From an uncultured Bacillota bacterium (GTDB lineage Bacteria > Bacillota_I > Bacilli_A > RF39 > UBA660): a stretch of DNA of 58,997 nt. The stretch spans positions 1-58,997 of the forward strand of contig CANSWR010000003.1 of the NCBI GenBank assembly GCA_947650795.1, given 5' to 3'. The notes beneath the pieces were generated by a model. It searched no databases. It was not told the origin of the DNA and saw only the letters and a list, made by a program, of their open reading frames with translations. This document shows positions 1 through 58,997 of this stretch, piece after piece; within the stretch, counting starts at the first letter, position 1; each line of letters starts with the position of its first letter. The translations under genes were made by a program, and so were the position numbers.

Positions 1-1
1 G

Positions 2-517
2 TTTCAAAGTAGGGGAGCGGTACATTATCACTTGATGACAAACGTAGATTATAATAATCACAAGCTTTTGTCACAAGACGAAAGACGAATATATAAACCA
101 GGAAGTGGTTGGAATGTTGGCAAAGATGTTAAAGGTTGGTGTTATGGCCATTCAATGGCGAAGAATATTGAAAGTATTAATTTAGTTGGTTATATTACAA
201 AATATATGACTAAAGATATAGACAATCGTTTATTTTCTCAGCATAGATATTTTTACAGTCAAAACCTTATTAAACCTCAAGAATATAATTTTGACTTAAG
301 TAGTTTTCAAGACGCGAGTAAATGGTTTTGGTTAGACTATAATTTTAAAGAAATGACATACTGCAAAGTTTACAAGGATAAGTTTGAAGATGATATAGTA
401 TTTGTTGAATATAAACTTGCAGGTTCCGATAATATATATTATGTTAAGTTCTGTTTGAAGTATAATTTATTTATATTTTATTTTACTCTTTTCTACTCTA
501 TTTTTGTGTTATTTTAG
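2..517 (+). CDS. Rolling-circle (HUH) replication protein, 5'-truncated by window edge
   Basis: The reading frame is open to the window's left edge, so the true start lies outside; the TTG/ATG near 32-35 is internal. The first residues seen read RGAVHYHLMTN, an HxH metal-binding motif of the HUH endonuclease type, and further in comes VGYITKYMTKD, the Tyr/Lys-rich block typical of phage and plasmid rolling-circle Rep proteins (ORF2/G2P-like). This family nicks one strand and attaches covalently through tyrosine. The last 20 or so residues are a run of F, Y, I and L unlike the rest, which suggests the natural C-terminus was lost by a frameshift or deletion. It is the only clear mobile-element gene in the window and may be a remnant. 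Family assignment fairly sure; activity unknown. Confidence 0.6.
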   Translation, partial: FQSRGAVHYHLMTNVDYNNHKLLSQDERRIYKPGSGWNVGKDVKGWCYGHSMAKNIESINLVGYITKYMTKDIDNRLFSQHRYFYSQNLIKPQEYNFDLSSFQDASKWFWLDYNFKEMTYCKVYKDKFEDDIVFVEYKLAGSDNIYYVKFCLKYNLFIFYFTLFYSIFVLF

Positions 518-533
518 TAGGGGAGTTATTAAA

Positions 534-560
534 AGAAGCCACATTATTCTGTGACTTTTT
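534..560 (+). terminator. Possible terminator after the Rep gene
   Basis: GCCACA and TGTGAC can pair with one mismatch around a TTATTC loop, followed by six T. It overlaps the last codons of the convergent regulator gene, so it may serve both strands. Weak stem. Confidence 0.4.
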
Positions 561-1344
561 TATTTCCCATAACAACTTTTCTTGATTGAATTTCTCCCAT
601 TTTGTTAAATACTTCTTGAGCATTTTCTGGGTTAATTTCACTATATCCTAGTTCTCTTAAAGCTTGTATTTTAACTGTGTTTAATTGTTGTGTTCTACTT
701 AATACTTCTTCTTTATTGTTTTCTATTTCTTTAACAAATCTTTCATGTGAAGCTACTAATTTGCTTTTTTGTGCTCCTCCATTATTATATAGGTTCATTG
801 CTGTGAAAACTATACTTTCTAAAATGAATTGTGCTGTTTCGTCAAATTTAAATTCCATAGGATCAGTAAATCCTGTTGTTTTTGATAAATAAGCAAACAT
901 ATACTTTATTTCAGGAACATTATCTACTGATTGTAATACATGATATAAGTATAAGAATTCATAATATGTATCTTTGTTTTTTTCTTCTGTAAATTTTTCT
1001 TTTATTAAAGATATTAGGTCATTTACTAAAATTTGTTCTTCTTTGTTTAAGTCCTTTAAATCAAAATATGTGTCACTTGAATCGTTGGTTTTAATGTTTT
1101 GATTAAGTCTACTTTCAATGTCTTCTAAATATTCTGCAGTTATTTTTATATTTCCTATTGACTCGTCGCTGCCATCTTCTATGTTAAGTAATTTAAAAAG
1201 TAGTATTTTCTTTTCTTTTGGCCATTTATTTAAACTTTCTAATTCTAGATAGTTATAAATCATTTGTCTAGATACACCTAGATATTTTGCTAGTTTTACT
1301 TTTGATATTCCTAGTTCTTGTAATAAATCGTTTAAGTTCTTCAT
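544..1344 (-). CDS. Helix-turn-helix transcriptional regulator
   Basis: A 266-residue protein with an N-terminal helix-turn-helix at about residues 4-35 (LNDLLQELGISKVKLAKYLG then VSRQMIYNYLE), which resembles XRE/phage-repressor DNA-binding domains. The remaining 200 residues are mostly helical and I do not recognise them. It converges on the Rep fragment, so it may belong to the same mobile element or be a chromosomal regulator next to it. Its promoter lies inside a perfect 9-bp inverted repeat, which suggests autoregulation. An AGGGAGAG ribosome site precedes the ATG. DNA binding is likely; the targets are unknown. Confidence 0.65.
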   Translation of the reverse strand: MKNLNDLLQELGISKVKLAKYLGVSRQMIYNYLELESLNKWPKEKKILLFKLLNIEDGSDESIGNIKITAEYLEDIESRLNQNIKTNDSSDTYFDLKDLNKEEQILVNDLISLIKEKFTEEKNKDTYYEFLYLYHVLQSVDNVPEIKYMFAYLSKTTGFTDPMEFKFDETAQFILESIVFTAMNLYNNGGAQKSKLVASHERFVKEIENNKEEVLSRTQQLNTVKIQALRELGYSEINPENAQEVFNKMGEIQSRKVVMGNKKVTE

Positions 1345-1393
1345 TTTTTCTTTTCTCTCTCCCTACTCTATTTTATTTAATATCTATGTTTTT

Positions 1394-1427
1394 ATTTTAC
1401 AACACTTGACAATGACAAGTCAAGTGT
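1394..1427 (-). promoter_or_regulatory. Promoter overlapped by a 9-bp palindromic operator
   Basis: On the minus strand, -35 TTGACT (1418-1423) is separated by 18 nt from -10 TAAAAT (1394-1399). The arms ACACTTGAC (1402-1410) and GTCAAGTGT (1419-1427) form a perfect inverted repeat with an 8-nt spacer covering the -35 and spacer. This is the layout expected for repression by a dimeric HTH protein, probably the product of the gene it precedes. Confidence 0.65.
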
Positions 1428-1469
1428 AAAATTATAGTAAAGAAAAGAAATTAAATGTTAAGAGCTTTT

Positions 1470-2561
1470 TTATAAGTACCAAAGCTTTTGACCGTTTTTT
1501 CTTACTTCTTTTATTATGCCTCCGCCAATCATTTCTTCTTCTAAATATATAACACAAGCTTGTCCTGGTGTGACAGCTTTAGCGCTTTCGTATTTTACTT
1601 TTATTGTTGTATCAGTTAAGTATTCAATTGTTATGTCTATGTCTTCTCCACGGTATCTAAATTTGCATGTTGCTTTATCTGGTTTTATATCACTAATATA
1701 ATTCATGTTTTCAATTATAGCTTCATTAGAGATTAAATAATTATTATCATCTCCAAATGCTACATATAATATATTTTCTTTTACATTTTTTCCACAAACA
1801 TAATGCCTTTTTTCATGACCATTAAGTCCAACATTTCTTCTTTGCCCTATTGTGTAATTCATTAAACCATTGTGAGTTCCTATTATTTTTCCTGTATCTA
1901 TATCTATTATGTTTCCTTTATTTCCTTTTAAATAGTTTGCAATAAATTGTTGATAATGTCTTTCTCCTATAAAGCATATTCCAGTTGAGTCTTTTTTTAG
2001 TGCTACAGGTAAATTAGCAGATGAGGCAATTTCTCTTACTTCTTTTTTTGTTAGATGGCCTACTGGAAATATAACATCATAAAATTCTTCTTTTTTTACT
2101 TGACTTAAAAAATATGTTTGATCTTTGTTTCTGTCTATTCCTCTTAGTATTTTGTTATTGTTGTTTCTTGCATAGTGTCCTGTTGCAATTAAATCAGCTC
2201 CTAAACGTTTTGCTTCTTTTTTGAACACATCAAATTTAATATATTTATTACACATTATGTCTGGATTTGGTGTTCTTCCTTTTTTTAATTCATCTAAAAA
2301 ATATGCAAAAACAGTATCCCAATATTCTTTTATAAAGTCGACTCTATATAGAGGAATTCCTAAAAAATCACATACTTTTTTTGCATCAATGTAATCTTGT
2401 TCTTGAGGGCATATTCCATCAGTTATTCCTTCGACATCACTATTTATGTTAGAGTCCCAGTTTTTCATGAATAATCCAACAACTTCGTATCCTTCTTTAT
2501 CAAGTAAATATGCTGATACTGCACTATCTACTCCACCACTCATACCTACTACTACTTTCAT
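1470..2561 (-). CDS. mnmA: tRNA-specific 2-thiouridylase MnmA
   Basis: Cytoplasmic enzyme that uses ATP and a persulfide sulfur relay to make 2-thiouridine at the wobble base of tRNAs for Lys, Glu and Gln. The protein is 363 residues, normal for the family. The N-terminus carries the PP-loop SGGVDS (residues 8-13). The two catalytic cysteines sit in PDIMCNKYIKF (near 103) and STGICFIGER (near 194). The C-terminal part is the usual tRNA-binding and beta-barrel region, ending with the CVIYLEEEMIGGGII strand. It is monocistronic, with TATAAT and a weak -35 (TAGACT) 17 nt further upstream, and an AAGAGGAG ribosome site. Identification is secure. Confidence 0.97.
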   Translation of the reverse strand: MKVVVGMSGGVDSAVSAYLLDKEGYEVVGLFMKNWDSNINSDVEGITDGICPQEQDYIDAKKVCDFLGIPLYRVDFIKEYWDTVFAYFLDELKKGRTPNPDIMCNKYIKFDVFKKEAKRLGADLIATGHYARNNNNKILRGIDRNKDQTYFLSQVKKEEFYDVIFPVGHLTKKEVREIASSANLPVALKKDSTGICFIGERHYQQFIANYLKGNKGNIIDIDTGKIIGTHNGLMNYTIGQRRNVGLNGHEKRHYVCGKNVKENILYVAFGDDNNYLISNEAIIENMNYISDIKPDKATCKFRYRGEDIDITIEYLTDTTIKVKYESAKAVTPGQACVIYLEEEMIGGGIIKEVRKNGQKLWYL

Positions 2562-2613
2562 GTTTTTTACATCTCCTCTTAAGAGTAATTATATAATATT
2601 TTGTACATGAAGT

Positions 2614-3204
2614 CTATAATATAAGTTTTATTATTAAAGGATTTAAATAAATTTCTAAAATGCTTGCTATTAAACATATTAAAGAAGCACTTAGGAAAAG
2701 TATTCCTATTTTTTTTATAAATGTTTTTAAGTTAATGTTTTCTCCGTTATATGTACCTTTCATTAGTTTATATGAGAAATGTAACATTATGCTTCCATAT
2801 ATAATTAGTATCAAACACATTATTATATGATGTGGTAATAATGAAAGTATACTTAAGAAAAATCCTTTTAGTTTATATGTTAATGTTATACTAGATATTA
2901 AAAATCCTATAAGAAAACCTTTGTAAAAGTTTATTAGTAATACCAATGGAGAAAATAGATAGATTATACTACTTATAGTAATGATAAATATGTACGTTAT
3001 ATTGTACTTAAAGCTTATGAATAGATTAGTTATGTTCGCACTTGTTCCGTTATTTATTTGTGTGAAGTAATCAGTTATTTCTTCTTTTATAATTAGTTTA
3101 TCTAATGAGGAGGTAAATAGAAGAAATATTATTCCAGATATAAGTCCTAATATAAGTATTGCTGCATTAATGATTATAATTCTTTTATCAATTAACTTTT
3201 TCAT
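2614..3204 (-). CDS. spoIIM: Stage II sporulation protein M
   Basis: A 196-residue integral membrane protein with about five hydrophobic segments. In Bacillus, SpoIIM forms with SpoIID and SpoIIP the peptidoglycan-remodelling machine that drives engulfment of the forespore. The family signature is visible in the fourth segment: FLISSITLTYKLKGFFLSIL followed by SLLPHHIIM, matching the conserved phenylalanine-rich helix and the PxxxI loop. spoIID and spoIIP are not in the window. There is no Shine-Dalgarno; instead a TATAAT lies exactly 5 nt upstream of the ATG, so the mRNA is probably leaderless. Family call good. Confidence 0.82.
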   Translation of the reverse strand: MKKLIDKRIIIINAAILILGLISGIIFLLFTSSLDKLIIKEEITDYFTQINNGTSANITNLFISFKYNITYIFIITISSIIYLFSPLVLLINFYKGFLIGFLISSITLTYKLKGFFLSILSLLPHHIIMCLILIIYGSIMLHFSYKLMKGTYNGENINLKTFIKKIGILFLSASLICLIASILEIYLNPLIIKLIL

Positions 3205-3209
3205 ATTAA

Positions 3210-3215
3210 ATTATA
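3210..3215 (-). promoter_or_regulatory. -10 box 5 nt from the spoIIM start (leaderless)
   Basis: Minus-strand TATAAT ends 5 nt before the ATG at 3204, which would put the transcript start at or within the start codon. The -35 is not sigma-A-like. TCATAAA lies a plausible distance upstream for a sporulation sigma factor, but this is speculative. Confidence 0.5.
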
Positions 3216-3224
3216 TTAAAATGT

Positions 3225-3253
3225 TTGATTTTTATGAGAAATATTTATATAAT
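3225..3253 (+). promoter_or_regulatory. Sigma-A promoter for the 37-residue membrane protein
   Basis: TTGATT (3225-3230), a 17-nt spacer and TATAAT (3248-3253) stand about 20 nt upstream of the ATG at 3274. Divergent from spoIIM. Confidence 0.75.
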
Positions 3254-3273
3254 TATATTTAAGGTGAAGTTTT

Positions 3274-3387
3274 ATGAAAAAGAATACAAAAAAACTAATA
3301 CTTAGAGTACTAGTTTGGATATTTTTAATAGTTCTTGTAGGAAGTTTTATTTTAGGAACTTTGGCAAGTACTGGTTTAATAGGATAA
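3274..3387 (+). CDS. Small single-pass membrane protein (37 aa)
   Basis: Starts MKKNTKKLILRVLVWIFLIV and ends LGTLASTGLIG. A basic head is followed by one hydrophobic helix, so the protein should sit in the membrane with its N-terminus inside. It has its own near-consensus promoter, an AAGGTGAAG ribosome site 5-6 nt before the ATG, and its own terminator, which together make it a real gene despite its size. It resembles the short DUF4044-type membrane peptides of Bacilli, but that match is from general shape only. Function unknown. Confidence 0.8.
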   Translation: MKKNTKKLILRVLVWIFLIVLVGSFILGTLASTGLIG

Positions 3388-3411
3388 TAGTATTGTTGCT
3401 ATTATTTTTTT
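3385..3411 (+). terminator. Intrinsic terminator after the 37-residue gene
   Basis: TAATAG (3385-3390) pairs with CTATTA (3399-3404) and is followed by a T tract. It begins at the stop codon and overlaps the end of convergent uppS. Confidence 0.7.
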
Positions 3412-4112
3412 GTACCTCCAAATCTTCTGTCTCTTAAATTGTATTCTTCTAATGCTTTTTTGACTTCATTCATTTTAAAATCTGGAAAGTATAGTTTGCT
3501 AAAGTATAATTCTGAATATGCTGAGCTATAAAGCATGAATCCAGATAGTCTTAATTCTCCACTTGTTCTAATTAATAAGTCTATAGCTGGTAAATCTTGA
3601 TATAGATTTTTTCTAAATGTTTCTTCATTTATTTCATTCACTTCTAGTTCTTTATTTTGTACTTTTTGGATTAATTTTTTTGTAGTGTCTATTATTTCTG
3701 CTTGTCCTCCATAGTTTATACAAATATTTAATATACCACCAGTATTATTTTTAGTGCTTTCTACTATTTCATCCATAGATTTAAGAACATCTTTTCTAAG
3801 TGGTTCACGTCTTCCTGAGAATATTAGTTTAATATTATCTTCATTATATGTTTTTTTTAATTCTTTAAAGCCTTTAATAAATAAATTCATTAGATAAGTT
3901 ATTTCTTCATCGCTTCTTTTAAAATTATCTGTAGAAAAAGCAAAGATACTTAGTATTTTAACGCCTTCTTTATATATGTGTTTGCTTATTTCTTTAATCG
4001 TATTATAGCCTTCTTTATGTCCATCACTATTTTTTAGGCCATTAGATCTCGCCCATCTTCTGTTTCCATCCATTATTATTCCTACGTGATAAGGAACTTT
4101 TTTTTCATTCAT
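3402..4112 (-). CDS. uppS: Undecaprenyl diphosphate synthase
   Basis: A cis-prenyltransferase that extends farnesyl diphosphate with isopentenyl diphosphate to the C55 carrier lipid used for peptidoglycan and other wall polymers; membrane-associated in the cytoplasm. Its 236 residues are typical. Motifs: HVGIIMDGNRRWA at 10-22 (catalytic Asp in MDGN), FSTDNFKRS near 69-77, LLIRTSGELRLS near 187 and the C-terminal RDRRFGG. It follows tex by 8 bp with a GGAGGG-type ribosome site, so both are probably on one transcript. Secure. Confidence 0.97.
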   Translation of the reverse strand: MNEKKVPYHVGIIMDGNRRWARSNGLKNSDGHKEGYNTIKEISKHIYKEGVKILSIFAFSTDNFKRSDEEITYLMNLFIKGFKELKKTYNEDNIKLIFSGRREPLRKDVLKSMDEIVESTKNNTGGILNICINYGGQAEIIDTTKKLIQKVQNKELEVNEINEETFRKNLYQDLPAIDLLIRTSGELRLSGFMLYSSAYSELYFSKLYFPDFKMNEVKKALEEYNLRDRRFGGTKK

Positions 4113-4120
4113 AAACCCTC

Positions 4121-6247
4121 CTAATTTTTAATAAGACTTAAACTAACTTGTTTTTTTGCTAAGTCTATTTTGTCTACATAACATTTAATAATATCTCCTA
4201 CATTTAATATTTCATTAGGATCACTGACAAAGTTTTTACTTAGTTTTGATATATGAATAAGTGCATCGTTTTTAAGTCCAATATCTATAAATGCACCAAA
4301 TGAAGCTACATTTCTTACTGTTCCTTCTATGCTCATTCCAACATTCAAATCTTCAATTTTGAGTATATCACTTTTTAAAATTGGCATTTCTAATTCATCT
4401 CTAGGATCCAATCCAGGACTTTTTAATTCTTTTATGATATTCTCAGTGGTATAATAATTTATTCCTGTGTCTTCTGATATTTTACTTATATTAGCATTGT
4501 CTAAAGTTTTCTTGAAATTTTCATTTTGAATGTCTTTAACGTCTAGTTTTAAGTATTCTAATATGTTTTCAGTGTCTTTATAATTTTCTGGGTGAATACC
4601 AGTGTTATCTAAAGGATTTATACTTCCAGGTACTCTAAGAAATCCAATTGCTTGTTCATAAATTTTTTCAGTTATTCCTTTAATATCTTTTAATGATTCT
4701 CTATTTGCAAAGTTATGATTTTTTTTGAATTCCATTATACCGTCAATAGCTTTTTTATTCATTCCACTTATATATTTTAATATGCTTCTAGAAGCTGTGT
4801 TTAAATTGACTCCAACTTTGTTTACTATACTCATAACTGAATAGTTTAACTCTTCTTCTAAGTTTTTTTGATTAACGTCGTATTGGTATTCTCCAACTCC
4901 AATAGATTTTGCATCAATTTTCACTAATTCACTAAGTGGGTCTTGTACACGTCTTCCTATACTAATGGCACTTCTTTTTTCTACAGTTAAGTCTGGGAAT
5001 TCTTCTATTGCTAGTTTGCTTGCTGAATATATGCTTGCACCTGCTTCTGATACTATTATATATTTTACATCTAATCCCTTTATACATTCTGCGACAAAAG
5101 TTTCGCTTTCACGAGATGCTGTTCCATTTCCTATTGCAATTAGTTTTATGTTGTATTTGTTTATTAATTCTTTTAATGTTTTTGCACTTCCTATAAGATC
5201 ATTTTTAGGTTCGTGTGGGTAAATTGTTTTTACTTCTAATAGATTTCCTAATTCATCTATTACTGCAAGTTTACAACCTGTTCTATATGCTGGGTCAAAT
5301 CCTAATACAACAGTTTCTTTTATTGGTCTAGTAAGTAATAAACTGCTAAGGTTTTTACCAAATGTTTTAATTGCTTTTTCTTCACATTTTTCTGTTACTT
5401 CACTTCTTATTTCTCTTTCTACACTAGGTATAATTAATCTTTTTAGTGAATCTTTTATAGCATTTTTTACTATTTCTACTACAAATGAATTTCTGTCTTT
5501 TATAATTTTATTTTCTAAATATTCAATTATTCTTTCTTCTTCAAAGTCTAATGTAACAGTTAATACTTTTTCTTTTTCAGCACGATTTATTGCCAACATT
5601 CTATAGTGTTTTATATATTTAATAGGTTCAGAAAAGTCATAATACATTTCATATGTTTTTTCTTCGTCTGGATTATTTTTTTTAACTTTAGTTTTTATTG
5701 TTCCTTTGTTAAACATGTAATTTCTAATCCATTTTCTATAACTCGCATTGTCACTTATCCATTCGCTTATAATGTAACTTGCATTTTCTATTGCTACATC
5801 AATTTCTATGTTGTATCCACTTGCTAAAGTTTCTATTGAACCAGTTTTTGGAAATGACATTATTTTTTTGGCAAGAGGTTCTAATCCCATTTTTATTGCT
5901 TCACTTGCTTTGGTTTTTTTCTTTTCTTTGAATGGTCTATATAAATCTTCTACTTCTGTTAATTTAGTACAAGCCATTATTTCATTTTTTAATTCTTCAG
6001 TAAGTAATCCTTTTTCATCTATTAATCCCAATACACTTTCTTTTCTTTCTAAAAGGTTTAAGTTTCTTTTATATTCGTCACTTATTAGCTTTATTTGTTC
6101 TTCGTCTAAATTGTTTGTTACTTCTTTTCTATATCTTGCAATAAAAGGTATTGTTGAGCCCTCTTCTAGTAGTTTTAAAGTAGCTTCTATTTGATTTTTC
6201 TTTATATCAGTTGTTGTTTCTAATATTTTTATTATTTGTTCATTCAT
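4121..6247 (-). CDS. tex: S1-domain transcription accessory protein Tex
   Basis: A 708-residue nucleic-acid-binding protein of the Tex/YhgF family, involved in transcription and RNA metabolism. An N-terminal helical region is followed by a YqgF/RNase H-like fold (VVLGFDPAYRTGCKLAVID near 315), a double helix-hairpin-helix around 490-560 (VGVNLNTAS, LKDIKGI), and a C-terminal S1 RNA-binding domain (GMSIEGTVRNVASFGAFIDI near 640) ending VSLSLI. Length and order are normal. Start by AGAGGAG 8 nt upstream. It heads a tex-uppS operon with a good sigma-A promoter. Confidence 0.96.
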   Translation of the reverse strand: MNEQIIKILETTTDIKKNQIEATLKLLEEGSTIPFIARYRKEVTNNLDEEQIKLISDEYKRNLNLLERKESVLGLIDEKGLLTEELKNEIMACTKLTEVEDLYRPFKEKKKTKASEAIKMGLEPLAKKIMSFPKTGSIETLASGYNIEIDVAIENASYIISEWISDNASYRKWIRNYMFNKGTIKTKVKKNNPDEEKTYEMYYDFSEPIKYIKHYRMLAINRAEKEKVLTVTLDFEEERIIEYLENKIIKDRNSFVVEIVKNAIKDSLKRLIIPSVEREIRSEVTEKCEEKAIKTFGKNLSSLLLTRPIKETVVLGFDPAYRTGCKLAVIDELGNLLEVKTIYPHEPKNDLIGSAKTLKELINKYNIKLIAIGNGTASRESETFVAECIKGLDVKYIIVSEAGASIYSASKLAIEEFPDLTVEKRSAISIGRRVQDPLSELVKIDAKSIGVGEYQYDVNQKNLEEELNYSVMSIVNKVGVNLNTASRSILKYISGMNKKAIDGIMEFKKNHNFANRESLKDIKGITEKIYEQAIGFLRVPGSINPLDNTGIHPENYKDTENILEYLKLDVKDIQNENFKKTLDNANISKISEDTGINYYTTENIIKELKSPGLDPRDELEMPILKSDILKIEDLNVGMSIEGTVRNVASFGAFIDIGLKNDALIHISKLSKNFVSDPNEILNVGDIIKCYVDKIDLAKKQVSLSLIKN

Positions 6248-6269
6248 TTCTTATTACTCCTCTAATGTC

Positions 6270-6298
6270 ATTATATAATAAACATTGTATGAATTCAA
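6270..6298 (-). promoter_or_regulatory. Sigma-A promoter of tex-uppS
   Basis: Minus-strand TTGAAT (6293-6298), 17 nt, TATAAT (6270-6275). Confidence 0.75.
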
Positions 6299-6342
6299 AT
6301 TATTAGTTAGACATTATGTCAAGTTTTATATTATTTATAGTT

Positions 6343-8748
6343 TTAATTCAGCTTATTAAGTCTAAGAGTTTTTACTTCCATATTTTCATCTAAGAATTCT
6401 AATTCTTCTAAAAGTTCTTCACTTGTTGCAGTTAATGCGAATGTTGTTATTTCTTCAGTTGGATATGAAGCTGATATATCAAATAGTTCTTCTTCTAATA
6501 TATGCAATTCATTTTCTGCTATATTTAGAGTATATAATGATGTTTGATATTCAGAAAAATTATATAATATTATTTTATAAAGCATATGTGAGTGTTTTCT
6601 TACAACATCGTTTGATGAAATAGCTATTTTCGTTAAAGCTTTTATCTTTTCGTTAGTAGGATTATTTAGATATTCGTCTATTATTTCTGAATAATTGATG
6701 TTTGTGTTTGGAAGATTATTTAAATCTTGTAATAGATGTGTTAAATTTCTTGTAATTCTTTCATTTTCTAAGCTGACTATTTTGCTAAAATAATTATAAA
6801 AATCAAATTCAAGTTTGTTAATCATATTTAGTGCTTCAATAAGTTTTAATAGTATATTTAAGTGACTAATTTCTTTTATATTAGTTATTTTGGTAGTAAT
6901 AGTTTTATAATCTTCTCTTTTAAGTAAATATTCATTTGATAATAATTTTGTTAGTATCTCACAGTTTTCTTCATTAAAGTTTCTAAATAAATTTATTATA
7001 TGACTGAAATGTGGAGAATTATATAAATCTTTATTCAAAATAACTTTTAATAAGTTTTTAAGAGTTTTATTTCCAAATTTATTTAGTGGTAATGAAGTAA
7101 TTATGTCTGATTTTTGTGGTTCTAAATTGTTATTAGTGTTTAAAAATTTAGAAATGCCTTGAATTATACCTGATTTTTGTGAAACTTGAGTTTCTTCTAA
7201 ATTGTATGTAGTATTTAAAAGATTCTCTATGTTATCAAAAATATTAGGGTTAGTTACAGTACTCATTATACAAGCTGCTTTTATTAAGTTTTTTCTATTT
7301 ATAATTTCAGATGAATTTTTTATATAGGTAAAATAATTTTCTAATATTTCGGTGTTTTCAATGTTAAGTGCATTATTTATTATGGTTGTAAGTCCTTTTT
7401 CGTCATCTATTGTAGTGTTCCATACTAAATAGTCTTTTATTAATTCTATTTTATAAGGATCTTTTATTTTTAATATTTTATTTATTAATACTGTGTAGTT
7501 ACTAAATTTTATTAAAAATAAGTCACATAGTATTGATTCTATGGAATTTACTATTGAAATGTTAACTGTACTAATAGTTTTTAATGCAAATAATAAATAA
7601 TCTGTTTCTTTTAAATTTTCATTTTCAAGTACTCTGAAAAAATAATCAAAAATTTTGTAATCTTTTATTTGGCAAGCAATTTCAGTTATTTCTATGTACT
7701 CATCTAAGTTTAAATATTCTTCGTTTGTTGCTAAGTCAACATAATATTCTATAATAGATTTAAAGTTTGTTTTAATTTTAGTAAAGTTAAGTAATGCAAC
7801 ATGATAATAATCAGATGTGTATAAATCTTTATCACTTGCAAGTTTTATAAATTCCCATATATTTTGTGGATCAACTTTCGGAAGTATATTTATTAAAGAT
7901 ATATAGTTACTATAATCGTAATCTCTGTCTCCATCAATATTTTGAATAATGTCATTTAATGCGTTTAAATAAATTGGTTTATCAAAAATTTTGGATGATA
8001 TTATCTTATTTATAAATTCTTTATAATTTAATAAATTTAATGTTTCGTCGAAAGTTAACATTTCACATAAAGGAAATAATATATCTACATTTTTAATGTC
8101 TTTAGCTATATCAAAAGCAAATTTAAAATTCTTTTTAGAATTTTGTAGGTCTTCGTCTGTAATTAAACTTAGTAAAACTTCTAAGATATTTGGATTATCT
8201 ATTTTTTTAAGTTCATTTAGTATGTAATTATATAAAGGACTATTTAACAAATATTTATCTAAAATAAAGTTTAAGTAAATATCTGTTAAAGAAGGATTTT
8301 CATTTTCTACTATTAATTTTATTGCATCTTCGTAATCTTCTAAATCTTTATTTAAGAATTCTTGATTGTTTATCATAGTTTTTAAAGCTTCTACGGTTTT
8401 TGTGGATTTAATGATTGATAAGCTGTTTATTGTAAATAATACTTTTTTTGAAGATAATGAATTTATGTAGTAACATTCAACTAAATAATTAATTAACGGT
8501 AAACTTGTTTTTAGTATTTTCTCGTTTTTAATGTCACATATACTTTCTTTTAAGTCCTCATAATAGTTTGTTTTGTTATTTGCTAATATAAGAATATGTA
8601 ATAAAGACTTTTTTGTTTCTCTATCTTTTATGTTTTGTATAAAATTAGATACCTTGTCATTAAAATTTATTACAGTTTCAAATTCAGTCTGATTATTAAT
8701 GTTTAATATATTTTCTTTAATTAATTCTTTTAATATTTTTATTTTCAT
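6343..8748 (-). CDS. Large alpha-solenoid repeat protein of unknown function
   Basis: An 801-residue, almost entirely helical protein with no signal peptide or membrane segment, so presumably cytoplasmic. A loose unit of about 35-70 residues recurs, marked by a turn of the form (N/T)xDLxxSxxY followed by two helices: TDEDLQNSKKNF, SDKDLYTSDYYHVALL, NEEYLNLDEYIEI, NENLKETDYLLFALK, NKDLYNSPHFSHIINL and NEYLLKREDYKTI. This pattern suggests a HEAT/ARM-like scaffold that binds other proteins. No catalytic motif is visible. It has its own promoter and an AGAGGCGA ribosome site, and stands between tex and spoIVB. Comparable asparagine-rich solenoids occur in uncultured gut Bacillota, but I cannot assign a role. 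Confidence 0.7.
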   Translation of the reverse strand: MKIKILKELIKENILNINNQTEFETVINFNDKVSNFIQNIKDRETKKSLLHILILANNKTNYYEDLKESICDIKNEKILKTSLPLINYLVECYYINSLSSKKVLFTINSLSIIKSTKTVEALKTMINNQEFLNKDLEDYEDAIKLIVENENPSLTDIYLNFILDKYLLNSPLYNYILNELKKIDNPNILEVLLSLITDEDLQNSKKNFKFAFDIAKDIKNVDILFPLCEMLTFDETLNLLNYKEFINKIISSKIFDKPIYLNALNDIIQNIDGDRDYDYSNYISLINILPKVDPQNIWEFIKLASDKDLYTSDYYHVALLNFTKIKTNFKSIIEYYVDLATNEEYLNLDEYIEITEIACQIKDYKIFDYFFRVLENENLKETDYLLFALKTISTVNISIVNSIESILCDLFLIKFSNYTVLINKILKIKDPYKIELIKDYLVWNTTIDDEKGLTTIINNALNIENTEILENYFTYIKNSSEIINRKNLIKAACIMSTVTNPNIFDNIENLLNTTYNLEETQVSQKSGIIQGISKFLNTNNNLEPQKSDIITSLPLNKFGNKTLKNLLKVILNKDLYNSPHFSHIINLFRNFNEENCEILTKLLSNEYLLKREDYKTITTKITNIKEISHLNILLKLIEALNMINKLEFDFYNYFSKIVSLENERITRNLTHLLQDLNNLPNTNINYSEIIDEYLNNPTNEKIKALTKIAISSNDVVRKHSHMLYKIILYNFSEYQTSLYTLNIAENELHILEEELFDISASYPTEEITTFALTATSEELLEELEFLDENMEVKTLRLNKLN

Positions 8749-8769
8749 TTTATTCGCCTCTGGTGTTTT

Positions 8770-8798
8770 ATTATATTATAGTCTAAATTAAATGTAAA
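8770..8798 (-). promoter_or_regulatory. Sigma-A promoter of the solenoid gene
   Basis: Minus-strand TTTACA (8793-8798), 17 nt, TATAAT (8770-8775). Confidence 0.7.
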
Positions 8799-8825
8799 GA
8801 AATAAATTGCTACTAAAAAGACAAT

Positions 8826-8852
8826 ATAAAAGGAGAGACTAGTTCTCTCCTT
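8826..8852 (-). terminator. Terminator of spoIVB
   Basis: AAGGAGAGA (8830-8838) pairs perfectly with TCTCTCCTT (8844-8852) across the spoIVB stop codon; T-rich on the minus-strand 3' side. Confidence 0.75.
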
Positions 8853-9813
8853 CTTCAAGCATTGTTCTTATGAATACTCCATATCCATTATTAACGTCAT
8901 CTATTATTACATGTGTGACTGCTCCAATTATTTTTCCGTCTTGGACAATTGGACTTCCACTCATTCCTTGTACTATTCCGCCACTTCTTTCTAATAATCT
9001 TTCATCTGTTATTTTAAATGATATTGATTTGTTTGAATTTAGTTGAGTTTTATCTAAATTAGTAATTTCTATTTCGTATTCTTCAACTACATCTTTATCT
9101 GTTATAGTATATATTTTAGCTTTTCCTATTTTTAAGTCTTTCCATTCTGCTACTTCAAGATATTCTTTGTTTGGCAAAGCTTTGTTATATATACCAAATA
9201 TACCAACATTTTTGTTTTCAAATATTGTCCCTAATTTTTTTTCATATATTATTGTAGCATTTTTACTTCCTACATTACCATCTACACTTCTATCAATGCT
9301 GTTTACATAACTTTCATATATATTGCCACTTTTTACTTCGACTTTGCTTTTTGTTTCGTTCATGATTATTTCATGTCCTAATGCTCCATAAATTTTTGTT
9401 TCAGGATCTATATATGTGATTGTACCTATACCAGTTACTTTTTCTTTTATATATAGGCCTGTTTTATATACTCCAGCTTCTTTTATTAGGGTTAGTTTTG
9501 TATTTTTTGTTTTACCATTTCTTTTAATTTGTATGTTTACTTCATCATCTTGTATTTTCTCTTCAATAGCGGTGCTCATTTCTTTAATAGAATCTACACT
9601 CACACCTTCAATGCTCAAAATTATGTCTCCTACTTGTAGTGTTTCACTACCAATATACTTTCCATCTACTTTATAGAAGCCTACTACGATTAGTCCTTCA
9701 GAATTTATTTCTATTCCAATGTTTTCGCCACCTGGTATTACTTTTTCTGAATAAGCTAATATATTGAGAGGGACGATTAGTATCAATGATAGTGTTAATA
9801 AAAATTTTTTCAC
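8839..9813 (-). CDS. spoIVB: Sporulation signalling serine protease SpoIVB (S55)
   Basis: In Bacillus this forespore-made protease crosses the inner forespore membrane and cleaves SpoIVFA, triggering activation of sigma-K. The 324-residue protein has an N-terminal signal anchor (residues 3-20), a PDZ domain at about 35-110 (GLIVVGFYKVDGKYIG, VGDIILSIEGVSV) and the S55 peptidase domain. The catalytic His is in YGALGHE (H147) and the Ser in VQGMSGSPIVQDG (about 285-287), followed by AVTHVIID. It starts with GTG after GAGGTGGG. It is somewhat shorter than the Bacillus protein but complete. It is separated from xseB by a terminator, so it has its own, probably forespore-specific, control. Confidence 0.93.
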   Translation of the reverse strand: MKKFLLTLSLILIVPLNILAYSEKVIPGGENIGIEINSEGLIVVGFYKVDGKYIGSETLQVGDIILSIEGVSVDSIKEMSTAIEEKIQDDEVNIQIKRNGKTKNTKLTLIKEAGVYKTGLYIKEKVTGIGTITYIDPETKIYGALGHEIIMNETKSKVEVKSGNIYESYVNSIDRSVDGNVGSKNATIIYEKKLGTIFENKNVGIFGIYNKALPNKEYLEVAEWKDLKIGKAKIYTITDKDVVEEYEIEITNLDKTQLNSNKSISFKITDERLLERSGGIVQGMSGSPIVQDGKIIGAVTHVIIDDVNNGYGVFIRTMLEEGEN

Positions 9814-9851
9814 TTTCCCACCTCAATATTAATATTTACTTGGAATTAATA

Positions 9852-9878
9852 AAAAAACTACCAATATATTCTATTGGT
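9852..9878 (-). terminator. Terminator of the nusB-xseAB operon
   Basis: ACCAATA (9860-9866) and TATTGGT (9872-9878) pair around TATTC; seven T follow on the minus strand. Confidence 0.85.
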
Positions 9879-9886
9879 AATTGTTG

Positions 9887-10108
9887 TTATTCTTCTGCTT
9901 GAAAATCACTTAGAGTACCATCTTCATTAAGTATTTTATTTACTGTTTTGGTAGCATTTGCCAAAGATTCTTCACAAAATTTTACATGTGTCATTGCTTC
10001 TTCATATTTTTTTATCATATCATCAAGAGGTACTTCCCCTTTTTCAAGTTCTCTTATAATTTCCTCTAAACTTAATAAAGAGCTTTCGAAAGTTTTTTCT
10101 TTAGTCAT
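9887..10108 (-). CDS. xseB: Exodeoxyribonuclease VII small subunit
   Basis: A 73-residue helical-hairpin protein that binds XseA to form exonuclease VII, which degrades single-stranded DNA in repair. Family signature: FESSLLSLEEIIRELEKGEV then PLDDMIKKYEEAM. Normal length. AAGGAGG precedes the start, and the ATG overlaps the stop of the ankyrin gene by 4 bp, so it is translated in step with its upstream neighbour. Last gene of the nusB-xseA-ankyrin-xseB operon. Confidence 0.94.
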   Translation of the reverse strand: MTKEKTFESSLLSLEEIIRELEKGEVPLDDMIKKYEEAMTHVKFCEESLANATKTVNKILNEDGTLSDFQAEE

Positions 10109-10650
10109 TTTATTTTCCTCCTTAATTGTTTTTCATCAATCTTTACGTTTTCTAATAGTATTATAATTTCCTCGTTTCCGTTCCTTTTTGCTATATCTAA
10201 AGCAGTTAACCCTTCTCTATTTTTAATTTTGGTGTCTGCTTGGTTTTCTAATAAAATTTTTATAGCTTCTATATTTTTTAATATTACTGCTTCTATTAAT
10301 GGTGTATTTCCATTAATATTTATACTATTTATGTAAGCAAATGATTTTAAAAGTATTATTAAGTTAATTGTGTTTTGACCAATTATACTACAATGTAAAG
10401 GTGTATTTCCATCTTTATCTTTTATATTTACTAGAGCGCCTTTATTTATTAGAAATTTTAATTCACTTTCATGTAGGTATTTTGCTGCTTCACATAATAC
10501 AACGAGACCATCTTTATTTCTATAGTTAATGTTTGCACCTTGACTAATTAATTTTTTCATGTAAGTAATGTGATTTTTAGTATCTTTTATGGTATCTTTA
10601 TTTATGGAATTTAAAAGTTTTTCATTAATATTATCTATATTATTATTCAT
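10105..10650 (-). CDS. Ankyrin-repeat protein inside the xseAB operon
   Basis: A 181-residue soluble protein made of about four ankyrin repeats. Clear repeat cores are GANINYRNKDGLVVLCEAAK, KGALVNIKDKDGNTPLHCSI, INSININGNTPLIEAVILKN and QADTKIKNREGLTALDIAKR, starting near residues 34, 70, 105 and 136. Ankyrin stacks bind protein partners, and none is identifiable here. The gene overlaps xseA by 8 bp and xseB by 4 bp, so it is co-translated with both exonuclease VII subunits, a position where these two are normally adjacent. No signal peptide. Family call is sure; function is not. Confidence 0.9.
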   Translation of the reverse strand: MNNNIDNINEKLLNSINKDTIKDTKNHITYMKKLISQGANINYRNKDGLVVLCEAAKYLHESELKFLINKGALVNIKDKDGNTPLHCSIIGQNTINLIILLKSFAYINSININGNTPLIEAVILKNIEAIKILLENQADTKIKNREGLTALDIAKRNGNEEIIILLENVKIDEKQLRRKIK

Positions 10651-11911
10651 TTTCTATTTCACTCACTTTGCTTATAATTATGCCATCATTTAATCTTGTG
10701 GTAATTTTGCTATTTATTTTTAAATCTTTAGTGTTTTTAATTATTTTACCATCTAATAAGGTTACAGAATATCCTTTTTTTAATATGTTTTCAGGATTTA
10801 GTAATTCTAATTTTATTTTAATGTTTTCTAGTTTTGTATTATAGTTTTCTAGTTTGTAATTTATTATGTTTAAAAGTTTCTCTTTGAAGTTAGATAATCT
10901 TGTGGGTTCTATTGTCAATCTATGCTTCATCGTTGTAATAAGTTTTTCAAGTAAGTTATCAAGTTTCTGTTCTTCTTTCTCATATAAACTAAGTGGGTTA
11001 TTTAGTATATAATTATTTTTATATTTTTTAATTATTTCTTCGTAAGTGCCTATTTTTTTTGTGATTACGCTTATTATTCTTGATTTATAATCACTTAGAT
11101 ATCTGGTAATTTCAAGTCTATTAGGTACAACAAGTTCTGCTGCTCCTGTTGGAGTAGGAGCTCTTAAATCTGCGACAAAATCACTAATTGTAAAGTCTAT
11201 TTCATGCCCTACCGCGCTTACAATTGGTTTTGGACATGTGTAGATAGCTCTAGCTACAATTTCTTCGTTAAATGCCCATAAATCTTCGATTGAACCTCCA
11301 CCTCTTCCAATAATAATTACGTCAACATCGCTTACACTGGCACATTCTAACATATGTACTATATTTGTTTTTGCTCCTTCTCCTTGTACTAAAGTAGGGA
11401 ATAATATGATTTCTGTTAAAGGAAACCTTCTGTTAATTGTACTTATAATATCTTTGACTGCTGCGCCTGTTGGTGCTGTTATAACCCCTACTTTTTTGGG
11501 AATTCTAGGTAACTTTTTCTTTTTTGATTCTTCGAATAATCCTTCTGCAGAAAGTTTCTTTTTCAATTCTTCAAATAATATGTACAAATTTCCAATACCA
11601 TCTTCTCTCATACTTGTAACATTTATTTGATAATTTCCTCCAGCAACGAATACATTGACTCTTCCTCTAACTTCGACGTTCATTCCGTCTTTAGGTATAA
11701 AGTTAAGTCCAGCTTCTTGATAATTAAACATTACGGCATTAATTTTACTTGTTTCATCTTTTAAACTAAAGTATAAATGCCCTCTAGTATGAAATTTTAA
11801 GTTACTTATTTCTCCTTTTATACATACAAATGTTAGAAATTCATCTTTATCAAATATTGTTTTAATATAGTTATTTAAGTCACTTACTGTAAGATATATT
11901 TCTTCATTCAT
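10643..11911 (-). CDS. xseA: Exodeoxyribonuclease VII large subunit
   Basis: The catalytic subunit of exonuclease VII, which cuts single-stranded DNA from either end without divalent metal. 422 residues, normal. An N-terminal OB fold (residues 5-105, YLTVSDLNNYIKTIFDKDEF) binds DNA. The catalytic domain includes VGVITAPTGAAVKDI, DVIIIGRGGGSIEDLWAFNE and AVGHEIDFTISDFVADLRAP. A long coiled coil follows and binds XseB copies. The C-terminus carries the typical LNPENILKKGYSVTL motif. It overlaps nusB by 8 bp. Confidence 0.97.
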   Translation of the reverse strand: MNEEIYLTVSDLNNYIKTIFDKDEFLTFVCIKGEISNLKFHTRGHLYFSLKDETSKINAVMFNYQEAGLNFIPKDGMNVEVRGRVNVFVAGGNYQINVTSMREDGIGNLYILFEELKKKLSAEGLFEESKKKKLPRIPKKVGVITAPTGAAVKDIISTINRRFPLTEIILFPTLVQGEGAKTNIVHMLECASVSDVDVIIIGRGGGSIEDLWAFNEEIVARAIYTCPKPIVSAVGHEIDFTISDFVADLRAPTPTGAAELVVPNRLEITRYLSDYKSRIISVITKKIGTYEEIIKKYKNNYILNNPLSLYEKEEQKLDNLLEKLITTMKHRLTIEPTRLSNFKEKLLNIINYKLENYNTKLENIKIKLELLNPENILKKGYSVTLLDGKIIKNTKDLKINSKITTRLNDGIIISKVSEIENE

Positions 11912-12314
11912 TGTTTACCTCATTATTTAGTATTTCGTCTAAAATTGCGTTTAGCATTTTAGTGATTTTTTCGTCGCTAAATTTTTTAGATAGTTCTATT
12001 CCTTCATTTATGCTTACTATATGAGGTGTAGCAGTATGTAGAAGTTCAAATACACTCATTCTAAAAATTGCTTGATCTATATTTCCTAATCGAGATATAG
12101 TCCATTCTTTCATATATTTATTTATTAATTCATCTATTTCTTTTTCTTTGTATAAAACGCCCATAACAATAGAAGAAACAAAATTATCATTTGATGGATC
12201 TATTTCTTTCATAATTGAGCTTATATCATATTCCATTTTTTCTTTTCTATACACATTAATCTGATATAGAATTGTCATAATTTTTTCTCTTAACTCGCTT
12301 CTAGTAGTTTTCAT
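11904..12314 (-). CDS. nusB: Transcription antitermination factor NusB
   Basis: NusB binds boxA RNA with ribosomal protein S10 and supports antitermination in rRNA operons. The ATG at 12314 is preferred because AGAAGGTG sits 6 nt upstream; this gives 136 residues, typical for the family. Motifs: SELREKIMTILYQINVYRKE near the N-terminus, then RLGNIDQAIFRMSVFELLHT and VSINEGIELSKKFSDEKITK. First gene of the operon with xseA, the ankyrin gene and xseB, as in other Bacillota where nusB neighbours xseAB. Confidence 0.95.
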   Translation of the reverse strand: MKTTRSELREKIMTILYQINVYRKEKMEYDISSIMKEIDPSNDNFVSSIVMGVLYKEKEIDELINKYMKEWTISRLGNIDQAIFRMSVFELLHTATPHIVSINEGIELSKKFSDEKITKMLNAILDEILNNEVNNE

Positions 12315-12361
12315 TTTATGCACCTTCTTTACATCTTTTTATTTATTATTAAGACTTTTTT

Positions 12362-12391
12362 AGTATAACATATTGTGTAGAATTAAGTCAA
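12362..12391 (-). promoter_or_regulatory. Sigma-A promoter of nusB-xseAB
   Basis: Minus-strand TTGACT (12386-12391), 18 nt, TATACT (12362-12367). Confidence 0.8.
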
Positions 12392-12438
12392 ACGTTTTTT
12401 TGCTATTTGTATAAATTTATTGAAGGTATTATAAAAAT

Positions 12439-12660
12439 TTAAAAAAGTAATTCTAGTAGGCGTCCTTTTTTGTAATACCTTCTTTCATTATTGATATCAA
12501 TATAATGTATTTTATCAGTTTCTATTAAATCATATAATATACTGTGAATTAATATTCTAGTGTTGTGATCTAAAGGATTTTGAAATTCATTTAATAGTTC
12601 ATCAATAGTGAAAGAACTTAAGTGATTTAAAATTAAATCTTCAATATCTTCTTTAGTCAT
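12439..12660 (-). CDS. Small hypothetical protein, possible winged helix
   Basis: 73 residues from the ATG at 12660, which has a GGAAA element 6 nt upstream; a start 12 nt earlier is possible. The pattern MTKEDIEDLILNHLSSFTID, a short helix, then LIHSILYDLIETDKIHYID with a closing YYKKGR resembles a small winged-helix fold, but no family is recognised. It overlaps the upstream gene by 8 bp. Unknown function. Confidence 0.6.
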   Translation of the reverse strand: MTKEDIEDLILNHLSSFTIDELLNEFQNPLDHNTRILIHSILYDLIETDKIHYIDINNERRYYKKGRLLELLF

Positions 12661-12901
12661 TATTATTTCCATTTCTATTATTTAGTTTTTTAATATTTGT
12701 TAAATATTTTGTGTTAAAATCTATACCTTGTATATTATCTTCACTTAGATACAAGATATTTGTAATTATATCTCTATATAAAGTCAATATTTCTTTATTG
12801 CTTAGTCTAATTGTTATTTTTTCAAATTTTTCTTTTTCATCTGTTCTTTTTTTATAATAATAATCTCTAACGCTGTGAATGCAGCCTTCATATATATCCA
12901 T
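12653..12901 (-). CDS. Small hypothetical protein
   Basis: 82 residues, charged and soluble, with an AGGAAGTG ribosome site 6 nt before the ATG and TATAAT about 30 nt further upstream. The C-terminus is asparagine-rich (NNRNGNNND). It overlaps the following small gene, so the two are likely co-translated. I do not recognise the family. Confidence 0.6.
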   Translation of the reverse strand: MDIYEGCIHSVRDYYYKKRTDEKEKFEKITIRLSNKEILTLYRDIITNILYLSEDNIQGIDFNTKYLTNIKKLNNRNGNNND

Positions 12902-12955
12902 TTTTTCACTTCCTAATTGTTTTTTATTATATGTTTTTTTACAAATTTAGTCAAG

Positions 12956-12977
12956 AAAAAGCGAATGGTCTTCGCTT
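12956..12977 (-). terminator. Terminator downstream of the PDZ protease gene
   Basis: AAGCGAA (12959-12965) pairs with TTCGCTT (12971-12977) around a 5-nt loop, with T residues following on the minus strand. Confidence 0.8.
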
Positions 12978-12990
12978 ATTTATAAATTTT

Positions 12991-13056
12991 TGCTGAACTG
13001 TAAAAGTGAATTCCGCCCCTAATTTCTATAAACTGGAATTAACTCTGCAATTGAGC
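12991..13056. repeat. Intergenic structured repeat, copy A
   Basis: GTGAATTCC (13017 region) can pair with GGAATTAAC with one mismatch, and blocks such as CTGTAAAA-TGA and GAATTAA followed by AGCTT recur in the same order at 16141-16196. It lies between the PDZ protease stop codon and its terminator. Low-level similarity, judged by eye. Confidence 0.35.
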
Positions 13057-13057
13057 T

Positions 13058-14071
13058 TTATAAATTTTTCAATTCTTCTACTACATTATCAAATGTATCA
13101 GCTTTTATAATTTTAATGTTATATTTGTTTTCTTTTTTTAATTTTATTGCTTCTTCATAGTTTTCACTAGGAACAATAAATACATCAGCTTTTTTTCTAA
13201 CTGCTCCTGCAAGCTTGTATTTTACTCCTGCTATTTCACCCACTTTACCGTCTAGTGAAATTGTTCCAGTTCCAGATATCTTTTTCCCTTTTGTTAAATC
13301 ATATTTAGTTATTCTATTATATATTTCTAATGCAGACATTAATCCACCTGATGCACCTGATTCTGTGCCTTTATATTTGAATGATACTTCTTTTTCGGTT
13401 TTTACATCTAAAATGGTTACTAAAGTTATTCCTATGATTATTTTCCCATCATCTTCATAAAGAGTAGCATAGCATTCTTTTTCTTTTCCATCTCTTTCTA
13501 CTATTATTTCGATTTTGTCGCCAGATTTTTTATCTTGATATGAATTTTGAACGTCTTCTAAGCTGTTAATTTTTTTACCATTTATACTTTTTATTATATC
13601 TCCAGTTTTTAAATTAGAATTAGATTCTTTTAATTTATAATAAATTTGAGTTTCATTTTTTAGTATTTCATATTTTTCTCCAGCTGCTTTAAACGCTACT
13701 GCAATAGCATTTTCGTTGACACTGTGTAAATCTATTTGTCCTCTTTTTAGGATGTCATCATAATCTTCATCTTCATTTAATCTTACTTCTTCTATGCTTA
13801 CTAAATCCCAAGATGGTATTATATAAGATAGTAGTATAGCAGGAATTGTTCCAGTTTTTGAACTTACATACGTTAGATTAAATGATCCTTTACTATCATA
13901 ACCATCTTCTACTTCAATTCTTTTATTTAAGTTACTTAGTCCACCAGGAGTATATATTTCATAATCTAATCTAATAGTAGCTAATAAGATACATATAACC
14001 AAAAAAATGATACTTAGATAATTTTCTTTTATAAACTTTTTAATTTTTTCATATAATTTATTAGTTTCCAT
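13058..14071 (-). CDS. PDZ-domain Lon-like serine protease (YlbL/SepM type)
   Basis: A membrane-anchored protease with an active site outside the cell. A single transmembrane helix (residues 15-32) is followed by a PDZ domain near 140-210 (LKTGDIIKSINGKKIN) and a Lon-type catalytic domain. The Ser is in GTESGASGGLMSALEIYN and the dyad Lys in VKYKLAGAVRKKADV. KGKKISGTGTISLDGKVGEI is highly characteristic. 337 residues, normal. In Bacillus ylbL lies beside ylbJ; here the two are divergent neighbours, so the link is conserved. Homologues act in DNA-damage checkpoint recovery (YlbL) or pheromone processing (SepM); which applies here is not visible. Confidence 0.9.
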   Translation of the reverse strand: METNKLYEKIKKFIKENYLSIIFLVICILLATIRLDYEIYTPGGLSNLNKRIEVEDGYDSKGSFNLTYVSSKTGTIPAILLSYIIPSWDLVSIEEVRLNEDEDYDDILKRGQIDLHSVNENAIAVAFKAAGEKYEILKNETQIYYKLKESNSNLKTGDIIKSINGKKINSLEDVQNSYQDKKSGDKIEIIVERDGKEKECYATLYEDDGKIIIGITLVTILDVKTEKEVSFKYKGTESGASGGLMSALEIYNRITKYDLTKGKKISGTGTISLDGKVGEIAGVKYKLAGAVRKKADVFIVPSENYEEAIKLKKENKYNIKIIKADTFDNVVEELKNL

Positions 14072-14113
14072 AATTTACCTCTCATTTTATTATAACATAT
14101 AGTGAGGAAAATT

Positions 14114-15013
14114 ATGATTAAAAATTTAATTAATTTAGGTAAAATATTGTTTTTTAGTTTTATAGTGTTTGTGTTTTTATCAAATCCTGATATAATTATT
14201 GATTCTGTGAATTATAGTATGGATGTTTTTTTAAAAAACTTGCTTCCAACTTTGTTTCCATTTTTTGTATTAGTAGATTTTCTTATTAATTATGGTTATG
14301 TTGATTGTTTAAAAGGTATTTTTAGGTTTAAATATGGTTATATAATTTTACTTTCTTTAGTATCTGGACTTCCGAGTAATGCTAAATATATTAAAAGTTT
14401 TTTAGATAGAAATATGATTAATATTCATGATGCTGAGATTATGTTGTCAGTAACTTTTTTTCCTAATCCTATGTTTGTAATAAGTAGTGTGGGACTACTT
14501 ATGATGGGTAGTTTAAAGTTAGGTGTTATGGCACTTGTTAGTGTTTATATTTCTAATTTTTTAGTTTATCTTTTATATTATAGAAAATTAGATAATATTA
14601 GTGATGTCTCTTTTAGTAATGAAAAAGTACATTTTTCAAAGTTATTGAGTAGTAGTATAAGAAACAATGCTACTACTCTTTTAGTTATTTTGGGTACAAT
14701 TATGTTTTTTATGACACTTATTAATATTTTAGTTAATTTTATTAATTTAGGGGACAAATTCTTTCCTATTGTCAGTGGTATTTTTGAAATGACTAGTGGT
14801 ATAAAAAATATGAGTACTAGTATTTTTAGTACTCAGGCAAAATATCTTTTTATTTCATTATTTTTGTCATTTTCTGGTATGAGTGTTTTAATGCAAGCTT
14901 TTAGTATTTTAAATGATTATAAGATTAATGTTAATGTTATACTTAAAAATAAACTTTTGGTTATGTTATTTAATTTTATTATCAACTATTTCTATATTGT
15001 ATTCTTCGTGTGA
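14114..15013 (+). CDS. ylbJ: Sporulation integral membrane protein YlbJ
   Basis: A polytopic membrane protein of 299 residues from the ATG at 14114. AGTGAGG lies 6 nt upstream, so an in-frame GTG at 14102 is part of the ribosome site. Eight or so hydrophobic segments are seen. The conserved core of this nucleoside-recognition (gate) family is SLVSGLPSNAKYIKSFLDRN followed by VTFFPNPMFVISSVG. In Bacillus, YlbJ is needed for normal spore cortex and heat resistance. The last 48 bp overlap the 3' end of a convergent pseudopilin gene, with no terminator between them. Confidence 0.85.
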   Translation: MIKNLINLGKILFFSFIVFVFLSNPDIIIDSVNYSMDVFLKNLLPTLFPFFVLVDFLINYGYVDCLKGIFRFKYGYIILLSLVSGLPSNAKYIKSFLDRNMINIHDAEIMLSVTFFPNPMFVISSVGLLMMGSLKLGVMALVSVYISNFLVYLLYYRKLDNISDVSFSNEKVHFSKLLSSSIRNNATTLLVILGTIMFFMTLINILVNFINLGDKFFPIVSGIFEMTSGIKNMSTSIFSTQAKYLFISLFLSFSGMSVLMQAFSILNDYKINVNVILKNKLLVMLFNFIINYFYIVFFV

Positions 15014-15427
15014 GACTACTATTAATGTTATAAGTGTTAAAAATTCATTATCTACCCTTCTAATTTTATATGTGTAATCATTTGGTAATTTTCTTACTAC
15101 TTCTTTTAAATTATTGGTCGTATCAGTTAACTCTACAACCGTTTTATTGTTAGTAAGTTTAAGTTCTTTTGTAGTCCCATCTTTCATATTAAATGTACAA
15201 GTTGTTTCTGTGCACTCAGAAGATGTGATTCCTTCACTTTTTTTTATACTTTCATTTAAGTTTTTAGAAAGTATAGATTTATTTAACAGTAATTCTGTGG
15301 TTTGTGAGATAACATTTTCATCTTTTCTTACAGTATTTAATAATTTAAACATGAATACCATTACTAGAGATAAAAGTGCCACACTTATAGTTATTTCTAG
15401 TAAAGTAAATCCTTTTTTGTTTAGCAT
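14966..15427 (-). CDS. ComG-type pseudopilin (class III signal)
   Basis: 153 residues beginning MLNKKGFTLLEITISVALL: a prepilin peptidase site after Gly6, Phe at +1, Glu at +5, then the usual hydrophobic helix. The remainder is a small periplasm-facing domain with a Cys pair (SSECTETTCTF). It is the third gene of a pseudopilin series reading from 16054. In Bacillus such minor pilins (ComGD-G) help assemble the DNA-uptake pseudopilus. Which ComG protein this equals cannot be said. Convergent overlap with ylbJ. Confidence 0.78.
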   Translation of the reverse strand: MLNKKGFTLLEITISVALLSLVMVFMFKLLNTVRKDENVISQTTELLLNKSILSKNLNESIKKSEGITSSECTETTCTFNMKDGTTKELKLTNNKTVVELTDTTNNLKEVVRKLPNDYTYKIRRVDNEFLTLITLIVVSHEEYNIEIVDNKIK

Positions 15428-15437
15428 GTTTGCCTCC

Positions 15438-15893
15438 TTATATTCTAAGTGATGCGTAATAGTTTCTTCCGTTATATTTAAAGCTAACTATTATAAATCT
15501 TGTTGTACTATTTCTTTGGATTGTTTTCATATATTCTCTTAAAGAGTTTTTTAGTGGAATAGAACTTGACGCTAGTATTACAGATACATCTGCATTATTT
15601 ATATATACATTTTCTATATTTAATGTTTCTAATACAGCTCTACATCCTGTTTTCATGTATGATGTGCAATTGTTAGGCGTAATTGTTATAAGGTTTGTAG
15701 TACTTTCTTTTGTTTCTTCTGATATATAATCTCTTACTACATCTACTTTATATAAATCATTTATATTGTCATAATATCTTCTAATATTTATGTCTGTAGA
15801 AATTTTTATGTACATTCCATACAAACTTACTATACTTACTGTTAGAACTACAAGGACTATTAAAGTTTCTATAAATACAAATCCTTTTTTCAT
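15438..15893 (-). CDS. Pseudopilin-like protein
   Basis: 151 residues, N-terminus MKKGFVFIETLIVLVVLTVS: cleavage site after Gly4, Glu at +5, hydrophobic helix to about 27. The body has two Cys (NNCTSYMKTGC) and no recognisable domain. The start codon shares one base with the stop of the preceding 53-residue gene (TAATG), and a 10-nt gap separates it from the next gene, so all three are one unit. Confidence 0.75.
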   Translation of the reverse strand: MKKGFVFIETLIVLVVLTVSIVSLYGMYIKISTDINIRRYYDNINDLYKVDVVRDYISEETKESTTNLITITPNNCTSYMKTGCRAVLETLNIENVYINNADVSVILASSSIPLKNSLREYMKTIQRNSTTRFIIVSFKYNGRNYYASLRI

Positions 15894-16054
15894 TATTCAT
15901 ACTCCTTATTTAAGTTTTGTTTTACTTCTTTAACTTGTGTTCCTATCAAACTACTTCTATATGCGTATGATGTAAGTAAGGATAGCATTACTAATAAAAA
16001 TACAATTATAAAACTATAAACAACAGCCATTGAGACGAATCCATCTTTTTTCAC
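15893..16054 (-). CDS. Short pilin-like membrane protein (53 aa), GTG start
   Basis: Starts VKKDGFVSMAVVYSFIIVFL and has one hydrophobic helix (residues 8-29) followed by a basic tail. AGGTGA lies 5 nt before the GTG, and a TATAAT (16077-16082) stands about 22 nt upstream. The KKDGF start resembles a class III signal, but +5 is Ala rather than Glu, as in some ComGG-like minor pilins. It is the first gene of the pseudopilin trio. Function inferred from neighbours only. Confidence 0.7.
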   Translation of the reverse strand: MKKDGFVSMAVVYSFIIVFLLVMLSLLTSYAYRSSLIGTQVKEVKQNLNKEYE

Positions 16055-16140
16055 TATTATCACCTACTATAAAATTATTATATCATAAAAAAATTATCTA
16101 GTGTAGACTAAATAATTTTATGTGCTTTAGTTTTGTTGTT

Positions 16141-16196
16141 AGCTAAGCTGTAAAAATGAGTTTTTATTATAAAAATAGAATTAATATAGCTTTTTA
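16141..16196. repeat. Intergenic structured repeat, copy B
   Basis: AGCTA (16141-16145) and TAGCT (16187-16191) close an inner TTTTTA-TTA-TAAAAA hairpin. Shares ordered blocks with 12991-13056. Lies just upstream of a leaderless small gene. Confidence 0.35.
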
Positions 16197-16223
16197 ATTT
16201 GTATCTAAATATATTTTTTAGCA

Positions 16224-16229
16224 TATTAT
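16224..16229 (+). promoter_or_regulatory. -10 box 5 nt from a start codon (leaderless)
   Basis: TATTAT ends 5 nt before the ATG at 16235. A TTGTAT at 16199-16204 could be the -35, with a long 19-nt spacer. No Shine-Dalgarno is present. Confidence 0.5.
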
Positions 16230-16234
16230 ATTAT

Positions 16235-16429
16235 ATGAATAAGTTATATGAAATTATTAATTTGTATAAGACTAATAGAAAGCTTTTTAATGTAATAATA
16301 CTTACTGTAACAGTGGTTTTAATTGTTTGGCAAGCAATATTTGCTTTAATTATGCCTTCGAGAGGAAATGTTATACTACTTATTGTATTGATAGGTGCGC
16401 TTATTTTTCAACTTTTTAATGATGTTTAA
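16235..16429 (+). CDS. Small two-helix membrane protein (64 aa), toxin-like candidate
   Basis: Begins MNKLYEIINLYKTNRKLFN, followed by two hydrophobic helices (about 19-39 and 44-60) and a short tail ending FQLFNDV. No family is recognised. There is no ribosome site, but a -10 box lies 5 nt upstream, which suggests a leaderless mRNA. A strong terminator follows. The last codons (16405-16424) are repeated as a perfect 20-bp inverted copy at 16483-16502, so an RNA from downstream could pair with the message end. That arrangement, with a short hydrophobic protein, recalls type I toxin-antitoxin loci; this is inference. Confidence 0.6.
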   Translation: MNKLYEIINLYKTNRKLFNVIILTVTVVLIVWQAIFALIMPSRGNVILLIVLIGALIFQLFNDV

Positions 16430-16443
16430 GATTAATATATAAT

Positions 16444-16467
16444 AACTGAAAGATTTTCAGTTTTTTT
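16444..16467 (+). terminator. Strong intrinsic terminator
   Basis: AACTGAAA (16444-16451), loop GAT, TTTCAGTT (16455-16462), then a T tract to 16467. Confidence 0.9.
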
Positions 16468-16474
16468 GTACAAT
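16446..16474 (+). promoter_or_regulatory. Candidate promoter inside the terminator region
   Basis: CTGAAA (16446-16451), 17 nt, TACAAT (16469-16474). Predicted start near 16481, so the RNA would begin with the 20 nt complementary to the end of the upstream gene. The -35 matches consensus at four of six positions. Confidence 0.4.
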
Positions 16475-16606
16475 AGTAAAGTCATCATTAAAAAGTTGAA
16501 AACAATACTCGAACAAAACAAAATGCAAAAAAATATTTGGCAAATAAAAATATATGCGCTATTATTAATGTAGTCAGATATTAAGTGTGGTAAAAAAGAT
16601 CAAAAT

Positions 16607-16708
16607 ATGAAACTTATAAGTAAAAGAGAATATGAATGTAAAAGATGTGGAAATTTAATAGAAGAAGGAATTAAGTTACTAATAAAAGAAAATAAATTAA
16701 TTACATAG
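16607..16708 (+). CDS. Possible 33-aa CxxC peptide or zinc-ribbon remnant
   Basis: A short open frame beginning MKLISKREYECKRCGNLIEE. The ECKRCGN knuckle looks like half of a zinc ribbon; a second knuckle is missing, so a broken gene is as likely as a real micro-protein. The ribosome site is weak. It would lie on the RNA predicted from 16481. The rest of 16468-16786 shows no other coding. Confidence 0.25.
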   Translation: MKLISKREYECKRCGNLIEEGIKLLIKENKLIT

Positions 16709-16731
16709 TTTTAATTTACTTTTGTTCTAAC

Positions 16732-16759
16732 CAAAAATATTAGGCATATAACCTAATAT
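16732..16759 (-). terminator. Terminator of the spoVID-ysxE unit
   Basis: ATATTAGG (16737-16744) pairs with CCTAATAT (16752-16759); TTTTT follows on the minus strand. Confidence 0.8.
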
Positions 16760-16786
16760 GAGTGTTTAAGAACTGTTTAGTGATTA

Positions 16787-17620
16787 TCATATAATCAAAT
16801 AATTAGTTCTATATATATAATCTAGTAAAGAGTTTATTTCTTTTATTTTATCATATTCTTTATTGTTTTCTTCTAAGGTTGTTGGCATGCTTATCATAAT
16901 AAGTAATAGTTTCGCTTCATCTTTATCAAGTGGATATTCATCGTTATAAATTTTTAATAGATTTGTAAAGTCCATTGTTTTGTATTCTTTTTTGTACAGC
17001 TTATATATATCTAAGATACGTGTATCAACCAAATAATTGTCCCATGAAGTAAGTAGAGACTTTTCCCCTTCTATAAAGTTTTCTCTTTTTAAGTTATTAT
17101 GAACTATACAAACTTTTTCTTTTGTTTTATCTTTTACTAGATTGTACCAAGAGTTAAGTTCTTTTTCTATAAATACTAGATTAGAATTTATTATTGAGTA
17201 ATTTCTAGCTAATAAGTAATCACTTGGAGACATATATATTTTTAAATCTATAGTTCTAATTAAGTTTTCATAAAATTCTTTTAAATAGTCTATATTCCCT
17301 ATTAATGTGTTATAAATATCTTTATATTTTTTTCTACTAATATCCTTAAAATATGTAGTTTTATAGTGAAGACTACTAATTGTTTTTATTAAATCTATAT
17401 CTTTTGTGTTAGATGAAAAAGGATCATCTTCATAGTATTTGTATTTTATTTCGTCTTTTGTTTCTTCTATTATTTCAGGATATATGTTAAATTCTCTTGT
17501 ATTTAAGTAATTAAATAGTGTACTTAAGTCTTTCTTTTTGGGCTTTATTACATATTTTCCTTCTTCTGTAGTAAGTATTTTTACATTTCCTTTTATTTGT
17601 ATTTTATTAATCTTGCTCAT
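16787..17620 (-). CDS. ysxE: YsxE/CotS-family spore coat kinase-like protein
   Basis: 277 residues with the fold of aminoglycoside-phosphotransferase-like spore proteins (CotS, CotI, YsxE). The N-lobe strand GKYVIKPKKK keeps a Lys in the expected place. The catalytic loop reads CIVHNNLKRENF (near 172-180) where HGDxxxxN is normal, so the catalytic Asp is Asn. The metal loop reads LLTSWDNYLVDTRILDIYKL and keeps an Asp. It is probably a pseudokinase. The start lies within the last codons of the spoVID-like gene and no ribosome site is seen, so it is translationally coupled. The spoVID-ysxE pair is the Bacillus arrangement, which supports both calls. Confidence 0.75.
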   Translation of the reverse strand: MSKINKIQIKGNVKILTTEEGKYVIKPKKKDLSTLFNYLNTREFNIYPEIIEETKDEIKYKYYEDDPFSSNTKDIDLIKTISSLHYKTTYFKDISRKKYKDIYNTLIGNIDYLKEFYENLIRTIDLKIYMSPSDYLLARNYSIINSNLVFIEKELNSWYNLVKDKTKEKVCIVHNNLKRENFIEGEKSLLTSWDNYLVDTRILDIYKLYKKEYKTMDFTNLLKIYNDEYPLDKDEAKLLLIMISMPTTLEENNKEYDKIKEINSLLDYIYRTNYLII

Positions 17621-18389
17621 TAGAAATAAATGGAATTATAATTTTATCTCCTATGTTTATGTTGCTTAAATCGTTGTATTCTTTTAAATCATCAAGGGTT
17701 ACATTATATTTGATTGCAATACTTTCTATTGTATCCTCTGATCTCATTATGTATATTTTATATTTGTAGTAACTTGTTTCTTCATTACTCATTATATTTT
17801 CTAATATTTCAGTATCATTTTCGTTTAAATTTGTATGAACTTCCGTTTGTGTTATTTCTTTAATTTCTTTCGTTTCTTCATGTATAGTATCTAACATTAC
17901 CTCGTTATGAAATACTTGTGGGGTTTCTACTTCACTAGCATTATTTAGCATTTCTTCTATATCATTCATAATTATTTGCTCCTCCTCTTCAACTAAATCA
18001 GCTTCTTTTGGTTCTTCTATAGGTAAGTCAATACTTTCTTCTATAGGAACTGGTGTAGGTTCTTCATAAATCATTTCTTGATAGAACATGTTTAAATACA
18101 TTTTTAAATGTAGTATGTCTTTTTCTACTTCATATTTGAAGTCTTTTATTGTTAAGTTTATTGAACTGTGGTCTATTAAACTAGATAGTGCGATTGTGAA
18201 TGGAATAGTATAAGTAAATTCTTCTTTTTGTAAGCTTGCTTTTGTTAGTTTGTATTCTCCACTTACATCAAAATAACCTTCAATAGTATCTTCAAGTATT
18301 TTATAATCATGACTTAGTGAGATATCTGTTATTTCTTCTACTCTAGTTTTCATTATACAATCTTTTTTAAATTCTATTACATTATTCAA
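17607..18389 (-). CDS. spoVID: SpoVID-like spore coat morphogenesis protein with LysM
   Basis: 260 residues: an N-terminal SpoVID-type beta domain (residues 1-115, with ISLSHDYKILEDTIEGYFDV and TIPFTIALSS), an acidic middle rich in Glu and Pro (115-200), and a C-terminal LysM (IMRSEDTIESIAIKYNVTL, then YNDLSNINIGDKIIIP). In Bacillus SpoVID coats the forespore and its LysM contacts lipid II/SafA. The start is TTG at 18389, 9 nt after AAAGGAG; that site is buried in a 10-bp hairpin. It is much shorter than Bacillus SpoVID because the middle is reduced. Its partner ysxE follows with a 14-bp overlap. Confidence 0.8.
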   Translation of the reverse strand: MNNVIEFKKDCIMKTRVEEITDISLSHDYKILEDTIEGYFDVSGEYKLTKASLQKEEFTYTIPFTIALSSLIDHSSINLTIKDFKYEVEKDILHLKMYLNMFYQEMIYEEPTPVPIEESIDLPIEEPKEADLVEEEEQIIMNDIEEMLNNASEVETPQVFHNEVMLDTIHEETKEIKEITQTEVHTNLNENDTEILENIMSNEETSYYKYKIYIMRSEDTIESIAIKYNVTLDDLKEYNDLSNINIGDKIIIPFISNEQD

Positions 18390-18392
18390 TAT

Positions 18393-18429
18393 AAAACACT
18401 CCTTTCATTTAACTGTATGAAGGAGTGTT
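18393..18429 (-). promoter_or_regulatory. Hairpin masking the spoVID ribosome site, possibly also a terminator
   Basis: AACACTCCTT (18395-18404) pairs perfectly with AAGGAGTGTT (18420-18429). On the minus strand the 3' arm contains AAGGAG, the spoVID Shine-Dalgarno, followed by TTTTATA and the TTG start. Confidence 0.75.
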
Positions 18430-18434
18430 AAAGG

Positions 18435-18701
18435 TTATGCAGCTTTTTTTACAAGAGTGTTTTCTCTATGTATTTGTACGTATCCTATTTTTTCTAAATT
18501 TATTATTAGTTCGTCTGAGATAACGCCTAATTCGTCTAATTTTATTGATGTTCTGAATTCATCATCTAATATTATATAGAGTGCAACTCTAGGTGTTTTA
18601 TCTATTCCTTCATAGATTTCATAGGCAAGTATATCTGAATCGCTTGTTTTAAATGCTTCTCTAAGTGTTTTTGCTTTTTTGCTTTCTGTTATGAAACTCA
18701 T
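18435..18701 (-). CDS. Hypothetical protein overlapping the end of lon
   Basis: 88 residues starting MSFITESKKAKTLREAF; the ATG at 18701 has GAAAGGAGCG upstream, so the in-frame TTG at 18719 is part of the ribosome site. The protein is small and soluble, with an alternating strand/helix pattern (TPRVALYIILDDEFRTSIKL) and a basic end (TLVKKAA). Its first 41 bp overlap the lon reading frame, so the two are on one transcript. I recognise no family. Confidence 0.65.
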   Translation of the reverse strand: MSFITESKKAKTLREAFKTSDSDILAYEIYEGIDKTPRVALYIILDDEFRTSIKLDELGVISDELIINLEKIGYVQIHRENTLVKKAA

Positions 18702-21027
18702 TGTTATCGCTCCTTTCAAATAAGTCTACATATATTTCTTTATAATTTTTTATAATTTTAAATTTTATTTTATTTTTGAGATAGTCATCAAGTTCATCTA
18801 TCTCGCGTTTATTATACACCGAAATATATAATATGTCTATACCTTCTCTAATCGCAGCCATTACTTTTTCTCTTATACCACCCACTGGGAGGACTTCTCC
18901 TAATAATGTCATTTCTCCAGTCATTGATATATTTTTAGGAATACTTTTATTTAGTATGTGACTTAGTAAGCATGTTGTTATTAAAGTCCCAGCTGAAGGA
19001 CCATCTTTTGGAGTTCCAATTTCTCTAAAGTTTATGTGAAATGTTTGGTTTAAGATATTTTCATTTAGTTTGAAGTATTCCGTTTTAGATTTTATATAGC
19101 TTAGTGATATTTTGATACTTTCTTCTAATACTTTTCCTAATGATCCAGAGGTTATAAATTTATTTTCGCCTTTGTAACTAGTAACTTCTACTTCTAGTGT
19201 TTCTCCTCCATATGAAGTGTAAGCTAGACCAGTTAAGAAACCTGGAATATTTTCTCCTTTTTTTCTGGTGTTATATTTTTCGTTTTTAAGATATTTTTTT
19301 AAATCATCTGGATTTATAATTATGTTATTAATAGATTTGTTTTCAAGCTTGTAAGCTGTTATAACTTTTCTTATGATTTTATCTATAAGTCTTTCTAATT
19401 CTCTTACTCCACTTTCTTTTGTATAGTTGTCAATTATTTTTTCTAGTATGTTTTCAGGAATTTTTATTTGATTAGGGGTTAGTCCTACTTTTGATAGTGA
19501 AGTTGGGATTAAATGTTTTTTTGCTATTTCTAATTTTTCTGGTTTTATGTATGATGTAATATCTATTATTTCTAGTCTATCTAATAATACAGCAGGGATT
19601 GTAGATTTGTCATTTGCTGTTATTATCCATGTAATGCTACTTAAATTTATTTCTTCTTCTATAAAGTTATCTATGAATGTTTTGTTTTGGTTTGAATCTA
19701 GTATGTCTAATAATGAACTTGATGTATCTCCTTTGTAACTATCAGATAGCTTATCTATTTCATCTAATAATATTACTGAATTCATTGATTTAGATTTAAT
19801 TAAAGCGTTTACTATTTTTCCAGGACAACTTCCTATGTAAGTTTTTCTGTGACCTAATAATTCTGCTGGATCGTTTATTCCTCCTAAGCTTATTTTTGCA
19901 AAGTTCTTTTTTAATGCATTTGCTATGCTGCTTGCTAGTGTAGTTTTTCCTACTCCTGGAGGGCCGATTAAACATATTATAGGAGCGTATTCACTTTTTT
20001 TGTTTTCTTTTACAGCTATATATTCTATTATTCTATTTTTTATTTCGGTTAATCCGTAGTGTGATGAATTTAGAGAACTTTCTATTTTTTTTAAGTTTGT
20101 TTCATCTTTTGTATATATTCCCCATGGAATTTTTGTTAGATAATCTAAATAGTTTCTTATTACACCTAATTCTGGACTTATTTCAGGTGTTACTTCGTAT
20201 CTTTCTAACTCTCTATGTGCTCGACTAATGATGTTAGTTGGGATTCTTCCACTTTTTAATAGTTCTTTTATTTTTTCAATGTATTCTGTTTTGTTATCTT
20301 TTTCTCCTAATTCTTCTTTGATAATTTTTAATTTTTCTTTTAATATTAATTCTTTTTGAGCTTGATCTAAATTTTTTCTAAATTCAATTTCAATTTTATT
20401 TTCTAATTCTAGTACTGCTAATTCTATATTTATTTCGGTTATAAGTTTTTTTGTACGGGATACACGACTCATGTCTAACATTAATGATATTTTCTTTTCT
20501 AAGTTTAGTGGTAAGAAGTTAGCGATTTTATCTGTTAGTTTATCTAAGTCTGTTATTCCTTTTATATTATTTAATATTGAATTTGATATGTATGGATTAG
20601 CACCTATATATTTATCTAGTTCTCCTATAAGTTTTCTCAACAGTGCTGTTTCTTCTATTTCATTATAATCTTCATCTCTATAAGTTACAAATATACTTTC
20701 TAATACATCACTTTCGTTTGAATAATTTACGTAACTTAATACTTTTACTCTTTTTTGCCCGCTTAGGACTATTCTTGTGTTTCCGTTTGGTAAGTCTATT
20801 CTACTAGTTATTTTTGCTATTACTCCAACTTTTGGTAGATCTGTTGTATCTGGACTTTCTTCTAATTCGTTTATAGGAGTTACGATTAAAACTTCATTAT
20901 TATGATATAGCTTTGATATGTCTATTATTTTTTTGCTAATATCATTATTAAGTTCAATTCGTGCATCACCTTGAGGTAAAAGCACGAGGCCTTTTAGTAG
21001 TATTACTGGTAAGTTATTTTTAATCAT
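18661..21027 (-). CDS. lon: ATP-dependent protease LonA
   Basis: Cytosolic AAA+ protease that degrades damaged and regulatory proteins. The ATG at 21027 is chosen because GGGAGG lies 7 nt upstream; the longer reading is not needed. 788 residues. N-terminal LON substrate domain to about 200, AAA+ module with Walker A GPPGVGKTTLA and Walker B SVILLDEIDK, then the protease domain with Ser in KDGPSAGTLITTC and Lys in GIREKVMAAIREG. All key residues are present. No CIRCE or CtsR-like site is obvious upstream. Confidence 0.97.
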   Translation of the reverse strand: MIKNNLPVILLKGLVLLPQGDARIELNNDISKKIIDISKLYHNNEVLIVTPINELEESPDTTDLPKVGVIAKITSRIDLPNGNTRIVLSGQKRVKVLSYVNYSNESDVLESIFVTYRDEDYNEIEETALLRKLIGELDKYIGANPYISNSILNNIKGITDLDKLTDKIANFLPLNLEKKISLMLDMSRVSRTKKLITEINIELAVLELENKIEIEFRKNLDQAQKELILKEKLKIIKEELGEKDNKTEYIEKIKELLKSGRIPTNIISRAHRELERYEVTPEISPELGVIRNYLDYLTKIPWGIYTKDETNLKKIESSLNSSHYGLTEIKNRIIEYIAVKENKKSEYAPIICLIGPPGVGKTTLASSIANALKKNFAKISLGGINDPAELLGHRKTYIGSCPGKIVNALIKSKSMNSVILLDEIDKLSDSYKGDTSSSLLDILDSNQNKTFIDNFIEEEINLSSITWIITANDKSTIPAVLLDRLEIIDITSYIKPEKLEIAKKHLIPTSLSKVGLTPNQIKIPENILEKIIDNYTKESGVRELERLIDKIIRKVITAYKLENKSINNIIINPDDLKKYLKNEKYNTRKKGENIPGFLTGLAYTSYGGETLEVEVTSYKGENKFITSGSLGKVLEESIKISLSYIKSKTEYFKLNENILNQTFHINFREIGTPKDGPSAGTLITTCLLSHILNKSIPKNISMTGEMTLLGEVLPVGGIREKVMAAIREGIDILYISVYNKREIDELDDYLKNKIKFKIIKNYKEIYVDLFERSDNNEFHNRKQKSKNT

Positions 21028-21171
21028 GCTTCTGCCTCCCATATGACTTTTTATTATAAATATTTTCACACTTTATGTCTACTCATTTTTTCATTTTTTT
21101 TAATTTATTTTTTTTATTGTAACGAAGAAAATACACTAAAAAATTAGTGCATTATTTTTGTTATTTTTTTG

Positions 21172-21200
21172 TTGACATAGTATTAAATTTATTGTAATCT
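21172..21200 (+). promoter_or_regulatory. Near-consensus sigma-A promoter with no ORF behind it
   Basis: TTGACA (21172-21177), exactly 17 nt, TAATCT (21195-21200). Points away from lon toward a structured stretch ending in a T tract, with no coding frame. Confidence 0.8.
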
Positions 21201-21206
21201 AGTTAG

Positions 21207-21293
21207 TAAGAAAACAAAAATAGTAAAACGTAGCGAAGCTTTAGTAGGACTATTAAAGTTAGCTAAGAATTACTATCTAGTTTTCTTTTTTTA
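21207..21293 (+). ncRNA. Candidate structured small RNA (about 85 nt)
   Basis: Downstream of the promoter the sequence folds into one long rod. AAGAAAAC (21208-21215) pairs with GTTTTCTT (21280-21287), ATAGTAA (21220-21226) with TTACTAT (21270-21276), and TAGC (21231-21234) with GCTA (21262-21265). An apical stem follows: 21239-21246 with 21251-21258, with one G-U pair and a GGAC loop. Internal loops are small and nearly symmetric. A run of T ends it, so the outer stem doubles as a terminator. It lacks the SRP GGAA-loop signature and is too short for 6S. No open frame of note. It lies between lon and the convergent 78-residue gene. Confidence 0.65.
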
Positions 21294-21527
21294 TTTTAAA
21301 AATTCTTTATCTTTTTCTATATTTCTGAATGAAAGTTTTGTTAATGTTTTTATTTTTTCATCATTATTTGCTATTATTGATTGTTGGTAAAGAGTGATGA
21401 ATTCTTCAAATATTAAGACTGCTTCATGCATTTTTTTAAAATCTAAAGTTTTATTATAATCATAGATAGCTGCTGTGAAAGTTGAATGAATTTGATTAAA
21501 TATTTTTTGTAGTTCTTCATTTGTCAT
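21291..21527 (-). CDS. Small hypothetical helical protein
   Basis: 78 residues, all helical (LQKIFNQIHSTFTAAIYDYN, then MHEAVLIFEEFITLYQQS). It follows holA by 7 bp and is read with it. This is the place where rpsT (S20) often stands in Bacillota, but the sequence is not S20. Family not recognised. Confidence 0.6.
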   Translation of the reverse strand: MTNEELQKIFNQIHSTFTAAIYDYNKTLDFKKMHEAVLIFEEFITLYQQSIIANNDEKIKTLTKLSFRNIEKDKEFLK

Positions 21528-21534
21528 ATTACAC

Positions 21535-22470
21535 CTATAGTTCTAAAAAGAAAGTTTCTAGCGCTTTTGTTTTTTCTAAGATTCCTAATTTTATATTTTT
21601 ATCTACATCGCTTAGATTTTCTAATATTTTTAACATTGTTTCTTCTTCTATATCATTACTTGCTTTTATTGCAAGGGTTACTCTGTAAGGATGTTCTTTT
21701 AGTTTGCTTGCAATTGTTCTTGAATCCATGCCAGTTTCTGCAAGTATATTAACTTGATACATGAGTCTAAATTGTCCAGCTAGTAAGCTTATTATGACTA
21801 CTGGTTCTTCTTTATTTTCTATTAAATTTTTATATAATGTGAATATTTTGTTTTTGTCATTTTTAACAACAGCGTTAACTAAATCAAATATATTGTTATC
21901 ATTATATTTTGTTATTACTTTTTTTACGTCTTCTTTAGAGATTGTTTTTTCGTTTATTTTATATAAGTAAAGTTTTTCTAGTTCTTTATCTATTACTTTA
22001 GTGTTAGATTTTAATCTTTGTTCAATTTCTCTTACAGTATCTAAATCTATTTTAAATTCTTTTTTTTCAAAGTATTCTTTTATGTAGGTTATTATACTGT
22101 TTTCACTTAAAGGTTTAAATTCTATAGTTTTTACTTTGGTTTTTAAATATTTTACTAGTTTTTTTCTTTCGTCTAGTTTATCTGTTATTATTTTAAATAT
22201 TAATGTAGTTGAAAGATTGGGATTTTCTATGTATGACTCTAATAATTTACTTTCAAGTGTAGACTTTGCAGTTAGAAATTCACATTCATTTAGTATTACC
22301 ATTTTTTTAGAACCAAATAAGTCTAAATAAGAACATTCTTCAATTACATCTTCGATTTGACATTCTTTATAGTTATAGATTACTTTATTTTCTATATTAG
22401 ATTCTGTCATAGTTTTTTCTATAAATTTCTCTAGTTCGTTTTCATTTTCTCCATATAGTATATAGTTCAT
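21535..22470 (-). CDS. holA: DNA polymerase III delta subunit
   Basis: The clamp-loader delta subunit that opens the sliding clamp. 311 residues, normal. The N-terminal AAA-like domain lacks a P-loop, as expected for delta (MNYILYGENENELEKFIEKT). Characteristic parts are SYLDLFGSKKMVILNECEFL, a middle region NNIFDLVNAVVKNDKNKIF and the C-terminal collar GQFRLMYQVNIL with KEHPYRVTLAIKAS. AAGGTGAT precedes the ATG, and TATAAT stands upstream. Confidence 0.93.
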   Translation of the reverse strand: MNYILYGENENELEKFIEKTMTESNIENKVIYNYKECQIEDVIEECSYLDLFGSKKMVILNECEFLTAKSTLESKLLESYIENPNLSTTLIFKIITDKLDERKKLVKYLKTKVKTIEFKPLSENSIITYIKEYFEKKEFKIDLDTVREIEQRLKSNTKVIDKELEKLYLYKINEKTISKEDVKKVITKYNDNNIFDLVNAVVKNDKNKIFTLYKNLIENKEEPVVIISLLAGQFRLMYQVNILAETGMDSRTIASKLKEHPYRVTLAIKASNDIEEETMLKILENLSDVDKNIKLGILEKTKALETFFLEL

Positions 22471-22550
22471 GATATCACCTTGTTTATATTATAACAAAAA
22501 TAGTAAATTTTCTCTAGTTTTCTGATAATTTTATTATGATTTTATAATTA

Positions 22551-22583
22551 AAAAGACTATTGACTCGATTATTTGCCAATAGT
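22551..22583 (-). terminator. Terminator of the peptide/CPBP/surface-protein cluster
   Basis: ACTATTG (22556-22562) pairs with CAATAGT (22577-22583), with CTTTTT following on the minus strand. Confidence 0.75.
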
Positions 22584-22586
22584 TAT

Positions 22587-23258
22587 TTATTTTTTATTTT
22601 GGAATAGTGTAGCGCCTATTAATACTATAATAACTACAATCATAACTATAATGATAATGTTTATATTTTTAGGATTATTAACGGCATCTTGTACTATTGA
22701 TGCTGTAAGTAGATAGTTTGAACAGTGTGTTATTTCAAATTCTACTTTTCCATTATTAACTATTATATCATTTTGTATATATTCTATCCTATCTAATTCT
22801 TCATTATAGTAGTAAAGATAAAGCTTTTCTCCATTTTTGTATTTATTTTTTACATCTAACTTTATTTTTGCTTTAGTAGGTAATTCTCCATGATGATTGA
22901 ATGAGATTATAAGTTTGTCATTATTTGATACTAAATTTTCTATATTTTTGTCTTTTATATCAGTCATTAATTGTAATCTTAAATCTAGGTCTATTTCCAT
23001 ATTATCTTTTAGTGATTTATTAAAATCTTCATTGTTTAGGAATGTCCAAGAATAAGTAAGGTTTTTAGATTTATCTACTACTTCATATATTATTTCTTCT
23101 TTTGATATAGTTTTTGAGATATTTATTAATGTATTGTTTGATAACATTTTTTTGTTATTTATGCCAATTTCTTTGTCAGTATTTATTATGTGTGTAATGA
23201 GTCCTGCTATAACTATAAGTAAAAGAGAAATAAGTGTTATACTAAATTCTTTTTTCAT
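22587..23258 (-). CDS. Membrane-anchored extracellular protein
   Basis: 223 residues with a signal/anchor helix at 5-25 and a second helix at the C-terminus (about 197-217), then a short basic tail, so most of it should lie outside the cell held at both ends. The outer domain ends with GELPTKAKIKLDVKNKYKNG, LYLYYYNEELDRIEYI and VEFEITHCSNYLLTA, a module common at the C-terminal side of surface proteins from gut Bacillota. An AAAGGA ribosome site is present. It follows the CPBP gene by 21 bp. Role unknown. Confidence 0.7.
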   Translation of the reverse strand: MKKEFSITLISLLLIVIAGLITHIINTDKEIGINNKKMLSNNTLINISKTISKEEIIYEVVDKSKNLTYSWTFLNNEDFNKSLKDNMEIDLDLRLQLMTDIKDKNIENLVSNNDKLIISFNHHGELPTKAKIKLDVKNKYKNGEKLYLYYYNEELDRIEYIQNDIIVNNGKVEFEITHCSNYLLTASIVQDAVNNPKNINIIIIVMIVVIIVLIGATLFQNKK

Positions 23259-23279
23259 AGTAATCCTTTCCGCATCTTA

Positions 23280-23921
23280 TTATATACTGTTTAAAAGTAT
23301 GAATAAATCATAAAATAAGTATACTACGCATGGTGTTATAATATTGCCTGTTTTTTCATATGATACACTTAATATTATACCCGCGAATGCAAAAGGTATT
23401 AATGTAAATAAATCATTTGTAGAAGAAATGTTATATCCTATTTGACAGAATGCGTATACTAAGCTTGAAAATATAATGAAGAAATATTTGTTTTGCAATA
23501 TATCTTTGAAAACTTTTCTAAATACTATTTGTTCTGTAAATAAGCTTATTACAAATACATATATTATTAGTAAAAAGATATTTTTGTCTAATAATGAATC
23601 GATTAGAGAAGAGTTATTATAAGTGACGTGAAAAACTTCTACTAATATAATTGAAACGATTAATAATCCTACTATTAATGCTGCTGAATATACTAATGAT
23701 TTACCTACGTTTTTGAAAAAGTGTTTGTTAAATGCTTTTATATCTCTTATTATGTCATCTTTGTATATAAATATAAATAATAAAAGTAATAAAAACATAA
23801 TACCTATATTGATTAATAAATCGTTTGTGCTATTTGATGTTATGCTTGGTAAGAGCATTGGCACTAAAATGTATAATAAAAAAACACCTATTCCTTTAAT
23901 TAATTTGTTTAAATTTGTCAT
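23280..23921 (-). CDS. CPBP/Abi-family membrane protein, catalytic motifs degenerate
   Basis: 213 residues from the ATG at 23921, which has AGAGGTGG 4 nt upstream; the longer frame is leader. Seven or eight membrane helices. CPBP intramembrane proteases carry EExxxR, then FxxxH, then HxxxN/D. Here motif 1 is TEQIVFRKVF (E130, Q131, R135). The second His is absent in SSLVYAFCQIG and the third in TPCVVYLFYDLF (D205 kept). It is therefore probably not an active protease. CPBP proteins in Gram-positives often act in bacteriocin immunity or peptide maturation, which is notable because a tiny peptide gene lies directly upstream. Confidence 0.75.
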   Translation of the reverse strand: MTNLNKLIKGIGVFLLYILVPMLLPSITSNSTNDLLINIGIMFLLLLLFIFIYKDDIIRDIKAFNKHFFKNVGKSLVYSAALIVGLLIVSIILVEVFHVTYNNSSLIDSLLDKNIFLLIIYVFVISLFTEQIVFRKVFKDILQNKYFFIIFSSLVYAFCQIGYNISSTNDLFTLIPFAFAGIILSVSYEKTGNIITPCVVYLFYDLFILLNSI

Positions 23922-23970
23922 ACTTCCACCTCTTAAATTAATAAACCAAACCCCCAAATGTTATCCTAGA

Positions 23971-24006
23971 TTATAACCAAGGAAGATATTTTTTGATCCA
24001 CTTCAT
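23971..24006 (-). CDS. 11-residue peptide MKWIKKYLPWL
   Basis: A complete mini-gene: a perfect AAGGAGGTGG ribosome site, 5 nt, ATG, ten codons and TAA. The peptide is basic and amphipathic with two Trp. The stop is 50 bp before the CPBP start, in the same direction. It could be a secreted signal or toxin peptide, or a leader controlling the CPBP gene. Without the strong ribosome site I would not report it. Real translation is likely; its role is not known. Confidence 0.5.
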   Translation of the reverse strand: MKWIKKYLPWL

Positions 24007-24083
24007 TCTTCCACCTCCTTATTTTGTACTTTTATTTTATCATAGTCTTGTGTGATTTTATATATTTTTTAAAGAAGTTTACA

Positions 24084-24899
24084 TTAATTTATATTTATTT
24101 TGTATACTTCTTCATTGATTAGGAAATTTATTCCTGATAATTTAAGAGTGTCATTTATTGTAGCTTTAGTAGCATTTATTTCTAAAGTTTCAAGTAAATT
24201 TTTTAAATTGGTGTTTCTTTTTGTTTTTATTACGTCAAATTCTTGATTGTTTATTAGAGTTATGTATACAAAGTCTCTTTTGCTACAGTTTTTGAGCTCG
24301 TTATATATATCTATTACATCATATAATGATAATATAGTTGATTCAGAGGGAACTTTATTAAATTCTACTGTTATGTTTGGATATGTTCCTAAGTAGCTAA
24401 ATAAAGATTGATATACTCTGATGTTACTTTTATCTAGTGATATTTTGAATGTTATGTCTGGATAAGTTTGATCTAGTATGTCTAGTGTTTTTAAAATTAT
24501 ATTCATGTTATCATTTAGTATAAATTCGTCTTTTAGATCATAGGAGTCTTTACTATCTATTTTTAAATAGATAGTACTTGTTTTTGGTTTCCATATTTTT
24601 TTTATGACATCACTTTTTAATTCATATATATCATTTATAGAAATTTTTTTCTTTTCTTTAAAATCTTTAAAGTCGTTTTCTATTATTATTACGTTTTTAG
24701 GACCGCTTACAGAGTTTATTTCTCCTATTCCATTAAATAATCCTGACACAGGAGAATGTTCTTCTTTTTCCATAGTTTTGATTATTATTTGGTCTTTATA
24801 AATTGAACTTCCTTCGTTTATTTCTATATCATTTTGATTACTAAATGGTATGAAAATATAATCTACTGTTAATGCTTCTTTCGTTTTGTTACTTTCCAT
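24084..24899 (-). CDS. RnfC-like barrel-sandwich protein without Fe-S domain
   Basis: 271 residues. Residues 10-85 read like the N-terminal barrel-sandwich of RnfC: YIFIPFSNQNDIEINEGSSI, HSPVSGLFNGIGEI and NVIIIENDFKD. RnfC then has an FMN/NADH-binding region, an SLBB domain and a ferredoxin domain. Here the middle is divergent, a weak SLBB-like stretch may be present (VIKTKRNTNLKNLLETLEIN), and no CxxCxxC cluster exists, so it cannot carry electrons as RnfC does. No membrane helix. It follows rdgB by 2 bp. Function unknown; similarity is by eye. Confidence 0.55.
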   Translation of the reverse strand: MESNKTKEALTVDYIFIPFSNQNDIEINEGSSIYKDQIIIKTMEKEEHSPVSGLFNGIGEINSVSGPKNVIIIENDFKDFKEKKKISINDIYELKSDVIKKIWKPKTSTIYLKIDSKDSYDLKDEFILNDNMNIILKTLDILDQTYPDITFKISLDKSNIRVYQSLFSYLGTYPNITVEFNKVPSESTILSLYDVIDIYNELKNCSKRDFVYITLINNQEFDVIKTKRNTNLKNLLETLEINATKATINDTLKLSGINFLINEEVYKININ

Positions 24900-24901
24900 T
24901 T

Positions 24902-25486
24902 TTATCTCCTATTTAATATTTTTGTATCTAATTTTTTCTTTAAATCTATTATAGCTAAATATCTGGCACTTGTGGTGTTTTTTTCTTCTTCTGTTAGTTC
25001 TGCTAGAGTTCGGTTGTTATTTAGTTCAAATATTTCATCAAATCCAAATCCGTTTTGACCTCTTCTTGTGTTTGATATTTTTCCATGAAGTACACCTTCG
25101 CCTATTATAGTGTTAGTTCCATCATAGTAAACTAAACAACATACTGCATGCGCAACTCTCGTTTTTCCATTTATTTGTTTCATTTTTTCAAGTATATAAC
25201 AGTTTCTTTCTTTGTCTGTTTTATTTTCCCCTAAAAATCTATGTGTAAGGACTCCAGGCCAACTATTTAAAGCGTCAATACATAGTCCTGAGTCGTCTGC
25301 GATTGTAGGAATTCCAGTTATTTTATAAATTTCTGTTGCTTTTTTTAAGGCATTTCCATAAAATGTATCTTCTGTTTCTTCAACTTCAATATTAATTTTA
25401 GCTTCATTTAAACTTAATATTTCTTGATTTTTAAATATGCTTTTTAATTCTTTTATTTTTCCTTCATTATTACTTGCGAATATCAT
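24902..25486 (-). CDS. rdgB: XTP/dITP pyrophosphatase (RdgB/HAM1)
   Basis: Removes non-canonical purine nucleotides (dITP, XTP) by hydrolysis to the monophosphate. 194 residues. The N-terminal IFASNNEGKIKELKSIF is the substrate-binding SxNxxK block. TIADDSGLCIDALNSWPGV and RRGQNGFGFDEIF are the family's most conserved stretches, ending TSARYLAI. The AAGGAAGT ribosome site is good. Middle gene of the NrtR-like / rdgB / RnfC-like unit. Confidence 0.96.
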   Translation of the reverse strand: MIFASNNEGKIKELKSIFKNQEILSLNEAKINIEVEETEDTFYGNALKKATEIYKITGIPTIADDSGLCIDALNSWPGVLTHRFLGENKTDKERNCYILEKMKQINGKTRVAHAVCCLVYYDGTNTIIGEGVLHGKISNTRRGQNGFGFDEIFELNNNRTLAELTEEEKNTTSARYLAIIDLKKKLDTKILNRR

Positions 25487-25502
25487 AATTTTACTTCCTT
25501 TC

Positions 25503-26231
25503 TTATAACCAAATTTTATCTGTTAAGTTGTATTTATACATTATTGTAGGACGATATGCTTTGTCTTTTACTATTTCGTCAGTTTTTTCACAGTATTTAA
25601 TTATTCTTTTTCTAAAATTTGATTTATCTACTTTTGTTTCAGTTATTAATTCATATATAATTCTTGTATCTTCTAATGAAAATTTTTGCGGTAGTAATTT
25701 GAATATTGCGTCAGTGTTATCAATTCTATTTTTTAGGTGTTTGTAAGCGATTATTATTTCCATAATTTGTTTTTCTAAATTTATGTCTTCTGTTTCTATT
25801 TCATGAATGTATTCAATGTTACAATTATTCTTTAGCTCTTTTGTTTTATATTTTATAGTAGTTTCTCCTAATTGGCAATATTCATTAGTTTTAAATTTTA
25901 TAGGTATTAATTCGTATTGTTCATCAATGTTTTTTATATTTTCAATATTCGCTAAGCTTAGGTATATTATATCTAATTTTTTATCAGCAAAGTATTTTCT
26001 TTCTGCTAATGTGTATACTTGTTCTAAGTGAAAAGTTTTTGTATTTATTATTTTAGTAATGTAGTCTTTTAATTCGGTTTTCATGTCATCTTGTTGTTTA
26101 AAGTATATGTTTGGTAGAGATTTATTAGTTTTTTTTACTAAGATTTTCAATACTTTAATATCAGTTTTTTTGTTGTTTTCACTTTTTTGTGTGTCCATTA
26201 CAAATAGGCACGTTACTAGGTTTATGTTCAT
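25503..26231 (-). CDS. NrtR-like regulator with a degenerate Nudix domain
   Basis: 242 residues. The N-terminal two thirds resemble a Nudix fold (LEQVYTLAERKYF, KLDIIYLSLAN), but the catalytic box GX5EX7REUXEEXGU is absent, so hydrolysis is unlikely. The C-terminus is the winged helix of NrtR: IFKLLPQKFSLEDTRIIYEL, then KVDKSNFRKRI and YRPTIMYKY. NrtR proteins sense ADP-ribose-type ligands and repress NAD genes; the targets here are not apparent. It has its own promoter and heads an operon with rdgB. Confidence 0.75.
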   Translation of the reverse strand: MNINLVTCLFVMDTQKSENNKKTDIKVLKILVKKTNKSLPNIYFKQQDDMKTELKDYITKIINTKTFHLEQVYTLAERKYFADKKLDIIYLSLANIENIKNIDEQYELIPIKFKTNEYCQLGETTIKYKTKELKNNCNIEYIHEIETEDINLEKQIMEIIIAYKHLKNRIDNTDAIFKLLPQKFSLEDTRIIYELITETKVDKSNFRKRIIKYCEKTDEIVKDKAYRPTIMYKYNLTDKIWL

Positions 26232-26249
26232 ATTAATTACTCCTTATGT

Positions 26250-26278
26250 TACATATAGTATTTTACACTTTAAGACAA
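26250..26278 (-). promoter_or_regulatory. Sigma-A promoter of the NrtR-like/rdgB operon
   Basis: Minus-strand TTGTCT (26273-26278), 17 nt, TATGTA (26250-26255). Confidence 0.6.
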
Positions 26279-26280
26279 GT

Positions 26281-28086
26281 TTAGTCAAGATTATCTTTGT
26301 TGTTATTTTTAAAATTGGTTAAATATTCTTTTAAATTTATTGCAACATTATGAGGAATGATTGTTTCTAATTCTTCTATGGATGATTCTGTTATTTTTTT
26401 CAAACTTCCAAATTTTTTCATTAATTCTTTTTTTCTTGTTTCGCCTATTCCTTCTATGTTGTCTAGTATACTTGAAATACTACCTTTGCTTCTTATTTGT
26501 CTATGATAATTTATTGTAAATCTATGAACTTCATCACTTATACGTGTTAATAAGTAAAATACATTACTTCTTTTATCTATTTTATAAGATATTAGTGTGT
26601 CTCCATCAATCAGCTCGCTCAAGGAATGTTTGTCATCTTTTGCAAGTCCACATACTTTAATTTTTAGGTTTAAATCATTTAAAACTGAATTACAAGCATT
26701 TATTTGATTTATTCCTCCATCTACTAATATTAAGTCTGGAATTCTTGTTTTGTTTAATAATACACTTTGGTATCTTCTATATATTACTTCTTTCATAGAC
26801 CCTACATCATCGTTTTGTTCTTTAGATATTTTGAATTTTCTATAATCTTTTGTGCTAGGACTACCATCAATAAAGACTACCATTCCACTTACTGTAAATG
26901 ATCCAAATAAGTTTGAGTTATCAAATGATTCTATTACACTTAGGTTTTCCATGTTTAATAGATTACCTAGTTCTTTACATGCAGTTTCTGTTTTTTCGTT
27001 TTTTCTATATTCTAATTCCATATTATTTTTTAGATTTATTTTTGCATTAGTAGCCGCTAAATCTAGTAAGTGTTTTTTCTTTCCTTTTTGTGTGATTATT
27101 ACTTTTGAGTCAATAACACTGTTAAGTAATTCTATGTCAAGATTATTGGGTACAATTATTTCTTTTGGTGGAATATTTTTTTTAGCGTAGAAATTAACTA
27201 TATAATATTCTAATGTTTCCTTAATATCATCTATAAGAGGAAATATGTTTTTTTTGTTTCCAACTAGTTTACCATTTCTTAAAAAGAACACTACTATACT
27301 TATATATCCATTTTCATAATAGTAGTTAAATATATCTCTATTTATTCCATCGTTAAGTTCTACTTTTTGTTTTTCAAATACAACTTTTATATAATCTAAT
27401 TCTTTTTTTAAGTCTAATGCTATTTCAAAGTTTAAGTTATCTGAGTTTATTTTTATTTTCTCTAATATTTTGTTTATTAGTATTTCGTCATGGCCATTTA
27501 GGATGTCAATTATTTCTTGCCTTAATGAGGTTGTATCTAAATCTTTATGAACACAGTATCCAAGACATTCTCCTATATGATAATATAAACATTCTTTTTT
27601 AGGAGTTTTGTCACATTTTTTTAATGGATATAATCTATTTATTAAGTCTACTAATCTTCGTGCAGCATGTCCATTTGGAAATGGTCCGAATAGCATTTTA
27701 TGTTTTTTATTTATATTTATTTCTCTTTTTACTACAAGACTTGGAAATTTTTCGTTTTTAAATTCTATGTAAGGGTAACTTTTATCATCTTTTAATAATA
27801 TATTATATTTTGGATCATATTTCTTAATTAGGTTTAATTCTAATATGAATGCTTCTAGTTCACTTCCTGTGACTATGTAATCAAAATCTATTATTTCGCT
27901 TACTAATTTCTTTGTTTTTCCTGTTACACGTCCTGTGAAATAGCTTTTTAATCTGTTTTTTAGGTTTTTAGCTTTTCCAACATATATAATTATTCCTTTT
28001 TCATTTTTCATTTGATAAGAACCAGGAAGTGCTGGAACTAGTGATAATTTTTCTTTTATATATTTATTTATGTTTTCATCTATCAT
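26281..28086 (-). CDS. uvrC: Excinuclease ABC subunit C
   Basis: Makes both incisions in nucleotide excision repair. The ATG at 28086 follows AGGTG by 6 nt; 601 residues, normal. GIY-YIG nuclease at the N-terminus (LPGSYQMKNEKGIIIYVGKA, then LKNRLKSYFTGR), UVR motif near 190-225, RNase H-like second nuclease (ESFDNSNLFGSFTVSGMVVF, DLILVDGGINQ) and a C-terminal double helix-hairpin-helix (LDNIEGIGETRKKELMKKFG). Monocistronic with its own promoter. Confidence 0.97.
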   Translation of the reverse strand: MIDENINKYIKEKLSLVPALPGSYQMKNEKGIIIYVGKAKNLKNRLKSYFTGRVTGKTKKLVSEIIDFDYIVTGSELEAFILELNLIKKYDPKYNILLKDDKSYPYIEFKNEKFPSLVVKREININKKHKMLFGPFPNGHAARRLVDLINRLYPLKKCDKTPKKECLYYHIGECLGYCVHKDLDTTSLRQEIIDILNGHDEILINKILEKIKINSDNLNFEIALDLKKELDYIKVVFEKQKVELNDGINRDIFNYYYENGYISIVVFFLRNGKLVGNKKNIFPLIDDIKETLEYYIVNFYAKKNIPPKEIIVPNNLDIELLNSVIDSKVIITQKGKKKHLLDLAATNAKINLKNNMELEYRKNEKTETACKELGNLLNMENLSVIESFDNSNLFGSFTVSGMVVFIDGSPSTKDYRKFKISKEQNDDVGSMKEVIYRRYQSVLLNKTRIPDLILVDGGINQINACNSVLNDLNLKIKVCGLAKDDKHSLSELIDGDTLISYKIDKRSNVFYLLTRISDEVHRFTINYHRQIRSKGSISSILDNIEGIGETRKKELMKKFGSLKKITESSIEELETIIPHNVAINLKEYLTNFKNNNKDNLD

Positions 28087-28103
28087 TTTTAACACCTATT
28101 TAT

Positions 28104-28132
28104 ATTTTAACAAATTTTTATGTTTATAACAA
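28104..28132 (-). promoter_or_regulatory. Sigma-A promoter of uvrC
   Basis: Minus-strand TTGTTA (28127-28132), 17 nt, TAAAAT (28104-28109). Confidence 0.65.
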
Positions 28133-28161
28133 TAAAATAAAGTCCAGGTTAATTGGACTTT
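28133..28161 (-). terminator. Terminator of the rimP-infB-rbfA operon
   Basis: AAAGTCCA (28139-28146) pairs with TGGACTTT (28154-28161); T-rich on the minus strand. Confidence 0.8.
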
Positions 28162-28904
28162 GATAATTTAAGTTTTTTGACTTCATTAAATGATGAGTCA
28201 ATTATTTCTTTATTTGTTAATAAATCTATTTTGTAACTATTATCTACATTGTTTAAGACTAAGCTTTCTAGTTCACTTAATGTCAAATCTTCTCTAAGTA
28301 TATAAATTAATTCTTGGTCTTTAAATATTGTTTCTATATCAAATCTGTAAACTTGCCTAAAATTTTCAATAGATTCTTTATTAGCTTCTAAAATCATGCG
28401 CTCGTTTCTTGCTGCTAGATATTCTGCTAATTTTATTCTGTAACATCTTAATTCTTCACTAGTAATAGATTTAATTCCATAATTATTAAGTAATGTATAA
28501 AAAGCACATAATACTTGTTCTTTGTAATAGATTGTCTCTATATATTTTTTTTGAAGTGATTTATAAGTTGCTTCTCTTAATAGGCAAAGTAAATCATAGT
28601 CTAATGAATGTGCTAAATAGTCAATGTAATTTTCACTTATCTGTTCTTTTAGTATTAATTCTCCATTGCTATAAGTTAAGTATGTGCAATTTTTTAAAAA
28701 GATTTCTTTGTCTTTTTCAGATAAGTTATATGTAGTTATGCCAATGAAAGAATCAAGGTAATCACTTAGCATTTTTATGTCTGTAGCGCTTGTTAGTTCT
28801 TCATCTTTGATTACTAGTGCTCTTTTTTCTTTATAAAGATTATATAACATTGCTATTATTATTTTTTCGTATGTAATTGTTTCTTTCTCTCTATATTTAA
28901 TCAT
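28149..28904 (-). CDS. Hypothetical protein at the end of the translation-factor operon
   Basis: 251 residues from the ATG at 28904 (GAGG 6 nt upstream); an ATG 12 nt earlier is possible. The protein is helical and charged, with no membrane segment or catalytic motif that I recognise. It overlaps rbfA by 8 bp and stands where truB or ribF often follows rbfA, but matches neither. Terminator directly after. Co-expression with infB and rbfA suggests a ribosome-related or housekeeping role, which is only a context guess. Confidence 0.65.
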   Translation of the reverse strand: MIKYREKETITYEKIIIAMLYNLYKEKRALVIKDEELTSATDIKMLSDYLDSFIGITTYNLSEKDKEIFLKNCTYLTYSNGELILKEQISENYIDYLAHSLDYDLLCLLREATYKSLQKKYIETIYYKEQVLCAFYTLLNNYGIKSITSEELRCYRIKLAEYLAARNERMILEANKESIENFRQVYRFDIETIFKDQELIYILREDLTLSELESLVLNNVDNSYKIDLLTNKEIIDSSFNEVKKLKLSKSN

Positions 28905-29247
28905 TATCTTCCTCATTATTTATTTGTTCGATTATGTTTTCTATTTTTTGGCCATATTCTATTGAGTTATCATAAACGAATTTTAATTCTGGTATATGTC
29001 TTATGTTTAATCTACCTGCTAGTTCACTTCTGAAGAAAGATGCAGCTCCATTCATGTCATGTACTACCTTTTCTCTTTTATAATCATCTAAAGTTGTAAA
29101 GTAAACTTTTGCAAAGCTTAGGTCGTTTGTCACTGTAGCATATGTAATTGTCACATTTTTTAAGTCCTCATCTTTTATTTCTGTAAGTAGTATTTTGCTT
29201 ATTTCTCTCATTAAATCTGAAGCGACTCTCTCACCTTTTAACTTCAT
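28897..29247 (-). CDS. rbfA: Ribosome-binding factor A
   Basis: Cold-shock 30S maturation factor that binds near helix 44. 116 residues with a KH-like fold. Motifs: [35 protein letters not shown] and the C-terminal [20 protein letters not shown]. It overlaps infB by 4 bp, the usual coupling in Bacillota. Confidence 0.96.
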
Positions 29248-31400
29248 ATTCTTTTCACTTCTTTCATTTCGTATGTTTCTATAACGTCTCCAACTTTGAT
29301 ATCAATATAGTTTTCTATAGTAATTCCACAGTCAAAACCTTGTTTAACTTCTTTTACTTGATCTTTTTCTCTTTGTAAACTGCCTATTTTCCCTTCAAAT
29401 ATTACTATTCCATCACGTATTAATCTCATTTGAGATGAATTTTTGATTATGCCTGTTGTTACATGTGATCCTGCGATTATTCCAACTTTTGAAAATTTGA
29501 ATAATTGTCTTACTTCAGCCTCTCCTGTTATTACTTCTTCAAATTCTGGGTCCAACATACCTTTCATAGCAGCTTCTATTTCTTCTACCGCTTTATATAT
29601 AATGTTATATGTTCTTATTTCTACACTATGAGATTTAGCATTTTCTCTGATTTTACTGTCTGGTACGACATTAAATCCTATTATTATTGCATTTGAAGCA
29701 CTAGCAAGGACTATGTCGCTTTCTGTAATTGCACCTACTCCACTTCTTATAACTGATGTTTTTACACCTTCTACATCTATTTTTTCTAGGGCATTTTTTA
29801 CTGCTTCTTCGCTACCTTTAACATCGGTTTTTAATACAATATTAATTTCTTTTCTACCACTTTGAATAGATGCAAATAAATCGTCTAAACTAACTGTTTT
29901 TTTAGTGAATTTCTTTTCTTTTTCTAGTACTGAACGTTTTTCTGCTACACTTCTAGCTTCTTTTTCGTTTTCGAAAGCCATGAATTTGTCTCCTGCGACT
30001 GGCACTTCGTTAAGTCCTGTGATTTCAACTGGTGTGCTAGGCAATGCTTCTAATAAATCGATTCCGTTGCTGCTTTTTAATGTTCTTACTTTTCCGTGAG
30101 AAGTACCAACTACGATTGGATCTCCTATCCTAAGAGTACCGTTGTTTATTAATAACGTTGCGACTGGGCCTTTATTTTTGTCTAATTTAGCCTCGATTAC
30201 AGTTCCTACAGCGTATCTGTTTGGATTAGCTTTAAGTTCTTGCATTTCTGCCAAAGCTATTATGTTTTCTAAAAGTAAAGGTACGTTTTCGCCTGTGTGT
30301 GCACTTAGTTTTACAAATATTGTGTCTCCTCCCCATTCTTCTGGAGTTAGACCATGTTCACTCATTTCGCTCATAATTTTTTCTATGTTTCCTACACCTT
30401 TATCAATTTTGTTTATAGCTACTATGATAGGAACGTTAGCGCTTTTAGCGTGGTCAATTGCTTCTTTAGTTTGAGGCATTACACCGTCGTCTGCTGCGAC
30501 TATTATTATTACAATATCTGTAATACTTGCTCCTCTTGCTCTCATTTCTGTGAACGCAGCGTGTCCTGGAGTATCTATGAATGTTATAAGTGAGCCACTG
30601 ATTTCAACTTGATAAGCTCCTATATGTTGAGTTATACCACCTGCTTCTCCACTTACAACATGTGATTCTCTTATATAATCTAGTAAACTAGTTTTTCCAT
30701 GGTCTACATGCCCCATTATAGTTACAACTGGTGGACGAGACATTAAGTCTTTTTCATCGTCTATGATTTCAAAGTTTTCGAAGTTACTTATATCTTTTGT
30801 TTCTTCTTTTTTTAATTCTTTCCCAAATTCTAAAACAACAACTTCAGCATCTTCATATGTTATAGAAGCATTTATATTTAGCATTAGACCTAGTTTGAAT
30901 AATCTTCCAACTAATTCATCATCTGATACATTTAGTGATGAAGCTAAATCTTTTACTGTCATACCTTCTTTATATAATACTACTTTTTCTTCATGTTCAG
31001 ATTTGTTACTTTGTAGTTTTGTTTTATTTTTATATAAATTCTTCTTTTCTTTTTTGTATTCTTCTAAGTTAGATTTATTATCTTTCTTTTTTAATTTTAT
31101 TTTTTGTGCACGTTCATGAGAAAGGTTGCTTCCTCCTAGTAATTCTTCTGCACGATCTTCAAAGGAAAATTTACTTTCTAATTCTTCACTTAAGAGATTT
31201 TCATCTTCTATAATTCCATTGTTTTCATCAGTCATACTTTCGTTATTATTTAGTGTCAAATCTAATGTTACAATATCATCGTCATCTAATATATCATTTT
31301 TATCTGTAACTTGTAATCCTAATTCTTCACATTTTTTTAGTAGTGCTTCTACTTTCATATTTATATCTTTAGCGTATTCTTCAACTGTCATATATTGCAC
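29244..31400 (-). CDS. infB: Translation initiation factor IF-2
   Basis: GTPase that brings initiator tRNA to the 30S and drives subunit joining. 718 residues. Two N-terminal IF2_N helices ([20 protein letters not shown] at 4 and [20 protein letters not shown] near 152), a charged linker, and the G domain with [22 protein letters not shown] and NKID. Domains II-IV follow, ending with the initiator-tRNA-binding C-terminal barrel ([14 protein letters not shown]). All switch residues are intact. Confidence 0.98.
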
Positions 31401-31443
31401 CCTCTTTCTTATATTTGTTTTGGTTATTTCCTTGTTAGTTTTT

Positions 31444-31468
31444 AGAGCATCAAGGCGTGCTCTTTTTT
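31444..31468 (+). other. Hairpin with T tract on the plus strand inside the nusA operon
   Basis: AGAGCA (31444-31449) pairs with TGCTCT (31458-31463) and six T follow on the plus strand, opposite to transcription. It sits between ylxR and infB, where an L7Ae-like gene (ylxQ) is usual. Confidence 0.5.
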
Positions 31469-31730
31469 ATTTGTTCAATTTTGATAAAAGTTCATCATAT
31501 ATTTCTTCAGGTATTTTTACTTCTAGGTGTCTTTCTAGTATTTTATTTAGTTTAGCTTTGTTTATTACATCAACATCTTTTTTTAGATATGCTCCCCTTC
31601 CATTCGCTTTTAGAGTTTCATCTACTATTACTTTTCCTTCAGGGGTTCTAACTATTCTAAATAAATCTTTTTTTTCAAGTTTTTCTTTAGTTATAACACA
31701 TGAACGCATAGGGATTTTTCTTGTTTTCAA
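31467..31730 (-). CDS. ylxR: YlxR family nucleic-acid-binding protein (RnpM)
   Basis: 87 residues. The family signature is near the start: KIPMRSCVITKEKLEKKDLF, then FRIVRTPEGKVIVD and NGRGAYLKKD. Known members bind RNA and modulate RNase P. It starts with TTG, preceded by AGGTGAT at a good distance. Normal place between nusA and infB, though the usual following ylxQ gene is absent. Confidence 0.9.
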   Translation of the reverse strand: MKTRKIPMRSCVITKEKLEKKDLFRIVRTPEGKVIVDETLKANGRGAYLKKDVDVINKAKLNKILERHLEVKIPEEIYDELLSKLNK

Positions 31731-31739
31731 TTATATCAC

Positions 31740-32795
31740 CTACTTATTTATTTCTTCGTTTATTTCATTTAATGTTTTTATGTTTAATTTGTATCTAGTA
31801 AGTTTACTTGCAAGTTTAATGTTTATACCTTTTTTACCTATTGCAAGACTTAGATTTTCATCATCTGTTATTACTAATGCTTCTTTTGACTTTTCGTCTT
31901 GTATACTTACATTAAGATTTTTTGCAGGACTTAGCGCATTTGCTATAAATATTTCTGGATTATCATTGTATAAAATCAAGTCCACTTTTTCTCCATTTAA
32001 TGCACTTATGATGTTAGCAATTCTTCTACCTTTTTCTCCTATGCAGCTTCCTACAGCATCCACATTAGAGTTTGTGCTAGATATAGCAACTTTGCTTCTT
32101 ACTCCAGGTTCACGTGCTACTCCATGCATTAGTAATAGACCATCTTGAAATTCTGGTATTTCTAATTCAAATAGTCTTTTTACAAATCCATAATGTTTTC
32201 TTGATAATTTAATAGATGGGCCTTTGGTAGTTTCTTCAACTTTTACAATATATACTTTTACACTTTCTCCCATTTTAAGAGTTTCTCCAGGAATAAGTTC
32301 ATTTTTAGGTAATATTCCACGTGCTTTTCCTAAGTCAACATAGTAATTTCTATTATCTTCCATAGCTAGAAATCCTATCATCATTTCGTCTTCTTTGTCT
32401 CTCATTTCCTCCATGATTTTATTTCTTTCTGCTTCTCTTATTTTTTGAAGTACTACTTGTTTCGCTACTGAAATAGCAACACGTCCAAAGTCATCAGGAG
32501 TTACTTCTGTTTCAATGATATCTCCAATCTGAGCATCAGGTTTTATTTCAATTGCTTCTTCTAGGCATAGTTCTTGATCTTCATTTTCTAATTCTTCAAC
32601 TACAGTCATTCTTTTAAATAATTTAATCATTCCATTTTCTGTATTTATTTCAGGTCTTATGTCTGCGTCTTCTCCTGTTTCTTTTTTGTAAGCTGCTGCT
32701 AGGCCGTTGCCCATAGCTTCTATTATTTTGTCAGCTTCTACTCCTTTTTCTGATACTATGTAATCAAATGCACGTTTAAATTCTTGATTATTCAT
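31740..32795 (-). CDS. nusA: Transcription termination/antitermination factor NusA
   Basis: Binds RNA polymerase and modulates pausing, termination and antitermination. The ATG at 32795 has AAGGAG 9 nt upstream and yields 351 residues (the longer frame starts inside rimP). N-terminal polymerase-binding domain (NNQEFKRAFDYIVSEKGVEA), S1 domain near 130-200 and two KH domains (VGSCIGEKGRRIANI and NLSLAIGKKGINIKLASKL). No C-terminal acidic repeats, as in other Bacillota. It overlaps rimP by 8 bp. Confidence 0.97.
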   Translation of the reverse strand: MNNQEFKRAFDYIVSEKGVEADKIIEAMGNGLAAAYKKETGEDADIRPEINTENGMIKLFKRMTVVEELENEDQELCLEEAIEIKPDAQIGDIIETEVTPDDFGRVAISVAKQVVLQKIREAERNKIMEEMRDKEDEMMIGFLAMEDNRNYYVDLGKARGILPKNELIPGETLKMGESVKVYIVKVEETTKGPSIKLSRKHYGFVKRLFELEIPEFQDGLLLMHGVAREPGVRSKVAISSTNSNVDAVGSCIGEKGRRIANIISALNGEKVDLILYNDNPEIFIANALSPAKNLNVSIQDEKSKEALVITDDENLSLAIGKKGINIKLASKLTRYKLNIKTLNEINEEINK

Positions 32796-33045
32796 TTTCA
32801 CTAACTCCTTTACTGCAAATATCAAGTATAAATTCGCCAGGTATTTCAGGTAATTCTAATTCGTCTATAATTGGGTTAACTATTTGTGAGACTTTAACAC
32901 ATAAATCAGTGTCCACTACATTTTCGCTTTCTATATGTAAGAATAGTGTGTCTTCGCCATCTTCTTTAGCAAGCTCAATATTAGAAACAGTAACTCCAAT
33001 TTCTTTTAATGGGTCTTTTACTGCGTTTATTATTCTTTCGTTCAT
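32788..33045 (-). CDS. rimP: RimP, N-terminal domain only
   Basis: RimP helps assemble the 30S subunit. The ATG at 33045 follows AAGGAGG by 6 nt and gives 85 residues. The N-terminal alpha/beta domain is recognisable (LKEIGVTVSNIELAKEDGED, VDTDLCVKVSQIVNPIIDEL, GEFILDICSKG). RimP normally has about 150 residues, with a C-terminal SH3-like domain following the ILDICSKG strand; here the frame stops right there and nusA begins. The position at the head of the nusA operon is standard, which supports the identity. Confidence 0.85.
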   Translation of the reverse strand: MNERIINAVKDPLKEIGVTVSNIELAKEDGEDTLFLHIESENVVDTDLCVKVSQIVNPIIDELELPEIPGEFILDICSKGVSENE

Positions 33046-33072
33046 ATTATTCCTCCTTTTTAAAAATAAACA

Positions 33073-33092
33073 AGTGGGATTTAACACCCACT
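33073..33092 (-). promoter_or_regulatory. Terminator-like leader hairpin before rimP
   Basis: On the minus strand AGTGGG, loop TGTTAAAT, CCCACT, then TTGTTTATTTTT. It lies between the operon promoter and the rimP ribosome site, so it may attenuate the operon. Confidence 0.6.
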
Positions 33093-33106
33093 CATCAAGT
33101 AATTTA

Positions 33107-33135
33107 ATTTTATCATAGTATTTTGCATACTTCAA
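33107..33135 (-). promoter_or_regulatory. Sigma-A promoter of the rimP-nusA-infB operon
   Basis: Minus-strand TTGAAG (33130-33135), 17 nt, TAAAAT (33107-33112). Confidence 0.7.
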
Positions 33136-33408
33136 TAGAATACTGAAAATTTCTGAATTTATTATAATTTATTTTTATAAATTTTGAGGTAGTGTATAAA
33201 AGATATTTTTGTATTTTTAAGCTACATATTTTGTTTATTTTCTTTTTTAAATAATTAAGTGTGATATGATTTTATTTAAAAATTATTAGGACTTTAACTT
33301 TTTTAATTTTTTGTTTAATCTATTTAGTAATTAAATAGAAATTCTAAAATGAAAAAGCGTTTCTTAATATTAGTGTCGTATATAGTTAGTAGAGGGAGGT
33401 GAAGCTTT
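33136..33408. other. AT-rich intergenic region
   Basis: Separates two divergent units. No clear promoter for the XRE gene could be chosen. A possible 17-codon frame, MKKRFLILVSYIVSRGR (33349-33402), ends with a TGA that overlaps the XRE ribosome site, but it lacks a ribosome site of its own. Otherwise nothing supported. Confidence 0.5.
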
Positions 33409-33690
33409 GTGCAAAAAGTTAATGATGTTAATAAACCTTTTTTTGAAGTTTTAGGGGAAGTTATTAAAAATATTAGAGTTAAGAAGGAATTTAGTATGTC
33501 TGATGTTGTAGATAGAATGGAAGTTTCTTGTACAACTGAAAATTTAAAAAATTATGAAAATGCTCGAATGCAGATAACTATACAAACTTTTAATTCTTTG
33601 TGTTTTGCTTTAAATATGAAGCCTATAGTTGTATGGAGTCAGATAATTGATTTATATGAAACTAAAGTAAAAAAAGAAACTAGTTATTAG
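33409..33690 (+). CDS. XRE-family helix-turn-helix protein
   Basis: 93 residues, GTG start 7 nt after GGGAGGTGA. The HTH spans about 14-70: LGEVIKNIRVKKEFSMSDVV, then TTENLKNYENARMQITIQTF and FALNMKP, the shape of a lambda-repressor-type domain. No second domain beyond a short Lys-rich tail, so it may be a small dimeric regulator. The 3' end overlaps the convergent fusion gene by 11 bp. Targets unknown. Confidence 0.75.
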   Translation: MQKVNDVNKPFFEVLGEVIKNIRVKKEFSMSDVVDRMEVSCTTENLKNYENARMQITIQTFNSLCFALNMKPIVVWSQIIDLYETKVKKETSY

Positions 33691-34879
33691 CTTCTTCAAT
33701 TGTTTTCATATAATAATCGTATATTTCTTTTATTTCAGTGTCTTTAATTTCCATACCAGCTTCTTTTCTCATTTCAATTAGAGCTTTTGCATATAGGTTA
33801 TTATCAGCTTCTTGTTTTTGTGATGATATTACATCTTTTATTCTTGTAGTTAAACTTTCTACTTTGCTCTTTTCTTCTGAACTTTTTCTATACACTATAT
33901 GATAACCGTAAGTTGTTTTAACTAAAGAAGTGCTATATGCGCCATCTGTTAATCTTTCTGCTTCTGATTTATAGTTTGATTCTAAAGGAGAGTCAAAATC
34001 TACTGGAACACTTTCTGTAGTTATAACGCTTCTGTATTCGTTTTTTAAATCTTCCCATGAAGCTCCATTTTTAAGTTTCTCTAAAATCTCTGTTGCTTTA
34101 CTTTTTGCTGCTTCATCTTCTAAGTTATCATTTTTAACTAAAATATGTTCTGTATTAATAGTTCCATATACATTATTATCATAATAGCTTTGTACTTCTG
34201 TATCTGTTATTATTTTATACATATAGTCTTTAAAATATTTGCTTCTTAAATAGTCTAATTCTATTACATTTTTTATATAATCCTCTTTAGTATCAAATCC
34301 ATATGATTTAAGAAATTCTTCTTCTGATACTTGATAATATTGTTTTGCTTGTTCTATATAAGTTTCGGCATTTTCATTTATTGTTTTTTTGTCTTCTTCT
34401 GTTAATTCATATTTTTCATAAAGAATTATTTGGTCTACTTTTTCTGCTAAAACATTTAATGATGATGCTTTTTTTATTCTATTGTATATTTCATTTGCTG
34501 TTATATTATTTTTCCCTACTTCAATTGCTACTTGTTCTCCATTTTTTAATTCTGCAATTCTGTCTGGGAAAAAGAACATCATTATGAATAATCCTAAAAA
34601 TAATCCTACACAAAAAGTTATAATTTGTTCTTTAGAAATTTTATTTAAAATATTTTCTTCGTTTGTGACTTCTGGTTCTTGTATTTCTTCTGTTTTTGTT
34701 TCTTTTTCTTCTAGTTTTTCTACTAAATTATTATATGCTTTTTTGATTTCATTTAATTTGTTTTTTGCAGTTTTACTATTATTTCCTTTATATTTTCTTT
34801 CTAATTTTTTATATGCTTCTTTTATTTCTTCTAATGTTGCATTTTCTTCAATACCTAATATTTTATAGTATTCTTTCAT
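33680..34879 (-). CDS. J-like domain / membrane helix / parvulin foldase fusion
   Basis: 399 residues in three parts. Residues 1-55 look like a J domain (MKEYYKILGIEENATLEEIK, EAYKKLERKYKGNNS), but the HPD tripeptide that activates DnaK is replaced by KGN. A transmembrane helix spans about 85-105. The rest resembles PrsA/SurA, with a helical SurA_N-type region and a PpiC parvulin domain near 240-335 (NTEHILVKND, VKTTYGYHIVYRK). The topology puts the J-like part in the cytoplasm and the foldase outside. PrsA is normally a lipoprotein; here the anchor is a helix. Own promoter and GGTGGAA ribosome site. Confidence 0.8.
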   Translation of the reverse strand: MKEYYKILGIEENATLEEIKEAYKKLERKYKGNNSKTAKNKLNEIKKAYNNLVEKLEEKETKTEEIQEPEVTNEENILNKISKEQIITFCVGLFLGLFIMMFFFPDRIAELKNGEQVAIEVGKNNITANEIYNRIKKASSLNVLAEKVDQIILYEKYELTEEDKKTINENAETYIEQAKQYYQVSEEEFLKSYGFDTKEDYIKNVIELDYLRSKYFKDYMYKIITDTEVQSYYDNNVYGTINTEHILVKNDNLEDEAAKSKATEILEKLKNGASWEDLKNEYRSVITTESVPVDFDSPLESNYKSEAERLTDGAYSTSLVKTTYGYHIVYRKSSEEKSKVESLTTRIKDVISSQKQEADNNLYAKALIEMRKEAGMEIKDTEIKEIYDYYMKTIEEANN

Positions 34880-34899
34880 TTTTCCACCGTCCTAAATTC

Positions 34900-34928
34900 A
34901 TTTTACTATTATTTTTATATAAACACAA
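34900..34928 (-). promoter_or_regulatory. Sigma-A promoter of the J-like/parvulin gene
   Basis: Minus-strand TTGTGT (34923-34928), 17 nt, TAAAAT (34900-34905). Confidence 0.6.
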
Positions 34929-34971
34929 TGTTTTATGTTTTCTTTCACATATTTTTCATTTTATATGTAAA

Positions 34972-34996
34972 GAAAAAACTAACCTAGTCGATTAGT
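34972..34996 (-). terminator. Terminator of dxs-rnhB
   Basis: ACTAA (34978-34982) pairs with TTAGT (34992-34996), and TTTTTTC follows on the minus strand. Short stem. Confidence 0.55.
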
Positions 34997-35003
34997 ATAT
35001 TAT

Positions 35004-35603
35004 TTAATTATTAACCACTTCTTTTACTGGTGCGTATGTTGTTCTGTGGTATTTACATGGTCCATATTTTTTTAATGCTTCAATATGATTTTTTGTTCCA
35101 TAACCTTTGTTGTTTTTTAAATCATACATTGGAAATTCATTACTTATTTCATCTATCATTCTATCTCTTGTAACTTTAGCAATTATTGAAGCAGCTGCTA
35201 TGGATTCACTTTTTGCGTCTCCTTTTATAATAGGCGTATTTGGAATATCTATATCTAATTTCATCGCATCAATTAAGACATGCTCTGGTTTGATACTTAA
35301 ATTTTTTATTGCTTCTTTCATTGCTACTTTTGTAGCTTCATAAATATTGATTTTATCTATTACATCCTCATAAACTATACCTACACCTATACTTATTGCG
35401 TTTTCTACTATTATGTCATAAAGTTCTTCTCTTTTTTTCTCAGTAAGTTTCTTTGAATCTTTTATGTCTTTATTAAAATAACCAACTGGCAAAACTACAG
35501 CAGCCGCTACGACGGGACCTAACAAAGGGCCTCTTCCAACTTCGTCCACTCCGCATATAACTTTAATGTTTTTGCTATATAATTCGTTTTCATATTCTAG
35601 CAT
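35004..35603 (-). CDS. rnhB: Ribonuclease HII
   Basis: Removes RNA and single ribonucleotides from DNA duplexes. 199 residues. Catalytic acids are in CGVDEVGRGPLLGPVVAA (Asp-Glu) and VLIDAMKLD, with further motifs SIAAASIIAKVTRDRMIDE and YGTKNHIEALKKYGPCKYHR. Shares one base with dxs, so it is co-translated. Confidence 0.96.
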   Translation of the reverse strand: MLEYENELYSKNIKVICGVDEVGRGPLLGPVVAAAVVLPVGYFNKDIKDSKKLTEKKREELYDIIVENAISIGVGIVYEDVIDKINIYEATKVAMKEAIKNLSIKPEHVLIDAMKLDIDIPNTPIIKGDAKSESIAAASIIAKVTRDRMIDEISNEFPMYDLKNNKGYGTKNHIEALKKYGPCKYHRTTYAPVKEVVNN

Positions 35604-37450
35604 TATTTACTTCTCCCAATTTCTTTTTTTATTTTTTTGTATATAGTGTTTTTGTCTAATTCTAATCCAACTAATAATTCTTTTCTATTTCCTTGGTGAA
35701 CAAATAAGTCATCTATACCGTATGTTATTATGTTTTTATCTGTAAGTGTACCTAAATAACTACCAAAAGATCCGGTTTTCATGCTTTCTTCATATACGAA
35801 TATTGGTTTATCTTTCTTTATAATATTTTTAAAATATTTTTCATCTATAGGTTTTAAAAATCTAGCATTTACTAATTCTATTTTTATTCCATCTTTTGAA
35901 AGCTTTTCTATTATTTCTAAACTTTCATTTACGAAATCTCCGTAAGTTATTAGTGTACCATCATTTCCTTCAGTTATTTGTTCCCAAGATCCTACTGGTA
36001 TTTCTTGAATTTCTTCTTTTTTGTATTCTAATTTAGCTCTAGAGTAGCGGATACAAAATGGGGATTTTGTTTCTATTGCTGTTTTTATCATGTTACTACA
36101 TTCAACACTGTCTTTTGGTGAAGCGATTATTATATTAGGTATTGGAAGTAGAAATGTAACATCAAACACACCTTGATGAGTTTCTCCATCTGCACCTACT
36201 ATTCCGCACCTGTCTATACCGATTATTACATGAGTATTCATCCTTGCTATATCATGGAGAACTTCGTCATATCCTCTTTGTAGGAATGAAGAGTATATTG
36301 ATACAAAGGGTATTTTGTTTTCTAGTGCTAAACCATTTGCTAATACTAAAGCATGTTCTTCTGCTATGCCAACGTCTATGAAGTTGTTTGGAAACATTGC
36401 TTTTAATTTTGTAAGTTTAGATCCTGTTTCCATCGCTGGTGTTATGACTACTATGTCTTTATTCATAAGTCTAATTAATGAGTCACTTACTATTTCACTC
36501 CATGATGTTAATTCACTTGTTTCAAGTGGCAATCCTGTTATTTTGTCAAAAGGGCCTACTCCATGCCATGAACCAGTTGTATCATTTTCCGCAAAGGCAT
36601 ATCCTTTTCCTTTTTCTGTTATTACATGTATTAATACTGGGCCAGATGAGTTTTTTGCTATGTTTAAATATTCTGTTAATTCTTTAAAATCATGACCATG
36701 AATTGGACCATAATAGTCAATACCTAATTCTTCAAATATAAAACCACTTTTATTGTATATTTTTTTAAAGCTGTCTTTTAATGTACTAAGTGTATTGTTT
36801 AAAGTAGGTCCTATTCCTGGTACTTTAGATAGTACAGTTTTGGTTTTTGTTTTTAATTTTTTGTAGCTACCATTTCTAATTTTGTCTAAGTGATTATGTA
36901 ATGCACCTACATTTTTAGATATACTCATGTTATTATCATTTAAAATTATTATAAGTTTTGTTTGTGTGCTACCTATTTGATTTAAAGCTTCATAGCAAAG
37001 GCCATTACTAATTGAACCATCTCCGATTACTGCAATTACATGGTTGTCTAAGTTATTCATATCTCTTCCTAAAGCAAGTCCTAAAGCTGCTGATAGCGAA
37101 GTTGATGAGTGTCCAGCTTCGTATGGGTCATGTATAGATTCACTCATTTTTTGAAATCCTGATAATCCATTTCTTTGCCTTAATGTGTTAAATTTGGAAG
37201 CGCGACCAGTTAATATTTTATGTACATAACTTTGATGAGATACATCAAATACTATTTTGTCTTTAGGAGAGTCAAATATTTTGTGTAGTGCAATTGTTAA
37301 CTCAACTATTCCTAAGTTACTTGATAAATGTCCTCCAGTATGTGAAACACTTTCTATTAAAAATTCTCTTATATCTTTACTAAGAGTTTCTAATTCTTCA
37401 TTGTTTAAGTCTTTTAAAAATTTAGGGTCTTTTATTTCTTTTATATTCAT
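35603..37450 (-). CDS. dxs: 1-Deoxy-D-xylulose-5-phosphate synthase
   Basis: Thiamine-diphosphate enzyme joining pyruvate and glyceraldehyde 3-phosphate, the first step of the MEP isoprenoid pathway that supplies uppS. 615 residues. Motifs: GGHLSSNLGIVELTIALH, EAGHSSTSLSAALGLALGRD, the ThDP/Mg loop GDGSISNGLCYEALNQIG, the glutamate region DVGIAEEHALVLANGLA and the transketolase C-terminal domain ending in GIDDLFVHQGNRKELL. Consensus promoter upstream. Confidence 0.97.
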   Translation of the reverse strand: MNIKEIKDPKFLKDLNNEELETLSKDIREFLIESVSHTGGHLSSNLGIVELTIALHKIFDSPKDKIVFDVSHQSYVHKILTGRASKFNTLRQRNGLSGFQKMSESIHDPYEAGHSSTSLSAALGLALGRDMNNLDNHVIAVIGDGSISNGLCYEALNQIGSTQTKLIIILNDNNMSISKNVGALHNHLDKIRNGSYKKLKTKTKTVLSKVPGIGPTLNNTLSTLKDSFKKIYNKSGFIFEELGIDYYGPIHGHDFKELTEYLNIAKNSSGPVLIHVITEKGKGYAFAENDTTGSWHGVGPFDKITGLPLETSELTSWSEIVSDSLIRLMNKDIVVITPAMETGSKLTKLKAMFPNNFIDVGIAEEHALVLANGLALENKIPFVSIYSSFLQRGYDEVLHDIARMNTHVIIGIDRCGIVGADGETHQGVFDVTFLLPIPNIIIASPKDSVECSNMIKTAIETKSPFCIRYSRAKLEYKKEEIQEIPVGSWEQITEGNDGTLITYGDFVNESLEIIEKLSKDGIKIELVNARFLKPIDEKYFKNIIKKDKPIFVYEESMKTGSFGSYLGTLTDKNIITYGIDDLFVHQGNRKELLVGLELDKNTIYKKIKKEIGRSK

Positions 37451-37469
37451 AATTTCACCTGTATGTTTG

Positions 37470-37498
37470 ATTATAAATTATTTTTTTAATATAGTCAA
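37470..37498 (-). promoter_or_regulatory. Sigma-A promoter of dxs-rnhB
   Basis: Minus-strand TTGACT (37493-37498), 17 nt, TATAAT (37470-37475). Back to back with the promoter at 37505-37533. Confidence 0.85.
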
Positions 37499-37504
37499 TT
37501 TTAT

Positions 37505-37533
37505 TTGATTAAATGTGTAGTGTTTGATATAAT
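37505..37533 (+). promoter_or_regulatory. Sigma-A promoter of the 142-residue gene
   Basis: TTGATT (37505-37510), 17 nt, TATAAT (37528-37533), with GAAAGGAG ahead of the ATG at 37560. Confidence 0.85.
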
Positions 37534-37559
37534 ATCTTGGCGCGAAAGGAGCTAAATTA

Positions 37560-37988
37560 ATGATAAATGATATAAGTGGTAAGATTGTTATACAATTTAG
37601 AGATGTTAATAATAATGTTATTAATGGAGACTTTGATGATATTCCTAAAAATGCTATTATAGCTAATGTTTTTTATGAATATTATTCTATAAGTAGGTTT
37701 AGTAATAAAAGTTATCTTCAAGGATCTTATAAAGTGATAATCGGCCACCCTATATATGAGACAGACACATGTGTGACTAGTGATGATTTTTGTGAAGAGA
37801 TTAAAAATGAACAACCTATGTTAGTTGTAGGAACAGTTATGGATACAGATTATTACATAGTTCCAAGGAGTCAAGATATAGTTGTTTCTAATATGAATGA
37901 TTTTATTAATGTTATTCAAGAAATAGGTGTCAATTTTTTAGAAAATCTTGATAAGATTGATTCTAATCTAAGAAAGTTAAAGAAATAA
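37560..37988 (+). CDS. Hypothetical protein with its own promoter and terminator
   Basis: 142 residues, soluble, no signal. An N-terminal beta-rich part (SGKIVIQFRDVNNNVINGDF) and a later block PMLVVGTVMDTDYYIVPRSQ are followed by a C-terminal helix (NVIQEIGVNFLENLDKIDSN). I recognise no family. The strong promoter, good ribosome site and clean terminator make it a well-expressed single gene. The minus-strand frame opposite it is a shadow. Confidence 0.75.
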   Translation: MINDISGKIVIQFRDVNNNVINGDFDDIPKNAIIANVFYEYYSISRFSNKSYLQGSYKVIIGHPIYETDTCVTSDDFCEEIKNEQPMLVVGTVMDTDYYIVPRSQDIVVSNMNDFINVIQEIGVNFLENLDKIDSNLRKLKK

Positions 37989-38024
37989 TCAGAAATATAT
38001 TTGAGTGCTTCTGATTGTTTTTTT
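37987..38024 (+). terminator. Terminator of the 142-residue gene
   Basis: AATCAGAA (37987-37994) pairs with TTCTGATT (38009-38016), then a T tract. Beyond it, 38025-38170 holds nothing I can support. Confidence 0.85.
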
Positions 38025-38170
38025 ATTATGTACTGAAAATAAACTTTCATTTTATATTATTTGATTATACTACTTAATTTACAAAACAAAAGTAAATTGA
38101 AGCTACATAATAATTAACTAATCAGTAAAACCCACAGTTTACCATTTTAATGAGGACTTTCCTATTACAT

Positions 38171-38210
38171 AAAAAATGAATTAACTGTTCTTAGAACATA
38201 ATTAATTCAT
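38171..38210 (-). terminator. Terminator of rnc-smc
   Basis: ATGAATTAA (38176-38184) pairs with TTAATTCAT (38202-38210) around an inner GTTC/GAAC stem; six T follow on the minus strand. Confidence 0.9.
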
Positions 38211-38251
38211 CTATATGAATATACTAAATTATAGTATATAATTAACTTACT

Positions 38252-41194
38252 TTATTCTTTTATTTCTTCAAGTTTAACACTTACTAGTTTACTTACACCA
38301 CTTTCTTGCATGGTTATACCATATAATAAATCAAGGTATTCCATAGTTTTCTTTTTATGTGTAATTACTAATAATTGAGTTCTTCCTTTATATGAATTTA
38401 TATATTTACCAAATTTATCTACATTTACCTCGTCTAAAGCACTTTCAACTTCGTCAAGTATAACAAAAGGTACGTTTTTTAGGTTAAGAATTGCGAATAA
38501 TAAGCTTATTGCAGTTAAAGTCTTTTCGCCGCCACTTAATAAACTTAGTGCACCTGGATTTTTTCCAGCAGGGTTAGCAACTATTTCTATACCCGTTTCT
38601 AATACATTAGTTGGATCTGTCATTTCAAGATGTGCTTCTCCTCCACCAAATAAGTCTTTGAATACTTTGGAGAATTCTACATTAACCTTTTTAAATGTAG
38701 AAGCGAATTTATCTATCATCACATCATCCATTTCTCTGATAATATTTAATAGATTTTCTACACTCGTCTTTAAGTCTTGTTTTTGATTGTTAAGGAAATT
38801 AAACCTGTTATTTATTCTATCAAATTCTTCTATACTTCCTAAATTTACTTCTCCTAAAGATTTTATTGTACGTTTTAAATCAGTTATTATGTTTCTTGCT
38901 TCTTCTATTTCTATATCAAGTGTATAATTATTTCTAGCATGTTCGAAAGTCATTCCATATTCTTCATTTAATCTATTTAAGTAATTGTCTAAATTCATAT
39001 TTAATTTAGCTTCTTTAATATTTAAGTTTTGAATTTTATTTTCTAACTCTTTATGTTTTGATGAAAACACTTTATTAGAGTTTTCTTTTTCTTCTATGTT
39101 TTCAATTAAATTATGTCTTTCTTCTTCTAATTCAGACATTTTGTTTTCTAATATATTTTTTTCTTTTTCTATTTCGTAATATTTGTTAGTTATTTTATCT
39201 AATTCGCTAGAGGTAGTACTTTCATTATTTGATAGAGCATTTATTTCGTCAATGACTTTATCTAATAAAAGTTTTTCTTCTTCTACTTTTGTTAATGAAG
39301 TTTTATTTGTTTCAGTTAATTTCAATAGTTTTAAGTTTATATCATATATTTCTTTTTTTATTATATTTAGATTTTCTTCTTTTTCTTTTAGTTTTTCTTC
39401 TTTTAAAAACATTTCATTTTCAATAAGTTTTATATTTTTTGTTATTGTGTCTAATTCTGTTTTTTCATTAGATATGTTGCTAGTATTCTTGCTTCCTCCA
39501 GTTAGTGAACCGCCTACATGAATTATTTCTCCATCTAAGGTTACTACTCTATATCTTGAATTTATTGTTTTGCTAATTTTTAATGCAACGTCCATGTTTT
39601 CAGCTACGATTATATTTCCTAATACATTTAATATGATGTTTTCGTATTCGTTACTGTATGTTATTAAGTCAGATGCTACCCCGATGTATCCATTTTCTGA
39701 TTTAATTTGATCAATCGTTGCTTGATCAATATTTTTTGGTTTTATTAAATTTAATGGAAAGAATGTAACTCTACCTTTTTTTGCTCGTTTAAGATATTCA
39801 ACAGCAGTTTTAGCGTCTTTATCAGTTTTAGTAACTACATAGTTGACACTTCCGCCTAAAGCAGTATCTATAGCTTCAAGATATTTTTCTTCTACGTTTA
39901 TTAAAGAACCTATTACATTTATTATACCAGTTAAACTTGGATTATTTAGAACACTTTTAACTGAGTATGGAATTTTAGCCATATTTTCAATATTAAATTC
40001 GATGATTTCTTTTCTGCTTATTAATTCAAATTTCTTTTTAGTAAATGTTTCTATATCACTTTTTAACATTATAGTTTCTTTTGTCAACTTTTCTAAGTCT
40101 GTTGTTAGTGAATTTAATTTTGCATTAGTTTCCTTAGCGTTACTTAAATCATTTTCGTATTTTAGTTTTAATGTTTCAAACGAGTTACTAAGTTTTAGTC
40201 TTTCTTCTTTTAATTTGCTTAGATTTTCTTGAATTTGATTACTTGTTTTATCATATTTGCTTCTTTCTTTTAGTAGTTCTTTTTTTGCTCCTATGTCGTT
40301 AAGTTTTTCTGTGGTTTCTATTAGATCTCTTTGTGTTTTAGAAACTTCTGTATCTAATTCTGTCCTTTTCGCTTTCATTTGTTCTAATTTTGTTTTTTCT
40401 TCTATATCTATGTTGGCAATTTCTAATAAATTTAGTTCTAAATCTTCTCTTTCTTTTTTTGATAAATTGTATTCTTCACTTAGGGTTGCTATGTCTGTGG
40501 CAAGGAGTGCTATTTCTACTGTTTCAAGTTTTTCTTTGTTCTCTTTATAGATTTTCGCTTTTTTCGCTTGTTCTTCTAATGGTGTTATTTGTAATTCTAG
40601 TTCATCTATAATCATATTTACTCTTTCTAAGTTTTCGTTTGTTTTAGAAAGGCGTCTAAGGGTTTCTTCTTTTCTTTTTTTGTATTTTATTACTCCAGCA
40701 GCGTCTTCAAATATTACTCTTCTGTCTTCTGGACGACCATCTAATATTTCACTTATTTTTCCTTGAGGAATAATACTTAAACTTTCTTTAGATGAAAATG
40801 AATCCACAAATAAATCTGTTATATCTTTTAATCTTACTTTTTCTTTATTAATATAATACTCATTTTCTCCAGTTTTGTAGACAGTACGTTTTATTTCTAT
40901 TTCTGAATAATCTAGCGGTAGACTTTTATCTAAGTTATCTAGCACTAGGGAAACGGAAGCGCTTCTTGATGGTTCTCTAGTTTTTGAACCGTTAAAAATA
41001 CAATCTGTCATTCCGTTAGATCCTCTTAAAGTTTTTACTGATTGCTCGCCCATTACCCATTTTAGTGCGTCTACAATGTTACTTTTTCCGCTTCCGTTAG
41101 GCCCGACTATTCCTGTAAAGTTTCTATTAAGCTCCAAATTAACTTTATCAGCAAAACTTTTAAATCCATTTATTTTTATTTCTTTTATATACAT
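38252..41194 (-). CDS. smc: Chromosome partition protein Smc
   Basis: ATPase of the condensin-like complex that compacts and segregates the chromosome with ScpA and ScpB. N-terminal Walker A GIVGPNGSGKSNIVDALKWV, hinge near 415-530 (LTGIINVIGSLINVEEKYLE), coiled coils on both sides, and the C-terminal signature LLSGGEKTLTAIS and Walker B FVILDEVESALDE. At 980 residues it is about 200 shorter than Bacillus Smc; the shortening is in the coiled coils, so the arms should be shorter. It follows rnc by 11 bp. ftsY, a common next gene, is absent; a terminator follows. Confidence 0.97.
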   Translation of the reverse strand: MYIKEIKINGFKSFADKVNLELNRNFTGIVGPNGSGKSNIVDALKWVMGEQSVKTLRGSNGMTDCIFNGSKTREPSRSASVSLVLDNLDKSLPLDYSEIEIKRTVYKTGENEYYINKEKVRLKDITDLFVDSFSSKESLSIIPQGKISEILDGRPEDRRVIFEDAAGVIKYKKRKEETLRRLSKTNENLERVNMIIDELELQITPLEEQAKKAKIYKENKEKLETVEIALLATDIATLSEEYNLSKKEREDLELNLLEIANIDIEEKTKLEQMKAKRTELDTEVSKTQRDLIETTEKLNDIGAKKELLKERSKYDKTSNQIQENLSKLKEERLKLSNSFETLKLKYENDLSNAKETNAKLNSLTTDLEKLTKETIMLKSDIETFTKKKFELISRKEIIEFNIENMAKIPYSVKSVLNNPSLTGIINVIGSLINVEEKYLEAIDTALGGSVNYVVTKTDKDAKTAVEYLKRAKKGRVTFFPLNLIKPKNIDQATIDQIKSENGYIGVASDLITYSNEYENIILNVLGNIIVAENMDVALKISKTINSRYRVVTLDGEIIHVGGSLTGGSKNTSNISNEKTELDTITKNIKLIENEMFLKEEKLKEKEENLNIIKKEIYDINLKLLKLTETNKTSLTKVEEEKLLLDKVIDEINALSNNESTTSSELDKITNKYYEIEKEKNILENKMSELEEERHNLIENIEEKENSNKVFSSKHKELENKIQNLNIKEAKLNMNLDNYLNRLNEEYGMTFEHARNNYTLDIEIEEARNIITDLKRTIKSLGEVNLGSIEEFDRINNRFNFLNNQKQDLKTSVENLLNIIREMDDVMIDKFASTFKKVNVEFSKVFKDLFGGGEAHLEMTDPTNVLETGIEIVANPAGKNPGALSLLSGGEKTLTAISLLFAILNLKNVPFVILDEVESALDEVNVDKFGKYINSYKGRTQLLVITHKKKTMEYLDLLYGITMQESGVSKLVSVKLEEIKE

Positions 41195-41205
41195 AATGTA
41201 CTCCT

Positions 41206-41847
41206 TTATGCTCGTTTGTTTATTGCTTCTTTCGCAGCGTGTTGTTCTGCTTCTTTTTTGCTTCTTCCTGTTCCTTCTCCAAATACCATTCCATCTATTA
41301 TTACTCTTACTACAAAATATTTTTTGTGAGCAGGCCCGCCTTCTTTTACTACTACATATTCAACACTCTTTTTTTCAGTTTGAACAAGTTCTTGTAGGGT
41401 ACTTTTGTAATCCATTAAAAAGTCTACATCACTTTCGATGTATGGTACTATTAAAGTCTTAAAAAAATACTCAACTGTTTGTAATCCTTTTTCTAAATAT
41501 ATAGCTCCAATTAGTGCTTCAAAGACATCTGCAATTACTGTTTTGTTAGCTTCTTTTACACCATTTCCTACTTTTATATAATTTTTAAGGTTAATTTCTT
41601 TGGAATATTCGTACAAGGCATTTTCGCAAACATAAAGACTTCTTTTTCTACTCATTTCTCCTTCTGAATATTTATCTGTTTTATATATGTAGTCTGATGA
41701 CACTAATTCTAGTACTGCGTCTCCTAAAAATTCTAATCTTTCATATGATTCTACCCCATGTTCATTCGCATAAGATGTATGAGTAAGTGCTAAGTCAAGT
41801 AATCTGCTATTTTCCATATGTATCCCATATTTTTCTAGTTCTTTCAT
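41206..41847 (-). CDS. rnc: Ribonuclease III
   Basis: Double-strand RNA endonuclease for rRNA and mRNA processing. 213 residues. Signature ERLEFLGDAVLELVSSDYIY, catalytic ADVFEALIGAIYLEKG, and a C-terminal dsRNA-binding domain (DYKSTLQELVQTEKKSVEYV ending KKEAEQHAAKEAI). AAGGAGG ribosome site, with TATAAT upstream. Confidence 0.97.
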   Translation of the reverse strand: MKELEKYGIHMENSRLLDLALTHTSYANEHGVESYERLEFLGDAVLELVSSDYIYKTDKYSEGEMSRKRSLYVCENALYEYSKEINLKNYIKVGNGVKEANKTVIADVFEALIGAIYLEKGLQTVEYFFKTLIVPYIESDVDFLMDYKSTLQELVQTEKKSVEYVVVKEGGPAHKKYFVVRVIIDGMVFGEGTGRSKKEAEQHAAKEAINKRA

Positions 41848-41921
41848 CTTTACCTCCTTTAATATTATAGCAAATATTTAAAAAGAAGAAAATAGTTATT
41901 TATTTTTACTTATTTTTCTAG

Positions 41922-41927
41922 TATAAT
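41922..41927 (+). promoter_or_regulatory. -10 box 5 nt from the yidD start (leaderless)
   Basis: TATAAT ends 5 nt before the ATG at 41933; no Shine-Dalgarno. An alternative ATG at 41942 would give only an 8-9 nt leader. Confidence 0.5.
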
Positions 41928-41932
41928 ACTTA

Positions 41933-42163
41933 ATGATAGTTATGAGAAAATTCCTAATTTATTTAATTAATTTATATCAAAAAACTCCACTTCATTCTCA
42001 TTTTGTTTGTAGGTTTATTCCTACATGTAGTGAGTATATGAAGATTTCTATAGAAAGGTTTGGAGCTTTGAAGGGTTTGTTTTTAGGAATTAAAAGATTG
42101 CTTAGGTGTCATCCATTTGGAAAAAGTGGTATAGATATGGTACCAGAAAGAGAGAAAAGATGA
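41933..42163 (+). CDS. yidD: Membrane protein insertion efficiency factor YidD
   Basis: 76 residues. The family pattern is clear: LINLYQKTPLHSHFVCRFIP, TCSEYMKISIERFGALKG and RLLRCHPFGKSGIDMVP, with the three conserved Cys. YidD assists YidC-mediated insertion. Normally it lies next to rnpA and yidC at the origin; here it stands alone, overlapping by 4 bp (ATGA) with a lipoprotein gene. The ATG at 41933 or 41942 could be used. Confidence 0.93.
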   Translation: MIVMRKFLIYLINLYQKTPLHSHFVCRFIPTCSEYMKISIERFGALKGLFLGIKRLLRCHPFGKSGIDMVPEREKR

Positions 42164-43017
42164 AAAAGTTTTTTGTAATTTTGTTGGGGGTTCTTTTAAT
42201 TAGTGGTTGTAGTTTTAATGAAAGTAGTGAAAATTTGACAATTTATTCTACTTATTATCCTATTGAGTTTGCTACTTCTTATATGTATAAAGATTATAGT
42301 ACGATTTCTAGTATTTACCCAAGTGGCGCTGATATAGAGAGCTATTCTCTTACTGATAAACAAAAAGATATTTATTCTAAAGGAGATTTATTTGTTTACG
42401 CGGGTGTTACTAAAGAAGTTGATTTAGCAGTTAAATTTTTAAATACTAATTCGGAGCTTAGAATAATAGACGCTACTAAGGGTTTGAATTATAATATTGG
42501 GGTTGAAGAATTGTGGTTAGATCCATCAAATTATCTTATGATAGCTAGAAATATTAAGTCTACTCTTTTAGATTATGAAAAGAATGTTTATAATCAAAAT
42601 AAAATACAAACATTATATGATGATTTAAAAATCAAAATTAGTGAGCTTGATGTAGATTTAACTATGATGGGCAAAAATGCTGCAAGAAAATCTTTATTAG
42701 TTACTGATGATGCGTTTAATTTCTTGTCTAAATATAATATAGAAGTTATTTCTTTAGATCCTAATAATAAAAATCTTACTAAAGCATATAACGATGCGAG
42801 AAAATATATTTCTGAAGGAAGTATTAAGTATGTGTTTACAATGGGAGATACTCAGTTGTCAGATGAAGTAGAGAATTTTATTTCTTCTTATCAATTAGAG
42901 AAGTTAGCAATTGATCCTATGTATACTTTAAGTGATGATCAAAGAAGAGATAATATAGATTATTTGAAGGTAATGGAAAATAATATAAGTAAATTTAAAA
43001 CAGAACTCTTTAGATAG
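42160..43017 (+). CDS. ZnuA-like lipoprotein lacking the metal-binding histidines
   Basis: 285 residues from the ATG at 42160; signal peptide and lipobox LLISGC put the lipid on Cys17. The fold follows cluster A-I binding proteins (ZnuA/AdcA): IYSTYYPIEFATSYMYKDYS, then KGDLFVYAG, LLVTDDAFNFLSKYNIEVIS, TMGDTQLSD and DYLKVMENNISKF. The three His ligands are missing: the usual PHDW loop is ADIESYSL, DPHxW is VEELWLDP and THxAF is TDDAF. A terminal Asp (AIDPMYT) remains. No permease or ATPase gene is adjacent. Zinc uptake is therefore doubtful; another ligand or a structural role is possible. Confidence 0.8.
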   Translation: MKKFFVILLGVLLISGCSFNESSENLTIYSTYYPIEFATSYMYKDYSTISSIYPSGADIESYSLTDKQKDIYSKGDLFVYAGVTKEVDLAVKFLNTNSELRIIDATKGLNYNIGVEELWLDPSNYLMIARNIKSTLLDYEKNVYNQNKIQTLYDDLKIKISELDVDLTMMGKNAARKSLLVTDDAFNFLSKYNIEVISLDPNNKNLTKAYNDARKYISEGSIKYVFTMGDTQLSDEVENFISSYQLEKLAIDPMYTLSDDQRRDNIDYLKVMENNISKFKTELFR

Positions 43018-43032
43018 GGTTCTGTTATTTTT
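42999..43032 (+). terminator. Terminator of yidD-lipoprotein, probably bidirectional
   Basis: AACAGAAC (42999-43006) pairs with GTTCTGTT (43019-43026), spanning the stop codon; ATTTTTG follows. Confidence 0.85.
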
Positions 43033-43471
43033 GTAATTTGTAAACTTTCTCTTCTTTAACGTATTGATTTAAGACTTTTTTAATTATGTTAATATCAGTT
43101 ATTGTTTCTGACATAGGTATTAATACAATATCATTTTTTAATATACCACCATTTGGAGCGCTATATGTAATTGTTCCATCTTTGTTTATATTTTTTGTAG
43201 CAGATATTGTTTTATAAGTTATTTCTCTTAAAACGACTACTTTCTTACCTATTACTACGCCTTCAGACATTGATTCATATTCTCCAGTTTTTGGATTTAG
43301 ATATGCTGGCAAAATAGTAATTTCATAGTTTTTGTCATCTAATTCCAATGAAGTACTTATAATTGTATCTATACTTTGAATAGTTCTATTAGAAATGAAA
43401 GAACAAGCTGTCAAATTCAATGACAATAAACTTGCTAAACTCCAGCATAAAAATCTTTCTTTTTTAGTCAT
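43025..43471 (-). CDS. Hypothetical lipoprotein
   Basis: 148 residues with a signal peptide and lipobox SLNLTAC (Cys near 23), so anchored to the outer face of the membrane. The mature part is beta-rich (KNYEITILPAYLNPKTGEYE, GVVIGKKVVVLREITYKTI) and is not recognised. Own promoter with -35 in the ruvB stop region and an AAGGAG ribosome site. It shares a terminator with the convergent ZnuA-like gene; no functional link is visible. Confidence 0.7.
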   Translation of the reverse strand: MTKKERFLCWSLASLLSLNLTACSFISNRTIQSIDTIISTSLELDDKNYEITILPAYLNPKTGEYESMSEGVVIGKKVVVLREITYKTISATKNINKDGTITYSAPNGGILKNDIVLIPMSETITDINIIKKVLNQYVKEEKVYKLQK

Positions 43472-43501
43472 CTTATTAACTCCTTCTTTGACACGATTAC
43501 A

Positions 43502-43530
43502 ACTGTATCACATTTATATTTTATTGTCAA
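43502..43530 (-). promoter_or_regulatory. Sigma-A promoter of the hypothetical lipoprotein gene
   Basis: Minus-strand TTGACA (43525-43530), 17 nt, TACAGT (43502-43507). The -35 overlaps the ruvB stop codon. Confidence 0.7.
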
Positions 43531-44528
43531 TTTGAAAGTTTATCTATGCCTAAATAATCATATGTTTTATCTGTAACTTGTCTTCCACGTGTTGTTCTTT
43601 TTATGAAACCTTCTTGTAAAAGAAATGGCTCTATAACGTCCTCAATAGTTGTTTGTTCTTCTCCAATTGAGGCAGCTATACTTTCTATTCCAACTGGACC
43701 ACCATTGAATTTATTTATAAGACTTTCTAAATATTCTATGTCTGTGCTGTCTAAACCATATTCGTCTACATGTAATCTGTTTAAGCTAGAGTTTGTTATT
43801 TCTGAATTAATAATTCCGTCTCCATTTACTAGTGCAAAATCGCTAACTCTTTTAAGAAGTCTGTTTGCTATTCTAGGTGTTTTTCTGCTACGCCTTGCTA
43901 TTATAGTGGCAGCTTCATCATCTATAGTTAAATCAAGAACTCTTGCACTTCTTTTGACAATGCTAGTTAATTCTTCTGTAGTATAATAATTTAATTTACA
44001 AGTAATGCCAAATCTGTCTCTTAATGGGCTAGATAAATCTCCGGCACGAGTGGTTGCACCTACTAATGTAAATGGAGGCAAATCTATTTTAATGCTTCTA
44101 CTTTGTCCGTCACTACCTATTACTAAGTCTAATTTAAAGTCTTCCATAGCACTATATAGAATTTCTTCTATGTATTTAGGTATTCTATGAATTTCATCTA
44201 TAAATAAAACATCATAGGGTTCAAGAGTACTTAGTATTGCTGCTAAGTCGCCACTTTTTTCTATTGTTGGCCCACTTGCAGTTTTTATCCCAACTTCTAA
44301 TTCGTTTGCAATTATATGAGATAATGTAGTTTTTCCTAATCCAGGAGGCCCATATAATAAGACATGGTCCAAAGAAACGTTTCTCATTTTTGCAGCACTT
44401 ACAAAGACTTTGATATTTTCTTTTACATCTTTTTGTCCTATATATTCATCAAAACTTCCTGGTCTTATAGTTTTTTCAAATGAATCTCCTTCTTGATATT
44501 CTGCTGTTTTTACTATATCTTCGTCCAT
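43527..44528 (-). CDS. ruvB: Holliday junction helicase RuvB
   Basis: Motor of branch migration. 333 residues. TIRPGSFDEYIGQKDVKENI, Walker A LLYGPPGLGKTTLSHIIANE, Walker B VLFIDEIHRI, sensor VGATTRAGDLSSPLRDRFGI and the C-terminal winged helix (QEGFIKRTTRGRQVTDKTY) all present. It lies 10 bp after ruvA. Confidence 0.98.
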   Translation of the reverse strand: MDEDIVKTAEYQEGDSFEKTIRPGSFDEYIGQKDVKENIKVFVSAAKMRNVSLDHVLLYGPPGLGKTTLSHIIANELEVGIKTASGPTIEKSGDLAAILSTLEPYDVLFIDEIHRIPKYIEEILYSAMEDFKLDLVIGSDGQSRSIKIDLPPFTLVGATTRAGDLSSPLRDRFGITCKLNYYTTEELTSIVKRSARVLDLTIDDEAATIIARRSRKTPRIANRLLKRVSDFALVNGDGIINSEITNSSLNRLHVDEYGLDSTDIEYLESLINKFNGGPVGIESIAASIGEEQTTIEDVIEPFLLQEGFIKRTTRGRQVTDKTYDYLGIDKLSN

Positions 44529-44538
44529 TACTTGCCTC

Positions 44539-45087
44539 CTATCTAATTAATAATTTGAGTGCTTCTTTTACTTGATCTTCTATAGAAAGTGTTCCATCAA
44601 CTTCAGCAATTACTTTTTTAATATCTGCACCTTTGTATCCTAAACTTTCAAGAACGCTTTTTAATTCTTCGTTAACTACTCTTGTGTCTTGTTTTGCTAC
44701 AAGTTTTCCTTTTAAGTCTAGTATTATCTGTCTAGCTAACTTTTCGCCTACTTTAGGGAATTTTGTTAAATACAATATATTTTCTCTATCTATTGCATCT
44801 AATATTCCATCAATACTTCCTGTTGCTAATATAGGCATAGCTACTTTAGGCCCTAATCCTTTTACATTTAAAAGTTTGAGAAAAAGTTCTCTTTCATCTC
44901 TAGTTTTAAAACCATATAAACTATACTCATCTTCTCTTATATGATTATAAAGATATACTTTTTCTTCTGTTTCTTGTTTAAATACATAAGGGTTAGGAGT
45001 ATATACTTTGAAACCTATTCCATTTGTACTTATAGATATGTGATCACTTTCTATTTCTTCAATTTTTCCATATATAAAATCTAACAT
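44539..45087 (-). CDS. ruvA: Holliday junction protein RuvA
   Basis: Tetrameric junction-binding partner of RuvB. The ATG at 45087 lies 6 nt after AGGTG; 182 residues. OB fold (MLDFIYGKIEEIESDHISIS), then helix-hairpin-helix motifs (LLNVKGLGPKVAMPIL, FPKVGEKLARQIILDLKGKL) and a C-terminal RuvB-binding domain (LESLGYKGADIKKVIAEV). Confidence 0.96.
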   Translation of the reverse strand: MLDFIYGKIEEIESDHISISTNGIGFKVYTPNPYVFKQETEEKVYLYNHIREDEYSLYGFKTRDERELFLKLLNVKGLGPKVAMPILATGSIDGILDAIDRENILYLTKFPKVGEKLARQIILDLKGKLVAKQDTRVVNEELKSVLESLGYKGADIKKVIAEVDGTLSIEDQVKEALKLLIR

Positions 45088-45104
45088 ATTCTTCACCTAT
45101 TCTC

Positions 45105-45133
45105 ATTTTACAATATTTTTATATATAAAACAA
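45105..45133 (-). promoter_or_regulatory. Sigma-A promoter of ruvAB
   Basis: Minus-strand TTGTTT (45128-45133), 17 nt, TAAAAT (45105-45110). Confidence 0.65.
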
Positions 45134-45220
45134 GTGTTTTCTTTACTTTTTGTAAGGTAAGTCAAAATATGATAATTTCATCCAAATATAATGCACTTAT
45201 TTTTATAGGAAACTAAATAC

Positions 45221-45670
45221 TTAAAATATTTCTTTACTATCAAGTATTATTGTTACTGGACCATCATTATATATTTCAACTTTCATGTCACTTCCAAAAA
45301 TTCCTGTTTGTGTTTCAATTCCTTTTTCTTTTAATACTTTGTTCATATAATCATAAAGGTTAGAAGCTTCTGTTTGATTTAAAGCATTAACAAATGATGG
45401 TCTTCTTCCTTTTTTACAATCAGCATATAAAGTGAATTGACTTATATTTAATATACTTCCTTTAATATCTAGCAAACTCAAATTCATTAAATCATTCTCA
45501 TCTTTAAATATTCTTAAATTAATAATTTTTTCAATCATTTTATCAACTATTTCTTTTGTATCACCGTTTGTAAAACTAGATAACAGTACTAATCCTTCTT
45601 CTATTTCTCCATTAATTTTATTATTAATAGTGACTTTACTGTTTTTACTTCTTTGTAATATTACTTTCAT
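45221..45670 (-). CDS. dtd: D-aminoacyl-tRNA deacylase
   Basis: Hydrolyses D-amino acids wrongly attached to tRNA. 149 residues. Catalytic SQFTLYADCKKGRRPSF, the NDGPVTIILDS stretch corresponding to the NxGPVT cross-subunit motif, and start MKVILQRSKNSKVTI. It shares one base with rel, as in Bacillus (rel-dtd). Confidence 0.96.
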   Translation of the reverse strand: MKVILQRSKNSKVTINNKINGEIEEGLVLLSSFTNGDTKEIVDKMIEKIINLRIFKDENDLMNLSLLDIKGSILNISQFTLYADCKKGRRPSFVNALNQTEASNLYDYMNKVLKEKGIETQTGIFGSDMKVEIYNDGPVTIILDSKEIF

Positions 45671-47796
45671 TATCTACTCACCTTACTTATGAATTCTAAA
45701 CTTTCTAAGCTTGTCATAAATTTATCTAATACATTTTTGTTTTTAACTTTGCAAACTAATTCATAGACGCTTTCGTCTTTTATTGTTCCTTTGTTATTTA
45801 TTGATACTATATTTATTTCATCTTTTGTAGCTAATGAAAGTATGTTTATTAAATTATCATTTGAAGAATTTATATAAATATTTATATTAGTGATAAATTT
45901 GTCTAAAAGGTTTTCATTCCATGTTGCTTCTATTATTCTGTCATTATCTAAGTCTACATTTTTACAATTTTTTCTATGAACTTTTACACCATTTCCTTTA
46001 GTAATATATCCTATAATTTCGTCACCTAGCACAGGATTACAACATGAAGCTAGATTTGTTAGTATATCTCCTGAACCCGCGATTAGTATTTTGCCTTTTT
46101 CTGTATTTTTGAATATTTTTTCGTTAGCTAATAATTTATCTATGGCATCATCTTTTTTAGGAGCAAGATATTCTTCTAATCTATTTATGATTACTGAAGG
46201 AGTGTATTTTAGAGTTGCTACTGATATGTATAATTCATTAAGAGACTCAAATTCTTTAAAAACATTGTTTATTAATTCTTCATTTAAAATTTCATGTTCA
46301 TTAAGATGGCGTTTTTTTATTTCATTAGAAAGTAAATACTCGCCTATTTCTATACTTTTTTCTTTTTCTTTTTTGTAGAAGAAAGAACGTATCCTTGATT
46401 TTGCTCCATCAGTTTTTACAAATTTAAGCCATGATTTACTAGGTGTTTTGCCTTTTGCAGTGATTAACTCTAGTATATCTCCATCTTGAAGTTTATAGTC
46501 TAAGCTTACCATTTTTCCATTAGCTTTAGCGCCTGTTGTTGTATTTCCTACTTCTGAATGAATTTTATATGCAAAATCTATAGGTGTGCTATCTATAGGT
46601 AGTTCTATTATATCTCCTTTTGGTGTAAATATATAAATTTCTTCTTTCGTTAAATTTTGACTTAAGTTTTTAAAGAATTCTTTATTATTTTCTTTATCAT
46701 TAACTTCTATTAAAGTTCTAAATGATGCTAATGTGTTTTCAAATTCATTAACTTTACTTCCATCAGTTTTTTCTTTATAACTCCAATGGGATGCTACACC
46801 GTGTTCTGCAATTTCGTGCATTTTATGTGTACGTATTTGTATTTCAAATATTTTTCCGTCCGTTCCAAATATTGTCGTATGTAAACTTTGATAATTATTA
46901 GCTTTAGGGTTTGCTATGTAATCTTTAAATCTTTTTGGAATAGGCCTATATTTTGAATGAACTAATCCTATTGAAAGATAGCATTCTTCTATTTTATCAA
47001 CTAAAATCCTTAGTCCTAGTAAATCATATATTTGTTCCCATTTTTTTCCGACTTTAAGTTTATTATAAATTCCTCTTACACTTTTTACTCTATAAGATAT
47101 TTCATAATTTATACCGTGTTCATCTAATATGCTTTCAAGTTCGTCTTTCATTTTTAATAAAGCGTTTGTTAGCTCGTCGTTATCTGCATTTATTTTATCA
47201 AGTATTTCTTGATATACTTTAGGATCTTTGTTTCTTAGACATAAATCTTCTAATTCACTTTTCATAGTCTTTATTCCAAGTCTATGTGCAATTGGTATAT
47301 AAATTTTTTCTGTTTCATCAATAACTTCTAATATATGATTTCTGTCATGGACATTAATTGAACGCATATTGTCCAATCTATCAGCTAGTTTAATAAATAA
47401 ACTTAATGGATTTTCTGATAGTCCTACAACAATTCTTCTGTATTTGTCTTCATCATTTTTTGTTTTATTAAATGTTCTTTTTAAATGACTTAACTTTGTT
47501 ATAGAGTTTAATATTACAGCAGTATCTTCATTAAATCTTTCTACTAAACTTTCATAATTTGTTTTTTCTAAAGTTATAGCTTCATGTATTAGAGCACATC
47601 CTATGGCCATGTAATCCATTTCCAGGTCTGCTAAAATATTAGCTACTCTTATAGGGTGACATATATAATCTTCACCAGTTAATCTTTTCATTCCAGTATA
47701 TATTTCTTCTGCAAATGAATAGTAATCATTAACAATTTTTAATTCTTCGTCTGTCATATATTTTGAAATCTTTTCTTTCAGTTCTTGGTATATCAT
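45670..47796 (-). CDS. rel: Rel/SpoT (p)ppGpp synthetase with altered hydrolase site
   Basis: 708 residues with the full RSH layout: N-terminal HD domain (1-180), synthetase (about 220-340: YDLLGLRILVDKIEECY, NYQSLHTTIFG, FEIQIRTHKMHEIAEHGVAS), TGS (EIYIFTPKGDIIELPIDSTP) and C-terminal helical, zinc-finger-like and ACT parts. The synthetase residues look intact. In the HD domain, HPIRVANIL is kept, but the HDxxED motif reads IHEAITLEK (H71, E72), so the metal-binding Asp and the following Glu-Asp pair are lost. Hydrolysis may be weak or absent. AAAGGAG ribosome site. Confidence 0.95.
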   Translation of the reverse strand: MIYQELKEKISKYMTDEELKIVNDYYSFAEEIYTGMKRLTGEDYICHPIRVANILADLEMDYMAIGCALIHEAITLEKTNYESLVERFNEDTAVILNSITKLSHLKRTFNKTKNDEDKYRRIVVGLSENPLSLFIKLADRLDNMRSINVHDRNHILEVIDETEKIYIPIAHRLGIKTMKSELEDLCLRNKDPKVYQEILDKINADNDELTNALLKMKDELESILDEHGINYEISYRVKSVRGIYNKLKVGKKWEQIYDLLGLRILVDKIEECYLSIGLVHSKYRPIPKRFKDYIANPKANNYQSLHTTIFGTDGKIFEIQIRTHKMHEIAEHGVASHWSYKEKTDGSKVNEFENTLASFRTLIEVNDKENNKEFFKNLSQNLTKEEIYIFTPKGDIIELPIDSTPIDFAYKIHSEVGNTTTGAKANGKMVSLDYKLQDGDILELITAKGKTPSKSWLKFVKTDGAKSRIRSFFYKKEKEKSIEIGEYLLSNEIKKRHLNEHEILNEELINNVFKEFESLNELYISVATLKYTPSVIINRLEEYLAPKKDDAIDKLLANEKIFKNTEKGKILIAGSGDILTNLASCCNPVLGDEIIGYITKGNGVKVHRKNCKNVDLDNDRIIEATWNENLLDKFITNINIYINSSNDNLINILSLATKDEINIVSINNKGTIKDESVYELVCKVKNKNVLDKFMTSLESLEFISKVSR

Positions 47797-47824
47797 GTTT
47801 CTCCTTTCTAATTTTAAAAGTCAA

Positions 47825-47869
47825 AAACGTATATACAGTTACTAGGTAGTAAAACTTGTAAATACGTTT
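47825..47869 (-). terminator. Long hairpin between secDF and rel
   Basis: AAACGTAT (47825-47832) pairs with ATACGTTT (47862-47869); inner TTACT/AGTAA extends it. T-rich on the minus strand. Likely secDF terminator, possibly also a control element for rel. Confidence 0.65.
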
Positions 47870-47875
47870 CTAAAT

Positions 47876-50080
47876 TTATGAATTAATACCTTTAATCAAT
47901 TTTTCATATGTTTCATCATCTTCATCATCGTCTTTTTTAATTTTTGGATGTTTAATGTTATGAATCTCTAATTTTAACCAAATATATAAAGCTAAGAATA
48001 AAGATGAAAATGTTCCTGCGATGAGCCCGATTAAAACTGTTATGTTAAATTCTTTTACTCCTGTTGTGCTCAGTGCTAATAAAGTTATTATTGCTGTGAG
48101 TGTAGTTATACTTGTTAAGATATTCCTTTTCATAGAAAAGCTTATGCTTTCTTTTACTACATTTTTTAAATTTTCTTCTGTTTTAGTTTTTAGTGATGAT
48201 ACTTTCTCTCTTGCTATGTCAAATACTACTATAGTGTCATTTATTGAATAACCTATAATGGTTAAAATACCTGCTATGAAAATGAAGTTTATTTCTATTC
48301 TAAATATAGTAAAGAAACTTAATGTTACTAATACATCACTAAGAACACTAATTATTGCACCTATAGCATAATTAGTAGTAAATCTAATTTTTATATATAT
48401 TAGTATAGCAATCGCAGCAAATGCTAATGACATCAAAGCATTTTTTGTTAAATCTTTTTTTACTACATTACTTATAACTGATATATCAGTTTTTATATTT
48501 AATTCACTTAATGTGTCTTTCACTTCTTTTATTTCTTTCTCTTCAAGTGTTTTTTCTAGTCTATAATAATTTTCATTGTCATTAACTTTAGTAGTTTCGG
48601 TAATTTTATATTTATCTAATATATTATTTACTAATTCTTCGTCTATTTTGTTTTCACTTATTAATGTTACACTAGAACCACCTTTAAAATCTATGCCAAG
48701 ATTAACGCCTTTCACACAAGTGACTATTAATCCTACAATAATAATGACACTTATAGTATAAAGGTATACTTTAGATGCTTTGAGATAGTTTCTTGTTTCG
48801 CTTTTCTTTATTTTACCTATAAATAATTTTATTTTCTCATTAAATACTTTACTTTCTATTATTGCGTTCATTATAAGTCTATTTATTAATACCATAGCTA
48901 AAGCTGTCACTATTATTGTTAATATTAACATTGTTGCAAATCCTTTAACACTACTTTCTCCAAATATAAATAGTATTAAAGCTGCTATTAAAGTTGTTAT
49001 GTTCGCATCAATCAGAGAAACAATACTCCTTTTATTTCCATCTTTATAAGCTTTTTCTAGTTTTTTTCCATTTGCTAATTCTTCTTTTATCTTTTCTAAG
49101 GTTATTATACTTGAGTCAATTGCCATTCCTATTCCTAGAATAAGTGCTGCTATACCTGTTAAAGTTAGAACTCCATCAATTAGAGAAAATAGAATAAATA
49201 CGATTATAGTGTATGCTAGTAAACAAATGCTACTAATAAATCCACTAATTTTATAAAAGAATGTCATTATTGCTATTATAACTATTAATGTGATTAGCCC
49301 TGCTATTACAACGTTTTTAAGTGTTTCTGATCCGAATGAAGCATCCACTGTTTTAGTACTTATTTCTGATAACTTAGTAGGTAAACTTCCTGAATTTATT
49401 AAGTCAACTAATTCTTTTGCTTCTTCTTCAGTAAAATTACCTTGAATTATAACGTTGTCAGTAAAAGCTTCTCTTACTGTAGCTGCACTTATACATTTTT
49501 TGTTTCCTTCTTTTCCACATTCATCTTTATTGAATGTGTCTCCTTCTTCAAAGTCTAACCAAATCGTTATTAATTTGTCCTCGCTTTCACTTATTCGTCT
49601 AGTAACATTATAGAATTTATCATTATCTTTTATACTCAAAGCAACTACAGGTAGATTAGTCTCTCTATCATAATCTAATTTTGCTCCTGGAGTATCTAAA
49701 ACTGCTCCTGTCATTAATTCTTCATTTAATGTATTTCTGAATGTTAGCACAGCGGGAGTACTAAGTCTTTGTCTTGCTTGAGTTTCATCTGTTACTCCTG
49801 GAAGCTTTACTCTTATTTTATCTCCTTCAATTGTTATCTCTGGTTCACTTACACCTAATGTATCTATTCTGTTTCTAATAGCTTTATATGTGCTTGTTAT
49901 TTCATCTTTAGATGGTGTTTTTTCGCCTTCAAGACTTTCAACTAAATATAATACTTCAAATCCTCCTTTTAAATCTAAACCAAAATTTAGATTTTTAATA
50001 GTTGGACGTGCTAAAAGTAAGCTACAAACTAGTAATATTGCACAAATAATGATGCTATTAATAAGTTTCTTCTTTTTCAT
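47876..50080 (-). CDS. secDF: Fused preprotein translocase subunit SecDF
   Basis: Uses proton flow to pull secreted proteins across the membrane. 734 residues with twelve helices in two halves. The SecD half begins with an N-terminal helix and LGLDLKGGFEVLYLVES-type sequence (NFGLDLKGGFEVLYLVESLE), then the P1 region and LTGIAALILGIGMAIDSSII. The SecF half starts near 440 with VNLGIDFKGGSSVTLISENK and ends with ILTIIGYSINDTIVVFDIAR. A single fused protein is normal in Bacilli. Its ATG overlaps comN by 4 bp. Confidence 0.96.
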   Translation of the reverse strand: MKKKKLINSIIICAILLVCSLLLARPTIKNLNFGLDLKGGFEVLYLVESLEGEKTPSKDEITSTYKAIRNRIDTLGVSEPEITIEGDKIRVKLPGVTDETQARQRLSTPAVLTFRNTLNEELMTGAVLDTPGAKLDYDRETNLPVVALSIKDNDKFYNVTRRISESEDKLITIWLDFEEGDTFNKDECGKEGNKKCISAATVREAFTDNVIIQGNFTEEEAKELVDLINSGSLPTKLSEISTKTVDASFGSETLKNVVIAGLITLIVIIAIMTFFYKISGFISSICLLAYTIIVFILFSLIDGVLTLTGIAALILGIGMAIDSSIITLEKIKEELANGKKLEKAYKDGNKRSIVSLIDANITTLIAALILFIFGESSVKGFATMLILTIIVTALAMVLINRLIMNAIIESKVFNEKIKLFIGKIKKSETRNYLKASKVYLYTISVIIIVGLIVTCVKGVNLGIDFKGGSSVTLISENKIDEELVNNILDKYKITETTKVNDNENYYRLEKTLEEKEIKEVKDTLSELNIKTDISVISNVVKKDLTKNALMSLAFAAIAILIYIKIRFTTNYAIGAIISVLSDVLVTLSFFTIFRIEINFIFIAGILTIIGYSINDTIVVFDIAREKVSSLKTKTEENLKNVVKESISFSMKRNILTSITTLTAIITLLALSTTGVKEFNITVLIGLIAGTFSSLFLALYIWLKLEIHNIKHPKIKKDDDEDDETYEKLIKGINS

Positions 50081-50370
50081 AATAAATCTCCTTCTGTGTT
50101 AACTTCTCTATCTTGCTCTTTAAGAATTTCTAAACAATAACTTTTAATTATGCTAGAGTCTAAGTCCATTATGTCACTAACCATTCCAGATAGACAAAGG
50201 TTTTCACTTTCTTTCCAAGAATGTTCACTAAGATAATTCCATATGTCTACTTCTTTGACATAGTTAATTCCCATTCTATCTAACTCTTTAACTTTTGAAT
50301 ATAATGCAGGTTTTATTCTTTTATAGAGTTCTTCTACATTTCTAAATTCTATATTATATTTTTTTGCCAT
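50077..50370 (-). CDS. comN: Post-transcriptional regulator ComN-like
   Basis: 97 residues with the Post_transc_reg family pattern: LYKRIKPALYSKVKELDRMG, VKEVDIWNYLSEHSWKESEN and LSGMVSDIMDLD. In Bacillus ComN controls comE operon mRNA and lies near secDF, both features matched here: secDF follows directly and comEC/comEA lie just upstream. Good promoter and short leader with AGGTGAAAG. Confidence 0.88.
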   Translation of the reverse strand: MAKKYNIEFRNVEELYKRIKPALYSKVKELDRMGINYVKEVDIWNYLSEHSWKESENLCLSGMVSDIMDLDSSIIKSYCLEILKEQDREVNTEGDLL

Positions 50371-50389
50371 TTAATCTTTCACCTATTAA

Positions 50390-50418
50390 AGTATACTACA
50401 TTTTTTCGTGCCATTCAA
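50390..50418 (-). promoter_or_regulatory. Sigma-A promoter of comN-secDF
   Basis: Minus-strand TTGAAT (50413-50418), 17 nt, TATACT (50390-50395). Confidence 0.75.
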
Positions 50419-50432
50419 TAAACTAAATTCAT

Positions 50433-52523
50433 TTATCTTTTATAATGTTTTATTTTGTATTTTTTATTTATGCTAATTTGTATAGTTCCATCATATGCTG
50501 TATTGTAGACTTTACTTATAGTTTTTAATCTATTTAAAACTTCAATATTAGGATGATTAAAGCGATTATTAAGACCTGAGCTAATAATGCTAGTTTTAGG
50601 TTCTACTTTTTTTAAAAATTCTAAGCTTGAACTGGTTTTACTTCCGTGGTGTCCCACTTTTAATACATCTATATCTTGCAAATCATATTTTTTTATTAAG
50701 TCTTGTTCTACCTTTATTCCTGCATCTCCCATAAATAGAAATTTATGATTATTAACCTCTGTATAAATTACAGATGAATTATCATTCTCATTATTATAAT
50801 CTTTTTTATTTAATAAATATAATTTGTTATTTTCAATGTTTAACTCTTCAATACATGAATAATATGATATACCTTTTTTCTTTAATAGTTTAATTAAATT
50901 TTCTTCTAGTTCATTAATTGTACCACAATTGAATATTACTTTTTCTACTTTAAAATTTTCAACTAGTTTTTGTGCTTCGCCCATGTGATCGTAATCGCCA
51001 TGAGTTAGAATTAGATAATTAAGTTTATATACTCCTATACTTCTCATAAAAGGTATTAATGTATCTTTATATATTTCGTATTCTTTATTCGGTATTTTCC
51101 ATTTTTCTCTTTTAAACTTTATTTTTCCTCCTGTATCAATTAATATGGCAGAAGATTTATGTGGCGTCAATATGAGTGCCGAATCTCCTTGTCCTACATC
51201 TAAAAAGTATATTAATGTTTCATCACTTAAATAAGGATATATTTTCCATAATATAAGAATTAATATTATAGGAAGTATTATCCATTTCTTCTTTGTTTTA
51301 ATTAATATTAAGAGAAAAAAATAATATAGAAATACAATAATAATACTAATACTTGGGAAATATAAAATCAAGTTAACTCTAGTGAGCAACAATGATAAAT
51401 TTTCCATAATGGATGTGAAAAACGTTAATATTTCATTAAAATAAGGAAATATATATACTATAATTGTTAATGGAAATATAATGTAGCTTACAAATGGAAC
51501 AAAGATAAGATTAAATAAAATTCCTAATATATTGATACTACCAAAAAAATATAATGATACGCCTAAACTTGAAATAAATGATATTGTACTTACTAAAAGT
51601 AAACTTAAAATATAGGTTTTATTTTTGATTAAATTAGATGATATTATTAGAAAAAAAGTAGTCGTAAATGTAAGTATAAATCCAACTTGATAGATTATAA
51701 ATGGATTTAGTAATACAATTATGCTAAAAGTTAAGAATAATATATTGATAGTTTTTATGTTAAGATTATATATTTTATTTATTCCAATTAGAAAAAATAA
51801 TAATACTGCTCTCAACATTGATGGACTAAATCCTGTTATAAAAGTAAATATCAATAACACTAAAAATACTAAAAAATATTTAAGTATAGGTTTTAATTTT
51901 TTTAGTATTTTAAGTAGAAATGAACTAAATATACAAACATGAAGTCCTGATAAAGCGAATAGATGACTAATTGAATTAGTTCTATAACTTGATAAAATAT
52001 TATTACTTAAATTGTCAGTATTACCTAATATGTAAGCATATATATATTTATTATCTATTGAAGATGCTCGTTTATAAGCTATGTTTTTAAGTTTGTACAA
52101 AATATTGTCAGTTTTTTTGATGATTTTTAGTTCTTCAATGTTTATTTTATAATATATTTTATTAAAGTATAAATACTTTTTATAATTAAATGAATTAGGT
52201 ATTGTGTTATTATTTGGAATAGTTAATTCGCCTTTTACTTCTATAAGATCGTCAAATTCCAATTTCTCTTTAAAATAATCTTTTTCTTCTTTAGTTTTAA
52301 TATAATATGTTCCTACTATTTTTTCTTCGCCACATAAAGTTAATGTTAGTTTATTACCATCAATTTGATAGTCTTCTATTCTTAATAAAAAATTAGTTTC
52401 ACTAATATCATATTTGCTTTTATAATTAGGAATTAGAGTCACTGCTAAACTATAAAATAATATTAGTAATGCAATGACTCTATAAATGTGATTAGACTTC
52501 AATATATTCTTTAATCTTTTCAT
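50433..52523 (-). CDS. comEC: DNA uptake channel ComEC/Rec2
   Basis: Forms the membrane channel through which single-stranded DNA enters competent cells. The ATG at 52523 is chosen, giving 696 residues; a GTG 21 nt earlier is possible and ribosome signals are weak for both. N-terminal helices and OB region, competence core (SHLFALSGLHVCIFSSFLLK), then a metallo-beta-lactamase domain (IYFLDVGQGDSALILTPHKS, ILTHGDYDHMGEAQ, VGHHGSKTSSS) with its His/Asp residues intact. The start lies inside comEA. Confidence 0.95.
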   Translation of the reverse strand: MKRLKNILKSNHIYRVIALLILFYSLAVTLIPNYKSKYDISETNFLLRIEDYQIDGNKLTLTLCGEEKIVGTYYIKTKEEKDYFKEKLEFDDLIEVKGELTIPNNNTIPNSFNYKKYLYFNKIYYKINIEELKIIKKTDNILYKLKNIAYKRASSIDNKYIYAYILGNTDNLSNNILSSYRTNSISHLFALSGLHVCIFSSFLLKILKKLKPILKYFLVFLVLLIFTFITGFSPSMLRAVLLFFLIGINKIYNLNIKTINILFLTFSIIVLLNPFIIYQVGFILTFTTTFFLIISSNLIKNKTYILSLLLVSTISFISSLGVSLYFFGSINILGILFNLIFVPFVSYIIFPLTIIVYIFPYFNEILTFFTSIMENLSLLLTRVNLILYFPSISIIIVFLYYFFLLILIKTKKKWIILPIILILILWKIYPYLSDETLIYFLDVGQGDSALILTPHKSSAILIDTGGKIKFKREKWKIPNKEYEIYKDTLIPFMRSIGVYKLNYLILTHGDYDHMGEAQKLVENFKVEKVIFNCGTINELEENLIKLLKKKGISYYSCIEELNIENNKLYLLNKKDYNNENDNSSVIYTEVNNHKFLFMGDAGIKVEQDLIKKYDLQDIDVLKVGHHGSKTSSSLEFLKKVEPKTSIISSGLNNRFNHPNIEVLNRLKTISKVYNTAYDGTIQISINKKYKIKHYKR

Positions 52524-53229
52524 ATACTGATTCGCCAATACCACTCACATTTTTTATTTCATCTATAGTTTTAAAGGCACCATGAGTATTTCTATAATCG
52601 ATTATTTTATCTGCTTTAGATTCCCCTATGCCATTTAAAGACATAAGCTCTTCTTTAGTAGCAGTGTTAATATTCACAAGTGTATTCAACTTATTCTCTT
52701 CTTTATTGTTAGATTCTTCTTTTTGTTCTTCCTTTTCTTCTATAATACTTGTAATAATCTTTTCTTCAGTTAAACATGCTTTGTTAGTTACTTCACAGTA
52801 AATGTTTTTATTTTCTTCTTGTTTCATTTTTTCTATTTCTTCAAAACTATTTACTATGATAACATCTTCGTCTTTTAGCTTTTTACTTAAATTCAAGTAT
52901 CTCGTATAAGCACCTTCTTTTAAACCACCTGCTTCGTTTATAGCGTCTATTACTCTTCCATCTTCCGTTAAACTATAAACACCTTCATTTACTACAAATC
53001 CTTTAACATCTACTTTAATTATTTTTGGGTCATCAGTTTTCTCTTCTTTGGCAATGCTATCTGTTTGCTTTTCTACAATTGACGCGATTATTTCTTTATC
53101 TTTATTTGAATTTAGTCTTTTATCTATCTGGAAAAATGATAAACAAGTTATGACAATTAAAATAGCTAACATTAAACATAAGATAATCTGTTTTTTATAA
53201 GATTCATAAAAATTTTTTAGGTTCTCCAT
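52492..53229 (-). CDS. comEA: Competence DNA receptor ComEA
   Basis: Membrane-anchored DNA-binding protein that hands DNA to ComEC. 245 residues: anchor helix at 14-34, an SLBB domain (IKVDVKGFVVNEGVYSL near 69), a flexible Glu/Lys-rich linker with two Cys, and a C-terminal double helix-hairpin-helix (LVNINTATKEELMSLNGIGE, FKTIDEIKNVSGIGESVYEK). Consensus promoter and GGGAGGTG ribosome site; comEC overlaps its end. Confidence 0.95.
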   Translation of the reverse strand: MENLKNFYESYKKQIILCLMLAILIVITCLSFFQIDKRLNSNKDKEIIASIVEKQTDSIAKEEKTDDPKIIKVDVKGFVVNEGVYSLTEDGRVIDAINEAGGLKEGAYTRYLNLSKKLKDEDVIIVNSFEEIEKMKQEENKNIYCEVTNKACLTEEKIITSIIEEKEEQKEESNNKEENKLNTLVNINTATKEELMSLNGIGESKADKIIDYRNTHGAFKTIDEIKNVSGIGESVYEKIKEYIEV

Positions 53230-53252
53230 TTTTTCACCTCCCTTCTAAATTA

Positions 53253-53281
53253 AATTTATCATATAAATTTTTAATAGTCAA
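53253..53281 (-). promoter_or_regulatory. Sigma-A promoter of comEA-comEC
   Basis: Minus-strand TTGACT (53276-53281), 17 nt, TAAATT (53253-53258). A second TTGACT lies 10 nt upstream. The stretch 53282-53403 beyond is AT-rich with no gene. Confidence 0.7.
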
Positions 53282-53403
53282 ATGCAGTCAAAATTAAAAA
53301 TTGAGCTATTTTTTTAAAAAAATTTGCCTTATTTGCGTTCGTGTTTTTTAAAAAGTGGCATTAAAATTAAAAATCGGTTCTTCAATTTTCAAAATTGTTT
53401 TAT

Positions 53404-53433
53404 ATAAAAAAATATAAGAAATTTTCATTCTTA
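53404..53433 (-). terminator. Terminator of dnaE
   Basis: TAAGAA (53415-53420) pairs with TTCTTA (53428-53433), overlapping the stop codon; a long T tract follows on the minus strand. Confidence 0.75.
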
Positions 53434-56325
53434 CATTTTTTCGATTTTATTTGCTACTAATTGATAATCACTCATCCGTCTTTCGATTCTTCCCATTACT
53501 TTTATTATATCACCTTTTTTTATTCCAAATGAATTTTCATAAACAATTGGAAATACTATTATTGTAATTTTTCCAGTATCATCAGAAGCACTTATAAATG
53601 CCATTTTTTCTTTTTTCTTTGTTGTAGCTTCTTTAAGGGAGTCTATCATACATAAAACATTTATGATTTTATCAAAGTATTTGGTTGCATCTTTTAAAAG
53701 ACATATATTATCTCTTTTAAATTTAGTAACTGGATGATTTTTTATATAAAATCCATATAATTCATATTCCATTTTTATTATTTCATTTTCAGTAAATTCT
53801 TCTTCATATATTATCTGTGGTTTTTCTACAAATGATTCATCTAAATCTTTGCAAAGATTTGCATAATAAGTCCCCGCTGGTAGCATGTTTATCATTGTTT
53901 TTCTGTTTAAACCAAATATATCACAAGATCCTGATATAATAAGGTTTTCTATTGCTTTAATGTTTGTTTTACTATTGTATATTCTTTTTAAAAAATCAAA
54001 ATAATCTATAAAATTGCCTTTTTCTCTTTCTGTTAAAATATTACATACAGTTTCTTTTCCAATACTTTTTATTATTGTAAGAGGCAATATTATTTTTTTA
54101 TCTTTTACTAAGTATTTATCTCTACTTTCGTTTATATTTATTTGTTCAAATGTTATTCCATAAGTTCTCGCTTCATCAATGTATTCCTTTGTTTTTATTT
54201 CGCTTCCAATTACTGAATTTAATTCAGTAGTCATGAAATATTCTATAAAGTGTGCTTTTAGGAATGCCATTTGAAATGCTACTAATGAATATGCTACAGA
54301 ATGAGATTTGTTAAAACCATAATTAGCAAATTTTAAGACTAAATCGTATATTTCTTCAGCAGATTCTTTTTTGTAACCATTGTTTGTAGCACCTTTTATA
54401 AAGTCATCTCTATATTTTATTATTATTTCTTCTTTCTTTTTGCTCATAGCACGTCTTATATTATCAGCAATACTATAAGGAAATCCGCCTATTCTTTTTA
54501 AAATTTCTAAAATTTGTTCTTGATATACAATTATGCCATTTGTATTTTCTAAAATATTTTGTAATTCTGGAACTATGTAATGAGGTTTTTTGCGTTTTTC
54601 TCTAACAGCAATAAATTCTGGAATGCTTTCTCTAGGGCCTGGCCTATATAATGCTATTGCACTAACTAAGTCATCAAAAGTTTTAACTTTGAGACTTTTT
54701 AAAAATGACATCATTCCTTCACTTTCAAATTGAAATATTCCTATAGTATTAACATCATAAAATAATTTTAAAGTTTTATCGTCTGTAAGAGGAATCTTAT
54801 TGACATCAATGTAAATGTTCTTTTCTTCTTTTATTTTGCTCACTATTGTACCTATAGTAGTTAAATTTTTTATTGCTAAAAAATCCATTTTAAGTAAGCC
54901 TATAGATTCAAGATATTCCATAGTATATCCTGTAAGTAATGTGTCTGCACTTTTATAAAGAGGCACTTTGTTTTTTAATGGTTCATCACTGATTATAACA
55001 CCTGCTGCATGTATACTTGTGTGTCTTTTAATTCCTTCTAATTTTTTAGATATTCTTACAAGTTTTTCATATTCTATATCACTATCTTTTACTGAATTAA
55101 AATAAGGACTTTTTTCTAAATCAGTAAAAGTTTCTTTATCTTTTATGGTACTAACTAATTTGTCTATTTTTGAAGTGGACATTTTTAAAATTCTTCCAAC
55201 ATCTCTTAATACTTGCTTAGATAGTAATGTTCCAAATGTAATTATATTTGCAACGTTTTCATGGCCATATTTGTCTTTTACATAGTTAATTAGTTCGTCT
55301 CGTCTTAGATATTCAATGTCTATATCTATATCTGGCATTGTTATTCTTTCTGGATTTAAAAATCTTTCAAATATCAAATCATATTTAATTGGATCTATCT
55401 CTGTTATTCCTATAGAATAGCTAACTAAACTTCCTGCAGCACTACCACGGCCAGGTCCTACAATAATTTTATTTTTTTTAGCATATAAAATAAAATCATA
55501 TACAATTAAAAAATAGTCTGTAAATCCCATTGTATTTATTATATTTAATTCTTCGTTTAGTCTATATTGATAATTTTTTGGAACGTTGCCATTTAGTCTT
55601 TTATTTAAACCTTTATTAGATAATGTTTCAAGTAATTCAACTTTATTTGTGCTATATTCAGGTAATTTAAACTTAAATTTAGGTAGCTGAATATCTATTA
55701 ATTTCGTAAATTCTTTTGTAGTTTTGGCGTCATTTTCTTCTATATCTTTATTTATATGGTTATTAAATATGTAATTATCATATGAGTCTATTGTTTTTCC
55801 GTCTTTTATCATATTTAAATATATTAAGTATTCTTTGTCTATTTCATTTATATATAATCCTTCTGTCATGTAGACTATTTTATCTGTTTCAAGAAGTGCA
55901 TTTCGCTTTTCTTCTAATGTTTTGTATGAAATGTATACAGTATCATAAATTTCTTTATATTTTAAATAATTTATTGCATCATTTGTGACACAAATTAAAT
56001 CATTATTTCTTTCTTTTATGTAATCTATATTAAGACCATTTATATTTCTTTCACTAACAATATTAAGCAAGTTTACATATCCGTTATAGTTTTTAGCATA
56101 TAAAATCATTTCTAAGTTTTCTATATTTATTTTAATTCCAACTATAGGTTTTATGTTATTTTCATTACAAGATTTTATGAATTCCATACAACTAAACATA
56201 TTTGAGTCAGTTATTCCTAGAGCATTAATTTGATTTTCTTTTGCAAACAAAATTAATGTTTCTATTTTTATTAAGCTAGATAATAATTCGTAGTGTGTCT
56301 TGATATTTAAAGGTATGTAATTCAT
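53431..56325 (-). CDS. dnaE: DNA polymerase III alpha subunit DnaE
   Basis: Replicative polymerase of the DnaE class; in Bacillus it extends primers with PolC. The ATG at 56325 has AGGAGG 7 nt upstream; 964 residues, shorter than Bacillus DnaE. PHP domain at the N-terminus has lost usual His ligands (TDSN where TDHG is common), so it is non-catalytic. Palm motifs VGPGRGSAAGSLVSYSIGI and MPDIDIDI carry the catalytic Asp residues. Also SIHAAGVIIS, MDFLAIKNLTTI, GIFQFESEGM and a C-terminal OB fold (KITIIVFPIVY). Confidence 0.97.
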   Translation of the reverse strand: MNYIPLNIKTHYELLSSLIKIETLILFAKENQINALGITDSNMFSCMEFIKSCNENNIKPIVGIKINIENLEMILYAKNYNGYVNLLNIVSERNINGLNIDYIKERNNDLICVTNDAINYLKYKEIYDTVYISYKTLEEKRNALLETDKIVYMTEGLYINEIDKEYLIYLNMIKDGKTIDSYDNYIFNNHINKDIEENDAKTTKEFTKLIDIQLPKFKFKLPEYSTNKVELLETLSNKGLNKRLNGNVPKNYQYRLNEELNIINTMGFTDYFLIVYDFILYAKKNKIIVGPGRGSAAGSLVSYSIGITEIDPIKYDLIFERFLNPERITMPDIDIDIEYLRRDELINYVKDKYGHENVANIITFGTLLSKQVLRDVGRILKMSTSKIDKLVSTIKDKETFTDLEKSPYFNSVKDSDIEYEKLVRISKKLEGIKRHTSIHAAGVIISDEPLKNKVPLYKSADTLLTGYTMEYLESIGLLKMDFLAIKNLTTIGTIVSKIKEEKNIYIDVNKIPLTDDKTLKLFYDVNTIGIFQFESEGMMSFLKSLKVKTFDDLVSAIALYRPGPRESIPEFIAVREKRKKPHYIVPELQNILENTNGIIVYQEQILEILKRIGGFPYSIADNIRRAMSKKKEEIIIKYRDDFIKGATNNGYKKESAEEIYDLVLKFANYGFNKSHSVAYSLVAFQMAFLKAHFIEYFMTTELNSVIGSEIKTKEYIDEARTYGITFEQININESRDKYLVKDKKIILPLTIIKSIGKETVCNILTEREKGNFIDYFDFLKRIYNSKTNIKAIENLIISGSCDIFGLNRKTMINMLPAGTYYANLCKDLDESFVEKPQIIYEEEFTENEIIKMEYELYGFYIKNHPVTKFKRDNICLLKDATKYFDKIINVLCMIDSLKEATTKKKEKMAFISASDDTGKITIIVFPIVYENSFGIKKGDIIKVMGRIERRMSDYQLVANKIEKM

Positions 56326-56394
56326 TTTAATTCCTCCTATATTCATTATATAATAAGTTAATTTGTATTTCTAGCGAACACTTAAATTTTGCCA

Positions 56395-56420
56395 AATAAA
56401 AAAGAAAGATTTCTCTTTCT
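56395..56420 (-). terminator. Terminator of the pilin gene
   Basis: AAGAAAG (56401-56407) pairs with CTTTCTT (56414-56420), followed by T residues on the minus strand. Confidence 0.8.
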
Positions 56421-56884
56421 TAGTTAATTCCTGTTAAATCTCCTGACGAGCAATCTATTCCAGCTGTTTTACCATTTAGCGCTTGAACATTTTCTTGAAT
56501 ACTATCTACAGACACAGCATCATCAGTTGTGCTAGTATAATAGAAGTTTTTATCAGCCACTGATAATTTAATTATTTTACCTGTCATAGGATCAATTTGA
56601 ACATAATATTTTAATGATTTGTTTTCTGATATATCTAATTTCTTTGTTCCATTTGTTTCTTCTGAGCAATATATAGGACCAGTAGCAGTTCCAAATTGTG
56701 ATGACATATATTCAGATTCAGCTGCTTTATAGATACTTTGTACTTGTGTTACAAATGCTTGTGTTCTTCCACTTGTAAACATTTTTAAAATATTAGGTGT
56801 AACTAACATAAATAATATTGCTAGAATTGCTATAACCGCTAATAATTCAATTAAAGTAAAACCTTTCTTGTTAAGACTTTTCAT
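56420..56884 (-). CDS. ComGC-like major (pseudo)pilin
   Basis: 154 residues, N-terminus MKSLNKKGFTLIELLAVIAI: class III signal with cleavage after Gly8, Phe +1, Glu +5 and a long hydrophobic helix. The body has two Cys (PIYCSEETN and GIDCSSG) that may form a disulfide. The helix region TPNILKMFTSGRTQAF recalls ComGC. It is single, with a consensus promoter, an AGGAGAGG ribosome site and its own terminator, and is about 40 kb from the minor pseudopilin genes. No assembly ATPase is in the window. Confidence 0.82.
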   Translation of the reverse strand: MKSLNKKGFTLIELLAVIAILAILFMLVTPNILKMFTSGRTQAFVTQVQSIYKAAESEYMSSQFGTATGPIYCSEETNGTKKLDISENKSLKYYVQIDPMTGKIIKLSVADKNFYYTSTTDDAVSVDSIQENVQALNGKTAGIDCSSGDLTGIN

Positions 56885-56951
56885 TCTTTATCATCCTCTC
56901 CTTATAATACAAAGCATAACTACTTGCTATATCTTTGTTTACCTTAATTAA

Positions 56952-56980
56952 ATTATACAAAATTAGTAAGTAATAGTCAA
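56952..56980 (-). promoter_or_regulatory. Consensus promoter of the pilin gene
   Basis: Minus-strand TTGACT (56975-56980), 17 nt, TATAAT (56952-56957). The leader can fold through ACAAAG/CTTTGT just before the ribosome site. Confidence 0.85.
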
Positions 56981-57017
56981 TTACTATAAGTCATTATTTT
57001 TTAAAAATGTAAAGATA

Positions 57018-57239
57018 TTATTCTTTTGTAACATTCATAAAAGCATTTATAAGATCAATACCTGTACTTAATTTATCTACTTTATCTCTAAATCTTAAAC
57101 CATATCTTTCTTTCATTTCTGCTAACATTTCTTCTACTTTTGCTCCTCTGTTTAGTTTTTTGTACCAACTAGAATTTTCTCTTAAATATTTAAGCGCATT
57201 AGGGTTGTTATATATTTTTTCTCTAATTTCGTATCTCAT
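57018..57239 (-). CDS. ylbE: YlbE-like protein
   Basis: 73 residues with the YlbE pattern: an N-terminal helix, NALKYLRENSSWYKKLNRGA, then MKERYGLRFRDKVDKLSTGI and a final helix ALINAFMNV-like (IDLINAFMNVTKE). Function unknown in any species. It shares one base with the upstream ylbD-like gene, the same pair as in Bacillus. Confidence 0.8.
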   Translation of the reverse strand: MRYEIREKIYNNPNALKYLRENSSWYKKLNRGAKVEEMLAEMKERYGLRFRDKVDKLSTGIDLINAFMNVTKE

Positions 57240-57619
57240 TAATCATCAAAGAACCTTTCGATTTCTGTATTTTTCTTTTTCACAGTTTTCTTTTCTTCTT
57301 TTTTATCTTGTCTTAATGTTACTATTTCTTCTAAAAATCCTAAAGCTTTTTGAAGAGAGCCTATATTCTCTTCCAATTTATCCATGTCAACATTTTTTAA
57401 ATTTCCTAGTATGCTTTTTACACCATCGCTAACTTTTGTATCACTCTTTTTTTCTTCTTTTTCTATACTAGATTTAAAGTCGTCCCATATTGTATTATCA
57501 CTACCATATATATCATATGTTTCAAAAAGAGCTTGCCAGGTAGTTTTTCCTTCTCTTACAAGATCTGATAAGTATTTGTTTTTCGCCGCAAATTCTTTAA
57601 ACTCTTCTTTTTTACTCAT
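57239..57619 (-). CDS. ylbD: YlbD-like putative spore coat protein
   Basis: 126 residues from the ATG at 57619, just after AGGTGAAACA. Family parts: FKEFAAKNKYLSDLVREGKT then TWQALFETYDIYG (the KxTWQ block), LKNVDMDKLEENIGSLQKAL, and an Arg/Phe-ending tail (TEIERFFDD). Bacillus YlbD is listed as a coat protein. Paired with ylbE. Confidence 0.82.
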   Translation of the reverse strand: MSKKEEFKEFAAKNKYLSDLVREGKTTWQALFETYDIYGSDNTIWDDFKSSIEKEEKKSDTKVSDGVKSILGNLKNVDMDKLEENIGSLQKALGFLEEIVTLRQDKKEEKKTVKKKNTEIERFFDD

Positions 57620-57638
57620 TTGTTTCACCTATTTTATT

Positions 57639-58325
57639 TTATGCGATTTTGTTTGATTTACTACTATTTTCCATGAAACTATAATAGTTTTGGTGACTAA
57701 TTATTATATGGTCTAGTATTTTTATTCCCATTAGTTCTCCTATTTCAATCAACCTGTTTGTGAATTTTATATCTTCTTTGCTTGGAGTAGTGTCTCCAGT
57801 TGGATGATTATGCATGATTATTATGAATGTTGCACTTTCTAATAGAGCACTTTTAAATATTTCTCTTGGATGAAGCGTTATGTTATCAACAGTTCCTTTA
57901 TATAATTCTTCTTTTTTTATTAAATTTAATTTTGTGTCATATAAAAGAACAAAGAATTTTTCTTGTAATTCTCCATAGAAATCATTTTTATAATATTTAA
58001 AAATTTTTTTAGGATTATCTAATTTTATTTTTGCTTGGTTTTCTTTAAACGCTCGTCTTCCCAACTCGAAAGCTGCGACTATAGTACTTGATTTTGCATT
58101 TTTTATTCCTTTTATTTTGTTTAGTCTGTTTATGCTTGTATTTTTCAATTTATTTAAAGATCCTATTTCTTTTAAAATTCTATTAGATAATACATTTACA
58201 GATTCTTCTTTGTTGCCAGTTCTAAGTAATATTGATAAAAGTTCTGTATTTGATAAACTTTTAATTCCAAAGTTTATTAATTTTTCTCTTGGTTTTTCAT
58301 TTTCTATTATTTCATTTAGTTTCAT
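57639..58325 (-). CDS. radC: RadC-family JAB/MPN protein
   Basis: 228 residues. N-terminal helix-hairpin-helix region (KPREKLINFGIKSLSNTELL, INRLNKIKGIKNAKS), then the JAB1/MPN domain with Glu in KFFVLLYDTKLNLIKKEELY and zinc motif MHNHPTGDTTPSKED. Often called a DNA repair protein, though its role is debated. The neighbour upstream is spoIIB-like, the order known from Bacillus. Confidence 0.94.
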   Translation of the reverse strand: MKLNEIIENEKPREKLINFGIKSLSNTELLSILLRTGNKEESVNVLSNRILKEIGSLNKLKNTSINRLNKIKGIKNAKSSTIVAAFELGRRAFKENQAKIKLDNPKKIFKYYKNDFYGELQEKFFVLLYDTKLNLIKKEELYKGTVDNITLHPREIFKSALLESATFIIIMHNHPTGDTTPSKEDIKFTNRLIEIGELMGIKILDHIIISHQNYYSFMENSSKSNKIA

Positions 58326-58400
58326 ATAATCCTTTCTTATGAAACCTTGTTTAACTCCTAAACTTTATAATACTCTAAATATATTTAATTCTCAAGTAAT

Positions 58401-58838
58401 TTATTTGTCTTTTTGAGAAAGCAACTTATTTATTTCATTAAGACTTGCTTTTACTACTGTATTTATGTTTTTTTTATTGCTAGTATTTTTGATTATGTTA
58501 TCATAGGCACTTAAATTGTTCTCAAATTCTTCGTTTGTTATTTTAATTACTTTTTTAAAGTTTTCTTTTCCATTTAGGTATAATGATATAAGTTTATTAT
58601 AAACTTCTTCATCTTTTGTTACGCCTATAAATATTTTGTATAATTCTCCTTCTTTTCTAACAATGTAGTTTTCGTAAGATTTGGTAGCTTCAGATAAATT
58701 GTCATAGTCTTTGTAAGCACCTGCTTGTATTAGATATACTTCTGTATATTCCTTTTCTGTTTTTGTATAAAATTTATATATAATGAAAGAAAAACATAGA
58801 GAAATTGCTAATAATATGACTAGTATTTTTTTGTTCAT
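58401..58838 (-). CDS. SpoIIB-like SPOR-domain membrane protein
   Basis: 145 residues from the ATG at 58838 (AGGTG 6 nt upstream). Short inside, a helix at 5-23, then an outer SPOR-like domain: VYLIQAGAYKDYDNLSEATK, SYENYIVRKEGELYKIFIGV and NKLISLYL. SPOR domains bind denuded peptidoglycan at septa. In Bacillus the SPOR protein SpoIIB, which helps engulfment, stands just upstream of radC (with maf between), so spoIIB is the likeliest identity. It is much shorter than Bacillus SpoIIB. Confidence 0.7.
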   Translation of the reverse strand: MNKKILVILLAISLCFSFIIYKFYTKTEKEYTEVYLIQAGAYKDYDNLSEATKSYENYIVRKEGELYKIFIGVTKDEEVYNKLISLYLNGKENFKKVIKITNEEFENNLSAYDNIIKNTSNKKNINTVVKASLNEINKLLSQKDK

Positions 58839-58889
58839 AATTTTCACCTATTATTAGTATATCTTTATGTTTTATGTAAATTTGTCGAA

Positions 58890-58994
58890 TTAATTTGTTT
58901 CTATGAAATTTTTATAAATATTTAGTTGTTCTAAGGATTCATTAGCGTACTCACCTCTGGACAGTTTTTTATAATTAAGAAAAAGTAGATATAT
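58890..58994 (-). other. Coding-like fragment at the window's right edge
   Basis: The minus strand reads LNYKKLSRGEYANESLEQLN and ends in TAA at 58890, with protein-like composition. An in-frame TAA appears at 58995-58997, and no ATG, GTG or TTG lies between, so it cannot be a complete gene. It may be the broken 3' end of one, or chance. Confidence 0.25.
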
Positions 58995-58997
58995 TTA

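Follow-up and report, generated by a model that had tools for sequence, protein, structure and literature searches.

A candidate promoter-driven, rod-shaped small RNA gene beside lon, with homologues in two further species of one Bacilli genus

Intergenic, self-terminating bacterial sRNAs are a general kind of RNA, and the RNA described here is like them in having its own promoter, a short length, an intrinsic terminator, an intergenic position and a non-coding sequence. Among described families, small SRP RNA (RF00169) shares with it a rod shape and a similar length (97 model positions), 6S RNA (RF00013) shares a rod-like form and self-termination, and lactis-plasmid RNA (RF01742) shares an AT-rich long hairpin and gives a weak match on the opposite strand. 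That match scores 21.4 bits, where the gathering score is 70 (E 0.71), lies on the wrong strand and is missing the 3' hairpin, and we attribute it to chance. A search of the window (that is, the whole 58,997-nucleotide stretch of DNA analysed) against Rfam, at gathering and at relaxed thresholds, yielded nothing credible, and a search of the literature on the small RNA at 21207..21292 found nothing. The first-pass annotation had proposed an undescribed structured small RNA, distinct from SRP RNA and too short for 6S RNA; our results bear this out. The RNA lacks the GGAA apical motif and the internal loops of SRP RNA, is less than half the length of 6S RNA and lacks its large central bubble, and has homologues in two congeneric species. 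The small SRP RNA of the genome analysed here (G000) is on another contig (L091, G000:C10:6379-6475, plus strand, 56.5 bits). A separate locus, L092 (G000:C37:7954-8110, minus strand), matches the 6S model over its full length with 27.2 bits, short of the cut-off of 46.4, is missed by cmscan at E 0.01, and is a possible diverged 6S RNA. A CsrA-binding sRNA was considered and rejected: ANGGA in the apical loops is not kept, the sequence being AGGA in G000 and G004 and AGGUC in G008.

The putative promoter consists of a −35 element, TTGACA (21172..21177, plus strand), that is the same in all three species, and a −10 element, TAATCT (21195..21200, plus strand), that is separated from it by a 17-nt spacer and is TAATCT in G004 and TACTCT in G008. 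These elements, which precede a non-coding stretch ending in a T tract, had been reported with correct coordinates and sequence. The pattern TTGACA-N17-TANTCT occurs once on the two strands of the 59-kb window, against 0.06 occurrences expected, for a pattern whose −10 wobble was set after the homologues had been seen. The −10 element is poor, matching TATAAT at 3/6 positions, and a generic promoter scan missed the promoter for this reason. The predicted start lies ~7 nt past the −10 element, at the foot of the outer stem of the hairpin, such that nearly all of the transcript would be one hairpin.

The RNA had been placed between lon and holA; the lon side of this placement is correct, but the 3' neighbour is a 78-aa minus-strand ORF (21291-21527), with holA beyond it. 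This ORF has no Pfam match and no homologue among 40 relatives, occurs in G000 alone among the genomes searched, and is missing at the corresponding place in G004, the nearest relative. In both contexts the gene on the promoter side, lon or, in G008, a 201-aa ORF, is oriented away from the RNA, and no plus-strand gene lies downstream. Because the promoter-side genes point away, the plus-strand terminator would serve only a transcript of the sRNA promoter. Two further features lie on the promoter side. The lon promoter, TAGACA-17-TATAAT, is at 21053-21081 on the minus strand, in a lon 5' region 93% identical to that of G004. A second small hairpin (21131-21150, CACTAA/TTAGTG) lies upstream of the RNA promoter, has in G004 a diverged loop and a kept and extended stem, and may be what actually terminates transcription arriving from holA on the minus strand.

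The RNA (~85 nt, plus strand, with a predicted exact 5' end) is delimited by its fold and by its homologues in two species. The segment 21206-21292 folds end to end with −24.3 kcal/mol (z = −4.3; 0/200 shuffles as good), and z-scores across the three species range from −4.1 to −4.4. From foot to tip, the predicted rod comprises: an outer stem of 8 bp, formed by AAGAAAAC (21208..21215; identical in G004, with GAAAAC also in G008) and GTTTTCTT; a middle stem of 7 bp, formed by ATAGTAA (21220..21226), which is diverged in sequence in the relatives with pairing largely kept, and TTACTAT (21270..21276), assigned from the fold and from pair counts; and an apical domain (21231..21265) that contains a 4-bp stem (TAGC/GCTA), a GA/A bulge, a 10-bp stem (AGCTTTAGTA/TATTAAAGTT) and a GGAC tip in GTAGGACTAT. 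The longest unpaired run in the rod is 4 nt. The outer-stem 3' arm together with a T7 tract (21280..21292, plus strand) forms a Rho-independent terminator, and GTTTTCTT with a plus-strand T tail is present in all three species. The first-pass annotation had described stems of 8, 7, 4 and 8 bp with a GGAC tip, in a single hairpin of ~85 nt whose outer stem is the terminator stem; the end-to-end fold, the tip and the terminator hold, and only the last stem length requires correction, to 10 bp. The RNA in G000 contains no ATG, GTG or TTG start codon, and no plus-strand ORF of at least 20 aa lies over it. A scan of the window for hairpins before T tracts returned 241 by a loose criterion, among which the RNA ranks second by energy. 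In this AT-rich window it is not unusual for a long end-to-end fold to precede T5, so the fold alone is weak evidence, and it is conservation that carries the argument.

The strand cannot be read from fold energy by itself, since the reverse complement also folds well (z = −5.2). Three features favour the plus strand: the promoter; the T tail, which has no counterpart beyond the outer stem on the minus strand of any of the three species (TTACTAAC, TTACATAC, AGTTATAT); and G-U pairs, of which each copy has 2-3, unpaired on the opposite strand.

A DNA search of 60 relatives gave a single clear match, between lon and holA in G004 (77% identity, E 2.5e-13). A third copy, in G008, was found by reading the DNA beside holA in congeners; its other neighbour is the 201-aa ORF rather than lon. 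The search with a model from relatives that had been suggested for this locus was informative: a covariance model built from G000 and G004 only picked up the copy in G008 with 35.4 bits (E 8e-5, 166 kb), the next unrelated match scoring 18.6 bits. The G000-G004 alignment behind this model is shifted by one position over part of the outer arm, an error that can only weaken the model. Common to the three copies are the TTGACA-17-TANTCT promoter, a gap of 8-9 nt before the outer stem begins, a GAAAAC...GTTTTC span of 75-76 nt that is predicted to fold with 29 pairs, a GUAGGNCUAY tip, and tails of T7, T5 and T7 on the plus strand only.

Identity between G000 and G004 is a mosaic: 100% in both hexamers, 65% in the spacer, 100% in the outer arm, 27% and 50% in the two sides of the middle stem, and 90% in the apical part (21231-21270), whose GTAGGNCTAY tip is kept in G008. 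We conclude from the alignment that the middle stem drifts in sequence and retains most of its pairing. With the control of sliding one partner, 85% of alignment cells are paired in register against 33-53% out of register, in a comparison that favours the structure, the tested structure having come from one of the sequences. Compensatory changes, which had been named as the observation that would support the stems, are present, in that four pairs are changed on both sides in the three-sequence alignment, but exceed chance only mildly, in that 73/500 shuffles reach as many. Covariation among three sequences is thus suggestive, that is, supportive of the structure and not proof of it.

The RNA is carried by three of the nine species of the genus (G000, G004 and G008). 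The holA-lon junction is sequenced and lacks the RNA in three others, having 67 bp in G003 and a plain terminator hairpin in G005 and G006, and other sequence occupies the site in G002 and G007. Outside the genus, no copy was found in the family by model search of 243 genomes, under strict filters that could miss diverged copies, or by pattern search of 386 genomes. In the latter set, the conserved pattern occurs in G000 and G008 only, G004 not being in the set as listed; in ~85,000 species genomes it occurs in the G004 and G008 records only; and it is absent from the viral contigs and plasmids scanned, the phage matches being partial and due to chance. The sole extra match of the model R1 over the 243 family genomes, G271 (E 0.025), was judged on reading to be an ordinary terminator hairpin. 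When R1 was run over 39 relatives with laxer filters, the three genuine copies came out on top, together with echoes of them on the reverse strand, and the rest were weak matches, the five best-scoring of which, on reading, resemble coding sequence or simple terminators. The genome of G000 has no second copy beyond short AT-rich matches. Identity of holA to that of G000 is 56% for G008, which has the RNA, versus 58-61% for G005-G007, which lack it; loss in some species or transfer is a possible source of the patchy distribution.

Taken together, the promoter, terminator and conserved fold make it very probable that the locus is a genuine, independently transcribed, promoter-driven gene for a structured sRNA of narrow distribution. 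The best overall explanation, which we consider somewhat favoured, is a dedicated non-coding, self-terminating sRNA gene, whose product may be a trans-acting, protein-binding rod. According to this explanation, housekeeping-type RNA polymerase would start from the TTGACA-17-TANTCT promoter at the foot of the hairpin, transcribe ~85 nt and stop at the U tract after the outer stem; the product would be a single rod, unbranched and almost free of single-stranded sequence; and this rod may be a stable RNA that acts in trans by binding a protein, with the GUAGGNCUAY tip and the outer stem as the recognised parts. We favour protein binding over mRNA seed pairing because the rod has so little unpaired sequence, and, taken as a claim by itself, action by protein binding is tentative and less probable than not.

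The foremost alternative is that the hairpin is a two-way terminator serving the minus-strand gene that converges on it, be this holA or the 78-aa ORF, and that the promoter-like sequence is incidental. In each of the three species the hairpin directly adjoins the convergent stop codon, this is also where G005 and G006 carry their plain terminator hairpins, and the minus strand folds well, with, in G000, a U-rich run (TTTTTGTTTTCTT) after the middle stem. However, in none of the copies does a T tail follow the outer stem on the minus strand, the promoter is kept in all three species while its spacer drifts, and a two-way terminator has no need for a rod of 75-76 nt or for a tip that is conserved. 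We therefore regard this alternative as unlikely. A dedicated sRNA gene and a terminator function are compatible: the hairpin plausibly also helps end convergent transcription (of holA or, in G000, of the 78-aa ORF), and a terminator origin or role is possible, the RNA lying beside holA in all three carriers and plain terminators lying there in other members of the genus.

An sRNA that base-pairs with mRNAs is a second alternative; it might, for example, be a cis-antisense RNA directed at the convergent transcript's 3' end, or pair through its tip once refolded. The RNA runs towards the 3' end of the convergent gene and stops there, and the tip is its most strictly kept part across the three species, but the rod exposes no unpaired run longer than the 4 nt noted above, only a few bases overlap the convergent reading frame, and Hfq had no match in the G000 genome, an absence that is not certain because the assembly is 93% complete. 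Such pairing seems improbable. The genome encodes KH-domain proteins of the KhpA-like (C14) and KhpB-like (C20) types. Finally, a cis-regulatory leader, a 6S-like RNA, an SRP-like RNA or a mobile repeat would fit the rod shape and the single promoter but is highly improbable, in view of the lack of a plus-strand gene downstream, the far greater length of 6S RNA and the location elsewhere of its weak candidate, the SRP RNA already present in the genome, and the lack of a second genomic copy, of plasmid copies and of anything beyond partial chance matches in phages.

Little of the sRNA repertoire of uncultured gut Bacilli with reduced genomes has been charted, and a promoter, a terminator and a fold conserved in three species make the dedicated sRNA gene a concrete candidate for checks in metatranscriptomes; it would be a modest addition unless a protein partner or a target emerges. 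In comparison with intergenic self-terminating sRNAs in general, the RNA here is almost wholly double-stranded, has its terminator stem as the foot of the molecule, exposes no seed and has a very narrow distribution. That it is an undescribed protein-binding RNA restricted to this genus, working as a near-perfect rod whose GUAGGNCUAY tip is conserved, in a reduced-genome lineage of Bacilli that lacks Hfq, is rather doubtful. The RNA looks like an ordinary lineage-specific sRNA, that is, a new sequence of a known kind.
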